A DNA stretch of 45,476 bases from Bacteroidota bacterium (lineage in GTDB: Bacteria > Bacteroidota > Ignavibacteria > UBA10030 > UBA8401): the NCBI GenBank assembly GCA_030679145.1, contig JAUXTU010000101.1:1-45476 (forward strand), given 5' to 3'. Position 1 is the stretch's first letter, and every line of letters begins with the position of its first letter. The notes under the pieces were generated by a model. It was not told the DNA's origin, did no database searches, and saw only the letters and a program-made list of their open reading frames with translations. The position numbers and the translations under genes are program-made. Shown here in pieces: positions 1 through 45,476 of this stretch.

Positions 1-745
1 ACCTTCTCACCCAGAGCGTATCGCCATTTGAATTGTATTTGATCGTCGAACAGGCACCAGGACTCTGACCCGTCACATACACATTTCCGCTTCCCTCAAC
101 GGCAAGAGATCTTACCCAGTCACTACCATTTCCCGGTCCGTTGTACCTTCTCACCCAGAGCATATCGCCATTGGAATTGTATTTGATCGTGGCATAGTCG
201 TAATCGGTGCCTGAACCATCACTCCGACCCGTCACATACACATTTCCGAATGCATCAACGGCAAGAGAGTGTGCATAATCATCACTATTTCCCGGTCCGT
301 TGTATCTTCTCACCCAGAGCGTATCGCCATTGGAATTGTATTTGATCGTGGCATAGTCGTAACCGGTGCCTGAACCATAACTATTACCTGTCACATACAC
401 ATTTCCGAATGCATCAACAGCTGTAGCTGTAGCTACAGAAGGACCCGCCAGTTTAAGCCCGGAACCGTAGTGCCGCACCCACGCCGTGTCCAAACCGCTG
501 CCGGAGATTTTGTGCATTGATTTTGGAGATTGGGAAGATTGTTGCAACGCGCTTCTTGATAAATTGGTCTGCTGCTCTCTGACAAACTTATTTTGTTGAG
601 CAGAATCTATAAATGAGCTCCTTGGATCCTGCGCTTGTCGCAATTGAGTATTTCGTTTTTGGTGCGATGGATTGAAAGCAGTTTCTTGAGCTAACAAGAA
701 TGAAACAAAGAAAAAACAAAACAAGAATTGAATTAAAGATTTCAT
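1..745 (-). CDS. SBBP-type beta-propeller repeat protein, secreted; C-terminus cut by window edge
   Basis: The minus-strand frame starts at ATG 743-745 behind a GGAGG site and stays open to base 1, giving 248 visible residues. It begins with a signal peptide (MKSLIQFLFCFFFVSFLLAQ). A low-complexity Gln/Ser-rich stretch follows to about residue 90. Then come repeats of about 48-53 residues carrying GNVYVTG, YATIKYNSNGD and TLWVRRYNGPGN. This pattern matches SBBP (seven-bladed beta-propeller) repeats of secreted proteins in the FCB group. The DNA of the repeats is nearly identical (units start near 1, 145 and 304), which suggests recent duplication. A C-terminal T9SS sorting domain would be expected but lies outside the window. 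The exact function is unknown; an extracellular or surface structural or binding role is inferred. Confidence 0.85.
   Translation of the reverse strand, partial: MKSLIQFLFCFFFVSFLLAQETAFNPSHQKRNTQLRQAQDPRSSFIDSAQQNKFVREQQTNLSRSALQQSSQSPKSMHKISGSGLDTAWVRHYGSGLKLAGPSVATATAVDAFGNVYVTGNSYGSGTGYDYATIKYNSNGDTLWVRRYNGPGNSDDYAHSLAVDAFGNVYVTGRSDGSGTDYDYATIKYNSNGDMLWVRRYNGPGNGSDWVRSLAVEGSGNVYVTGQSPGACSTIKYNSNGDTLWVRR
3..460 (-). repeat. Near-identical direct repeats coding for propeller blades
   Basis: Copies starting near 1, 145 and 304 are spaced 144 and 159 bases apart (48 and 53 codons). The spacing is always a multiple of three, so blade number can change without a frameshift. Copies 2 and 3 are almost identical over about 150 bases. 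Confidence 0.8.
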
Positions 746-778
746 ACAGCCTCCAAAAATATTTTCTGCGACTGTCAA

Positions 779-802
779 TCCCGATCGCCGTTATCGGGAG
801 TC
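779..802. other. Hairpin in the leader between two surface-protein genes
   Basis: A TCCCGAT/ATCGGGA inverted repeat with a short loop lies between the stop of the T9SS gene at 865 and the start of the SBBP gene at 745. It has no U-tract, so it is not a clear terminator. It could be an mRNA processing or stabilising structure. Confidence 0.4.
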
Positions 803-864
803 CATGTTTATAGATGCCCGACAACATCATTTCCCGGGATCCCCTTGAGACGCGCACAACATAA

Positions 865-2370
865 TTATTTGATCAACATCATTTTTCTTATTTCGACAAA
901 ATTTTCCGCCTGCAATCGGTAAATATAAATCCCGCTCGATACATTTGTTGCTTGCCCGCCGTTTTTTTGGCGGGCATTCCACACCACTTCCTTCCATCCC
1001 GCAGATTGTTCTTCGTTCACGAGTGTTGCTACTTCACGTCCAAGCAGATCGAATATTTTTAATGTTACATAAATCCCCCTTGACGCTAACGCGTCATTCC
1101 CCCTTTGTAAAGGGGGATTAAGGGGGATTTGATATTCGATTGTTGTGGTGGGATTAAACGGGTTGGGATAATTTTGTTCAAGAGTAAATTTATTTGGGGG
1201 CAGAATCTGCGCTTCAATTATTTCTGAATAATAGAACTTTCCATCGCGGTCAATATGTTTCAATCTGTATCCATAACGTCCGTTTGCGAGATGTGCATCT
1301 ACATACGAATATTGCTGGAATGCAGAACTTGCGTTTACTCTTTCCACAAATACCACATCGTTCCAAAGAGAAGGAATAGTTGCATTAAGGCTTGTTCGTT
1401 GAACCACAAAACCATACGTATTAACTTCGCTTGCATTCTTCCACATCAATGTAACATTGTTGCCTTTTACAACAGCAGCAAACTCAATAATTCCGAGATG
1501 AAGTGGATACGAAGGAGTTGTTACACCATGAAAAATTATATCCGTTCCGGTCCCGCCAGTCACGTCGTTTGAGTCTATTGATGCGCTGGTTGTATTGGTG
1601 AGAACAGCATCTGTTGAAATTTCAAAAACAACGAGAAGATTTTCAGATGCTGTAGGTGAATAATCCAAATCGTCGAAACAGGTGTTTCCATCGGTAAAAG
1701 AATGACTGGTGTCGAGTTGTATGTCACCTGCGTCTATTACATTGTTCCGGTTAATGTCTCTATATAATCGTGCTTTCGGAACATCGGCATCACACGCACT
1801 ACCTGACCGATGGATCGTGATCGTTTCGATTGTTGGCGAGCCAATGATCTGACAAAATGAAAAGCTTGCCATCGCGGCGATAGAGTCGGGCAGGCAATTT
1901 GGAGTAAGACATGAAGCCTCAATTGTAACGGTTCCTTCTATAATAAGAGAAGTTAAAACATAGATCCCGTTTCGACGGTAGAGAGTGTCTCCTTCCGAAT
2001 ATGAGACATTGATGGATTTGAATTCATAACCCGACGATCTCTGCCAGAGCCGATACAGGATCCGTTCGCCAACACCCATTCCATCATTTTCAACGGTTTG
2101 ATCATTATCTCCCCAGCATGTCACGGCTCCATTATTTCCATTCCATACAATTGCCCCAACACACAAACCTGAAGGTGTGAACACGCCAATCTCGTCACCG
2201 ACCGCTATCGGTACACCTGCAATATTTGGAGAAGCACTTATCGGAATAGCAATGGTTGCATTGTTTCCGGTATTCTCCACGAAAACAAAATGTGTCTGCG
2301 ATTCCACGGTGCGTACTAAACCCGCGCACAGAAGAAACAACAGACACAATATTCTGATGTTGGCAAACAT
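865..2370 (-). CDS. T9SS type A sorting-domain surface protein
   Basis: This is a secreted protein of 501 residues. I chose the start at 2370 (MFANIRIL) because GGAGAG lies 3 bases upstream; an in-frame ATG at 2385 precedes that site. A signal peptide covers residues 1-24. Residues 27-142 form a module with GDEIGVF and CWGDNDQT that recurs in the neighbouring 1660-residue protein. A region with a dockerin-like DINRNNVIDAGD calcium loop follows. Next comes a beta domain with the SEVNTYGFVVQR motif common in FCB secreted proteins. The C-terminal sorting domain carries EQNYPNPFNP, LGREVATLVNEEQSAGW and SSGIYIYRL. Export across the outer membrane by T9SS is inferred from that domain. Two palindromic DNA elements are inserted in frame inside the sorting domain (about residues 414-433 and 465-472). 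The cargo function is not known. Confidence 0.9.
   Translation of the reverse strand: MFANIRILCLLFLLCAGLVRTVESQTHFVFVENTGNNATIAIPISASPNIAGVPIAVGDEIGVFTPSGLCVGAIVWNGNNGAVTCWGDNDQTVENDGMGVGERILYRLWQRSSGYEFKSINVSYSEGDTLYRRNGIYVLTSLIIEGTVTIEASCLTPNCLPDSIAAMASFSFCQIIGSPTIETITIHRSGSACDADVPKARLYRDINRNNVIDAGDIQLDTSHSFTDGNTCFDDLDYSPTASENLLVVFEISTDAVLTNTTSASIDSNDVTGGTGTDIIFHGVTTPSYPLHLGIIEFAAVVKGNNVTLMWKNASEVNTYGFVVQRTSLNATIPSLWNDVVFVERVNASSAFQQYSYVDAHLANGRYGYRLKHIDRDGKFYYSEIIEAQILPPNKFTLEQNYPNPFNPTTTIEYQIPLNPPLQRGNDALASRGIYVTLKIFDLLGREVATLVNEEQSAGWKEVVWNARQKNGGQATNVSSGIYIYRLQAENFVEIRKMMLIK
954..975. repeat. Short GC-rich palindrome inside a coding region
   Basis: GCCCGCC and GGCGGGC arms flank a loop containing seven T residues. 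It lies in frame in the sorting domain of the T9SS protein, where it encodes part of an extra loop (around QKNGGQ) that the paralogous domain at 2555 lacks. It looks like an intragenic palindromic insertion. Confidence 0.6.
1071..1130. repeat. 60-bp palindromic element inserted in frame in a CDS
   Basis: The termini AAATCCCCCT and AGGGGGATTT are perfect inverted repeats. Inside are two further palindromes, TGACGC-TAAC-GCGTCA (1081-1096) and CCCCCTTT-GT-AAAGGGGG (1099-1116). The length is 60 bases (20 codons), and in the minus-strand frame it reads LNPPLQRGNDALASRG. Repeats of this CCCCCTTT/AAAGGGGG type are widespread, mostly intergenic, in bacterial genomes. Here one sits inside a gene without breaking it. 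Confidence 0.85.
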
Positions 2371-2403
2371 TTTCTCTCCAATCATAAAAAATGTTTTATG
2401 AAA

Positions 2404-2549
2404 CTTCTGAAAAAGTCATTGCGAGGAGCGACTTGTCCGCCATCTTTTTGGAGGAAGCGACGAAGCAATCTCCTTAAAACAAACGAAAAAAAAAGATTGC
2501 TTCGACAAAAAACGTCTCGCAATGACAATACTCAAGAGTTTTTCAGAAG
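2404..2549. repeat. Large nested palindromic repeat (GTCATTGCGAG type), intergenic
   Basis: Three nested pairs of inverted arms are visible: CTTCTGAAAAA (2404-2414) with TTTTTCAGAAG (2539-2549), GTCATTGCGAG (2415-2425) with CTCGCAATGAC (2516-2526), and CGAAGCAATCT (2461-2471) with AGATTGCTTCG (2494-2504). It fills most of the gap between the two T9SS genes. It may form a long hairpin that separates their transcripts. Confidence 0.8.
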
Positions 2550-2554
2550 TCTCT

Positions 2555-5500
2555 TTATCGCAATAGGAGCATTTTCTTTGCTTGCTTATAAGTGCCGGCC
2601 CTTATGCAGTAGATATAGACTCCGCTTGAAAGCCGATGAGCATCAAAAATAACTTCGTAATATCCTGCTGTCTGTTCTTCGTTGACGAGCGTTGCAACAC
2701 GCTGACCAATGATGTTGTACACTTCAACGACCACTTTCGAATTATTCGGTAATCCGTACCGAATAACAGTGGAAGGATTGAACGGATTAGGATAATTTTG
2801 CGACAACGAATACACCGTTGGAATTCCACCATCGTCATTGATCGATATTTTCCAGAACGCATCCTGATGGTACCGCAATTGCACGATCTTCTCTTCTTCA
2901 TTTAAAAGATCAGTGATGTTGAATTGAGAAACTTCATGATACTTCTGTGTTTTGGGAGACCATGTGCTGATCTGCAATCCTTCATTCTCTTTTGCTCCTT
3001 CAATGGATTTCTCCGTCATATAGTTATCTCCCCAAATGGTTACGACCACCTTTCCGTCCATAGCGACAGCACTTCCAATCAGTTTTCGCTCAGCAGTTCG
3101 TACGGCAACTTCATCACCATCTTGGAATCCTTTCCATTCGATCACTGCAATTGCGTTCGAGGCTGTAGGAGATATATCATGTTTAAATCGCACCGGAGTA
3201 CCCGTTGAAGTGATCATACCTTCTGCTGCCTGTTTTGTAATAAGGTATGGCGGCGCAAAATTAGCGTTTCCAGGATAGAAGAGCGTTGACGAATTACCAA
3301 GATATAGTTGATATCCTTGTCCGGGTTTCATCTGTCCGATCGTATTGATTGCAAGCGAAGGTGCAAAGATCTGTCCAAGATTATTTTTAGCGATCACTAA
3401 ATTAGTTTTGATCGTTGTTAGCGACGTATCGATTCCCATACCTGCATTGCGCAAATAGCTAATAAGATTCCATCCTTTGTTTAATAAGAGCGGAGTCAAT
3501 TGAGGAACCGATTCTTCACCGTTCATCAACATTGTATCCGGCGCAGTTGTATAGATCTGATATCCATGGAGCACATTCCATGAACCAATAGTATTTACGG
3601 AAAGGGAAGGCCAGAAGACCTGACCTTTGCCGTTCTTCATCAGGATCATCGAAGAGATCATGTCCGAGAAGATTGTTGAAAGAGAAGAATCGAGAGGGTT
3701 CAAAAAACTGGAGATCATATTCCACCCTTGCTGCAGCGGAACACCCTGTGTGATGGTGGTATTGCCGGTGAATGAACCGAGCTGGTAAATTCCATTTGTA
3801 ACATATGTTATTCCGCCGGTCTGGAATGATACGTTCGCATTGTAACTTCTTCCGAGCAACCCATCCCATACTCTGAACTGAAAACTTTCACTTTCGGCAA
3901 AACCATCTTTCATCGTTGTTTGATCATTGTCTCCCCAAACAGTGATGACGAGATTACTGTCTTCTTTCCAGTAACCATATCCTCCACAGATGGAAGAATC
4001 GTTGCGCAGGAAGAATACACCAATCGCATCACCGTTCCGCATCGCTCTTCGCCCGATGTGCGGATTGATCGCAAACGGAATAGCGATCGTTGCGTTCCTT
4101 CCGGTTTCACTTGTAAATGCCCAGCGATTCGGAACTAATGTATTCTGTGTTGTAAAATTCCATGGTGATGACCATGCGGTTATGCCATAAATATTCTTTG
4201 CTTTTACTCTCCAATAATATTTTGTCCCATACAACAATTTGATCATCGGAGTTCCCCATAGATCGACGGGAGAAGCATTCATTGTGAGCGTTGAATCATC
4301 ATAGAAGATCGTACTGAACAACGAATCATTCTGAGATATCTGCAATCTGTATGTATCGGCTCCTTCCGAAGAGCTCCACCAGAACCGCGGTCTGTAGTAA
4401 ATGTTTGTGCTGTTAAACGATGGATTGGATAACGTCGGAACCGGCGGTGCAGTTTCTGTCCTGAATGTAAAACGATCTTGAAGCGAAAATTCAATCACTG
4501 GAACGAGCAACAATGTTCCCGGATTTTCGCTTATCACATGTCCTGATGTTATTCCAAGTGAAAGTCCGTACATGATGTCCGCTTCCGCGCCCATCGTCAA
4601 TTCGTTATTGATCACCTCTCCAGGTTTTTCAGGATTTGCGGGATAGGTGAATTGTCTCCCGAGAGGATCGTATGTTCTGAAATGGATATAAACGAATTCA
4701 AGACCGTCAGCATCGACCGGCGGATCCCACAATGCATTATCGGTCTGATCGCGCCACGATACGGTAAGCTGGCGGGGATGTTCCGGATCGCTCATATCCC
4801 ACACTTGAAACGGAACATTCACAAATGGTTCCCCGGCAGGTGCTGCATCTTTTACAGAAGTTTGTAATTGATATTCTGTTCCGGGTCCTGTTCGTCGCAG
4901 GCGGTATGCCTTTTGCGGAACCGATGCGTCGAACCGTAATTCCACACGGACAGAGTTTTGGTAATTAAAGTTTGAAACCAAATGACCAAGATAGGGAACA
5001 GCGCCAAGTTGATATCCTGTTGTTACGCCTCCCGAGAATGCTGAATGCGGGTCATTTGTAAATCGTCTGCCGCTGAACCATTGGGGGAAAGCGGAGATCC
5101 AACGTGTTGAGTCTTTGTTCAGACCGGTTGCACCCCACCCATCGCCGCGCATTAATTTAAATCCATCGGTCACAGGAATATTATGAGCGTACTCGTCCGG
5201 CAGAGCATGATGATACAGCAGCGTTGTTCCTGCGGTAGTATCTTTCAATGTAAATACATGCTGACCGCTGACCGTATCAATGGATATCTCATAGAGATGG
5301 TCTTTGAGCGACGGACGGTCTACAATTTTTAAAGAAAATGTCCACTGACCATTGCCTGTGATACGCGTGATCGGCGTTCCATATGCGCGTACAGCCAAGG
5401 GATGGATAGGGATCGAGATAGTTTTCTTCCAAATGTTATTGAGTGTATCGGTGATCGTCACCAAAAATTGGAAAGAGGTATCCGTTGTTCCATTCGAAAT

Positions 5501-7537
5501 ATTCCATGAAAAATATGTTTGCGGGTCTGTGGAATTATATGTTCGTGAATATTCTCCGCTTACTGCAAGATTGCCAATCGTAAATGTTCGCCCTTGTTCA
5601 TCGGGAATTGCAAAAACTGTGAGTGTGTTCAACGTGAATGCGGTATTGTTTAGAACGGAAAATCCAAAGCGAATGTTTTCACCCGGGTTGATCAATCCGT
5701 CATTGTTAAGATTGTCGGAAAGAATTGTTGAACTGAGAATTTCAATATCACCTGCAGTCGTTACATTTTCAACGACCCGTGAATATGCAAGCGAAGATGT
5801 TCCGGCAAAAACTTCGGCATCAATGTAGATTGCCCCGCGTTCACGAGCAATGGTAATGGAACCGTTAAAAATACCATCGCCGGAAATAGTATCACCATGT
5901 GTACCATTATCATACAGATCGAGAGAATCAACAAGTGTTCCGTTGTTGCGGAATAGTTTGGCTCGAATAGTTTCCGGATGTGGAATTCCATCAACTGCAG
6001 TTACGACGATCGTAGCATCGGTTCCATTCGGATACGTGACGTTTGAAGAAAATTCAGGCTGAGCTGTTGTGAAAAAACTGTTATACATTTCCTGTGCAAT
6101 GCGGTCTGTCGATCGAAGCGCCGCAATGCTCGAGAGTCTGTCAATTCCTTGCGCCGCCAACTCTGCAACAACGATCTCTTGTGTATCGCCGTCAGCCATG
6201 GTGAACGGCCCTGATGACAAAACAATTCTTCTATCACCAGGACTGAAGAGCATTCCATCTCTCCAACCAGTATTCGTCAGTGGATCTCCTGCAAGTATAA
6301 ACTTCGTTGGCTGACCTGTTGTTGGATCGATATACTGTTCGCCGGATATGCCGACAAGCCCGCGCATTAGATTATACCATTGCACTGTTCCGTTATACGA
6401 TCCCAATTGAGGATCGGTGTACCGCGAATCTCCTTGTGTAAAAAAATTAAATGAGGTCATCGGCAGATTCTTATAGCCGTACCGGTAATCTCCATCGAAA
6501 ATTGCACGATCACCCGGAGAAGCTGGAACGATAGGACCTTGAAAGAAATCAAATCCGGCAGCAGGTGGTGGAAAGCCGTACATCGCATCGTAGTTCGTAG
6601 AATTGTAAACATATCCGAGGCTCAATGTCGTATCGCATCCGCCAAAATCATCGGTGGCATTTCCCAGATCAGGATCTGACCATTGCGAAAAGTACATTGA
6701 ATCGATATCATGTCCGCTAAGATTGATAATCTTGTATTTTACAAACAGTATCGATCCCAGCGCGCCTGATGTGCGATATGCCCATATCGTTCTTTGTACT
6801 TCCAAACCAATGGGATTTGATCCATGGAATGCTGTTGTTCGCGCAGTATCAAGATCGTTCGATACATGCCAGAGTGTTTGGTCTGCGCCGGGAACGCCGG
6901 GAATATCGGTGAGTGGTTCATACGATCCATTATGGTTAACGTCTTCAAATGGTGCACCATCCGATGCGGGCCATTCGTTCCAATCCCGAACGTAGGAATT
7001 ATATACTTCAAGAGCGGACAAAGAATAGTATCTGTTAAGCAAAGCAATCTCTTCGTTCATTTTATCTTGAACATCTAAGAACGCCGTTGATGGTGAAACA
7101 TCTCTCCGCACGCGAAAGACGCGATATTGATCTAGAGAAGGATTGTCTGCAACGGGGGGTGTTGTTAACGTTCCACTCGTAATAATTTTTCCGGCTTGTA
7201 ACCCGTGACTATACGTCGATCCGCCAACTTTTAATGTTCCGTTATGTTTTCCTCCCCACACCAGACCATCTTTATAGATCGCCGTTTTGTTGCTTCCTTT
7301 GGGATATTCAAAGCCTGATACCCCTGAAGTTGGGTTAAATGAACCACTTCCATTATTGGCGTAAAAATTCATCACGTTGTTGATGAGGATGGAGGAATAC
7401 ATATCCACTGTTTGTATTTTGGCTAATCGTTTTAGTGGATTTGATCCTTTGGGATTTTCTTTCGCCTGTGTTAAAGAAAAATCAACAAGAACCAACAGAC
7501 AAAGACATAGAATAAAATGAATCATTCGCTGTTTCAT
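2555..7537 (-). CDS. Giant multidomain T9SS type A sorting-domain protein
   Basis: This 1660-residue secreted protein starts at 7537 behind GGGAGGG. A signal peptide covers residues 1-25. A large N-terminal region of unknown fold (about 40-490) contains the VMNFYANNGSGSFNP-type opening seen in Ignavibacteria secreted proteins. About 498-590 resembles a choice-of-anchor-X/Ig-like domain (YDNGTHGDTISGDGIFNG). About 1029-1125 is a fibronectin-III-like domain (TYRLQISQ, YYWRVKAKN). About 1137-1255 is the WGDNDQT module shared with the 501-residue neighbour. Around 1270-1415 are two tandem GWNxIS...NTIG..GYQ repeats. A diverged third WGDN module lies near 1430-1560, and the sorting domain (SQNYPNPFNPSTVIRYGLP, TLVNEEQTAGYYEV) ends the protein. 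It is probably surface-attached or released by T9SS. No catalytic motif was recognised. Confidence 0.9.
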   Translation of the reverse strand: MKQRMIHFILCLCLLVLVDFSLTQAKENPKGSNPLKRLAKIQTVDMYSSILINNVMNFYANNGSGSFNPTSGVSGFEYPKGSNKTAIYKDGLVWGGKHNGTLKVGGSTYSHGLQAGKIITSGTLTTPPVADNPSLDQYRVFRVRRDVSPSTAFLDVQDKMNEEIALLNRYYSLSALEVYNSYVRDWNEWPASDGAPFEDVNHNGSYEPLTDIPGVPGADQTLWHVSNDLDTARTTAFHGSNPIGLEVQRTIWAYRTSGALGSILFVKYKIINLSGHDIDSMYFSQWSDPDLGNATDDFGGCDTTLSLGYVYNSTNYDAMYGFPPPAAGFDFFQGPIVPASPGDRAIFDGDYRYGYKNLPMTSFNFFTQGDSRYTDPQLGSYNGTVQWYNLMRGLVGISGEQYIDPTTGQPTKFILAGDPLTNTGWRDGMLFSPGDRRIVLSSGPFTMADGDTQEIVVAELAAQGIDRLSSIAALRSTDRIAQEMYNSFFTTAQPEFSSNVTYPNGTDATIVVTAVDGIPHPETIRAKLFRNNGTLVDSLDLYDNGTHGDTISGDGIFNGSITIARERGAIYIDAEVFAGTSSLAYSRVVENVTTAGDIEILSSTILSDNLNNDGLINPGENIRFGFSVLNNTAFTLNTLTVFAIPDEQGRTFTIGNLAVSGEYSRTYNSTDPQTYFSWNISNGTTDTSFQFLVTITDTLNNIWKKTISIPIHPLAVRAYGTPITRITGNGQWTFSLKIVDRPSLKDHLYEISIDTVSGQHVFTLKDTTAGTTLLYHHALPDEYAHNIPVTDGFKLMRGDGWGATGLNKDSTRWISAFPQWFSGRRFTNDPHSAFSGGVTTGYQLGAVPYLGHLVSNFNYQNSVRVELRFDASVPQKAYRLRRTGPGTEYQLQTSVKDAAPAGEPFVNVPFQVWDMSDPEHPRQLTVSWRDQTDNALWDPPVDADGLEFVYIHFRTYDPLGRQFTYPANPEKPGEVINNELTMGAEADIMYGLSLGITSGHVISENPGTLLLVPVIEFSLQDRFTFRTETAPPVPTLSNPSFNSTNIYYRPRFWWSSSEGADTYRLQISQNDSLFSTIFYDDSTLTMNASPVDLWGTPMIKLLYGTKYYWRVKAKNIYGITAWSSPWNFTTQNTLVPNRWAFTSETGRNATIAIPFAINPHIGRRAMRNGDAIGVFFLRNDSSICGGYGYWKEDSNLVITVWGDNDQTTMKDGFAESESFQFRVWDGLLGRSYNANVSFQTGGITYVTNGIYQLGSFTGNTTITQGVPLQQGWNMISSFLNPLDSSLSTIFSDMISSMILMKNGKGQVFWPSLSVNTIGSWNVLHGYQIYTTAPDTMLMNGEESVPQLTPLLLNKGWNLISYLRNAGMGIDTSLTTIKTNLVIAKNNLGQIFAPSLAINTIGQMKPGQGYQLYLGNSSTLFYPGNANFAPPYLITKQAAEGMITSTGTPVRFKHDISPTASNAIAVIEWKGFQDGDEVAVRTAERKLIGSAVAMDGKVVVTIWGDNYMTEKSIEGAKENEGLQISTWSPKTQKYHEVSQFNITDLLNEEEKIVQLRYHQDAFWKISINDDGGIPTVYSLSQNYPNPFNPSTVIRYGLPNNSKVVVEVYNIIGQRVATLVNEEQTAGYYEVIFDAHRLSSGVYIYCIRAGTYKQAKKMLLLR

Positions 7538-7955
7538 CGAAGTGCCCTCCCTTTGTCAAAAAAAAAAATAACGATTTGTTTAAAAATCAGTACGATTTGA
7601 AATACAATAGCTTATTGTGAATACGGGAACGTATTCATCATTTAAGAGTATTGTGTCTTGTATTCTTTGGATTTGATTATCCGGCTGTGCCGGTGGATGG
7701 AAAGGGGGAAGATTTGTGTGAGGAACCGGGCGTAAGATCCCTGGATCCAATTCGCGGCATGAGCCGACGAATTATTTTTTGTGTGATGTAAACGTACGGG
7801 GAAATAAGTAGAGAGTCAACAGAAAGTATTTCCAAGAAATGAATTACTTTGCGACAAACTGTAAAGTATCTTCGCCATATTAGTAAACCTAGCAACCGCA
7901 GTTACAAGAGTTGCTCCGCGTCTTTACGCTCGGCGTAAGAACTTTGGATATTCTT
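7538..7955. other. 418-bp gap with hairpins; possible small RNA region
   Basis: There is no convincing gene. A 72-codon minus frame (7677-7895) has no recognisable protein features. The plus strand has a CCGGC-TGT-GCCGG hairpin at 7681-7693 and a terminator-like stem at 7749-7773 followed by T residues. A CTTTACG/CGTAAG inverted repeat lies near 7921-7939. The minus-strand promoter and leader of the giant T9SS gene must also lie here. Confidence 0.6.
7749..7780 (+). terminator. Terminator-like hairpin with T-tract on the plus strand
   Basis: AATTCG-CGGC / ATGA loop / GCCG-A-CGAATT forms a 10-bp stem with one bulged A (7749-7773). It is followed by A and six T residues (7775-7780). No plus-strand gene lies upstream, so it may end a small plus-strand transcript. 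Confidence 0.5.
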
Positions 7956-8657
7956 CTACATCCCCGCCAATAATCTGTCAGCAAGTTTTTGCGGCAAGCC
8001 AATTGCTTTAATCTTTTTATGCACCGTCTCAACATCGTATTCAACGCGTATAAATTCAATTGTGTATTGCTCTGTATCCATAATGATAAAACAGGCTTTC
8101 CAATTTCCATCACGAGGTTGTCCAACACTCCCAACGTTGACGATGAATTTCTTATCCCGTCTTATTTCTTTTGTTGTATAGTCCTCACAAAACACAACAG
8201 GACGATGCGTATGTCCTACAACGCACAAAGGATTTGAAAAATAATCGAAACTTTCGCGTGCATCTTCCGGCGAGAGCAAGTAACGGAATTCTTCAGGATG
8301 ATCCGGCGAACTATGGACAAATACAATATCATGCTCTTGAATTGAATACGGCAGGTTTAATAGATATTCTTCGTTTTCTTCAGTAATGATAGATTTCGTC
8401 CACAACACTCCCGCTTTCGCCATTTGGCTGAATGATTCAATAGAAAGTTCACCTGTTACCGCCTTATCATGATTTCCGGCAATAGATGGAATATTTCGCG
8501 AACGGATCAATTCAACACATTCATTCGGGCTCGGTCCATAACCGACTATATCGCCAAGGCAATATATTGATTGGATATTAAGATCATCGATCTTAGCAAG
8601 CACTGCATTCAATGCTTCCAGATTTCCATGAATATCAGATATAATGGCAATTTTCAT
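7956..8657 (-). CDS. Calcineurin-like metallophosphoesterase
   Basis: This 233-residue protein is of the YfcE/MPP-like metallophosphoesterase type. The start at 8657 (MKIAIISDIHGN) puts the first metal motif at residues 7-10, as in the family; the frame extends 29 codons upstream but those residues look non-coding. The motifs in order are SDIHGN, GDIVGYGP, GNHD, VHSSPDHP and VGHTHRP, which together supply the two-metal site. The likely activity is hydrolysis of a phosphomonoester or phosphodiester; the substrate cannot be told from sequence. It is divergent from kdsC across 114 bases, where both promoters presumably lie. No clear ribosome site is seen. Confidence 0.9.
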   Translation of the reverse strand: MKIAIISDIHGNLEALNAVLAKIDDLNIQSIYCLGDIVGYGPSPNECVELIRSRNIPSIAGNHDKAVTGELSIESFSQMAKAGVLWTKSIITEENEEYLLNLPYSIQEHDIVFVHSSPDHPEEFRYLLSPEDARESFDYFSNPLCVVGHTHRPVVFCEDYTTKEIRRDKKFIVNVGSVGQPRDGNWKACFIIMDTEQYTIEFIRVEYDVETVHKKIKAIGLPQKLADRLLAGM

Positions 8658-8771
8658 ACGGTAAATGTAAGAAATTATTAGGCAATATGATTCACAATCT
8701 TTGGGATGAGGAAATTTTTTCGTAGTTTGATACTGCAAACTCACTCATTGATGAATAATCTTAATAGTAAA

Positions 8772-9302
8772 ATGAAGAAAACCCTCACTGCAAAACTGAA
8801 AAAAATCAAACTCCTTGCAACCGATGTTGACGGTGTCCTTACTGATGCCGGTGCATATTATTCAGAAGATGGTATCGAACTAAAAAAATTCAATATTCGC
8901 GACGGAATGGGAATAGTGCTTCTTCGCAAAGCAGGGTACAAGATCGCATTCGTTACAACTGAGAATACAAAGATCGTCGAAAAACGTGCCGAACGCTTAC
9001 AGGTGGATGACCTTATACAGGGAAGTTACAACAAAATGGAAGCTTTGGAAAAACTTCTTCAAAAATATTCTTTGAAATGGGAAGAGATCGCATTCATCGG
9101 CGATGACATCAACGATATTCCCGTTTTGAAAAAAGTCGGCTTCTCAGCCGCTCCTGCAAATGCAACCGCAATCAATAAAAAAATTGCTGACTTCGTTACA
9201 AAATCGGATGGCGGGCATGGAGCGGTTCGTGAAGTATGCGATCTGTTGCTGGATCTGAAATGGAAAGGCGAATCAATCACGGATTTATGGCTGAAGAAAT
9301 AA
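8772..9302 (+). CDS. kdsC: 3-deoxy-D-manno-octulosonate 8-phosphate phosphatase (KdsC-type HAD)
   Basis: This 176-residue HAD phosphatase is of the compact, capless C0 type. Visible motifs are ATDVDGVLTDAGAYY (motif I with the nucleophile Asp), FVTTEN (motif II), a Lys in the middle region (motif III) and GDDINDIPVLKKVG (motif IV). The family's APANA and GGHGAVREVCDLLL tail is also present. KdsC removes phosphate from Kdo-8-P to make Kdo for the LPS inner core, acting in the cytoplasm as a tetramer. I prefer the start at 8772 (MKKTL) because it gives the usual KdsC length, but ATG 8751 is in frame and neither start has a strong ribosome site. No kdsA or kdsB is nearby, so a related nonulosonate phosphatase cannot be excluded. 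Confidence 0.82.
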   Translation: MKKTLTAKLKKIKLLATDVDGVLTDAGAYYSEDGIELKKFNIRDGMGIVLLRKAGYKIAFVTTENTKIVEKRAERLQVDDLIQGSYNKMEALEKLLQKYSLKWEEIAFIGDDINDIPVLKKVGFSAAPANATAINKKIADFVTKSDGGHGAVREVCDLLLDLKWKGESITDLWLKK

Positions 9303-9398
9303 TATTTCCACTACAACGTAAAGCCGCAAAAAATATTTATTTTCTTCGTGTCTTTGTGTCTTAGTGGTGATAAGAATTAGTTTTTAAATCTTGCACCT

Positions 9399-10652
9399 AT
9401 GAAAAATGTTTTATTCATATCGTATTTCTGGCCCCCTTCCGGTAAAGCGTCACTTCACTGGCCGCTATTTATCATCAAACATCTTCCAAAACACAGTTGG
9501 AAGCCCAGCGTTCTCACTGTGGACGAAGATTCATTTTCTCATACCGATGAGAGTTTATTGAATGAAGTCAAGAATGTAACAGTCATAAAGACTGCTGCAA
9601 ATGAACCGTTCAATCTTTATCGAAAGTTCCTTGGGAAAAAACCCCAAGCACCTCTTGTTGCATCTGAAACGATCTCCCTCAGCAATACGGATTGGAAGCA
9701 TAAACTAGCGATCTGGATTCGAATGAATCTGTTCGTTCCCGACGCTCGCATCGGTTGGGCATTCTCGGCAATAAAAGGCGGAAAAGAATTGATCGAATCT
9801 GAGCGACCAAACGCAATCATATCCATCGGTCCGCCCCACAGTTCGCATTTGATCGGTAAACGATTGAGCATAAAATTTACCATTCCGCATGTTCCTGTAC
9901 TGATCGATCCGTGGGTTGATATTGTCTATTACAAAGAATTCAAACGAAGCAGACCAACACTCGCTCTCGATAAATATTTTGAACGATCAACATTACGCAA
10001 TGCCGCACAGATCATCTTTGTCACTCAAAGTTCGAGGGATGAATATGTGAAAAAATATCCATGGATAGAAAAAAAATCGCACGTATTGTTTTGGGGCTAT
10101 AACGAAGAAAATTTTGAAACAATTAAAAAAGAAGTAGCTGGAAATGAAGAGATTATCCTTCACGCAGGAAACATCTTTGATTACCAGAACCCGGTTGGAT
10201 TATGGAAGAACATCAAATCGGAAATTGACAAAGGGAAAAACCTGCGGCTTCGTTTTGTGGGAACAGTGAGTCCTGAAATAAAGAACTCCATAACAGAAGC
10301 AGGCTTAGATTTATACACGGATTACAAAGGATTTCTTCCATATAACAAAGTTGTTCAGGAAATGCTCAATACTTCATATTTGCTTGTCTGCGCAACAGAA
10401 AAGAGACACGTTCCCGGAAAATTATTTGAATATCTCCGGACCGGAAATCGTATTATTGCATTTGGTGATGATAATAATGAGGTAAATGGAATCTTACAGG
10501 AAGCAAACGCAGGAATTCTTCTTCCCTACAATTACAGTAAACTAGATATTTTTGAAAAACTGAAATCCCTTTCGCCAAATCCAACAATTGCAAAACAATA
10601 CAGCAGAGAAGTTATTGCAGGAAAACTTGCAGCAATTCTCAACAAACTATAA
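9399..10652 (+). CDS. Glycosyltransferase family 4-like
   Basis: This 417-residue protein has a GT-B fold. The N-terminal acceptor domain opens with VLFISYFWPPSGKAS, as in GT4 enzymes, and residues around 145-150 carry the SIGPPHSSH loop. The C-terminal donor domain has ILHAGNIFDYQNP and LRFVGTV. It ends with the family's acidic motif, here KLFEYLRTGNRIIAFGDDNNE, which binds the nucleotide sugar. It is a cytoplasmic, membrane-associated enzyme that would add one sugar to a lipid-linked glycan. It is the first gene of the polysaccharide locus, 96 bases after kdsC. The 9330-9371 gap holds a CGTGTCTTTGTGTCTTAGTG motif of a type often seen between genes. Donor and acceptor are unknown. Confidence 0.88.
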   Translation: MKNVLFISYFWPPSGKASLHWPLFIIKHLPKHSWKPSVLTVDEDSFSHTDESLLNEVKNVTVIKTAANEPFNLYRKFLGKKPQAPLVASETISLSNTDWKHKLAIWIRMNLFVPDARIGWAFSAIKGGKELIESERPNAIISIGPPHSSHLIGKRLSIKFTIPHVPVLIDPWVDIVYYKEFKRSRPTLALDKYFERSTLRNAAQIIFVTQSSRDEYVKKYPWIEKKSHVLFWGYNEENFETIKKEVAGNEEIILHAGNIFDYQNPVGLWKNIKSEIDKGKNLRLRFVGTVSPEIKNSITEAGLDLYTDYKGFLPYNKVVQEMLNTSYLLVCATEKRHVPGKLFEYLRTGNRIIAFGDDNNEVNGILQEANAGILLPYNYSKLDIFEKLKSLSPNPTIAKQYSREVIAGKLAAILNKL

Positions 10653-10710
10653 CTTTATCCATAATTGCCGCTTAAAGTGTTTACGTGGTTATTGGTAACT
10701 GTTAACTGTT

Positions 10711-11793
10711 TTAAAACTTGTTCATCACCTCAATCACCCGCCGCACATCATTTTCAGAATGACAATACGAGATCGGCAGACTTAATGTTGTCGCATGAAT
10801 TTCTTCTGAGATGGGATACTGCTGTTTCATCAACACTCCCGCCATCGCTTTTTGCTTATGCGGTGGAACCGGATAATGCACTTCCGTTTTTATCTCATTC
10901 TTCAACAGATACTCTTTCAACTCATCGCGTTTTCGATGTCGGACATTATAGATATGAAAAACATCAACATAATCACTATCGGCGACCGGTTTGATAAAAT
11001 CGCTCTTTAATCCGGCATGATACAACTGAGCAAGTTTCTGTTTATGCTGTGTGATCTCATGCAGATGTTTCAATTTCACTGATAAGAATCCTGCCTGTAA
11101 TTCATCAAGCCGTGAATTGTACCCGACAACTTCGTTATAATATTTTTTCTCTGAGCCATAATTTCGCAGCATTCGAATCTTGTTTGCAAATGATTCATCA
11201 TCAGTCGTTACTGCTCCGCCGTCACCAAGACATCCTAAATTCTTTGTTGGATAGAAACTGAATGCACCGTATCCGAATGTTCCGGTCAACTTCCCTTTAT
11301 GTTTCGCGCCGTGAGATTGGGCACAATCTTCGATCAATGAAAGATTTTGTTTTTGTGCGATTGCAAAAATAGTATCCATCTCGCATGATTTTCCGTAAAG
11401 ATGAACTACCATGATTGCGCAAGTTTTTGGAGTAATTGCCTCTTCAATTTTTCTTGGATCAATATTGTATGTACGAATATCAGGTTCAACAAGAACCGGT
11501 ATGAGATCACATTGAAGTATGGAAAGTATCGTTGCAATGTACGTATTCGAAGGGACGATGACTTCGCTTCCTTTTTCAAGATTCAATGCGCGCAGACAAA
11601 GAATGAGTGCATCCAATCCATTTGCAACACCAATGCAATATTTACTCGCATTGAATGCTGCAAATTCTTGTTCGAAATTCTTCACGGCATTTCCAAGAAT
11701 GAACCAGCCGCTATTCAATAGGACATTGAACGACTTTCGATATTCATCAAAGAATGATTCGTTGGCTTTTCGTAGATTTTCGTAATCAATCAT
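10711..11793 (-). CDS. fdtB: DegT/DnrJ/EryC1/StrS sugar aminotransferase (FdtB/QdtB-like)
   Basis: This 360-residue PLP-dependent enzyme has the whole family pattern: [14 protein letters not shown], the [10 protein letters not shown] motif, and Lys184 in [16 protein letters not shown] as the PLP Schiff-base lysine. The C-terminal substrate-recognition region contains YPVPPHKQ. Its start overlaps the stop of the upstream ketoisomerase gene in an ATGA, so the two are translationally coupled. FdtA plus FdtB converts dTDP-4-keto-6-deoxyglucose to a 3-amino-3,6-dideoxyhexose (Fuc3N or Qui3N). The pairing is the main basis for the name; sequence alone does not tell Fuc3N from Qui3N. No FdtC/QdtC acetyltransferase or RmlB is in the window. 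Confidence 0.85.
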
Positions 11794-12155
11794 GGATATT
11801 GCTCAAAGATATAATCTTTTGGATCGAACAATTCTGACGCAAATACGAGAAAGACAGCGTCAGGTGTGAAGTGATGCATTGTATGCCAATCGCGCGGTTC
11901 AAGAATCAAACATTTGTTCGGATGGTCAAGGACAAAATCTTGTTTCGTTGTTCCATCGTTATTTGAAACAATACAACTTCCGTGTACACAAATGCACGCT
12001 TGATATGTCGTATGATGCCTATGCCCACCCCGCACAGAATCATCCACCCCATAGATATAAAATGTTCTCTTTACTTCGAACGGAATCTCTTTTTCAATGA
12101 CCGTAAGATTCCCTCGTTTATCGGAATGTGTTTTCAAATGAATGATATACGCCAT
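11790..12155 (-). CDS. fdtA: dTDP-4-keto-6-deoxyglucose 3,4-ketoisomerase (FdtA/QdtA family cupin)
   Basis: This 121-residue protein is a single cupin domain of the WxcM/FdtA type. Residues 43-48 read GGHRHH, matching the catalytic RGxHxH motif of FdtA, and [10 protein letters not shown] near residue 12 is typical of the family. [13 protein letters not shown] forms the second cupin strand pair. It would isomerise the 4-keto sugar to the 3-keto form for the coupled aminotransferase. It lies 12 bases after the upstream glycosyltransferase gene in the same minus-strand operon. No clear ribosome site is visible. Whether the product has the gluco or galacto configuration cannot be read from the sequence. 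Confidence 0.85.
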
Positions 12156-12167
12156 AATTCGAGATGG

Positions 12168-13151
12168 TCAATGAAGAAATTTTTTCAATGGATAGATATG
12201 ATAGATGTTAAAAATTTTTCGATAGATAAATAATATCAACGATTTAATTGAATATTCATATTTTCCTGTTCCGTGAGGATCGAACGATGGATCAATCGAT
12301 GATATTTCGTTCTTTACTTTCTGCAATTCAATCAAATATGGAACATAGAGCAATCGTAATACATCATCGGATAATAATCTCCTTCCGAGTTCAATTCGGT
12401 CTTGATCAAGAAAACGAAGGTAATGAAAATGATAGAAGATCACCGGAAATTCTTTTCCGTTTATTTTTTCTTTCCCGAATAATTTACCATTTTTTTCAAA
12501 GACATCATACTGCTGAACGTTCCATGCAGCCATCCCGCCACCAAGATGCTGCAATTCGTGTACTCCGTTGAACCGTGTTGTCCAATCATCAAGATATTTT
12601 TGATCACCAAATTTACCATCTTCAAATTGTGCATAACACCATTCAATACAGCGCTCACGCCACCATCGAAGCACCGTTAAACCGCGTTCATCATTCTTAA
12701 ACGAAACAAATTGCACGCAATATTTACCGCTCAGTGCTTCTTTGTTATAGCGTGGAGAATACCGATGTTCTGTGATCATTACAGAATTGTTTGCCTTTTC
12801 ATCAAACAACGCTTTAGGCGACTCAAAGAACATCATATCCGCATCAAGATATGTGCACATATCAACACTGTATTTTTCCAGCACATATAAGATGGTTGAT
12901 GATGTTGATGTCCAGCAATATTCTGCACGGGATCGTGTCGGTTTTATCTGAAGCAGTTCTGCATCTTCAAATTCTTTCAAGGAAATTATCGTCGCGTTTT
13001 GAAGGTTGAGTTTCTGCAACACCGATAACGAACGATCGTCGAATGCAAAAATATACAGATGAAAATCACTGCAGACTCGTTCGAGTGAGCGGTACAGCGT
13101 TAATCCGCGGGACGAATAATTCGAATCGAATAACGTGCAGAAGTTATACAT
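12168..13151 (-). CDS. Putative GT-A glycosyltransferase
   Basis: This 327-residue protein starts with a nucleotide-sugar-transferase-like fold (FCTLFDSNYSSRGLTLYRSL). A DxD-type metal motif, TYLDADMMFFE, has its acidic residues at 103-105. This arrangement resembles GT8-like and related GT-A enzymes. The later GGGMAAWN and YHFHYLRF segments look like acceptor-site loops. The C-terminus is basic and aromatic (IYRKIFNIYHIYPLKKFL), which suggests membrane association. The start overlaps the upstream methyltransferase stop by 8 bases. It is a likely surface-glycan glycosyltransferase with unknown donor and acceptor. Confidence 0.75.
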   Translation of the reverse strand: MYNFCTLFDSNYSSRGLTLYRSLERVCSDFHLYIFAFDDRSLSVLQKLNLQNATIISLKEFEDAELLQIKPTRSRAEYCWTSTSSTILYVLEKYSVDMCTYLDADMMFFESPKALFDEKANNSVMITEHRYSPRYNKEALSGKYCVQFVSFKNDERGLTVLRWWRERCIEWCYAQFEDGKFGDQKYLDDWTTRFNGVHELQHLGGGMAAWNVQQYDVFEKNGKLFGKEKINGKEFPVIFYHFHYLRFLDQDRIELGRRLLSDDVLRLLYVPYLIELQKVKNEISSIDPSFDPHGTGKYEYSIKSLILFIYRKIFNIYHIYPLKKFLH

Positions 13152-13869
13152 TCTTTACCTTCCGCACTAAAATAATATTATCAAGATACAGATCTTCATT
13201 GGATGGAAGGATCGCCGATATAATGATGCCAAGCAGTGTAAAGGGAGAAATCAACAATGTGTTCAGCAATTGGCGAAGCATCGTATTATTGACATATGTC
13301 TTTTTGTAAATGTATTCGTTGATCAATTGAAAGATCACGCGAGCATTCATCACGCTCTTTGTATGTCTCACAACTTCAAATCCATGCTGCTGCAAAATAT
13401 GTTTCAATCCAAATGAAGTGTATCGAGCATAATCGTGCGGCTGTTCATGTTCATCCCATACAAAAGGAACAGTCAGCAAGAATTTTCCATTAATTTTTAA
13501 TACACGGTTTACTTCTGTCAGAAATTCTGAGGGGTTGAAAACATGTTCAAACACTTCATTCGTCAGCACAGAATCAAATTCGCCATCCCCAAACGGAATT
13601 TGTTTTCCATCATAGAAAAAATCTGCTCTGGATGTCGTTCGGCTCCGTTCAGTATCGATCTCAACACCAATATACTGCTGAACGGAAAGATATGGTTCAT
13701 ACGGCTTTGTTCCGCATCCGATATCAAGAAGCTTACCCGATAGATCTTTTCCAAGTTCAGTCATCGCAAGAAATAATCCACGGCGCGAGAAATAGAACGG
13801 ATTCGTGAACATCCCGATGATTCCCGGATTGAATTGCTCTTTTTTGATGAGAGAGGTAAGCAAACCCAT
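13144..13869 (-). CDS. Class I SAM-dependent methyltransferase
   Basis: This 241-residue protein has a Methyltransf_11-like domain. KLLDIGCGTKPYEPYL is the SAM-binding motif I, YIGVEID is motif II, and SVLTNEVFEHVFNP is the motif preceding the beta-4 strand. FLLTVPFVWDEHEQPHDYARYT follows, an arrangement common in methyltransferases of polysaccharide clusters. A hydrophobic C-terminal stretch (LLNTLLISPFTLLGIIISAI) may anchor it to the membrane. The start joins the stop of the upstream gene in TAATG, a sign of coupling. The substrate is probably a sugar or a lipid-linked glycan. Confidence 0.85.
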   Translation of the reverse strand: MGLLTSLIKKEQFNPGIIGMFTNPFYFSRRGLFLAMTELGKDLSGKLLDIGCGTKPYEPYLSVQQYIGVEIDTERSRTTSRADFFYDGKQIPFGDGEFDSVLTNEVFEHVFNPSEFLTEVNRVLKINGKFLLTVPFVWDEHEQPHDYARYTSFGLKHILQQHGFEVVRHTKSVMNARVIFQLINEYIYKKTYVNNTMLRQLLNTLLISPFTLLGIIISAILPSNEDLYLDNIILVRKVKNV

Positions 13870-14543
13870 TATTGTTTTTCCAAAAGATAAATTCCGAGTA
13901 AATGAAAAAGACCGGGAAACATCGATGCGATCATTGTTCGCAATGGATCGCTCGGTTCATTGAACCTTCGTTCAACAATCTTCAATCCACCGATGTCATT
14001 GATAAGCTGTGAAAAATCCTTAAACGAAAGCTGATGAATATGACCTGTACTATACCACGAATAATTAAACATCATCGGACGAGGCATTCTGCCGTTGAAC
14101 AGCAAGTCCAGACGGTTTTTCCAAAATGCAAAATTCGGAAATGAAACGATCTGATATTTCGAAAGTCTCTTCATTTCTTTCAACAAAATTTCAGGATACA
14201 TCACCATTTGAATAGTTACATTACAGATCGCATAATCGAAGGCATTGTCTTCAAACGGCAGCCGTTCATCAATTCTTCCCAATCGGACGTTCAACCCACG
14301 CTCCTGACAGACGGAAACTCCACTTTCTGAAATTTCTAAGCCGCAGTCAATAATGTTCTTTTCTTTTTTCAACAATGCAAGCAATGTTCCGTTCCCGCAA
14401 CCGAGATCGATCACGCGCGAATTCTGTTCTACCATATCAACGATGACAGGATATTCCGTCCGTTCACTTTCGTGATGGTATGAATAATCATAATTGCGAT
14501 TATCATTGCTTTTCGGATCGTCAATTTGGTTAATATCAGTCAT
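13869..14543 (-). CDS. MetW-like methyltransferase
   Basis: This 224-residue protein resembles MetW: VIDLGCGNGTLLALL (SAM motif I), GLEIS, a LPFEDNAFDYAICNVTIQMV segment and QIVSFPNFAFWKNRL match that family over almost its full length. MetW usually partners MetX in methionine synthesis, but no metX is present. Here the gene is embedded between glycosyltransferase and methyltransferase genes, so a role in glycan modification is more likely. It follows the upstream glycosyltransferase gene by 6 bases and couples by TAATG to the next gene. Confidence 0.82.
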   Translation of the reverse strand: MTDINQIDDPKSNDNRNYDYSYHHESERTEYPVIVDMVEQNSRVIDLGCGNGTLLALLKKEKNIIDCGLEISESGVSVCQERGLNVRLGRIDERLPFEDNAFDYAICNVTIQMVMYPEILLKEMKRLSKYQIVSFPNFAFWKNRLDLLFNGRMPRPMMFNYSWYSTGHIHQLSFKDFSQLINDIGGLKIVERRFNEPSDPLRTMIASMFPGLFHLLGIYLLEKQ

Positions 14544-14549
14544 AGAATA

Positions 14550-15446
14550 TTAAAAGTATGTAATGATTTTTTTCCAGGTTTTTTGAAACACAGATTGATG
14601 AACACTTTTATAGAACTCAACAATTGCCGCGCGAGCTTTTACATCTTCAAGCGGAGTGAGTCTTTTTACATTCAACGGTGCCTGAGCAACTGTTGTTTGA
14701 AACTCTTCTAATGATTTTGTGTGTGTCCCTTCGGAATCCCCGCCAATATTGTTCACAAGTGAAACACCTGGAAACAACGTTAGCTTTTCTTTCAAGAGTG
14801 CCGATGCATACCATCGGATCGCCCACGAATCGACTTTACCATTGATCTGTTGTTTCAACATCCGGGTGTTATCGTAACTTCCATCCCAATCAAACGCAAA
14901 CAGCAGATCGCGTCGTTGTAATTCATCCAATAATTTTCGGGAATCTTTTTCAAAAAGATCCCATCCTCGTTTCCACGTTGCCCAACCCCAGCAATCTGTT
15001 CCACGAATAAGGAATGTTTCGGGTAATGATTGCCGTGATGGATACATATATCCATGAATTGAAACGACTTCTTGAACATCAGCATACACATCCAATGCTG
15101 TATTCAAATACTCCAAAAAATATTTTGATGTGACAAGATCATCTTCTACAACAATGATCTTCCCAAACTTGTTGACCAGCATTGTTACGCCGTCAATAAT
15201 GGAATTTGCGAGTCCATAATTTTTGTCTCGTTCAATGATCGTTACGGATTTGAATCCGGTGATCGAGTGGACAAATTCTCTTACCGAACTGACTGCCGCC
15301 GCATTTTTTTCATTCTTTGTTCCATCGGAAAAGATATAGAGTTCGCTTTCCGCTGCAAGTCTGTTTTGCCGTAATGCATCAACGGTCAACCTGGTATGAT
15401 CGATGCGATTGTACACAAAAAGTGCTATTGGGGCAAGAGATTTCAA
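14550..15446 (-). CDS. GT-A glycosyltransferase with VVEDDL motif
   Basis: This is a 298-residue enzyme. APIALFVYNRIDHTRLTVDAL is the typical start of GT2/GNT-I-like glycosyltransferases. Residues 99-104 are VVEDDL, the acidic metal-binding motif used by GNT-I-like enzymes. GTDCWGWATWKRGWD and DSWAIRWYASAL form the later acceptor-side part. It is the first gene of the minus-strand operon running down to the FdtB gene. Its promoter must lie in the AT-rich 15447-15630 region shared with the divergent FkbM gene. Donor and acceptor are unknown. Confidence 0.85.
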   Translation of the reverse strand: MKSLAPIALFVYNRIDHTRLTVDALRQNRLAAESELYIFSDGTKNEKNAAAVSSVREFVHSITGFKSVTIIERDKNYGLANSIIDGVTMLVNKFGKIIVVEDDLVTSKYFLEYLNTALDVYADVQEVVSIHGYMYPSRQSLPETFLIRGTDCWGWATWKRGWDLFEKDSRKLLDELQRRDLLFAFDWDGSYDNTRMLKQQINGKVDSWAIRWYASALLKEKLTLFPGVSLVNNIGGDSEGTHTKSLEEFQTTVAQAPLNVKRLTPLEDVKARAAIVEFYKSVHQSVFQKTWKKIITYF

Positions 15447-15630
15447 TGAAGTCTACGTTGAGGGGAGCAATTTTGATGATGAATATACACTATACTTAAT
15501 GATTTTGCAATTCACCGGGATTGCTTTGCAAATTGAGTATTATTTTGTCACTATTTTCTTCTTTTTCCAGAAAAAATATAGGATATTTATCAAAATATTA
15601 CCCATACACAATAAAATTCTGGACGCGATT

Positions 15631-16437
15631 ATGATGGAGTTATTATACACTATTTATCGATTCTTTTTTGCACGTCCCTTCTTTCGCCGTTTTAACTATG
15701 CAATGTTTCGGTTTGGTTTAAGCGGAATGGGGGTAATGAACTATAGAAATGAACGGATCAGCGGCGAATTTTTTCTCATAAATACTTTTTTACCGAAATA
15801 TATTCGAACCGTGCATCCGGTATTATTTGATGTTGGTGCAAATATTGGGAATTTTAGTAAAATGTTAGTGCAGAGTTTCCCCGATGCCTCAATATATTCA
15901 TTTGAACCTCACTCACAAAATTTCAAACATTTAAAGGAAAATATCTCTTCAAAGAACGTACGTTTCCAAAACATTGCATTAGGAGAAAGCAATGGAATTT
16001 TATCGCTCTATGATATAGGGACAACCGATGGTTCATCACATGCATCGATCTATAAAGAGGTTATTTCTGAGATCCATAAACAATCGGCGGTAAGTTGTGA
16101 AGTATCCATCGTAACACTAGATGATTTTGCAGAAAAAGAAGGAATAGAATTTATCGACTATCTAAAGATAGATACCGAAGGGAATGAACTCTCGGTATTA
16201 AAAGGTGCGACAGCTCTTTTAAAAAATGAAAAAATCGGTTTTATTCATTTTGAATTTAACGAGATGAATGTTATCAGCCGGGTATTTCTACGAGATTTTA
16301 GAACTATCCTTACTAATTACAATCTTTATCGATTGCTGCCAAACGGATTATTGATTCTCGGCGATGATATTTCTCAAACTGAATTGTTTGCATTTCAAAA
16401 TATTCTTGCAATCCCTAAAACGATAACGATACAATAG
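15631..16437 (+). CDS. FkbM family methyltransferase
   Basis: I place the start at ATG 15631 (MMELLYTIYRFFFARPFF), giving 268 residues. The frame runs open upstream to 15403, but that part overlaps the divergent glycosyltransferase gene and reads as non-coding. Family motifs are LFDVGANIGNFSKML (SAM site), SIYSFEPHSQNF (acidic residue for the SAM ribose) and IDYLKIDTEGNELSVLKGA, the FkbM signature. FkbM enzymes O-methylate sugars and other hydroxyls. A hydrophobic N-terminal segment suggests membrane association. It is the first gene of the plus-strand operon. The target is likely a sugar of this cluster. Confidence 0.88.
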   Translation: MMELLYTIYRFFFARPFFRRFNYAMFRFGLSGMGVMNYRNERISGEFFLINTFLPKYIRTVHPVLFDVGANIGNFSKMLVQSFPDASIYSFEPHSQNFKHLKENISSKNVRFQNIALGESNGILSLYDIGTTDGSSHASIYKEVISEIHKQSAVSCEVSIVTLDDFAEKEGIEFIDYLKIDTEGNELSVLKGATALLKNEKIGFIHFEFNEMNVISRVFLRDFRTILTNYNLYRLLPNGLLILGDDISQTELFAFQNILAIPKTITIQ

Positions 16438-16521
16438 CGTTCATTTCGTTTTGTATGAATAACATAATTACTTATATTATTTTCAAATAGTATTATCATT
16501 GTTACACACTGTAAAATTTAT

Positions 16522-17046
16522 ATGCAAAAACCTCAAGTATTTGTTCTCGATGTCGATGGAGTCTTGACGACGGGTCAATTCTTCTATACTGCTAAAGGCA
16601 AAGCGATGAAAGTCTTTGGTGCGGATGACAACGATGGTTTGTCATTATTGAAACAGTATATGTCAATACATTTTGTTACGGGAGATAAAAAAGGTTTCCC
16701 TATTTCGAAAAAACGAATTGTCGATGATATGAAATTTCCGTTGGATATCGTAAGCACGATCCGACGTGCTGAATGGCTCTCCGAAAAATATGACCTTCAA
16801 AATGTCATCTATATGGGTGATGGTATTTTTGATCATTATGTCATGAAAAAAGTTGGTTACAGCATTGCACCTGCAAATGCCGATGAGTCAGCAAAAAAAC
16901 ACGCGAATTATGTTACTGCACGTTCCGGCGGAGAAAGAGCAGTTGCAGAGGCATGTCTTCACATTTTGGAAAAATTCTTTATTCCTTATAATCCCGATCA
17001 ACTTCCAGAAGGGCAACATAAATTATCCGGTGAATGGGCTGTATGA
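16522..17046 (+). CDS. KdsC-like HAD phosphatase (second copy in window)
   Basis: This 174-residue HAD protein has VLDVDGVLTTGQFFYT (motif I), HFVTGDKKGFPISKKRI (motif II region) and YMGDGIFDHYVMKKVG (motif IV), then SIAPANADESAKKHANYVT and a GGERAVAEAC tail. It is clearly a paralogue of the KdsC family but diverged from the copy at 8772. Its stop overlaps the start of the next gene, a GatZ/KbaZ-like aldolase, in an ATGA. This coupling suggests it removes phosphate from the aldolase product rather than from Kdo-8-P. That substrate assignment is inference. Confidence 0.85.
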   Translation: MQKPQVFVLDVDGVLTTGQFFYTAKGKAMKVFGADDNDGLSLLKQYMSIHFVTGDKKGFPISKKRIVDDMKFPLDIVSTIRRAEWLSEKYDLQNVIYMGDGIFDHYVMKKVGYSIAPANADESAKKHANYVTARSGGERAVAEACLHILEKFFIPYNPDQLPEGQHKLSGEWAV

Positions 17047-18209
17047 TACAACAACGATTTGAACAATTAGTTAAAAATAAAAAATGCACTCTCTTGGGCG
17101 TAGGACCAATGAGCAAGAACTGTGTTGATGTGGTCATTGAGTTGGCAAACGAACACAATGCACCACTGATGCTGATAGCAAGCCGTCGTCAGATCGATTC
17201 CGAGGAATTTGGCGGCGGATATGTAAATAATTGGACAACAAAAGAGTTTGCAAAATATATCAACGATAACGACAAACGTGGAAAAGTGATCTTGGCGCGT
17301 GACCATGGCGGACCATGGCAAAATGAATTGGAGAAAAAACAGAATTTCGGTTTACGTCAGGCAATGGAATCAGCAAAAAAATCGTATAAAAGCGATCTCG
17401 ATTCCGGTTTTGATATATTGCATATCGATCCAAGTGTCGATCCATATGCAACGCCAAATGTGTCGGAAGTATTGGATCGTATTTATGAGCTGTATGATTA
17501 TTGCTGGTCGTACGCAAAACAAATTGGCAGAGATATTCAATTTGAAATAGGTACCGAAGAACAAAGCGGCAGTACGAATACTTCGGAAGAACTTGAGTAT
17601 ACGCTCAATGAAGTTATCAAATTTTGTGAAAAACGAAATTTTCCTAAGCCAATGTTTGTCGTCGTCCAGACAGGCACCAGAGTGATGGAAATGAAAAATG
17701 TCGGATCGTTCGATTCACCAATTCGTGTTGTTGGAGAATTAGCGGCAGAAGTTCAAGTGCCAATGATGATCGATATTTGTCATCGATATGGTATAATGAT
17801 GAAAGAACACAATACCGATTATCTTTCGAGCGATGCTTTGAAGTGGCATCCGCGGCTGGGTATTCATGCGGCAAATGTTGCACCCGAATTTGGTGTAGCA
17901 GAAACCTGTGGTATTTTAGAGATGATTGAATTAACAAAGCAAAATAACCTGCTCGAACAATTCAGCACGTTGGTTCTTGAATCAGATAAGTGGAAAAAAT
18001 GGATGCTCCCGAATACAAAAGCTAATGAATTAGACCGGGTTAAGATTGCAGGCCATTATGTTTTTGCAACTCCTCAGTTTGTTGAAATTAAAAGGCAATT
18101 AGAAGATAAACTGCAGCCAAAAGGAATCATTCTAGATAATATTCTTAAACAAAAAATACGCGAATCAATTCTTCGCTATATGTCAAACTTTCGCTTAACA
18201 AAATTGTAA
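17043..18209 (+). CDS. GatZ/KbaZ-like class II aldolase family protein
   Basis: This 388-residue TIM-barrel protein resembles the non-catalytic subunit of D-tagatose-1,6-bisphosphate aldolase (GatZ/KbaZ). Matching elements are NEHNAPLMLIASRRQID, GGGYV, ILARDHGGPW (compare GGDHLGP in KbaZ), a GFDILHIDPS strand, FEIGTEEQSGS, FVVVQTGT and EHNTDYLS. The start at 17043 makes an ATGA overlap with the HAD gene; an ATG at 17034 is also in frame. No GatY/KbaY partner is present. It may therefore act as a stand-alone aldolase or lyase on a sugar phosphate, with the Asp-His pair of RDHGG as candidate catalytic or metal residues. The substrate is unknown. Confidence 0.82.
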   Translation: MIQQRFEQLVKNKKCTLLGVGPMSKNCVDVVIELANEHNAPLMLIASRRQIDSEEFGGGYVNNWTTKEFAKYINDNDKRGKVILARDHGGPWQNELEKKQNFGLRQAMESAKKSYKSDLDSGFDILHIDPSVDPYATPNVSEVLDRIYELYDYCWSYAKQIGRDIQFEIGTEEQSGSTNTSEELEYTLNEVIKFCEKRNFPKPMFVVVQTGTRVMEMKNVGSFDSPIRVVGELAAEVQVPMMIDICHRYGIMMKEHNTDYLSSDALKWHPRLGIHAANVAPEFGVAETCGILEMIELTKQNNLLEQFSTLVLESDKWKKWMLPNTKANELDRVKIAGHYVFATPQFVEIKRQLEDKLQPKGIILDNILKQKIRESILRYMSNFRLTKL

Positions 18210-18211
18210 CC

Positions 18212-19024
18212 ATGAGAAATGCAACTATTATCTTAAATCGCAACCTCCCGGACGTGACTGATCGGCTGGTAAAACAGCTAAGCCAAGACAATACTCAAGT
18301 CTTTGTAGTAGAAGCAGGATCAGACGAAAATAAATTATCATCGTTTTGTACCTGGCATGCAAACTGGCCCGAAGCGATGAATGACGGCTTACGTGCAGCT
18401 CGCGGCTTCAACTATGGTTTATTCAAATTATATGAAGAAAAAAGATTTGACGAATTTGATGCTTTTTTTCTGGTTACCAATGACACTGAATTTGCAATTC
18501 CTGATCCGGTAACAAAACTCAGCGATGTATTAACAAACCATCCCAAAGTTGGGATTTTATCTCCATGTTCTGAACGATGGGGAGAGAAACTGCTTCTTCA
18601 ACAGGAGAAGACACGATATTTTTGGTACATTCATAATACAGCATTGCTCATTCGCCGGGAACTTATCCAAAGTATTATGCCAAAGAATGAACTATCCTAT
18701 ATGAATTTTCTCTTTGACGGGACAAATTTCCGCGGGTACGGTTTGGAGAGCGAATTGATTGCAAAAGCTTATGCAAATGACTGGGCTTCTGCGATTACTA
18801 CAGAAGTTTGGGCAGAAGAAAATGAAAAATGGCTTCTGACAAAGTCTGACCTGATTAAAACTGAATCATTTGAGAACAATCTCAATCTCTATATAAAAGA
18901 AGGACTCGATTGGATGCAGTCAAAGTTCGGATTCAGCAGCCGATGGCATATGCAAATGTATACAAAATTTTGGTACGATCAATTCTTTAATTTCCACCCT
19001 GAGTTTTTGAAATATAAAATTTAG
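18212..19024 (+). CDS. Putative GT2-like glycosyltransferase
   Basis: This 270-residue protein starts 2 bases after the aldolase-like gene. The N-terminus (ATIILNRNLPDVTDRLVKQL) and the FFLVTNDTEF motif near residue 90 match GT-A enzymes; the acidic residues in NDTEF stand where DxD normally lies. HNTALLIRRELIQ and NFRGYGLESELIAKAY are typical of rhamnosyl- or GT2-type enzymes. The C-terminus is aromatic. It probably transfers the sugar made by the surrounding cassette, but no direct evidence identifies donor or acceptor. Confidence 0.78.
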   Translation: MRNATIILNRNLPDVTDRLVKQLSQDNTQVFVVEAGSDENKLSSFCTWHANWPEAMNDGLRAARGFNYGLFKLYEEKRFDEFDAFFLVTNDTEFAIPDPVTKLSDVLTNHPKVGILSPCSERWGEKLLLQQEKTRYFWYIHNTALLIRRELIQSIMPKNELSYMNFLFDGTNFRGYGLESELIAKAYANDWASAITTEVWAEENEKWLLTKSDLIKTESFENNLNLYIKEGLDWMQSKFGFSSRWHMQMYTKFWYDQFFNFHPEFLKYKI

Positions 19025-19133
19025 GAAAACTGATGATAGCAATGAAGATTTGTCTAAACGAGAATAAAAGTCCTGTAAACTCACCGTTACATCATCGCAA
19101 TTTTTATAAACCTTTCGGGGAGTTGTCTTGCTC

Positions 19134-19982
19134 ATGAATTCCACTCCCTCAGCTCGAATCAGCAAAATTTACCTTATTTCAAGGCTGTTTCAGAGTCTCA
19201 AAACTGCATTAGTAAACCCAAAAAAAATTGTACGGATCCTAAAAAAACAACGCGATAATTTTTATGAATCCAGGCTTAATTCACAATGGAGTAAACAAGA
19301 TTATATTTTAAAAGAAATTGACCATTGCGACAAAGCCTTTTACGAAACAAACAAAACTGTGCCAGAAATTGAACATCAAGTAGGTCGATATTTGAATATG
19401 AAAACTATCTGCAGTCAAATAATTGCTGAAGGACTTGACGGTGATATTGTGGAATTTGGTACGTGGCAGGGATTAGGGTTGATTCTATTCAGTCGTTGCT
19501 TTTCGAATGACAATACAAATAGAAAATTTATCGGAATAGATTCTTTTGAAGGTCTCCCTGAATCATCAACAATCTGGATCAAAGGATCGTTTGACAATAC
19601 TTCGGTAGAGTTAACAAAAAAGAACATTCAGTCAAAGTTTTTCCAAAATCAATCTTTTTCCGTTGAACTGATAAAGGGATGGTTTAGTGATCCATCGGTA
19701 AAAGAAAAATTATCCTCTCTTTCCAAAGAAATTGCATTGGTGCACTTTGATGCTGATTTAGGTAGTTCTACAACGCAAGCTCTTTCGTTAATCGAACCGT
19801 ATTTGATCAACAGAACAAAACCTATCTATTTTCTATTTGACGATTGGGGTTGTCATCCGGATGAAGTTCCGGAAGCCTTTTTATCTTGGCTCTCAACTGC
19901 AGGCACAACATTTAAATTACAAGCACACAAACTTTCTTCAACTCGTTTCACGAGATATTATAAAATAACCTTCAATAATTAG
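19134..19982 (+). CDS. TylF/MycF-type macrocin O-methyltransferase-like protein
   Basis: This is a 282-residue methyltransferase. GDIVEFGTWQGLGLILFSRCF, FIGIDSFEGLPE, LVHFDADLGSSTTQALSLI and YFLFDDWG match the TylF family, which O-methylates sugar hydroxyls with a metal-bound catechol-like geometry (Asp residues in HFDAD and DDWG). GGGGAG at about 19117-19122 could serve ATG 19134 or an in-frame TTG at 19128; the TTG has the better spacing. It lies within the plus-strand operon, 8 bases before the cupin gene. It likely methylates a sugar of the glycan. Confidence 0.85.
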   Translation: MNSTPSARISKIYLISRLFQSLKTALVNPKKIVRILKKQRDNFYESRLNSQWSKQDYILKEIDHCDKAFYETNKTVPEIEHQVGRYLNMKTICSQIIAEGLDGDIVEFGTWQGLGLILFSRCFSNDNTNRKFIGIDSFEGLPESSTIWIKGSFDNTSVELTKKNIQSKFFQNQSFSVELIKGWFSDPSVKEKLSSLSKEIALVHFDADLGSSTTQALSLIEPYLINRTKPIYFLFDDWGCHPDEVPEAFLSWLSTAGTTFKLQAHKLSSTRFTRYYKITFNN

Positions 19983-19990
19983 AGATCGCT

Positions 19991-20338
19991 ATGCAAATCA
20001 TTGAAAAACCCTGGGGTAAAGAAGAAGTAATAGAAATTAATGATAAATACATGGTGAAAAAACTGACTATGTGGAAGGACCATCGTTGTAGTATACAGTA
20101 CCATAACCTAAAACGTGAAACAATTTATGTCCTAAGTGGTCAGCTTCGAATTTATTATGGGCCAACAAAAGAAAAACTTGATTCGCGCATTTTCTATCCC
20201 GGCGAAAGTATCACTCTTATTCCCGGAGTTGTACACCGAATGGAAGGTGTTGAAGACAGCGTCTATCTTGAATCAAGCACTCCTGAAATGGAAGATGTTG
20301 TTCGTTTAGTGGATGACTATAATAGAAAAACCACATGA
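19991..20338 (+). CDS. Cupin of the type II phosphomannose isomerase-like group
   Basis: This 115-residue single cupin starts with EKPWGKEEVIEIN, as in the isomerase domain of type II mannose-6-phosphate isomerases (KPWGxxE). SIQYHNLKRETIYVLSGQL supplies the two His and the Glu metal ligands, and LIPGVVHRME supplies the third His. It could isomerise a sugar phosphate, or only bind one. Its stop overlaps the start of the nucleotidyltransferase-kinase gene in ATGA, so it probably acts on the same substrate. This is a small stand-alone version; the family often carries this domain fused to a GDP-mannose pyrophosphorylase. Confidence 0.82.
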   Translation: MQIIEKPWGKEEVIEINDKYMVKKLTMWKDHRCSIQYHNLKRETIYVLSGQLRIYYGPTKEKLDSRIFYPGESITLIPGVVHRMEGVEDSVYLESSTPEMEDVVRLVDDYNRKTT

Positions 20339-21915
20339 GCTATCGTGTACTTATCCCTACCGCTGGAACAGGTTCACGGCTTGAAGGTTTAACAAAATAT
20401 GTGAACAAATCCCTTGTCGGAATTGCAAATCGACCGACAATATCACATATCATCGAACAATTTCCGCCAGACGTAGAATTTGTTATCGCTCTTGGTCATA
20501 AAGGTCATCTTGTTAAAGAGTTTTTACAGTTGGCATATCCGCATCGTCTGTTTTATTTTTCCGAGGTTGACCCATTTGAAGGTCCCGGTTCCGGACTTGG
20601 GTTGAGTATACTCTCCTGTAAAAAATATTTACAACAGCCATTTGTATTCACCTCTTGCGACACACTGGTACGTGAACCAATACCATCTTTGCAAACTAAT
20701 TGGATGGGATATGCGGAGTCAGTTGAAATTGGACAATACCGCACAATAGAAATTCATTCTGGCATAGTGAAATCCGTCAATGAAAAAGGGATTGGAAAAG
20801 GAAATTCGGATAAACCATATATTGGGTTGGCGGGAATCAAAGATTACGAATTATTTTGGGATGCAATGGAAGAAGGCGGTGAGGAATCAATTGCTATGGG
20901 TGAAGCATATGGAATGAATCAACTTTTAAGCGCTGGTATTCAAGCAAAACGGTTTACATGGTTCGACACCGGAAACATACAATCTCTGGAAATGACAAGA
21001 AACGCATATCGACAAGAGCATGAACCTAATATCTTAGAAAAAGCTGATGAGGCAATTTGGTTTGTCGATGATCAAGTAATCAAATTCTCAAACAATACAA
21101 AATTTATTTCCAACCGTGTTGAACGTGCTGCGGCAATCAAAGAATTTATCCCTAATGTTACCGATGCAACAGAACATATGTATAAATATGTAAAAGCAAG
21201 CGGTGATGTCCTCTCCAATTGTATTACAATTCCGTTATTTGAAAAATTCCTGTACCATTCATTGTCGTTCTGGAAACTAGAAAAATTAGACAACGTTAAA
21301 ACATCAAAATTCCGGAATTCTTGTATGCGGTTTTACAAGGATAAATCCTTTGAGCGAGTTGATTTATTCTATAAAAATTTTGGAAAGAACGATGGAAAAG
21401 AAACAATCAATGGTTTTAATGTTCCAACTTTACAGGAATTATTGGATACCATTGACTGGAACTGGCTTGCCGACGGCTTACCAGGGCGATTCCACGGCGA
21501 TTTCCATTTTGAAAATATCCTCTACTCAGATTCAACTCAACAATTCACCTTCTTAGATTGGCGGCAGGAGTTTGACGGTTCTCTCACAACCGGAGACATT
21601 TATTACGACCTTGCAAAACTGCTTCACGGATTAATTATCTCTCACAAATTAATTGTACAAGACCATTATTGGATTGATTGGCAAAATGATGCAATCCGTT
21701 ACGATTTTCATCGAAAGCAGATTCTTGTTGAATGTGAACGGTACTTTTACGAATGGCTGAAAAAAAATAATTTTGATGTTGTCAAGGTCAAGACTCTAAC
21801 TGCACTAGTATATTTGAACATCGCTGCACTGCATCATGATCCATATTGCAAACTGCTGTTTGCATTAGGCAAAACAATTTTACACGATACATTAACTCAA
21901 TCAAAAACATTATGA
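20335..21915 (+). CDS. Nucleotidyltransferase fused to an APH/choline-kinase-like kinase
   Basis: This 526-residue protein has two enzymes in one chain. Residues 1-240 are a sugar-phosphate nucleotidyltransferase: PTAGTGSRLEGLTKYVNKSL is the NTP-binding loop, and SCDTLV near residue 107 gives the metal Asp. Residues 260-520 resemble aminoglycoside or choline/ethanolamine kinases: HGDFHFENIL near 386 is the Brenner catalytic loop (HxDxxxxN), and FLDWRQEF near 405 replaces DFG. A kinase followed by NTP activation in one protein, as in bifunctional fucokinase/GDP-fucose pyrophosphorylase, would convert a free sugar or alcohol to an NDP derivative. ATGA overlaps couple it to the cupin and the next methyltransferase. 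The substrate is unknown. Confidence 0.85.
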   Translation: MSYRVLIPTAGTGSRLEGLTKYVNKSLVGIANRPTISHIIEQFPPDVEFVIALGHKGHLVKEFLQLAYPHRLFYFSEVDPFEGPGSGLGLSILSCKKYLQQPFVFTSCDTLVREPIPSLQTNWMGYAESVEIGQYRTIEIHSGIVKSVNEKGIGKGNSDKPYIGLAGIKDYELFWDAMEEGGEESIAMGEAYGMNQLLSAGIQAKRFTWFDTGNIQSLEMTRNAYRQEHEPNILEKADEAIWFVDDQVIKFSNNTKFISNRVERAAAIKEFIPNVTDATEHMYKYVKASGDVLSNCITIPLFEKFLYHSLSFWKLEKLDNVKTSKFRNSCMRFYKDKSFERVDLFYKNFGKNDGKETINGFNVPTLQELLDTIDWNWLADGLPGRFHGDFHFENILYSDSTQQFTFLDWRQEFDGSLTTGDIYYDLAKLLHGLIISHKLIVQDHYWIDWQNDAIRYDFHRKQILVECERYFYEWLKKNNFDVVKVKTLTALVYLNIAALHHDPYCKLLFALGKTILHDTLTQSKTL

Positions 21916-23066
21916 AACAAATAACCGGACTTGTCGATCGAAGTTATGGAGTAATAACCAAAGAACGTAATCTTGAATTGCTTCACATATTCAAGAACTT
22001 TCCTGTATTCTTTGGCTGTACAAATCAACCCGCTGAACATGATTATGCAACCGATATGATCTGGGAAATTGAAACTGCTACCGGACTTATACAGCTTTCG
22101 AAGCTAGTACCGTTGGAAATCCTCTATATGGAACAACACGTTGATGCTGTTGGAAAAACGTGGAATGAATATTACGAAGCCTTTACTGATTTTATTGTGA
22201 AGAACAAAAAGGGATCTATCCTGGAGATCGGCGGTGGAAGCGGAAAATTAGCAAAGAATGTTTTAGCGAAGGATATTTCTTTAGAATATACAATGATGGA
22301 ACCGAATCCTACGTTTGAGGAAACTGAACGACTGAAAGTAATCCGCGAATTTTTCACAAAAGATACCGTTGTCGAAACAAAAGGGATTCAAACCGTTGTT
22401 TTCTCTCAGGTGCTAGAACATGCATATGACCCGGATGCCTTTTTAGACAATATCTACGGCTTTTTACCGGTCGACGGAAGACTTGTGTTTGCATATCCTA
22501 ATCTGGAAAATTGGTTTGCTAATAAATATACGAATGCAATTAATTTTGAACATACATTTTTATTGACGGACTATTTTGTAGATTTTTTGTTGAAGAAAAT
22601 CGGTTTTGTAATTACTGAAAAGACTGCATATAAAAACCACAGTCATTTTTACGTGGCAGTAAAAATTGACTCTAAGAACGATAATGCTGCCATTGAACTG
22701 CCAAACAGATACGTGCACTATAAAAATATGTTCGGGGAATTCATTCAATATCATACGACCCTTGTCGCAGAATTAAACCAAAGAATTAATGAAACGGATT
22801 CCAATATTTATCTTTTCGGTGCACATATTTTTTCGCAATTTCTTTTTGCATTTGGTCTAAATGATAAAAAAATACGATATATTTTGGATAATAGTCCTTT
22901 GAAACAAGAAAAACGATTATATGGTTCTTCGTTGATGGTGAAAGCCCCTTCATTCTTATCTACCGATCCAAATCCAAAAGTGATATTAAAGGCTGGGATT
23001 TATAATGAAGAAATTAAGAAAGATATACTCCAGAATATCAATCCAAGTACAGAGTTTTGGGAATAG
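21912..23066 (+). CDS. Class I SAM methyltransferase with C-methyltransferase-like tail
   Basis: This is a 384-residue protein. The start at 21912 overlaps the upstream stop in ATGA; the frame is open further upstream but inside the kinase gene. A short N-terminal region (FPVFFGCTNQP, LVPLEILYMEQHVDAVGKTW) precedes ILEIGGGSGKLAKNVL (SAM motif I) and VVFSQVLEHAYDPDAFLDNI. The C-terminal part has IYLFGAHIFSQFLFAFGL and YILDNSPLKQEKRLYGSSL, matching the Rossmann-like tail of NovU/TylC3-type sugar C-methyltransferases (Methyltransf_14). The Cys-rich zinc site of that family is not obvious, so the reaction may differ. It probably acts on the sugar or the nucleotide-activated intermediate. Confidence 0.83.
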   Translation: MKQITGLVDRSYGVITKERNLELLHIFKNFPVFFGCTNQPAEHDYATDMIWEIETATGLIQLSKLVPLEILYMEQHVDAVGKTWNEYYEAFTDFIVKNKKGSILEIGGGSGKLAKNVLAKDISLEYTMMEPNPTFEETERLKVIREFFTKDTVVETKGIQTVVFSQVLEHAYDPDAFLDNIYGFLPVDGRLVFAYPNLENWFANKYTNAINFEHTFLLTDYFVDFLLKKIGFVITEKTAYKNHSHFYVAVKIDSKNDNAAIELPNRYVHYKNMFGEFIQYHTTLVAELNQRINETDSNIYLFGAHIFSQFLFAFGLNDKKIRYILDNSPLKQEKRLYGSSLMVKAPSFLSTDPNPKVILKAGIYNEEIKKDILQNINPSTEFWE

Positions 23067-23179
23067 ATTTTACAAATTCATTATGGGTTTATGTCAAACA
23101 GCATTTTAGATCATTTATAATTTCCTACAGTAGACATATTAATCTGATAATAATATAGTTACTTCCCTTTTTTGAAAAT

Positions 23180-23194
23180 ATTTGCATAGCAAAT
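23180..23194 (+). promoter_or_regulatory. Small hairpin just before a start codon
   Basis: ATTTGC-ATA-GCAAAT is a perfect inverted repeat ending 3 bases before ATG 23198, where a ribosome site would be. It could modulate initiation of the next gene, or be chance in AT-rich DNA. Confidence 0.3.
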
Positions 23195-23197
23195 ACA

Positions 23198-24019
23198 ATG
23201 GTATCACTAAACATCTTCGCAAATTTTTTTATTGATACTCAGGAACGGTTCTTGCGCGTTCAGGATTCTTTCCGTTCGTTCAAAGATATATCAGCTGATA
23301 AATGGATCATTAATATCCGCGGCCGTTATGCACAAGAGACAATGGCTATTCTTCGAGATCAAATAGGCGATAAATTGAATGCTCATAAGCGGCAAAGCAA
23401 CGAAGGCTGGTTCTACGATACACGACAAATGCTCTCTGATATCAATGGAGATTACGTTTTTTTTTGGCTTGAGGATCATATTAATCTAGCAAGGATAGAG
23501 CTGTTGGAGAATACTATTGCGGAGATGAAAGAACATGATATAGATTACATGTTGTATACTTTTTGGCAAAATGGACAGTTACGCGAACGGTATCGAGGAG
23601 TGGAGTTATTATCCGGAAACAAAATAGAATATTTTACACATACCGCTGAAAATAACCGGATCATTCAGAAAAATTTCGGCGGCTCGTATCTTATTTCGGC
23701 CGCATCCATCGTAAAAACATCCTTGTTCCATAAGATAATTTTAGCTGACGATCCAATTCAAAAGAGATGGCCCAAAGAAACACCATATGATTTTGAGAAA
23801 GCACCAACAGACGTTCATTGGCTGCCAATGAACGTTGGTATCCCAAAACAGGAACTTTTCGCTTCAATTGATGATGATCATGATGTTAAAGGTTCATGCC
23901 TTCAATCAAGAGGATTATATCCAATACGCGAAGGAAGAACTACATATACACAAGGGTATCTTCAAAAGATTGATAAAATAGTAAAGAACATTATCGGTAA
24001 GTTTAAACGCCGTATCTAG
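23198..24019 (+). CDS. Putative glycosyltransferase-like protein
   Basis: This 273-residue protein of uncertain family is the last gene of the plus operon. It begins like a GT-A enzyme (MVSLNIFANFFIDTQERFLRVQDSF). DYVFFWLEDHINL near residue 90 sits where a VLEDD/DxD-type metal motif would be expected. NFGGSYLISAASIVKTSLF resembles an acceptor-site segment. The C-terminal tail is basic (KNIIGKFKRRI) and may touch the membrane. The gap before it is 131 bases, longer than the others in the operon. I infer a glycosyltransferase from fold pattern and context only. Confidence 0.6.
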   Translation: MVSLNIFANFFIDTQERFLRVQDSFRSFKDISADKWIINIRGRYAQETMAILRDQIGDKLNAHKRQSNEGWFYDTRQMLSDINGDYVFFWLEDHINLARIELLENTIAEMKEHDIDYMLYTFWQNGQLRERYRGVELLSGNKIEYFTHTAENNRIIQKNFGGSYLISAASIVKTSLFHKIILADDPIQKRWPKETPYDFEKAPTDVHWLPMNVGIPKQELFASIDDDHDVKGSCLQSRGLYPIREGRTTYTQGYLQKIDKIVKNIIGKFKRRI

Positions 24020-24027
24020 AAGTCCTG

Positions 24028-24045
24028 AAATGAACACGTTCATTT
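24028..24045. terminator. Possible weak bidirectional terminator between convergent genes
   Basis: AAATGAAC and GTTCATTT arms with a 2-base centre lie between the convergent glycosyltransferase-like and flippase genes (41-bp gap). The stem is AT-rich and T-tracts are poor. Confidence 0.35.
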
Positions 24046-24060
24046 GTGCTCATCTTTTCT

Positions 24061-25377
24061 TTAATTTTTCAACGAAAATTTGTAAAATGAGGTCACACCT
24101 TTTATCATCGCAACAAAATTTACCCGGGTTCTTTTCGATAAGCCATCCATAACAAAGATGGTGACGATGCCGCTAATATAGGTGGCTGCAATTGATCCAA
24201 AAACGCCAAATCGTTGAATTAGAAAATAATTTGCAACAAAATTTACACTTACTCCTGCTAAGGATGACAACAAAGCATGAACAAATAGATTTTCTGCAGA
24301 GATAAAAATACTCCGCGCAACACCAAAAGCACCGAAAAATCTCGACCACACAAGGAGCGATAGAATCAATGCAGAAGGAGCAAATTGTTGACCATAGAGC
24401 AGATAAATTATTGATTTACTAAAGAATGCAAACGGAATGCACACCGCCAGCGTAAGAGCGAACATTAAGCGGTAAAGATTCGTAAGGCGCTTATAATATT
24501 CTTCCATACTCCACGTTCTTGTTTTGATAATTATCGGATAGACTGAGCTCATAATGATCATTGGAATAAATCCAAGAGGTTCTGAGACTTTTTGGGCAGC
24601 AGCATAATATCCAACATCGGAGTTCGTTAAAAATTCCCCTATCATGACTTGGTCAATACGAGACTGTGCCAATAACGCAAAGTTTGTTATCGTTATTGGC
24701 CAACTATCATGCAGCAGATTTTTTACTCTTATCCAAGAAAAAGTCCATTCTCTGAGCGAGGAAGCTTTTTTATGGTACACAATCACTAATCCAACGGCAG
24801 CGATTACAATCTCAACAGCGTTAATGATAACAAATACATAAAGTTCTTGCCCTAACAGTAAACAGATAATTTTTGCTGCACTGCTAAGAAAAAATGCGAA
24901 GTTTTTTGCAAATACGGTGTACTTTGATTGAACTTGAGATTGGAACCAGTAATCGATTACATCAAATGATTGAAAGAGAAATGTTGATGATGTTACAATT
25001 ACCAATAACTGAAGGAGTCCGTCATTGGGACGAAGAATGAAAATTGAAACCGAAGAAAGAAATAGTAAACAAACTCCTCCCAAAAGTCTAAGTATAAATG
25101 ATGAACCAAGTATTTCATTCTTACTGTCCGATTCACGAACAACATCTCGAACGACAATTGAATCCATCCCCAGTACTGCTATTGGCGAAAATATCCCTAC
25201 AAAAGCTAGAGTATATCCCAGTATACCGTTTTGTTCAGGTCCGAGATAGCGTGTAAGCCAGGCATTGACAATGACAGCACCGAATAAACGAATGATGCGG
25301 TCAACCGAAAGCCATGTTAGGTTGGCAATTGTTTTTTTTACTATCGGAGATACATTAAACCATTGGAATGTTGGCAT
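24061..25377 (-). CDS. Wzx-type polysaccharide flippase (oligosaccharide exporter)
   Basis: This 438-residue membrane protein has about 12-14 hydrophobic segments. The start at 25377 (MPTFQWFN) forms TAATG with the YfhO gene stop; an in-frame ATG at 25401 lies within that gene. The opening TIANLTWLSVDRIIRLFGAVIVNAWLTRYLGPEQNGILGYTLAFVGI matches the MATE/PST superfamily flippases (RfbX/Wzx), as does SRIDQVMIGEFLTNSDVGYYAAAQKVSEPLGFIP in the middle. It would flip the lipid-linked repeat unit of the glycan across the inner membrane. No Wzy polymerase is evident in the window. Confidence 0.88.
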   Translation of the reverse strand: MPTFQWFNVSPIVKKTIANLTWLSVDRIIRLFGAVIVNAWLTRYLGPEQNGILGYTLAFVGIFSPIAVLGMDSIVVRDVVRESDSKNEILGSSFILRLLGGVCLLFLSSVSIFILRPNDGLLQLLVIVTSSTFLFQSFDVIDYWFQSQVQSKYTVFAKNFAFFLSSAAKIICLLLGQELYVFVIINAVEIVIAAVGLVIVYHKKASSLREWTFSWIRVKNLLHDSWPITITNFALLAQSRIDQVMIGEFLTNSDVGYYAAAQKVSEPLGFIPMIIMSSVYPIIIKTRTWSMEEYYKRLTNLYRLMFALTLAVCIPFAFFSKSIIYLLYGQQFAPSALILSLLVWSRFFGAFGVARSIFISAENLFVHALLSSLAGVSVNFVANYFLIQRFGVFGSIAATYISGIVTIFVMDGLSKRTRVNFVAMIKGVTSFYKFSLKN

Positions 25378-27893
25378 TACAAATATTTCTTTTTGGTCCA
25401 CACAAAACCAAAATATCCCAAGCCAGCAAGTGCTAAAATATTGATCACCAAACTCAACATTTTCCCAAGATAAAATCCGTTCGGTACAAATTTCATCGTT
25501 AATGAATGTTGACCTTTAGGAACGACAACGCCGCGGAACATATAGTTGATACGATGTATCGGCGTTTCATTCCCATTGATATATGCTTTCCATCCTTCTG
25601 GATACCATGACTCGCTTAAGAAAAGAAGATTGTTACCGGTGGCAGTAACATTTAAAGCGATATCCTGTATTCCAAAATGAGTATACTTTGCAGAAACTCC
25701 ATCCAGAGGAGCATCAATCGAAAGGTTCGGTTCATCTATAAAGAATGCAACATCACGGGGATCAAAACTCATATCCTTGATTTTATTGAGAATATCTATT
25801 CCCTTCGCCACTTCATATCTTCGAACAAAAAATGCTCGGGGCAATTCGCCGCGATTATACAGGACATATTTTCCGTTGGAACTGTAGATCGGCTGCAATA
25901 TCTGATTTGAATCAGGACGATCGGATAAAATATATTTCACATTCATTAATCCCCAGACCATCGGATTTCCCAACCCTGCAACATCGAACATATCCTGTAT
26001 CTGCCGCATTTTTGCCCCTTGATATCCGAATGCGCTTTGAATTCTCCAATAAGCAAGGGTATTGTCGATGCGTGGTTGACCTTGTCCGAATTCAAGCGTA
26101 CGGTACTGTGTTGTATCCTGCTTAATGAAGTTAACGTAATCTGGCGTATTGAACAATGCCTGCGAATCCTTATGAGGCTGCGGATCCATTGGTTTTGAGT
26201 TCACTCTCCAAAGATCAGCAAGAACTATGACAACAATAAACGCTGTCAACAACAAGGTTTTTATTTTCTGGATTTGGTACAGATAAAATCCACCGAGCGC
26301 AATCAGCAGCAGTAATAATCCGACCATGATTTCATTGGCGATCATTCCGGTAACGATCTTATACACAATAGAGGCATTGTCCCCAAACTTTGCAGCAAGC
26401 AATCCCTGAGCGTTCGGAACAAATATTTCATAGACGAACAACAATACATCTTTCGCAATAATTGAGAGTACAAGGAGCACTCCTATTCCTGCTAGCGCAT
26501 ACAGAAATATTTTTTGCCCTTGTGAATTTTTCTTTTCACGCTCTTCCATCAACCCTGCAACACCGTATCCTGCGATCACAGGAATGATCAATTGAACCAG
26601 GATCAACATCATCGACGGAATACGAAACTTGTTGAACATCGGGAAGTAATTAAACATCAGATCGTACAGCAATGAAAACTCTTTTCCAAACGAAATAAGA
26701 AGTGATACAATCACTAGAATTCCCGAATACTGAACGAATGGATCTTTTCTATATTTCCAAAATCCAACTCCCGCGAGAATAAGAATAACAACTCCCATAT
26801 ATTGCGGAGCATCCGTCCACGGCTGATGACCAAAATATAAGGGAAGTTTTGCTACTTGATTATTTGTTTCCGGACCTTGATACGGAACGCTGACTCCAAA
26901 TCCATACGCGGAAGGAATAAAAAATGTCAGCATCTCACTAGGAGGAAATGACCATTGCGTTGCATAATCATAATCCAATCCGCCGCTTGTAGCTCCTTTT
27001 GTCTGAGCCTGCGCAGATGGAATAATTGGATCTGCACCGCGCATAGAGTATTTTGAATATTCCAAAGTTGAAAGATATTGATCACCGGTCATTGCAAAAG
27101 CAAGACCTGTTGCAGCGGTAAGAACAAGTCCGGATCGAACAACTCCTTGCCACGCTTCCTTTTTAATGAGTGTGTGAACAAAGAAAAAGACATAATAGAG
27201 CATGAAGGCAAAATAACAATAGAAGATCATTTGTATATGCCCCGGCAGCAGCATAAAATGGATGAGTACGATCAGCATAAGTGATAACGCAAGATCGAAT
27301 TTCTCACGAAGCCGTTCCAGAATCAAAAAGATAAACGGAAAGAATGCGATCACCGGAACTTTTGTCATGTGACCGACAATGACGAGGATGATAATGAATG
27401 ACGAATGCATCACTCCAAGTGCCGCAACGAGAGCACCGATTTTATTCTTCAGTTTGTCAAAGACAAACCAATACACTCCAATTCCAAGCAACAGATAATA
27501 GAATAATACCCAGCTGACATCAGGACTATTAAGTAGAAATCCAAATAATTTTGATGCACGGTTTATGAAAAAAGCAGAAATGTCAAAATATCGGTCTCCG
27601 TGAATGGTCATACTTGCGTAACCGGGCATACCGCAAAAGATATATGGATTCCATAAAGGAAATATTCCCTGCTGTTCAGCATCGCTGACCAGTGTTTGGA
27701 AACTCTTTGAAGCAATGTTATCGGCAGCAACGAATACTTTCCCTTCAAATACAATCTCGCTGAAAAAAATAATCAATGATAGAAAGAGCACTGATACGGA
27801 AGCAAAATGCTGATATTCTAAAGGGATTAACGGCGTGTCATTTGCATGTTTTGTTGATTTTTCTTTTTTTGGGGCTGCCATAGTTTTACTCAT
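25377..27893 (-). CDS. YfhO family membrane protein (GT-C-like)
   Basis: This 838-residue multi-pass protein has a soluble C-terminal part. The N-terminal LFLSLIIFFSEIVFEGKVFVAADNIASKSF and FPLWNPYIFCGMPGYASM segments are typical of YfhO, including the catalytic-like Asp and the LWNPY..GMP motif. About 12 membrane segments follow. Residues from about 590 form a periplasmic domain with YRTLEFGQGQPRIDN and FLSESWYPEGWKAYINGNE, also characteristic. Members are thought to be GT-C glycosyltransferases that use lipid-phosphate sugars to modify envelope glycans or teichoic acids. It is coupled by TAATG to the flippase gene. Confidence 0.9.
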   Translation of the reverse strand: MSKTMAAPKKEKSTKHANDTPLIPLEYQHFASVSVLFLSLIIFFSEIVFEGKVFVAADNIASKSFQTLVSDAEQQGIFPLWNPYIFCGMPGYASMTIHGDRYFDISAFFINRASKLFGFLLNSPDVSWVLFYYLLLGIGVYWFVFDKLKNKIGALVAALGVMHSSFIIILVIVGHMTKVPVIAFFPFIFLILERLREKFDLALSLMLIVLIHFMLLPGHIQMIFYCYFAFMLYYVFFFVHTLIKKEAWQGVVRSGLVLTAATGLAFAMTGDQYLSTLEYSKYSMRGADPIIPSAQAQTKGATSGGLDYDYATQWSFPPSEMLTFFIPSAYGFGVSVPYQGPETNNQVAKLPLYFGHQPWTDAPQYMGVVILILAGVGFWKYRKDPFVQYSGILVIVSLLISFGKEFSLLYDLMFNYFPMFNKFRIPSMMLILVQLIIPVIAGYGVAGLMEEREKKNSQGQKIFLYALAGIGVLLVLSIIAKDVLLFVYEIFVPNAQGLLAAKFGDNASIVYKIVTGMIANEIMVGLLLLLIALGGFYLYQIQKIKTLLLTAFIVVIVLADLWRVNSKPMDPQPHKDSQALFNTPDYVNFIKQDTTQYRTLEFGQGQPRIDNTLAYWRIQSAFGYQGAKMRQIQDMFDVAGLGNPMVWGLMNVKYILSDRPDSNQILQPIYSSNGKYVLYNRGELPRAFFVRRYEVAKGIDILNKIKDMSFDPRDVAFFIDEPNLSIDAPLDGVSAKYTHFGIQDIALNVTATGNNLLFLSESWYPEGWKAYINGNETPIHRINYMFRGVVVPKGQHSLTMKFVPNGFYLGKMLSLVINILALAGLGYFGFVWTKKKYL

Positions 27894-27956
27894 TAAATTA
27901 TTTTCTTAAGATACCGTAAATTGTCAATATTTACAATAAAACCAACCACTATAAAT

Positions 27957-27986
27957 AAAAAAAGCGTCCATAACGAGGACGCTTTT
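27957..27986 (-). terminator. Rho-independent terminator after lipoprotein gene
   Basis: On the minus strand, AAAAGCGTCC and GGACGCTTTTTTT flank a 7-base loop. The stem is followed by a run of seven T, 23 bases after the stop of the lipoprotein gene. It separates that gene from yfhO. Confidence 0.85.
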
Positions 27987-28008
27987 AGATTTAAATATTA
28001 TTTATTGA

Positions 28009-29301
28009 TTACTTCATATATGCAAAGCCAATTCGTCTTTCATAATTACTTCCGACGGCACCCATATAATAAATCCTTTTTTGAGTTCCCACTTTAACTA
28101 AGAATGGATATGATATTCCCGCATTAGCCCAATTGTTAATGGTGTTTTTATAGGTGAAAATCGGTAACAATTCTTTCTTCCATGTTTTTCCATCTATCGA
28201 AGTTGCAAACCCAAAATTGGATGTTGAATATCCATTGTCTGAATAAACTGCTTTATATATTCCATCTTCAAAAATGATTGTGGAAAACACAACGCCTGAA
28301 TTTTCCCACTCTAGTGAACTTTTGAGCACGGGGTCATTTTGAACTTTTGCCCATGAAATTCCATTTTCTGATTCTGCGAGATAGATTGCTCTTTTCCCTG
28401 TAGTATTGTCATCTGCGACATAGTATAATAAATACTTACCATCTTTTTTAATGACTTCTGATGCATGGTAAACATAGTTCCCATTGACCATAATCAAATT
28501 TCCCGATGGTTTAGTCCAAGATTTTCCATCGATTGATTTTGTAATCCCTACAGCATGTGTCCCAATGCTAGGCGCGTAAGCATGATAATACATTATATAG
28601 ATACCATCAATAAAAATAATTGGACCGGTAACAACACCACCCCTATCCCATAATAAACTATCTGCTTGGAGAACTGGAACTGAACCATATTTTTCCCAAT
28701 TGGTACCATCGGATGAAAGCGCAAGTCCGATAGAACTTATCGCTCCAATCATCTGATAATACATATAATATTGGTTGTTTATTTTATATACGCGTGGCTG
28801 ACTCACTCCAATATTTTCGTACGAACTAGAGGATTTGCTAAGGACAGCATTGTTTTCATAATCATACCATCCTGAAACAGTCTGTCCCCATGTAACATTG
28901 ATCTGCACACTCCCAACACCTGATGAAACCGGAGTTAAAACCAAATTTACCTGCGAAACACTGTTCTCAAGAACAATGACTTCAGACTGACCGGTGTAAA
29001 GAACTTTTTCGTTTTCATCTTTTGCGTCAACTTTTATCTTCCATGTTCCTATTGCAACTTGTTCAAATAGAATTGATGCTGATGTGTCGGTAGCAATGTT
29101 GATTGTTTTTTCAATCGTTGTATATCCTAGGCGCGACAATATTGTTGTCAATGTTTTAACAGCTGCCGGTGCATTTACTTTATCAAAAGAAAAATACAAT
29201 GCCCCGGTAGATGTGGGTGGATTGTTCGAAATGGGTGAACTTGTTTTTTCACATCCACCGATAAAGAGCATCACCGCTAATAGCGAAAGAAGATATTTCA
29301 T
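28009..29301 (-). CDS. Lipoprotein with GH43/GH32-like five-bladed propeller
   Basis: This is a 430-residue lipoprotein. The signal MKYLLSLLAVMLFIGGC has a lipobox (FIGGC, Cys17) and a good GAGG ribosome site. Residues about 30-140 are a beta-sandwich that resembles a carboxypeptidase-regulatory-like domain. The rest is a repeating propeller: PRVYKINNQYYMYYQM, GPIIFIDGIYIMYYHAY, ASEVIKKDGKYLLYYVA and STIIFEDGIYKAVYSD, one blade each, alternating with DGTNWEK, DGKSWTK and DGKTWKKEL blade loops. This is the pattern of GH43, GH32 and GH130-like beta-propellers. Catalytic acids were not identified with certainty. It is probably surface-exposed or periplasmic and may bind or trim sugar chains. Confidence 0.8.
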   Translation of the reverse strand: MKYLLSLLAVMLFIGGCEKTSSPISNNPPTSTGALYFSFDKVNAPAAVKTLTTILSRLGYTTIEKTINIATDTSASILFEQVAIGTWKIKVDAKDENEKVLYTGQSEVIVLENSVSQVNLVLTPVSSGVGSVQINVTWGQTVSGWYDYENNAVLSKSSSSYENIGVSQPRVYKINNQYYMYYQMIGAISSIGLALSSDGTNWEKYGSVPVLQADSLLWDRGGVVTGPIIFIDGIYIMYYHAYAPSIGTHAVGITKSIDGKSWTKPSGNLIMVNGNYVYHASEVIKKDGKYLLYYVADDNTTGKRAIYLAESENGISWAKVQNDPVLKSSLEWENSGVVFSTIIFEDGIYKAVYSDNGYSTSNFGFATSIDGKTWKKELLPIFTYKNTINNWANAGISYPFLVKVGTQKRIYYMGAVGSNYERRIGFAYMK

Positions 29302-29450
29302 ATAAGCCTCGTAAATACGTGTGTGATAAATTACCTACTAATAATTCTTTAAGCAAGAAAGAAAAATGATTTTATATTTAGATATTTCTAATTGACTCTC
29401 CTCTCTTCACTCGTTATATTTTCATTATTACTATTTCTTAGCAAAAGGCA

Positions 29451-30368
29451 ATGAAAGAACGCAAATTTGTAATCATACTTTTTTCTCTGATTTTCGCTTT
29501 CCTTGTCTGGGCATCTGTTAATCTTGGAAATCAGTTTCAAATATCCATCGATGTTCCTGTAAGGATTGAACATCTCCGCGCTGATCAGGCGATTGCAATT
29601 CCTTTACCAAAGAATGTGCGATGCACTGTTCAAGGAACCGGTTGGCAGATTCTGAATACCATATTTTCTCCTTCCCTGCGATACACCATTGATTTTAATC
29701 AGTTGTCAAAAAAAGATACCTTGTTCACGTACAAAGAATTGAATGAACATGCTAATATCTCAACTGCCATTAAAATTATCGACACATATCCGGAAACGGT
29801 TCTCGTTCGCCTTGATCTTAAAACGACAAAGACAGTTCCTATACTGCCTCTTGTGAATGCTTCTTTCCGTGATGGTTTTGGATTGGTTGGTAAAGTGAAA
29901 ACAAATCCCGACAGTATTGTGCTTACCGGTGCCCGTTCATTGTTGGATAAAATTTTATTTTGGAAAACAAACAGTATTGCATTAAATGATATCAATGCTC
30001 CGATTACAATAAATACTGCACTTGACGATTCTCTTTCCTTTGAAATATCACGATCTCATTCTACTGCATCTGTATCATTTGATGTTCAACCCATTGCGGA
30101 AAAAACAATATCTGATATTTTGATTGAGATAGTACAGGTACCTGAAAATAAAAAAATTGTGTTGATACCTCCGAAACTTTCCATCATTGTTCGTTCCGGC
30201 GTGAACATTATTGCACCACTTTCAGATAAAGATTTCACCGCATTCATCGATTACAAATCAATTCTTCTCGACACCAGTGGAATGATCACCCCAAACATTG
30301 TTGGACCTGAAAATGTGAAGATTGTACAGTTGAATCCGGAAAAGATTCAATATGTAATGAGGAAATAA
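29451..30368 (+). CDS. YbbR-like domain protein
   Basis: This 305-residue protein has one N-terminal membrane anchor (KFVIILFSLIFAFLVWASVN) followed by repeated YbbR-type beta domains. The LVWASVNLGNQFQISIDVPVRIEHL start and the VTLTGARSLLDKI-like strand motif (here IVLTGARSLLDKI) are typical. In Firmicutes, YbbR/CdaR activates the cyclic di-AMP synthase CdaA, usually encoded next to it. No cdaA is adjacent here, so the partner may lie elsewhere. AAGG lies just upstream of the start. Confidence 0.82.
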   Translation: MKERKFVIILFSLIFAFLVWASVNLGNQFQISIDVPVRIEHLRADQAIAIPLPKNVRCTVQGTGWQILNTIFSPSLRYTIDFNQLSKKDTLFTYKELNEHANISTAIKIIDTYPETVLVRLDLKTTKTVPILPLVNASFRDGFGLVGKVKTNPDSIVLTGARSLLDKILFWKTNSIALNDINAPITINTALDDSLSFEISRSHSTASVSFDVQPIAEKTISDILIEIVQVPENKKIVLIPPKLSIIVRSGVNIIAPLSDKDFTAFIDYKSILLDTSGMITPNIVGPENVKIVQLNPEKIQYVMRK

Positions 30369-30369
30369 A

Positions 30370-30396
30370 AAAACCTCCGGGCTACTCGGAGGTTTT
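30370..30396. terminator. Bidirectional rho-independent terminator
   Basis: AAAACCTCCG (30370-30379) and CGGAGGTTTT (30387-30396) flank a 7-base loop, with A-rich and T-rich sides. It lies between the convergent YbbR gene (stop 30368) and the barrel gene (stop 30421). Confidence 0.88.
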
Positions 30397-30420
30397 ATAT
30401 TTTAAAATGCGGTGATACAG

Positions 30421-32082
30421 CTAAAATGCTCTATTCAGACGGAAGAAGATTGAAACAGGAGCGGTTTTGTCAGTTCTCCATGCAAATCCTAATCGCGCAT
30501 CGCCGTCATGCCACGCAAGCGCAAATCCGAGATCAGATTTTATCTGATTTGATTTGATAGAGTCAAATCCTTCATAGACTGCCCATTTTTTATTTACCGT
30601 TGTGACTGCACCGGCATCACCGAACGCAACCAAATTCAAACTATTCGGCCAGAAAAATATTTCATCAATAACCTCACCGCTTAATTGATATTCAAGATTT
30701 GCAAGTACTAATCTGTTACCGACAAATTCTTTGAATCCAAACGCCGGAATTGTATTTGCTCCGCCAAGTTCGAATGATTTTTGAACGATTGGTGCACCTT
30801 CCAACGCACCAGCACGAACTCTCAGATTGACCTGATTATCGTCGAACAGTGGTTGAAACCGTCGCACATCAACAAGTGTTTGTGTGAAATCAAAATCACC
30901 GCCCAATTCACGTCCGCCATATTCGGCACGCGCAAAAGCATTCCATCCTTCTGAACGGTACCGATATTTTTCAACCGTACTAATTCCTGCACTGAATGTA
31001 ACACTTTTCATCGTTCCAATATTCACGGCAGGGTTACTGCGAAAAACATTCCCACCAAACACTGCCCATGTTGCATTGTTGTTCATTGATGCATATCGAT
31101 CGTTCAAAAAACGAATATCGATCATTGAAGATACATCGCCATCTTTTGTATACCACGCTGCATGTGTGGAGAATCCTTCTCGTTGAAAATAATCTCGGAA
31201 GTCTTCACGGAAGAATAATGACGCCAGATTATTTTCACCAAGATTCATGATCCATTCGTCTTTCGTATCGGTCAGACTGTGTGCTTCCACTCCAACTTCG
31301 TATAATGAGGAACTTGATGCCGCAAATTGGCGATCGAGTCCTAACTGCAACCGCCATTTATGCGATGCAAATCCATATCCAAATGAGCCAAAACCGGAAA
31401 CAGCTTTACTGCCATCCCAATAGAAACTCTTTTCCTTGCCAAAGCCGAAGAAAAATCCCTCAACACGATTGTATCGAAAAAGAAAATTATCGTCGAAAAC
31501 ATTTTCGGTATTCCAGAAATATGGTCCAAATGAATAGGAATATTTTGTTCGATACGTTTTCTTTTTTCGATTATTTCCGGATGAGGAATTTGAAGATTGC
31601 TCGGTATATCCTTCAATATATGCTCCGTCACTTTTGGTAATCGAACCATTCATCGCACGAACATTTCCGTTCACATGCGATGTACTTTTTAATTCGATAT
31701 CCCCATTCACTACCAGAACATCACCTTCAACAATTCCACGGATAGTTAATGTGCCGTTTTTCACTACAAGATCACCTTGAATGGTGTCATGCTCAGCAAT
31801 TTCCGTATCGCCGTTAAACGTGATCGCATCTGATGGAATTTTTGTTTTATCTTTATCTTGGTCTTCATTTTTTCCGTATTCAACTCGCTGTGAACGCTCT
31901 TCAGCCATCCGTTCAACCTGCGATTCTATTTTTTCGACTAGGTTTTCAACAAAATTGCCAATGTCATCGGCGGTTCGTTCAAAACGGTCCGTACTATCAT
32001 CGAATGAAGAATCATTGCTCTGCGCGTAAGAAATGGAGAGAAATAAAAGAGAAGAAAAAAAGAGTGTAATGAAACGTTTCAT
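30421..32082 (-). CDS. Bactofilin-like domain fused to a BamA/Omp85-type outer-membrane barrel
   Basis: This is a 553-residue outer-membrane protein. The start at 32082 (MKRFITLFFSS) has GGAGG 5 bases upstream; a further ATG lies 8 codons before. A signal peptide covers residues 1-20. Residues about 30-65 form an acidic, coiled-coil-like helix (ERTADDIGNFVENLVEKIES). Residues about 80-155 contain bactofilin-like repeats (GDTEIAEHDTIQGDLVVKNG, VEGDVLVVNGDIELKSTSHV, GNVRAMNGSI) that form a right-handed beta-helix. From about 190 comes a beta barrel ending in the Omp85/BamA-like stretch: GGANTIPAFGFKEF, ANLEYQLSGEV, VAFGDAGAV, LGFAWRTD and the C-terminal aromatic FRLNRAF. The combination is unusual. 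Function unknown; a surface-antigen or assembly-type role is possible. Confidence 0.82.
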   Translation of the reverse strand: MKRFITLFFSSLLFLSISYAQSNDSSFDDSTDRFERTADDIGNFVENLVEKIESQVERMAEERSQRVEYGKNEDQDKDKTKIPSDAITFNGDTEIAEHDTIQGDLVVKNGTLTIRGIVEGDVLVVNGDIELKSTSHVNGNVRAMNGSITKSDGAYIEGYTEQSSNSSSGNNRKKKTYRTKYSYSFGPYFWNTENVFDDNFLFRYNRVEGFFFGFGKEKSFYWDGSKAVSGFGSFGYGFASHKWRLQLGLDRQFAASSSSLYEVGVEAHSLTDTKDEWIMNLGENNLASLFFREDFRDYFQREGFSTHAAWYTKDGDVSSMIDIRFLNDRYASMNNNATWAVFGGNVFRSNPAVNIGTMKSVTFSAGISTVEKYRYRSEGWNAFARAEYGGRELGGDFDFTQTLVDVRRFQPLFDDNQVNLRVRAGALEGAPIVQKSFELGGANTIPAFGFKEFVGNRLVLANLEYQLSGEVIDEIFFWPNSLNLVAFGDAGAVTTVNKKWAVYEGFDSIKSNQIKSDLGFALAWHDGDARLGFAWRTDKTAPVSIFFRLNRAF

Positions 32083-32198
32083 ATTGCCTCCGAGAAAAAA
32101 TACCATATTTGTTACGACTCAACAACAAAAAAGTTACGACGCGATGTCATCAATTCCTTTGAATAATCAATGAAATTTTGTAATTTTTTGAAGAATCT

Positions 32199-32909
32199 AT
32201 GAGACTTTGTATCAATATCGACCATATTGCCACGTTGCGAAACGCCCGCGGTGGAATAGAACCTGATCCGTTTGCAGCAGCAATGATATGCGAACATGCT
32301 GGAGCAGACGGTATTGTCGTGCACCTTCGTGAAGATCGAAGACATATTAAGGATCACGATGTTCGGAAATTACGCGAAACGATCACTACAAAATTGGACC
32401 TTGAGATGGGAGCGTCTGATGAAATCGTTGCAATCGCTCTGGACATTGTTCCCAACCTCATCACTCTTGTTCCAGAAAAACGACAGGAATTAACAACTGA
32501 AGGCGGGCTTGATGTTGTTGCACAAAAAGATAAATTAATGAATGTGATCGCACAATTCCATAAAAAGAAAATCCCTGTAAGCCTTTTTGTCGATCCTGTC
32601 ATGTCACAGATAGAAGCATCCAAGGAGATTGGCGCTGATATGATAGAACTCCATACAGGTGAATATGCTGAAGCAACCGGAGAGAAAGAATTGCAGCAAT
32701 TATTGAAAGAGATCGCTTCTGCAGCCCGATATGGCAAACAGTTGGGGCTTGAAGTGAATGCCGGTCACGGATTAAACTATTTGAATGTCTCTGCTGTTGC
32801 TGCAATTCCACAGATCGATGAAATGAGCATTGGTCATTCGATCATTTCCCGCGCAGCGTTTGTCGGACTTGAACGCGCAGTAAAAGAAATGATCGCACTT
32901 ATGAAATAA
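32199..32909 (+). CDS. pdxJ: Pyridoxine 5'-phosphate synthase
   Basis: This 236-residue TIM-barrel enzyme condenses 1-deoxyxylulose 5-phosphate with 3-amino-1-hydroxyacetone 1-phosphate to make pyridoxine 5'-phosphate, the last step of the DXP-dependent vitamin B6 route. Motifs are [45 protein letters not shown] (with conserved His, Arg and Glu residues), [17 protein letters not shown] and [13 protein letters not shown]. Length matches the family. It stands alone on the plus strand and is closed by a terminator at 32910-32936. Confidence 0.97.
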
Positions 32910-32936
32910 AAAAAACCGCGCTCGCGGTTTTTTTTT
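32910..32936. terminator. Bidirectional rho-independent terminator
   Basis: A CCGC-GCTC-GCGG hairpin is flanked by A-runs and nine T residues. It lies between pdxJ and the convergent bifunctional nuclease gene. Confidence 0.88.
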
Positions 32937-32943
32937 ATTTCAC

Positions 32944-33528
32944 TTACTGTTCGCTGATACCCATCTTCCTGATATCATCCCGCAGCTTTGCTGCTTTCTC
33001 ATAATCCTCTTTTTCAATAGCTTCTTTCAAAGATGTTTGAAGCTGTTCAAGTTTTGTTACCGATTTTTTTACCGGCGTGGACTCTTCTTTCGTGAGCGTT
33101 TCTTCAGTCTCATCGTCATCTTCAGAAACAACGCCGGCTTCATTCAATACTTCTTCACCAACATAGATCGGTGCACCATATCGAACAGCCAGAGCAATCG
33201 CATCACTCGGACGTGAATCTACTTCCTGCGTTTCACTCAATCCTTCGATCGTTAATTTTGCATAGAATGTCCCATCGCGCAATTCGTTGATGCACACTTC
33301 GTTCAATGAAACAGCAAACATATCAATGATATTCCGCATCAAATCATGGGTCAACGGACGAGGAGGTTTCATTCCTTCCAATTCAAGCGCAATGGATTGC
33401 GCTTCGAATGCACCGATGATGATCGGCAGTTTTCGTTTACCGTTCGTCTCTTTTAATATCAAAGCATACGCACCGGCACTCGAAGGACTTGTCGATAATC
33501 CGAGTATGTCAACTTGTACTTTCTCCAC
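32944..33528 (-). CDS. Bifunctional nuclease (BFN) domain protein with UVR motif
   Basis: This 194-residue protein starts at a GTG codon with AGGAGAA upstream. The N-terminal BFN/DUF151 domain carries LILKETNGKRKLPIIIGAFEAQSIALELEG, RPLTHDLM and EVDSRPSDAIALAVRYGAPIYV, the family's signature. An acidic linker (DDDETEETLTKEE) follows. The last 35 residues (LQTSLKEAIEKEDYEKAAKLRDDIRK) match the UVR motif of UvrB/UvrC and McsA. BFN proteins were described as having DNase/RNase activity, but their role in bacteria is unsettled. It sits 65 bases after etfA on the same strand. Confidence 0.92.
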   Translation of the reverse strand: MEKVQVDILGLSTSPSSAGAYALILKETNGKRKLPIIIGAFEAQSIALELEGMKPPRPLTHDLMRNIIDMFAVSLNEVCINELRDGTFYAKLTIEGLSETQEVDSRPSDAIALAVRYGAPIYVGEEVLNEAGVVSEDDDETEETLTKEESTPVKKSVTKLEQLQTSLKEAIEKEDYEKAAKLRDDIRKMGISEQ

Positions 33529-33593
33529 AATTATTCTCCTTGTTCTTCTCTTCCGAGTATATCACTTTTCCCATCAACCCGCAATACGAAAAA

Positions 33594-34568
33594 TTACTTA
33601 CCTTGCAACTTCTTCACTTCCGCTGTTATTGCCGGAATAACCTCAAATGCATCACCTACAATTCCATAATCAGCAACGGAAAAAATTGGCGCATCTCTGT
33701 CTTTATTGATCGCAACGATATACTTTGATGATGACATTCCTGCCAAATGTTGAACTGCACCGGAGATCGCAACAGCTACATAGAGCGACGGTGAAACTGT
33801 TTTTCCGGTTTGACCAACTTGTTCATCATGCGGTCTCCATCCTGCATCAACCACAGCACGCGACGCACCGACAGCACCTCCAAGGGAACCGGCAAGATCT
33901 TCAATCATCGCAAAGTTTTCAGGACCTTTTAATCCGCGTCCGCCTGAGACGATGATATCAGCTTCAGCAACATCTTTTTTACCGCGTGCAGCTTTTACTT
34001 CTTTCACAACAACCGCAAAATCAATTTCGTTCAATTCAATTTTTCGGGTTTCAACTGCAACGGTTGATCCGTTTGAATCTCCTGCTGTAAATACATTCGG
34101 ACGTAGAGTGAAGATTTTTATTCCCGTCGTAACACTTACGTCAAGCAGCCCCTTCCCTGCATAAACAGGACGAGTAGCTTTGATAGTTCCATTTTCAACA
34201 ATAAGCGCTGTACACCCAGCAGCCAAACCAGCCTGTAACTTTACAGCAACTCTGGGTGCAATATCTTTTCCAAGTTCGCTTGCGGGGAAAAAGACGATCT
34301 CCGTCGATTCTTGTTTTGCAATTTCGGCCACTACTTTTGAATACGCTGACGTTGAATACAATTCAAGGCGCGCATCTTCAACGGCAATAACTTTTGATGC
34401 ACCGTATCCGCCCAGCTGCCCTGCAATCGAAGCGATATTATTTCCTACAACAACAGCAATAACTTCCGCGTTGATCTTCTCTGCGGTTGTCTTTGCTGCT
34501 TTGACAATTTCAAACGCTGTTTTTTTGAATTGACCGTTTCGTTGTTCCGCAAATGCTAAAATTTTCAT
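33594..34568 (-). CDS. etfA: Electron transfer flavoprotein, alpha subunit
   Basis: This 324-residue protein has the C-terminal FAD-binding domain intact: GGRGLKGPENFAMIEDLAGSLG, GASRAVVDAGWRPHDEQVGQTGKTVSP, YVAVAISGAVQHLAGM and INKDRDAPIF. The N-terminal domain has an adenine-nucleotide alpha-hydrolase-like fold. Together with EtfB it carries electrons from acyl-CoA dehydrogenases to the membrane quinone pool. AAGGGA precedes the start. etfB lies 17 bases upstream in the same operon. Confidence 0.97.
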   Translation of the reverse strand: MKILAFAEQRNGQFKKTAFEIVKAAKTTAEKINAEVIAVVVGNNIASIAGQLGGYGASKVIAVEDARLELYSTSAYSKVVAEIAKQESTEIVFFPASELGKDIAPRVAVKLQAGLAAGCTALIVENGTIKATRPVYAGKGLLDVSVTTGIKIFTLRPNVFTAGDSNGSTVAVETRKIELNEIDFAVVVKEVKAARGKKDVAEADIIVSGGRGLKGPENFAMIEDLAGSLGGAVGASRAVVDAGWRPHDEQVGQTGKTVSPSLYVAVAISGAVQHLAGMSSSKYIVAINKDRDAPIFSVADYGIVGDAFEVIPAITAEVKKLQGK

Positions 34569-34585
34569 AATCCAAAATTCCCTTG

Positions 34586-35332
34586 TTAAATGACTTTTGC
34601 TTCTTCGTGAAGCAGACGAACAAGTTCCGCTGCTGCCGAAGCATCAGTTCCGACAATCTTTCCCGCTGCTTTTGCCGCAGGTTTGCGCAATGCTGAAACT
34701 TCAACGCGAGATGCAACCGAAGTAATTGTCTTCTCTTCTATCGGCTTGCGCTTCGCATCCATGATTCCTTTCAACGAAGGATACCTTGGTTCATTTAATC
34801 CTTTTTGTGTTGTAATAACTGCAGGAAGTTTTGAATGTACAATTTCATGACCGCCTTCTATTTCTCGTTCGGCAATAATGTTTCCACCGTTGAGCTCTAA
34901 TTTCACAACAACTGAAATAGATGGCATTCCAAGCATCTCAGCGACCAGTCCACCTACCTGCGAATCATCATAATCAATAGATTGTTTCCCAAAGAAAATA
35001 ATATCTGCACCATATTCTTTTGCATAATCAGCAAGTCCGGAAGCAACTGCGAACGAATCGCGAACCGCAGCATCTTTTAACAACACTGCTTTATCACAGC
35101 CCATCGCTAATGCCTTGCGAAGTGTTTCTTTATTAGTTTCTCCCCCAAGCGATGCAACAACAACTTCGCCGGTAAATTGCTGCTTGGTCTTTAACGCTTC
35201 TTCCACCGCAATTTCATCGTATGGATTAAGCATAAAATTCACACCAGCCGGATCGATCAATTTTCCGTCTGCACTGACCTTCACTTTTGTTTCTGTGTCG
35301 GGAACATGATTGACAAATACTAAAATTTTCAT
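34586..35332 (-). CDS. etfB: Electron transfer flavoprotein, beta subunit
   Basis: This 248-residue protein starts MKILVFVNHVPDTETKVKV with an AGGAG site. Family motifs are NPYDEIAVEEAL, ALAMGCDKAVLL, GADIIFFGKQSIDYDDSQVG and the recognition loop RYPSLKGIMDAKRKPIE. It is the partner of EtfA, in the usual order. The C-terminus has a short Ala/Lys-rich linker (KPAAKAAGK) before an ending helix. No electron-transfer flavoprotein dehydrogenase gene is adjacent. Confidence 0.97.
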   Translation of the reverse strand: MKILVFVNHVPDTETKVKVSADGKLIDPAGVNFMLNPYDEIAVEEALKTKQQFTGEVVVASLGGETNKETLRKALAMGCDKAVLLKDAAVRDSFAVASGLADYAKEYGADIIFFGKQSIDYDDSQVGGLVAEMLGMPSISVVVKLELNGGNIIAEREIEGGHEIVHSKLPAVITTQKGLNEPRYPSLKGIMDAKRKPIEEKTITSVASRVEVSALRKPAAKAAGKIVGTDASAAAELVRLLHEEAKVI

Positions 35333-35375
35333 TGAACTCCTGTTATGTATCTCATCCTTGTCAAGGATATTGTTA

Positions 35376-36449
35376 CTACAAATATTTTTTCAGTGCAGTA
35401 AGAAACGCATTGTTTTCAAATTCTGTTCCTGCATTCACGCGGAGGAACCCGTTCAACATCGGATATGAACTGACATCGCGGATAAGAACATTTTCGCTCA
35501 ACAACCGCTCAAATAATACTGACGCTTCATTCTTTGATTTAAAGATAAGGAAATTTGAATCTGAACGAAAGACAGTAATTCCATTTTGCCCAGATAAATT
35601 TTTGTATAAATATGCACGCTGTTGTATAATGTATCGAATTCGTTCTTGAACCAGATCGTTTTTCTGCAACAGTTTTATTGCAATCGAGGCTGAAAAATTG
35701 TTGACCGTAAATGGAATTTTTGGTTTTAAAATCTGTGATACCAGTACCGGTTGTGCCAATAAATATCCGATACGGAGTCCTGCAAGTGAAAATGCTTTTG
35801 AAAATGTGCGAAGAATAATCAGACGATCGTATGTTGAAAGAATTGTCGCTGCCGAAGGCTTATCGGAAAATTCAATATACGCTTCATCAATGATAACAAT
35901 CGAATCCGTTTCATTCAAAATTCTCTCAATATCCGCAATCAGAATTGATTGCCCTGTTGGACTGTTGGGTGAATTGAGAATGATCAGTGCAGGTTTCTCG
36001 GCCTGCGCAGCTCGAATGATCGCTTCAACATCGAACGATAGATCCGATTTCATCGGCACTTCGATCAGTTCACCATCAAACACGCGAACAATTTTTTCAT
36101 ACAGGAAAAAAGTCGGGGTCGGGATCAACACTTTTGTTCCTTTGCCGATGATCGCCATTCCAATAGTGTACATCAATTCATTCGAACCATTCGCTGCGAT
36201 TATACTTTCTATCGGAAGATTGAGATGTTTCGACAATGCTTCTAAAAGATGCATGGGAAAAACATCAGGATAACGATTCCACGGTTGACGATAAAAATCT
36301 TCAATCAGTTCTCGCTTCAATTCATCCGGCAGATCGAAGGGGTTTTCGTTTTGATTGAGTTTGATCAGTTCAGGTGAAAGGGGTCTTCCTTTCACACTGT
36401 ATGTTTCCAATTTCTGGATCGAAGGTTTTATATGTTTTAAAAAGGCCAT
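35376..36449 (-). CDS. hisC: Histidinol-phosphate aminotransferase
   Basis: This 357-residue PLP enzyme of aminotransferase class I/II has the HisC pattern: LNQNENPFDLP, ANGSNELMYTIGMA, ILNSPNSPTGQ, IIDEAYIEF and TFSKAFSLAGLRIGYLLA with the PLP Lys. It transfers an amino group in the seventh step of histidine synthesis. I place the start at 36449 (MAFLKHIKPSIQ). The frame extends to 36548, but that part reads through a GTCATT-type palindromic repeat and is not conserved protein. It follows hisD on the minus strand. Confidence 0.93.
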   Translation of the reverse strand: MAFLKHIKPSIQKLETYSVKGRPLSPELIKLNQNENPFDLPDELKRELIEDFYRQPWNRYPDVFPMHLLEALSKHLNLPIESIIAANGSNELMYTIGMAIIGKGTKVLIPTPTFFLYEKIVRVFDGELIEVPMKSDLSFDVEAIIRAAQAEKPALIILNSPNSPTGQSILIADIERILNETDSIVIIDEAYIEFSDKPSAATILSTYDRLIILRTFSKAFSLAGLRIGYLLAQPVLVSQILKPKIPFTVNNFSASIAIKLLQKNDLVQERIRYIIQQRAYLYKNLSGQNGITVFRSDSNFLIFKSKNEASVLFERLLSENVLIRDVSSYPMLNGFLRVNAGTEFENNAFLTALKKYL

Positions 36450-36457
36450 ATTCTTTA

Positions 36458-36546
36458 TTGTCATTCCGAACGAAGTGAGGAATCTCGTTTTTATATTTGA
36501 ATGTTTATACAAGATTTCTCTCCCGCTAAAGCGGGATCGAAATGAC
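36458..36546. repeat. GTCATT-type inverted repeat between hisD and hisC
   Basis: TGTCATTCCGAACGAAGTG... at about 36459-36487 is opposed by a copy ending CGAAATGACA at 36509-36546. The right half contains CCCGCT-AAAGCGGG. Termini resemble those of the element at 2404-2549. In-frame read-through of this repeat creates the false N-terminal extension of hisC. Confidence 0.75.
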
Positions 36547-36592
36547 ATTGATTATATATTTTAAAATAATTTCTAGTGTTCCATTTAATAAT

Positions 36593-37873
36593 TTATTTTT
36601 TCTTTCGTATTCGTAATGACAATGCGTGCGCAGTTAATCCCTCGTGCTCAGCAAATGTTGCAGCATTTTCAGCGACAGATTCAATCCGTTTGCTTGAATA
36701 CCGAATCACACTCGATTTTTTTATAAAATCATCAACGGAAAGCGGCGATGAAAATCTCGCCGTTCGCTCTGTCGGCAATACGTGATTTGGTCCGGCAAAA
36801 TAATCTCCGATCGCAACCGGAGAATAATTGCCCAGAAAGATCGAACCGGCATGACGAATCTGTTTTAATACGGATTCATCTTTTGTTGTGATGATCTCCA
36901 GATGTTCAGGTGCAAGTTCGTTCGTTACAGCAATTCCTTGTTGAAGAGATGCAACAAGGTAGATTCTTCCTTGATTGATCAGTGATGCGCTTATAATATT
37001 TTTCCGTGGAAGCTCTGACAGCATTCTTTTCACTTCAGTATTCACTTTAACCGCAAACGAGCGACTTGGTGTAACCAAAATCGGAACCGAACGCTCATCG
37101 TGCTCCGCCTGAGCAAGAAGATCGGATGCAACAAAGGACGGATCAGCAGAATTATCAGCAAGGATCACAACTTCACTTGGTCCGGCAAAACTATCGATAC
37201 CAACTGTTCCATACACCATCCTTTTTGCAGTTGCAACGAAAATATTTCCCGGACCCACGATCTTATCAACAGCCGGGATTGTCTCTGTTCCGTACGCAAG
37301 CGCGGCAATAGCCTGTGCTCCGCCAACTCGATAGATGTTTTTTATTCCGAGCAATGACGCAGCCAGCAGAACATCGGGATGAATATTTCCATTTTTGTCC
37401 GGTGGTGAAACAAGATGAATCTCTTTTACTCCTGCAACTTGGGCAGGAATTACATTCATCAATACCGTTGAAGGATATGCCGCTTTCCCCCCGGGAACAT
37501 ATACCCCGACTTTTTCAATAGGATGATACAACTGTCGAAGCTCAGAATTTTCCTTCACTTTTATGGAGAACGGTTTCCGAACCTGTGCTTTATGGAATGT
37601 TCGAATGTTTGAATCTGATTCTTTAAGAATGGAAATGAATTGCGGATTAGCTTTTTTTACTAATGCTGAAATCTCTTGCGGATTCACCTTTATAGAGGTC
37701 ACCGCTGCACCATCAAATTTTTTGGAATAGTAACGAAGAGCCTTGTCCCCGTCGTTTTGCACGCGACGGATAATCTCCGCAACTACTTTTTCAACCGAAG
37801 TATTCTTCGCTTGTTCATTTGCAGTTTGAAAGAATAACTGTTTCTTTTTTCTTAGATCAATAATTTTTATCAT
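36593..37873 (-). CDS. hisD: Histidinol dehydrogenase
   Basis: This 426-residue enzyme oxidises histidinol to histidine with two NAD+. Motifs are [86 protein letters not shown] and ELAPEHLEI, with the zinc-binding and catalytic His and Glu residues in EHDE and [29 protein letters not shown] closes the domain. It is followed by the repeat at 36458-36546 and hisC. Other his genes are not in the window. Confidence 0.97.
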
Positions 37874-37901
37874 ATCTATAAGAATATACCCAAAAAAGCA
37901 T

Positions 37902-37932
37902 AAAAAAAGGAAACTCTTTTCAGAAGTTTCCT
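37902..37932 (-). terminator. Rho-independent terminator after glutathione peroxidase gene
   Basis: On the minus strand, AGGAAACT and AGTTTCCT form an 8-bp stem with a 9-base loop, followed by seven T residues. It lies 65 bases past the peroxidase stop and just upstream of hisD. Confidence 0.82.
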
Positions 37933-37996
37933 ATCAATTTGTTTCTCGCAAATGATTCTCTTTGTTGACTTTGCGTCTTTGCGTGAGGTAATATTT

Positions 37997-38563
37997 TTAT
38001 TTCTGTGTCAGCAATTCGTCAATCTTTGCAATAATCTCTTTTTCGTCCGGCTTCATTTTTGCTTTGAATCGCGCAACAACATTGCCGTTTTTATCAACAA
38101 GAAATTTTGCAAAATTCCAATCAATGTCGCCCTTAAATCCGGTTTCCGTGGTTAAATATTTATAAAGAGGATGAATCTCCTCTCCTTTAACACTTACCTT
38201 GGAAAACATATCGAACGTTACACCATAATTTTTTTCACAGAATGTCTTGATATCGCTGTCACTTCCCGGCTCCTGTTTTCCAAAATTATTTGCCGGAAAT
38301 CCGATGATGACAAATCCTTTGTCTTTATTTTGTTTATAGATCTCTTCAAGCTGTTTGTATTGCGGGGTGTTTCCGCAAAATGATGCAGTATTCACGACCA
38401 TAACAACTTTGCCTTTATAATCCGCAAGAGATTTATCTTTTCCCTCGATAGTTTTCATTGTAAAATTATAGATTGGTGCGTCCATTTTCTTTTTTATCTC
38501 CTGTGCTGAAATTACTCCTAACGCAAATAGTGCGATAAGTGTTACAGAAATGAATTTGTTCAT
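37997..38563 (-). CDS. Periplasmic glutathione peroxidase family protein
   Basis: This 188-residue protein starts at 38563 with AAGGA upstream; the open frame reaches 38629. A signal peptide (MNKFISVTLIALFALGVISAQ) suggests periplasmic export. The thioredoxin-like domain has VNTASFCGNTPQYKQLEEIY with the peroxidatic Cys (not selenocysteine), FPANNFGKQEPG with the conserved Gln, and DWNFAKFLVDKNGNVV with the Trp-Asn pair. So the catalytic tetrad is complete. Bacterial members mostly use thioredoxin-like reductants to remove hydroperoxides. It is monocistronic and has its own terminator. Confidence 0.93.
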   Translation of the reverse strand: MNKFISVTLIALFALGVISAQEIKKKMDAPIYNFTMKTIEGKDKSLADYKGKVVMVVNTASFCGNTPQYKQLEEIYKQNKDKGFVIIGFPANNFGKQEPGSDSDIKTFCEKNYGVTFDMFSKVSVKGEEIHPLYKYLTTETGFKGDIDWNFAKFLVDKNGNVVARFKAKMKPDEKEIIAKIDELLTQK

Positions 38564-38837
38564 TATGATTCCTTTTGGTTTTGTATAGCATGATAACACT
38601 AAAATGGGAATAAATGTTTCTTTTGGCAAGAAGGTTTGTATAAATCAATTAAAATATTTTAACTGTTCCTTCGAATAATATTTCGTACATTTAATCATCA
38701 GGTTTGCACAGACACCTATGCCCTAAAAGAAAACCTCATTGTGCACAATTCGACCAAACATATATTCTAAAACTTCTCTATCAATCGAGGGCAAACGATA
38801 GAACACAAGGTCACCATAGGCGACCAAGGAGTTTTGT
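38564..38837. other. 274-bp intergenic region between divergent genes
   Basis: It carries promoters for the peroxidase (-) and the small unknown gene (+), though no consensus boxes are convincing. The only structure seen is GGTCACC-ATA-GGCGACC (38809-38825), a near-perfect hairpin that abuts the AAGGAG ribosome site of the plus-strand gene. Confidence 0.45.
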
Positions 38838-39386
38838 ATGAATATATTTCACACACACTACGAATTTCTCAAGAACGAAGCAGATCTGTTGTTAAAACAC
38901 GCTCAACAGCGCGATGCGAATGCTGTTGCCCGGTTTCAACAATTATCGTCGTTCACAACTCTTTCTACAGATGATACAAATGCATTGAACGATCTGCAGT
39001 TGAAACATGCTTTCAATGTTATTGCCGTTGAGAACGGTTACGAATCGTGGACAGAATTAAAATCCGCACTCGATCACGCTGCCGAAACTTCCCCGCTGGC
39101 GGAGATCAAAGAGCAGTTCTATCCTAAAGGATACACCACATACTGGAATATTTGGTTTGCAAAATATTCGCAGGCGAAAAAAGTGTTGAATGAAGGAAAA
39201 GGATTTCTGCTTCCATACAAGAATCAATACTTCATTGTTGAAGAGCATTTTGTGGACAGCATCGGTCTTCCACACACACTTCCCGAATGGAATGAGATCG
39301 GCAACGATTGGATCCATCCAAAAAATGCGAAGGCATGGTTAAAGCTAAATGAGATGTATGTAAAGGCAATGAAAGAGCGGAAATAA
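38838..39386 (+). CDS. Unknown protein with ankyrin-protein-like N-terminus
   Basis: This 182-residue soluble protein has a good AAGGAG site. Residues 1-80 (NEADLLLKHAQQRDANAVARFQQL and LQLKHAFNVIAVENGYESWTELKSAL) resemble the helical N-terminus common in ankyrin-repeat and related bacterial proteins. Residues about 95-182 (YPKGYTTYWNIWFAKYSQAKKVL and LPEWNEIGNDWIHPKNAKAWLKL) form a compact domain I do not recognise. It has no signal peptide. A hairpin abuts the ribosome site. Function unknown. Confidence 0.8.
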   Translation: MNIFHTHYEFLKNEADLLLKHAQQRDANAVARFQQLSSFTTLSTDDTNALNDLQLKHAFNVIAVENGYESWTELKSALDHAAETSPLAEIKEQFYPKGYTTYWNIWFAKYSQAKKVLNEGKGFLLPYKNQYFIVEEHFVDSIGLPHTLPEWNEIGNDWIHPKNAKAWLKLNEMYVKAMKERK

Positions 39387-39398
39387 AAACACAAAATC

Positions 39399-39468
39399 TG
39401 TCATGCCCGAATGATTCTATCGGGCATCTTTCAAATAGATTCCCCCAAAAAACGTGCGGGAATGACGA
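39399..39468. repeat. GTCATT-type inverted repeat
   Basis: It starts TGTCATGCCCG and ends CGGGAATGACG, imperfect inverted termini. It contains a strong ATGCCCGA/TCGGGCAT hairpin (39403-39427). It follows the stop of the 38838 gene and may act as its terminator. Confidence 0.7.
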
Positions 39469-39523
39469 GTTATCTTTAAAATAAAAATCCCTGAAGTGTT
39501 AGCTCCAGAGATTTTTATTTTCT

Positions 39524-39558
39524 AAACCTGGAAAGTCTTTAAGGCTTTCCAGGTTTTT
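39524..39558. terminator. Strong bidirectional terminator
   Basis: CCTGGAAAG (39527-39535) and CTTTCCAGG (39545-39553) form a 9-bp stem extended by A/T pairs and followed by TTTTT on the plus strand. It lies directly after the ahcY stop on the other strand, between convergent genes. Confidence 0.82.
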
Positions 39559-39563
39559 AAGTT

Positions 39564-40907
39564 TTAATAGCGATAATAATCCGGTTTGTACGGTCCTTCA
39601 ACCGCAACACCGATGTATTGCGCCTGATCTTCGGAAAGAACGTCGAGTTCAACGCCGATCTTCTTCAAATGCAGACGGGCTACTTTTTCATCCAAGTATT
39701 TGGGAAGTGTGTAAACTTTCTTCTCATACTTATCGGAATTATTCCACAACTCAAACTGTGCAAGCACCTGATTGGAGAATGAATTCGACATTACGAATGA
39801 CGGATGTCCCATTGCGCAGCCAAGGTTGACCAAGCGGCCTTCAGCTAGAACGATAATATCTTTACCATCAATCGTGTATTTATCAACCTGCGGTTTAATG
39901 GTATCTTTTGTTTTTCCGTAATTTGCATTCAGCCACGCCATATCAATCTCGATATCAAAGTGACCGATATTACAAACAATCGCGTTGTGCTTCATTGCTT
40001 TAAAATGTTTCGCAGTGATGATATTTTTGTTTCCGGTTGTCGTTACGATGATATCAGCTTCTTTCACAGCATCTTCCATTCGCTTTACTTCATATCCTTC
40101 CATCGCAGCCTGAAGCGCACAGATCGGATCGATCTCCGTAACAATTACGCGAACTTTTGCATCACGCAATGAATCCGCAGAACCTTTACCGACATCACCG
40201 AAACCTGCAACAACAGCAACTTTGCCGGCAAGCATCAGATCTGTTGCGCGACGAATCGCGTCAACCAATGATTCACGGCAGCCGTATTTGTTATCAAATT
40301 TCGATTTTGTTACAGAATCGTTCACGTTGATTGCGGGCATTAACAATGTTCCGTTCTTCATTCGGTCATATAACCGATGAACGCCGGTTGTTGTTTCTTC
40401 AGAGAGTCCTTTAATTCCCGCTGCGAGTTCGGGATATTTATCGAATACCATATTGGTCAGATCGCCGCCGTCATCAAGAATCATATTGAGCTGTTTACCA
40501 TCTTTAAATGCAAACAATGTCTGCTCAATGCACCAATCAAATTCTTCAGCAGACATTTCTTTCCATGCATACACAGGAATTCCGGCTGCGGCAATTGCGG
40601 CTGCGGCGTGATCCTGCGTTGAGAAAATATTGCAGGACGACCACGACACTTCCGCACCGAGATCGATCAATGTTTCGATCAACACTGCGGTTTGAATCGT
40701 CATGTGAAGACAACCGGCGATACGCGCACCTTTTAAAGGATTTTTTCCTTTGTACTCTTCACGAATTGCCATTAAGCCGGGCATTTCAACTTCTGCCAAC
40801 TTAATTTCTTTTCGTCCCCATGTTGCGAGAGACATATCTTTTACTTTGTATGGAAGTGACGGCTTGGAGATTTTCTTTGCCGCAACTTCATCCATTACTG
40901 CACTCAT
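39564..40907 (-). CDS. ahcY: Adenosylhomocysteinase
   Basis: This 447-residue NAD-dependent enzyme reversibly splits S-adenosylhomocysteine to adenosine and homocysteine, removing the product inhibitor of methyltransferases. GGAG precedes ATG 40907. Motifs are [67 protein letters not shown] (NAD site), [12 protein letters not shown] and the C-terminal KPDYYRY that reaches into the neighbouring subunit. It is the last gene of a nucleotidyltransferase-metK-ahcY operon, which fits its role in SAM recycling. Confidence 0.98.
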
Positions 40908-40981
40908 TGTAGCTCCTTTAGTTTGTGAATATAACCTTACGGGGTTAGTTGTTTATTCTGCAATTCATCATTGCCGAAAAT

Positions 40982-42118
40982 TTACTTTGCTGCCTTCTTT
41001 AACATTGAGACCAAATCTAATTGTTCCCACGAAAATTCTTTTCTTCCAAAATGTCCGTAAGCAGCGGATTTCTTATAGATCGGGCGAAGCAAGTTTAACC
41101 GTTTAATGATACCGCGAGGCGTCATATCAACATTTTTTACAAGAATCTTTGAAATCTCTGCATCGGGCATAACGCCAGTACCAAATGTTTGCACATAGAT
41201 AGAGACAGGTTCTGCAACACCAATTGCATACGCAACCTGGATCTGACATTCTTCTGCAAGCCCTGCCGCAACAACGTTCTTTGCAAGATGGCGTGTTGCA
41301 TATGCAGCGCTACGATCAACTTTAGACGGATCTTTTCCTGAGAATGCTCCGCCGCCGTGCGGTGCTCGTCCGCCATATGTGTCAACAATGATCTTTCGTC
41401 CCGTTAATCCGCTGTCTCCATGTGGTCCGCCGATAACGAAATTACCGGTCGGATTCACATAATATTTTGTTTTTTTATCCAGAAGACGTGCTGGAATGAC
41501 TTTTTTAATGACATTGTTGATAATATCATCTTTAATTCTTTTTTGGGAAACGTTTGGATCGTGCTGAGTGGAGATAACAACTGCGTCAACGCGGACTGGC
41601 TTGCGTCCTTCGTATTCGATTGTTACCTGAGATTTTGCATCCGGACGAAGATACGGCATCAATTTCAAATTCTTTTTGCGGATGTCCGCAAGTTTTTTAA
41701 CGAGCTGATGAGCATACATGATCGCAGCAGGCATTAATTCGGGAGTTTCGCTGTTCGCATATCCGAACATCATTCCCTGATCGCCTGCACCGCCGGTATT
41801 CACTCCCATCGCAATATCTGCTGATTGTGAATGGATCGCGTTTAAAATTCCACACGATTCAGCATCGAACTTATATTCTGCTTTTGTGTAACCAATTTCT
41901 CTAATGGTGTTGCGAACAACTTCATGAATATCAACGTATGCATTGGACGTTACTTCGCCGGCAACAATAACTTGTCCGGTTGTTACCATTGTTTCTACGG
42001 CAACGCGTGAATATTTATCTTGAGTAAGAAGTGCATCAAGAATTGAATCTGAAATTTGATCGGCAACTTTATCGGGATGTCCTTCCGAAACCGACTCTGA
42101 TGTAAAAAGATAACGCAT
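40982..42118 (-). CDS. metK: S-adenosylmethionine synthase
   Basis: This 378-residue enzyme makes SAM from methionine and ATP. Motifs are [33 protein letters not shown] (ATP/methionine loop), [21 protein letters not shown] and [20 protein letters not shown] (the P-loop-like phosphate site). ahcY follows after a 74-base gap and the sugar nucleotidyltransferase precedes by 33 bases. The short gap leaves no room for a SAM riboswitch. SAM would feed the many methyltransferases of the 13-23 kb locus. Confidence 0.98.
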
Positions 42119-42151
42119 TAAATGTTAACTCCTGTAATAATGAAATGATGA

Positions 42152-43126
42152 TTAGTAATATTCTAATTCTGATGAATCGCCGATATTGATCCGTTTGAAT
42201 CCGCCTTTGATGAGTGCGTTGCTTCCGATAATAGAATCATCGAGTAATGCATTTTCTACCGTTGCATTTTCACTGATAATCGAATTCCGAATAATTGATT
42301 CTTCAACTCTCGCTCCATCCGCAATTGTTGTAAACGGACCGATAACTGAATTTTTTACGATCGCTTTCGGAGAAATAAATACCGGCGGGCGAACGACAAC
42401 ACCTTCGGGAATAACGCTGGTTTGTGTTTCGTGCAGCAAGTGCTTATTGGTATCGAGCAGCGTTTCCGGTTTTCCGCAATCATACCATCCTTCAATCGCA
42501 AACGTGGTCAGCTTTTCACCACGTTCAATCATCGCTTGCAAACCGTCGGTCAATTGATATTCATTTTTTGTACGAACATTTCGCTTGATATTTTCTTTCA
42601 AACAATCGATCAACACATCCGGATGTTTAATAAAGTAGAGTCCGACGATAGCAAGATTACTTGTCGGATGTTCCGGTTTTTCGATCAATTTTGTAATAAA
42701 GCCATTGTTCGTTTCAGCAACACCAAATCTGCGGGGATCACTTACTTCTTTTACGCCAATAGTGGAATATTCACTGTTGATCATTTTTCCCAGATCAACA
42801 TCAAATACTGTATCACCCAGAATGATCAGAATCGGGTCTTTGGAAATTGTGTGCCGCGATAAAAATATTGCGTGACCAAGTCCAAGCCGTTCCTCCTGTT
42901 CAACAAAATCTACTTTGATCTTATAATTTTCAATAATGTATTCTTTGATCAGGTCGCCAAGATATCCGACAATGATCGTTGCAGAATCAAATCCTTCCGC
43001 AATAATCTTATCCATAATGTGACCAATAATAGGCTTCCCGGCAACATTTAATAAGACTTTTGGAACGGTAAAAGTATGTGGTCGAAGCCGGCTACCAACG
43101 CCGGCAACAGGTATAATTGCTCGCAT
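42152..43126 (-). CDS. Sugar-phosphate nucleotidyltransferase with left-handed beta-helix
   Basis: This 324-residue protein has an N-terminal NTP-transferase domain: IIPVAGVGSRLRPHTFTVPKVLLNVAGKPI (NTP-binding loop with the Lys), VEQEERLGLGHAI and LGDTVFDVDLG (metal Asp). From residue 245 on, EGVVVRPPVFISPKAIVKNSVIGPFTTIADGARVEESIIRNSII forms hexapeptide-repeat coils. This is the long form found in glucose-1-phosphate thymidylyl- and uridylyltransferases. Which nucleotide and sugar it uses is not clear. It is the first gene of the operon with metK and ahcY and could supply an NDP-sugar for envelope glycans, possibly the dTDP-glucose precursor. Confidence 0.88.
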   Translation of the reverse strand: MRAIIPVAGVGSRLRPHTFTVPKVLLNVAGKPIIGHIMDKIIAEGFDSATIIVGYLGDLIKEYIIENYKIKVDFVEQEERLGLGHAIFLSRHTISKDPILIILGDTVFDVDLGKMINSEYSTIGVKEVSDPRRFGVAETNNGFITKLIEKPEHPTSNLAIVGLYFIKHPDVLIDCLKENIKRNVRTKNEYQLTDGLQAMIERGEKLTTFAIEGWYDCGKPETLLDTNKHLLHETQTSVIPEGVVVRPPVFISPKAIVKNSVIGPFTTIADGARVEESIIRNSIISENATVENALLDDSIIGSNALIKGGFKRINIGDSSELEYY

Positions 43127-43526
43127 AATTTCTCACTAAAATGGATTAAAAGGTACCAAAATTCGCCATGAAATGCAAAGAATTACCCATACTGGCAGTA
43201 GTGTTTTTTGAATCGCCCCTAAAATCAACATGCACAACAACGAATAATGCTGTTTCGAAATATAGTCAGGAATTTATGAATGCGATATTCAATGATTTTT
43301 CTCAAAAATGCCCTAAGGCAGATAAGCAATATGGTGTCTCAGCAATCAAACAAATATTCAGTTCGTTTATAAAAATTATTTTTGGCGAAATTTCAATAAA
43401 AGAAGCGAATTATAAAAAAAGTCAAATTTTTAAAATATTTTTTGTTCCGATTTTCATTTTTCACGGATATATATATACAAAGGGTAATTTCAAAAAATTG
43501 ATAACGATATAGGGGGACATTATCCA
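43127..43526. other. 400-bp gap with a doubtful 114-codon frame
   Basis: The plus frame 43168-43512 is AT-rich, has no clear ribosome site and shows no recognisable domain. A hydrophobic stretch near its end is weak support at best. The region must hold the promoter for the minus operon and the leader of the HNH gene. No repeat or RNA was recognised. Confidence 0.5.
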
Positions 43527-43862
43527 TTGAATATATTTGGCGAATTGAACCAAAATTTACCGCAATCCGGTAAAGAACATTACTCCGATCCGGCAAGAGA
43601 ACGAAATACGACAGTGTACGGTACTCCGTTCGATTCCGTTACAATGAAAATTATTTTTGTTAAAGCGGAGAAGGAATTCGGGTATTTCTTCTTTCGTAAG
43701 GATGCATTTGGAAGGAGCATAGCACTACAAGATTTTGGAAAAAAGAATGAACACGGCTGGGAGATCCACCATATTATACCGGTTTCGCAGGGAGGTACCG
43801 ATGATATTTCCAATCTGCAGCCGCTCCATTGGAAAAGTCATCTCGAGAAAGAAGAAGAGTAA
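43527..43862 (+). CDS. Small HNH-type nuclease-like protein
   Basis: This 111-residue protein starts at TTG 43527 with AGGGGGA 9 bases upstream; no in-frame ATG lies near. The C-terminal half carries HGWEIHHIIPVSQGGTDDISNLQPLHWKSHLEK, an HNH motif with the HH pair, the Asn and the last His. The N-terminal half has a beta-hairpin-like stretch (YGTPFDSVTMKIIFVKAEK) but no DNA-binding domain. HNH proteins of this size can be homing or repair nucleases, or toxin-like effectors. There is no methylase or immunity gene next to it. It could be a stand-alone nuclease; activity is inferred. Confidence 0.75.
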   Translation: MNIFGELNQNLPQSGKEHYSDPARERNTTVYGTPFDSVTMKIIFVKAEKEFGYFFFRKDAFGRSIALQDFGKKNEHGWEIHHIIPVSQGGTDDISNLQPLHWKSHLEKEEE

Positions 43863-43990
43863 GTGTTATTTCAGAGTAGGGATGCAGCAAAATTGAAGTG
43901 AAGTTGCAGTGAAGTGGGTCTGTTTGTATATTCATAGTACTACTATCGTTCCGTTCAAACATGATACCACACCACTAAGCAATAATATCG

Positions 43991-44782
43991 ATGTCTCGAC
44001 CGATTGAAACATTAGATATCACACTTCTGAGAAACAATAAGAATGAATTTGTAATCCGCTGCCAAAGGATCATTTCAATTATTGTTTGGCGCTATACTGC
44101 TAACGGTATGTTCGCACTAACAAATGTTGAGGATATCAAACAGAGTGTCACACTAGAACTGATCAATCGACTTCCCTTGATAGAAAAGAATTATAATGGA
44201 CAAGTATTGTTAACTACCTATTTGAGTGTTGTGATTAAAAATATATGCTTACGAATACATGAAACGGAATCGTCCGATAACACACCACTATCGTTTAACG
44301 AACTATGGAAACTGAACAAAAAAAATATTGACGGCGGTATGGTAAGTGATGAAAATGCCGATAACGATATTTTACTATCGAATGAATTGGATCGTTTCAC
44401 ACTGGCGTTGGATCTCTTTTATGTTCGACGGTTCAAAATATTGGTATTCCTTAAAGTATATTTTTCTATTCCTGTCACTTCCGAAGATTTAAAGGGATGT
44501 TTCCGAAATATTACCCGTAAGGATCTTGAACATTTATTGGATGTTTTTAATGAACAACATCAATCAACAATAGAGTTTGCAAACTTCGGTTTGCTGACAG
44601 TTATGATGAATAAATATGAGCGAACTTCAACACCAGAAGAATCTGTACGGCGATTGGCGCATAGATATATTCAAAAACTCATAAAACTAATGAACGGGAA
44701 AACGCCAAGCAGGGCACATACAAAAGATTCATTGCAAGTTCTTTTGGAACGGTATTCCGAGCTTCACACACAGAACGATTAA
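43991..44782 (+). CDS. Divergent sigma-factor-like protein
   Basis: This is a 263-residue protein. Residues about 20-80 resemble sigma region 2: helices with VEDIKQSVTLELINRLPLIEKNYNGQ and LLTTYLSVVIKNICLRI, like the DLVQEVFLxxW...AWLYxIARN pattern of ECF-type factors. An acidic linker (SSDNTPLSFNELWKLN) follows. A region 4 helix-turn-helix is not evident, and the C-terminus has only a basic helical part (RRLAHRYIQKLIKLM). The next gene encodes a zinc anti-sigma-like membrane protein, which strongly supports the sigma assignment. The lack of clear region 4 makes it unusual. Other roles are possible. Confidence 0.65.
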   Translation: MSRPIETLDITLLRNNKNEFVIRCQRIISIIVWRYTANGMFALTNVEDIKQSVTLELINRLPLIEKNYNGQVLLTTYLSVVIKNICLRIHETESSDNTPLSFNELWKLNKKNIDGGMVSDENADNDILLSNELDRFTLALDLFYVRRFKILVFLKVYFSIPVTSEDLKGCFRNITRKDLEHLLDVFNEQHQSTIEFANFGLLTVMMNKYERTSTPEESVRRLAHRYIQKLIKLMNGKTPSRAHTKDSLQVLLERYSELHTQND

Positions 44783-44815
44783 GTAATTATTATTTATTTT
44801 TTTAAGGACAACCAT

Positions 44816-45476
44816 ATGAACACAAAAAGTTTTTTCTCCGACAACAACCATCTCTCTGAAAACGGGATTGCGCTGTATGTTGATGCAATCAAATTGGAGC
44901 GAATCGACAATCTTCCTGCCGCCATTGTTCATCACGTTGAAGAATGCGAAGAATGTAAAATGCAGATTATGGAGGTTGCTGAACTATTAGCAGGCGAGCA
45001 ATTTGATAAAACGATGAACCATCCCTTCTTCAGTCCCAAAGAAGCCATTCCTGCTTCATTCTCAGTTATCTATCGTATTGCGGCAGTATTTGTTATTGCC
45101 GCTTTTATCGGCACGATATATTATTTCCTTGCCAATAGAATGCCGGAGACAACCCAAAACAATCAGTCCGCTGCAACAGAACAGAAGAATCTACTTCCTG
45201 TTCATAAGGATTCTCTTGCGATTGAACACAAACAATCTTCAGTAAAACCAACAGATGATCTTTTCGCTGTCAATTATGAACCTTCACCGAATCTTGAAGA
45301 CCTTGTGCAGACGCAGTTTCGCTCAACAACGATCGAAATTATTTCTCCTGCAATTGGAGAAATTGTTCGAAACCCAATCACATTCCGATGGAAGCAATAC
45401 GACAAACGGATAACGATCAAGATTCTTTCAAACAAAGAATTGACGCTTGTCTCCTCCACTCTTTCCAAAGATTCAT
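44816..45476 (+). CDS. Zinc-binding anti-sigma factor-like membrane protein; C-terminus cut by window edge
   Basis: The frame starts at ATG 44816 with AAGGA 8 bases upstream and is open to the right edge (220 codons). The N-terminal cytoplasmic part has HHVEECEEC, an HxxxCxxC (His40, Cys44, Cys47) ZAS-type zinc motif of anti-sigma factors. Residues about 84-105 are one membrane helix (VIYRIAAVFVIAAFIGTIYYFL). A periplasmic part follows: a low-complexity linker, then a beta domain (IEIISPAIGEIVRNPITFRW) with an Ig-like opening. It probably binds and holds the sigma-like protein encoded 33 bases upstream and releases it on an envelope signal. Confidence 0.82.
   Translation, partial: MNTKSFFSDNNHLSENGIALYVDAIKLERIDNLPAAIVHHVEECEECKMQIMEVAELLAGEQFDKTMNHPFFSPKEAIPASFSVIYRIAAVFVIAAFIGTIYYFLANRMPETTQNNQSAATEQKNLLPVHKDSLAIEHKQSSVKPTDDLFAVNYEPSPNLEDLVQTQFRSTTIEIISPAIGEIVRNPITFRWKQYDKRITIKILSNKELTLVSSTLSKDS

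Follow-up and report, generated by a model that had tools for sequence, protein, structure and literature searches.

A GatZ-family gene lies in a four-gene run

The window analyzed here, a 45,476-nucleotide (nt) contig of a Bacteroidota bacterium, carries open reading frames (ORFs) for a HAD phosphatase, a GatZ-family protein, a cupin, and a nucleotidyltransferase-kinase (here NTK) in one run, all on the plus strand and open at the coordinates given in Table 1. A check of the sequence placed ATGA junctions at 17043, 20335, and 21912, confirming the overlaps that an earlier note on this DNA had reported for the HAD-GatZ, cupin-NTK, and NTK-methyltransferase pairs; the first of these requires that GatZ start at 17043 rather than at the longest-ORF start, 17034. 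The same note's four-gene set in a single plus-strand run agrees with the ORFs, Pfam matches, and coordinates. Two genes that it omitted, a conserved ORF and a TylF-like methyltransferase gene, lie between GatZ and the cupin. Overall, the neighboring genes in the window look like a surface-glycan cluster rather than a DNA modification locus.

Table 1. Genes of the run and adjoining ORFs in the window
Feature	Position	Strand	Matches and remarks
KdsC-like HAD phosphatase, 174 aa	16522..17046	+	PF08282 32.7 bits (cut-off 20.9)
GatZ-family protein	17043..18209 (ATGA start; longest ORF from 17034)	+	PF08013 29.1 bits (cut-off 26.7)
Conserved ORF, 270 aa	18212..19024	+	no Pfam or NCBIfam match
TylF-like methyltransferase	19128..19982	+	PF05711 57.9 bits
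Cupin, 115 aa	19991..20338	+	PF01050 36.0 bits (cut-off 23.6)
NTK (nucleotidyltransferase-kinase)	20335..21915	+	APH kinase PF01636 33.1 (cut-off 23.2); PF00483 21.4 (cut-off 21.2)
Methyltransferase with PF08484 C-terminal domain	21912..23066	+	PF13489 48.0 (cut-off 27); accessory
ORF, 273 aa	23198..24019	+	no Pfam match; adjoins module in Chlorobium too

The GatZ-family protein resembles epimerases

By sequence, the GatZ match is weak: a six-frame search of the source genome scored 24.1 bits, under the PF08013 cut-off of 26.7, and the window protein scored 21.4 bits against the NCBIfam agaZ_gatZ equivalog (cut-off 568.8). The solved folds nearest to its AlphaFold model (pLDDT 88.1) were 2fiq (Z 36.8, rmsd 2.9, 362 aligned) and 3txv (Z 32.8, rmsd 3.0, 339 aligned), followed by tagatose 4-epimerase and UxaE (Z about 27) and the tagatose-bisphosphate aldolase 1gvf (Z 24.5), the aldolases' lower Z being due in part to shorter chains. 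Residues D90, H91, E171, and H259 (numbered from 17034) are kept in all 111 unique viral and all 9 reference module sequences, and D90, H91, and H259 match, in the zinc site predicted for E. coli GatZ, Asp87/His88 and His257, assuming that 2fiq numbering follows the E. coli protein. In one alignment, E. coli Glu44 and Lys279 are replaced by Ile48 and Asn281, so the substrate may differ. Glu175, aligned with E. coli Glu171, is present in 106 of the 111 viral sequences and absent in locus L069.

E. coli GatZ and KbaZ are C4-epimerases of fructose-6-phosphate and tagatose-6-phosphate, and earlier work recounted in the same source found no aldolase activity for them (PMC11907403). The GatZ/KbaZ-like assignment made in the earlier note holds on PF08013 and fold, whereas its aldol step conflicts with these characterized relatives; the "aldolase" label is probably wrong, and we prefer to read the protein as a ketose-phosphate epimerase. 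A working aldolase, joining DHAP or dihydroxyacetone to an aldehyde to give an extended or branched sugar, would agree with the shared fold of class II aldolase relatives such as 1gvf and with one viral GatZ that also matches F_bP_aldolase (PF01116, 32.1 bits, cut-off 25.5). We consider it very improbable, given the activities above and best fold matches that belong to the epimerase family. It would also lack its usual GatY/KbaY partner, as previously claimed: the 19 window proteins scanned include no GatY/KbaY-like aldolase Pfam match.

As a marker of kinship GatZ was rejected, being found only in the source genome among 100 relatives and in 0 of 7 same-genus genomes. Across 395 genomes of the phylum, 21 matched, but only four besides the source at 49 to 61% identity, three of them in catabolic surroundings. 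Same-subfamily GatZ genes without NTK also lie in catabolic surroundings (L025 to L027), and the GatZ hits in plasmids and sequenced phages were for the most part catabolic relatives linked to a PTS. One sequenced virus, AG-345-E15, has GatZ, cupin, HAD, and NTK together. The three viral GatZ proteins tried against PHROG had no match.

NTK, cupin, and HAD

NTK joins a nucleotidyltransferase domain (about residues 1 to 235) to an APH-type kinase domain (about 236 to 526), in line with the fusion proposed earlier and its PF00483 and PF01636 matches; a PF12804 match to the NTP-transferase half (22.6 bits) lies below the cut-off of 27. The model has a pLDDT of 92.4, and G11, G13, D109, D211, K250, H387, D389, N394, and D408 are invariant across 15 sequences. 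The fold search covered the nucleotidyltransferase half, and the kinase half is therefore assigned by Pfam and residues. For the former, the best solved profile match was LicC (1jyk, E 3.9e-8), and structural neighbors include MurU (4y7v, Z 21.9). NTK is also a remote homologue, over both domains, of ORF53_52c of phage RB69, a suspected DNA-arabinosylation enzyme (hhalign 97.8%, E 1.3e-12, residues 4 to 433). Some match to NTK occurred in 265 of the 395 phylum genomes; among the matches listed, only the source genome, G314, and G012 had full-length ones, the others being generic half matches. Against PHROG, NTK matched only families of unknown function.

The cupin resembles the C-terminal domain of phosphomannose isomerase/GMP (ManC; C-terminal part of TIGR01479, E 2.7e-7) and scores below the full bifunctional ManC profile (29.8 bits, cut-off 372.95); its best solved profile matches were generic cupins (oxalate decarboxylase). 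Residues H38, E43, H82, D102, and R105 are invariant in all 11 aligned cupins, which keep the metal-ligand pattern (H38, E43, and H82) and the ED/DD..R motif. Cupins of the phosphomannose isomerase (PMI) type act on hexose phosphates.

The HAD is 51 to 76% identical to those of other module loci. It falls below the cut-offs of both TIGR01670 (KdsC; 82.9 bits against 106.95) and KDN-9-phosphatase (67 bits against 180), and a Pfam scan of 19 window proteins gave no nonulosonate synthase or GmhA-type match. On these results the gene set matches none of the known routes to nonulosonates or heptoses, in line with the earlier note, to which no described pathway with these genes was known.

The module recurs with two interchangeable supply sets

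HAD, GatZ, cupin, and NTK form a real module that recurs beyond chance. By profile count, the four genes occur together in 6 of 11 NTK-bearing genome loci (L063, L064, L068, L069, L071, and L072). Four other loci, including three from rabbit-gut MAGs, combine HAD and NTK with Rpe and SIS proteins, and the remaining one is cut. Chlorobium ferrooxidans carries the GatZ-type set, and an Ignavibacteriae locus has the Rpe+SIS type. The viral counts fall short of a census: each of the two scans searched with two short peptide patterns and retained the best 80 relatives (of 278 in one, of 199 in the other), and some contigs occur in both. GatZ is present in 65 of the best 80 viral loci bearing NTK, and in 60 of these a cupin lies no more than 1.5 kb from NTK (62 under looser limits on distance and score). 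Rpe and SIS occur in 10 of the 80, never with a cupin (0/10), and GatZ and Rpe+SIS never occur together (0/80). The five GatZ loci outside the 60 comprise L159 (cupin 1.65 kb off), L232 and L171 (contig edge), and L170 and L181, where no cupin was seen. Neither supply set was present in L165, L166, L219, and L173, each with NTK near a contig end, nor within 6 kb downstream in L183, which has HAD and NTK and is a real or apparent exception. The HAD match was strong in 43, weak in 15, and unseen in 7 of the 65 GatZ loci. NTK was absent from 13 of the best 80 GatZ-seeded viral loci, all of which start at a contig end near GatZ.

GatZ and NTK share a strand in all 131 viral loci having both (two overlapping locus sets pooled), and 11 cupin-NTK and 6 HAD-cupin fusion ORFs were found, some of them near-copies. 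Across 85 pairs, the distances of GatZ and those of NTK are correlated (r 0.82, shuffled maximum 0.13), which shows co-inheritance, not function. In the NTK tree, Rpe-type NTKs occupy three places. They formed one clade in 0% of 200 bootstrap trees, and a single origin was rejected (AU test, P = 0.00011, on 37 rows picked after viewing a 92-row tree, with type labels taken from gene content). This indicates that two supply sets swap beneath a constant HAD and NTK.

The module moves as a set between bacteria of distant lineages and many environmental phages, and its four genes together probably ready a rare sugar for attachment. The conserved, pathway-like module of the earlier note is borne out by the neighborhood search, in which GatZ and the fusion co-occur elsewhere in both genome and viral loci. 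Their frequency in viral contigs, the Rpe+SIS alternative, and the homology of NTK to the RB69 protein had not been foreseen.

The conserved ORF between GatZ and the cupin occurs in 5 of the 11 NTK-bearing genome loci (L063, L064, L065, L068, and L071), always between these two genes or cut there; it has no match among viral ORFs and no solved relative. Its place and the look of its sequence make it a candidate cognate glycosyltransferase. The TylF-like methyltransferase, which in the window stands between this ORF and the cupin, is not at that place in L063, L064, L068, and L071. The accessory methyltransferase downstream of NTK has relatives of 39.8 to 42.2% identity in L063, L064, L065, and L071 and one of 27% in L072. 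The methylation step proposed earlier therefore keeps its gene, but only as a side feature near the module in some loci. The 273-aa ORF is 43.5% identical over 248 residues to an ORF at 12722 to 14200 of L064.

In the Rpe+SIS loci, 6-phospho-3-hexuloisomerase was the best NCBIfam match of all six SIS proteins tested, two above the RuMP_HxlB cut-off of 160 (184.0 and 173.9) and four below (158.1, 156.9, 116.7, and 109.5), and the fit was far better than to KpsF/GutQ. The rpe score exceeded the allulose-6-phosphate epimerase score in all six Rpe proteins and passed the rpe cut-off in one. Reactions of the SIS and Rpe families lead from fructose-6-phosphate to 3-hexulose-6-phosphate, through epimerization beside the carbonyl, and back; by these reactions the pair, in place of GatZ and cupin, could also yield tagatose-6-phosphate.

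A putative route from ketose phosphate to NDP-sugar

Taking gene content, linkage, the swap, active-site residues, and folds as the observations, we infer the reaction steps, their order, the sugar, and the nucleotide. On balance, we favor reading positions 16522 to 21915 as a nucleotide-sugar supply module that leads from a ketose phosphate to an NDP-sugar. GatZ would epimerize a ketose phosphate, most likely fructose-6-phosphate, by retro-aldol/aldol chemistry at its zinc site (at C4 in the characterized relatives), and the PMI-type cupin would turn the product into an aldose phosphate. The HAD would strip the phosphate either before or after the APH-type kinase half of NTK phosphorylates the anomeric carbon. 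Neighboring glycosyltransferases would then receive the NDP-sugar made by the nucleotidyltransferase half. If GatZ uses fructose-6-phosphate like its relatives and PMI stereochemistry holds for the cupin, NDP-D-talose could result, a doubtful assignment at this point.

The broader proposal, tentative as well, is an undescribed route, in bacteria and environmental phages, to an NDP-activated C4-epimerized hexose (D-talose or D-tagatose) on which unrelated enzyme pairs converge. A catabolic epimerase family would have been recruited in one set, while 6-phospho-3-hexuloisomerase and Rpe would walk the carbonyl to C3 and back in the other, and the sugar might decorate surface glycans in some bacterial hosts and phage DNA or virions elsewhere. 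If the supply-module reading is right, both sets should give the same or closely similar NDP-sugars. Several points count against that reading: the replaced Glu44 and Lys279, the incompletely kept Glu175, the four SIS scores below cut-off, the weak or unseen HAD in part of the viral GatZ loci, the GatZ genes that stand without NTK in catabolic surroundings, and, if Rpe and SIS make tagatose-6-phosphate, the unexplained absence of a cupin beside them.

That absence of a cupin (0/10 viral and 0/4 genome loci) would be accounted for if tagatose-6-phosphate or an epimer were dephosphorylated and activated as an NDP-ketose, with the cupin serving for binding or regulation. Open-chain fructose activated with CDP is known, as CDP-6-D-fructose (PMC10918830), and LicC, the best solved profile match of the nucleotidyltransferase half, is a cytidylyltransferase whose substrate is an open-chain alcohol phosphate. 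We nevertheless find a ketose product unlikely, given the cupin's invariant metal-ligand pattern and motif and its ties to GatZ and fusions to NTK or HAD.

Rpe, by name a pentulose-phosphate enzyme, and the RB69 arabinose-5-phosphate isomerase point to a pentose rather than a hexose, in which case GatZ and cupin would act on pentulose phosphates and NDP-arabinose or another NDP-pentose would arise from ribulose- or xylulose-5-phosphate. We hold this route possible, at low confidence: the module SIS proteins favor 6-phospho-3-hexuloisomerase over KpsF/GutQ, and PMI-type cupins, as noted, use hexose phosphates. The characterized GatZ relatives, too, use hexose phosphates (PMC11907403). RB69 has arabinosylated DNA (PMC6024577; PMC13390438), along with a SIS protein annotated as arabinose-5-phosphate isomerase and an adjoining small HAD, and NTK is homologous to its ORF53_52c over both domains; that link is remote, however, and the RB69 pathway to activated arabinose is itself described as uncharacterized (PMC13390438).

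Relation to known systems

If the preferred reading, a supply module from ketose phosphate to NDP-sugar, is true, the GatZ family has an anabolic role, and a widespread unnamed phage gene set becomes readable. The origin of RB69-type activated arabinose would become a testable family question, with two interchangeable sets feeding one kinase-nucleotidyltransferase. A fixed-word search of the open-access PubMed Central subset, which is weak evidence, found no description of GatZ, cupin, and NTK as a set. A review of jumbo phages mentions clusters of phage sugar genes that encode cupins, HADs, PfkB kinases, and HIGH-superfamily nucleotidyltransferases, and the words GatZ and aldolase are absent from its available text. 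One survey of ocean-virus genes, as far as its available text goes, excluded contigs with LPS-type genes (nucleotidyl transferases and carbohydrate kinases), which may explain why such sets go missed.

The CDP-6-D-fructose/CDP-glucitol route of Campylobacter and pneumococcus also converts a ketose phosphate into an activated capsule sugar, but it is described as a single cytidylyltransferase acting directly on fructose-6-phosphate, followed by a reductase, with no epimerase, HAD, cupin, or kinase (PMC10918830). The window GatZ shares with E. coli GatZ/KbaZ the fold and, at the predicted zinc site, the Asp-His pair and the second His; it differs in structural sequence identity (15 to 19%), in the replacement of Glu44 and Lys279, and in having an anabolic neighborhood of HAD, cupin, and NTK rather than one of galactitol or aminosugar catabolism. 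The GDP-heptose route (GmhA-HddA-GmhB-HddC) isomerizes, phosphorylates the anomeric carbon, dephosphorylates, and activates, and AmgK-MurU salvage pairs an APH-type sugar kinase with a comparable nucleotidyltransferase. The module would share this logic, yet its isomerase and epimerase differ, its kinase and nucleotidyltransferase are fused, and it has no GHMP kinase.

Closest in architecture is the arabinosylation set of RB69 and Mosigvirus (ORF051c HAD, ORF53_52c, and ORF055c SIS), which shares the nucleotidyltransferase-kinase fusion in identical domain order, a small HAD (sHAD profile E 5e-9; EcbF-BcbF 49.5 bits, below cut-off), a sugar-phosphate isomerase, and a suspected route to an activated rare sugar. 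In the 8-kb RB69 stretch examined, matches to GatZ, cupin, and Rpe do not rise above noise. The RB69 isomerase is KpsF/GutQ-like, whereas the 19 window proteins scanned include no SIS match; in the window the HAD belongs to the larger, KdsC-like type, and the neighboring genes resemble a surface-glycan cluster rather than a DNA modification locus.

Gene run in the window

ORFs, profiles and the junctions themselves agree with the earlier note, in which one plus-strand run has genes for a HAD phosphatase and a GatZ-like protein, then for a cupin, for a fusion of nucleotidyltransferase and kinase (NTK) and for methyltransferases; inspection of the sequence finds ATGA at three of its junctions. 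A profile scan of the window proteins identified glycosyltransferase, methyltransferase, aminotransferase and flippase genes around the module (HAD, GatZ, cupin and NTK), surroundings that appear to resemble a surface-glycan cluster. The window also holds another HAD of similar type, and an aminotransferase-isomerase pair that suggests an amino-deoxysugar. PHROG 7851, which matches the cupin, is named cysteine dioxygenase, a name that is probably misleading here.

Features of the window and of related loci
Feature	Position	Strand	Basis or context
HAD phosphatase	run begins 16522	+	ORF and profile calls
GatZ-family protein	second in run from 16522	+	ORF and profile calls
Conserved ORF without family	third in run, after GatZ	+	ORF and profile calls
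TylF-like methyltransferase	fourth in run, before cupin	+	ORF and profile calls
Small cupin	window 19991-20338	+	ORF and profile calls; PHROG 7851
NTK	after cupin	+	ORF and profile calls
Second methyltransferase	last of run, after NTK	+	ORF and profile calls
Another HAD	window 8706-9302		PF08282, 54.6 bits
DegT-type aminotransferase, FdtA-type isomerase	window 10711-12155	-	adjoining
Second cupin-NTK pair	L071 11626-16418		then GmhA-like SIS protein, split transketolase
PTS, transketolase, transaldolase, GatZ relative	L029 1010-11289		Klebsiella plasmid; mercury operon adjoins
Viral cupin	L210 5658-6011		PHROG 7851
Unknown protein, C5-cytosine-methylase-like gene	L178 8840-10090; L204 8789-10018; plus preceding 401-413 aa genes		near UvsX, DnaB or DNA polymerase genes
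RB69 p051	L235 1709-2095		recorded as phosphoheptose isomerase

Distribution in bacteria and viruses

Scanning genome contigs with an NTK profile and then typing gene content by profile yielded 11 loci, two of which (L064 and L070) lie on the contigs of earlier matches (G314 and G012). The gene-neighbourhood check proposed in the earlier note finds the four genes together elsewhere, in 6 of the 11: Riflebacteria (L063), Chlorobium (L064), Dadabacteria (L068), Omnitrophota (L069) and Alphaproteobacteria (L071, L072). In four others (L066, L067, L070, L073) the partners of HAD and NTK are an epimerase like Rpe and an isomerase of the SIS type, and the contig start truncates the last, L065. GatZ is absent from all seven genomes of the window's own genus, which suggests that the gene set moved by transfer. 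The second cupin-NTK pair of L071 reads as if it were a heptose version of the module. The GatZ relative on the Klebsiella plasmid shares the RDHGGPWQ/KEHN motifs.

The module is common in viruses. Viral scans identified 278 GatZ and 199 NTK relatives, and the best 80 of each were fetched. Among these 80 NTK loci, 65 carry GatZ, 10 carry Rpe and SIS, none both and 5 neither (60, 9 and 5 of the 74 distinct NTK sequences). A cupin lies within 1.5 kb of NTK in 60/65 GatZ loci versus 0/10 Rpe and SIS loci. Of the 65, 43 have a strong HAD match, 15 have a weak one and in 7 no HAD is seen. Fusions join cupin to NTK in 11 ORFs and HAD to cupin in 6, near-copies included. Four loci inspected for context hold DnaB and primase (L074), DnaB and UvsX (L178), DNA polymerase and UvsX (L204), and PhoH (L210). 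AG-345-E15, a deposited sequence, is a marine virus.

Two interchangeable supply sets

The two supply sets swap while HAD and NTK remain constant. Rpe-type rows require three changes on the 92-row NTK tree, forced by its starred branches; on a careful 37-row tree, whose rows were picked after the larger one, constraining them to a single clade is worse by 87 log units (p-AU 0.00011). Since the supply changes while HAD and NTK stay, the most economical interpretation is that the sugar supplied would be identical or similar in the two cases.

The GatZ model (pLDDT 88.1) is nearest to 2fiq (Z 36.8) and 3txv (Z 32.8), followed by tagatose 4-epimerase and UxaE (Z about 27); class II aldolases rank after these epimerases, at Z 24.5 and lower but on shorter chains. 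E. coli GatZ and KbaZ are described as converting F6P to tagatose-6-P, with two His and one Glu predicted to bind zinc and with Asp as the predicted base (PMC11907403). In our alignment D90, H91, E171 and H259 are present in all 111 viral and 9 reference sequences, and Glu175, aligned to E. coli GatZ Glu171, in 106 of the 111 viral ones, while E. coli Glu44 and Lys279 are replaced in the window by Ile48 and Asn281. Given this pattern of kept and replaced active-site residues, the chemistry is probably retained and the substrate may differ from that of the E. coli relatives.

For the alternative set, 6-phospho-3-hexuloisomerase was the best match of all six SIS proteins tested (over the cut-off in two), and rpe outscored allulose-6-P epimerase in all six Rpe proteins tested (over the cut-off in one; L178 is a near tie). 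6-Phospho-3-hexuloisomerase converts F6P to 3-hexulose-6-P, whose carbonyl-to-phosphate spacing is that of ribulose-5-P. By this chemistry the SIS isomerase would make 3-hexulose-6-P, Rpe could invert C4, and the isomerase back-reaction could give tagatose-6-P, so that overall the pair would do what GatZ does. A simpler reading, no less compatible with the data, would be one-to-one replacement, of GatZ by Rpe and of the cupin by SIS. In two viral Rpe loci (L178, L204) the genes after the module encode an unknown protein and one resembling C5-cytosine methylases (PF00145), a hint that phage DNA may be a target of a new kind of sugar modification.

Cupin, NTK and comparison with RB69

Cupin residues H38, E43, H82, D102 and R105 are present in 11/11 aligned sequences, and the nucleotidyltransferase and kinase residues of NTK in 15/15, R15 and K25 nearly so. 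Read by eye, the fused NTK of L072 has lost R15 and K25 and an adjoining separate nucleotidyltransferase has both, which would fit a need for the two activities. The nucleotidyltransferase half, which the fold placement covers, resembles LicC, RmlA and GalU in profile and fold searches.

Taken together, this is a genuine gene set that is both mobile and widespread, and it is predicted to work like a known kind of activated-sugar supply module with an undescribed front end. Arabinose is reported on RB69 DNA, with an ORF53_52c-type gene set proposed to make the donor (PMC6024577); the pathway is termed uncharacterised in PMC13390438, and an RB69-like protein is cited in phage Thanatos (PMC12838424). 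For RB69 p051, profiles indicate a small HAD and EcbF-BcbF (below its cut-off). Profile-profile alignment matches the RB69-type ORF53_52c profile to NTK with 97.8% probability over residues 4-433. The kinase-nucleotidyltransferase logic is common to both sets, whereas RB69 has a GutQ-like isomerase where the window has GatZ and a cupin.
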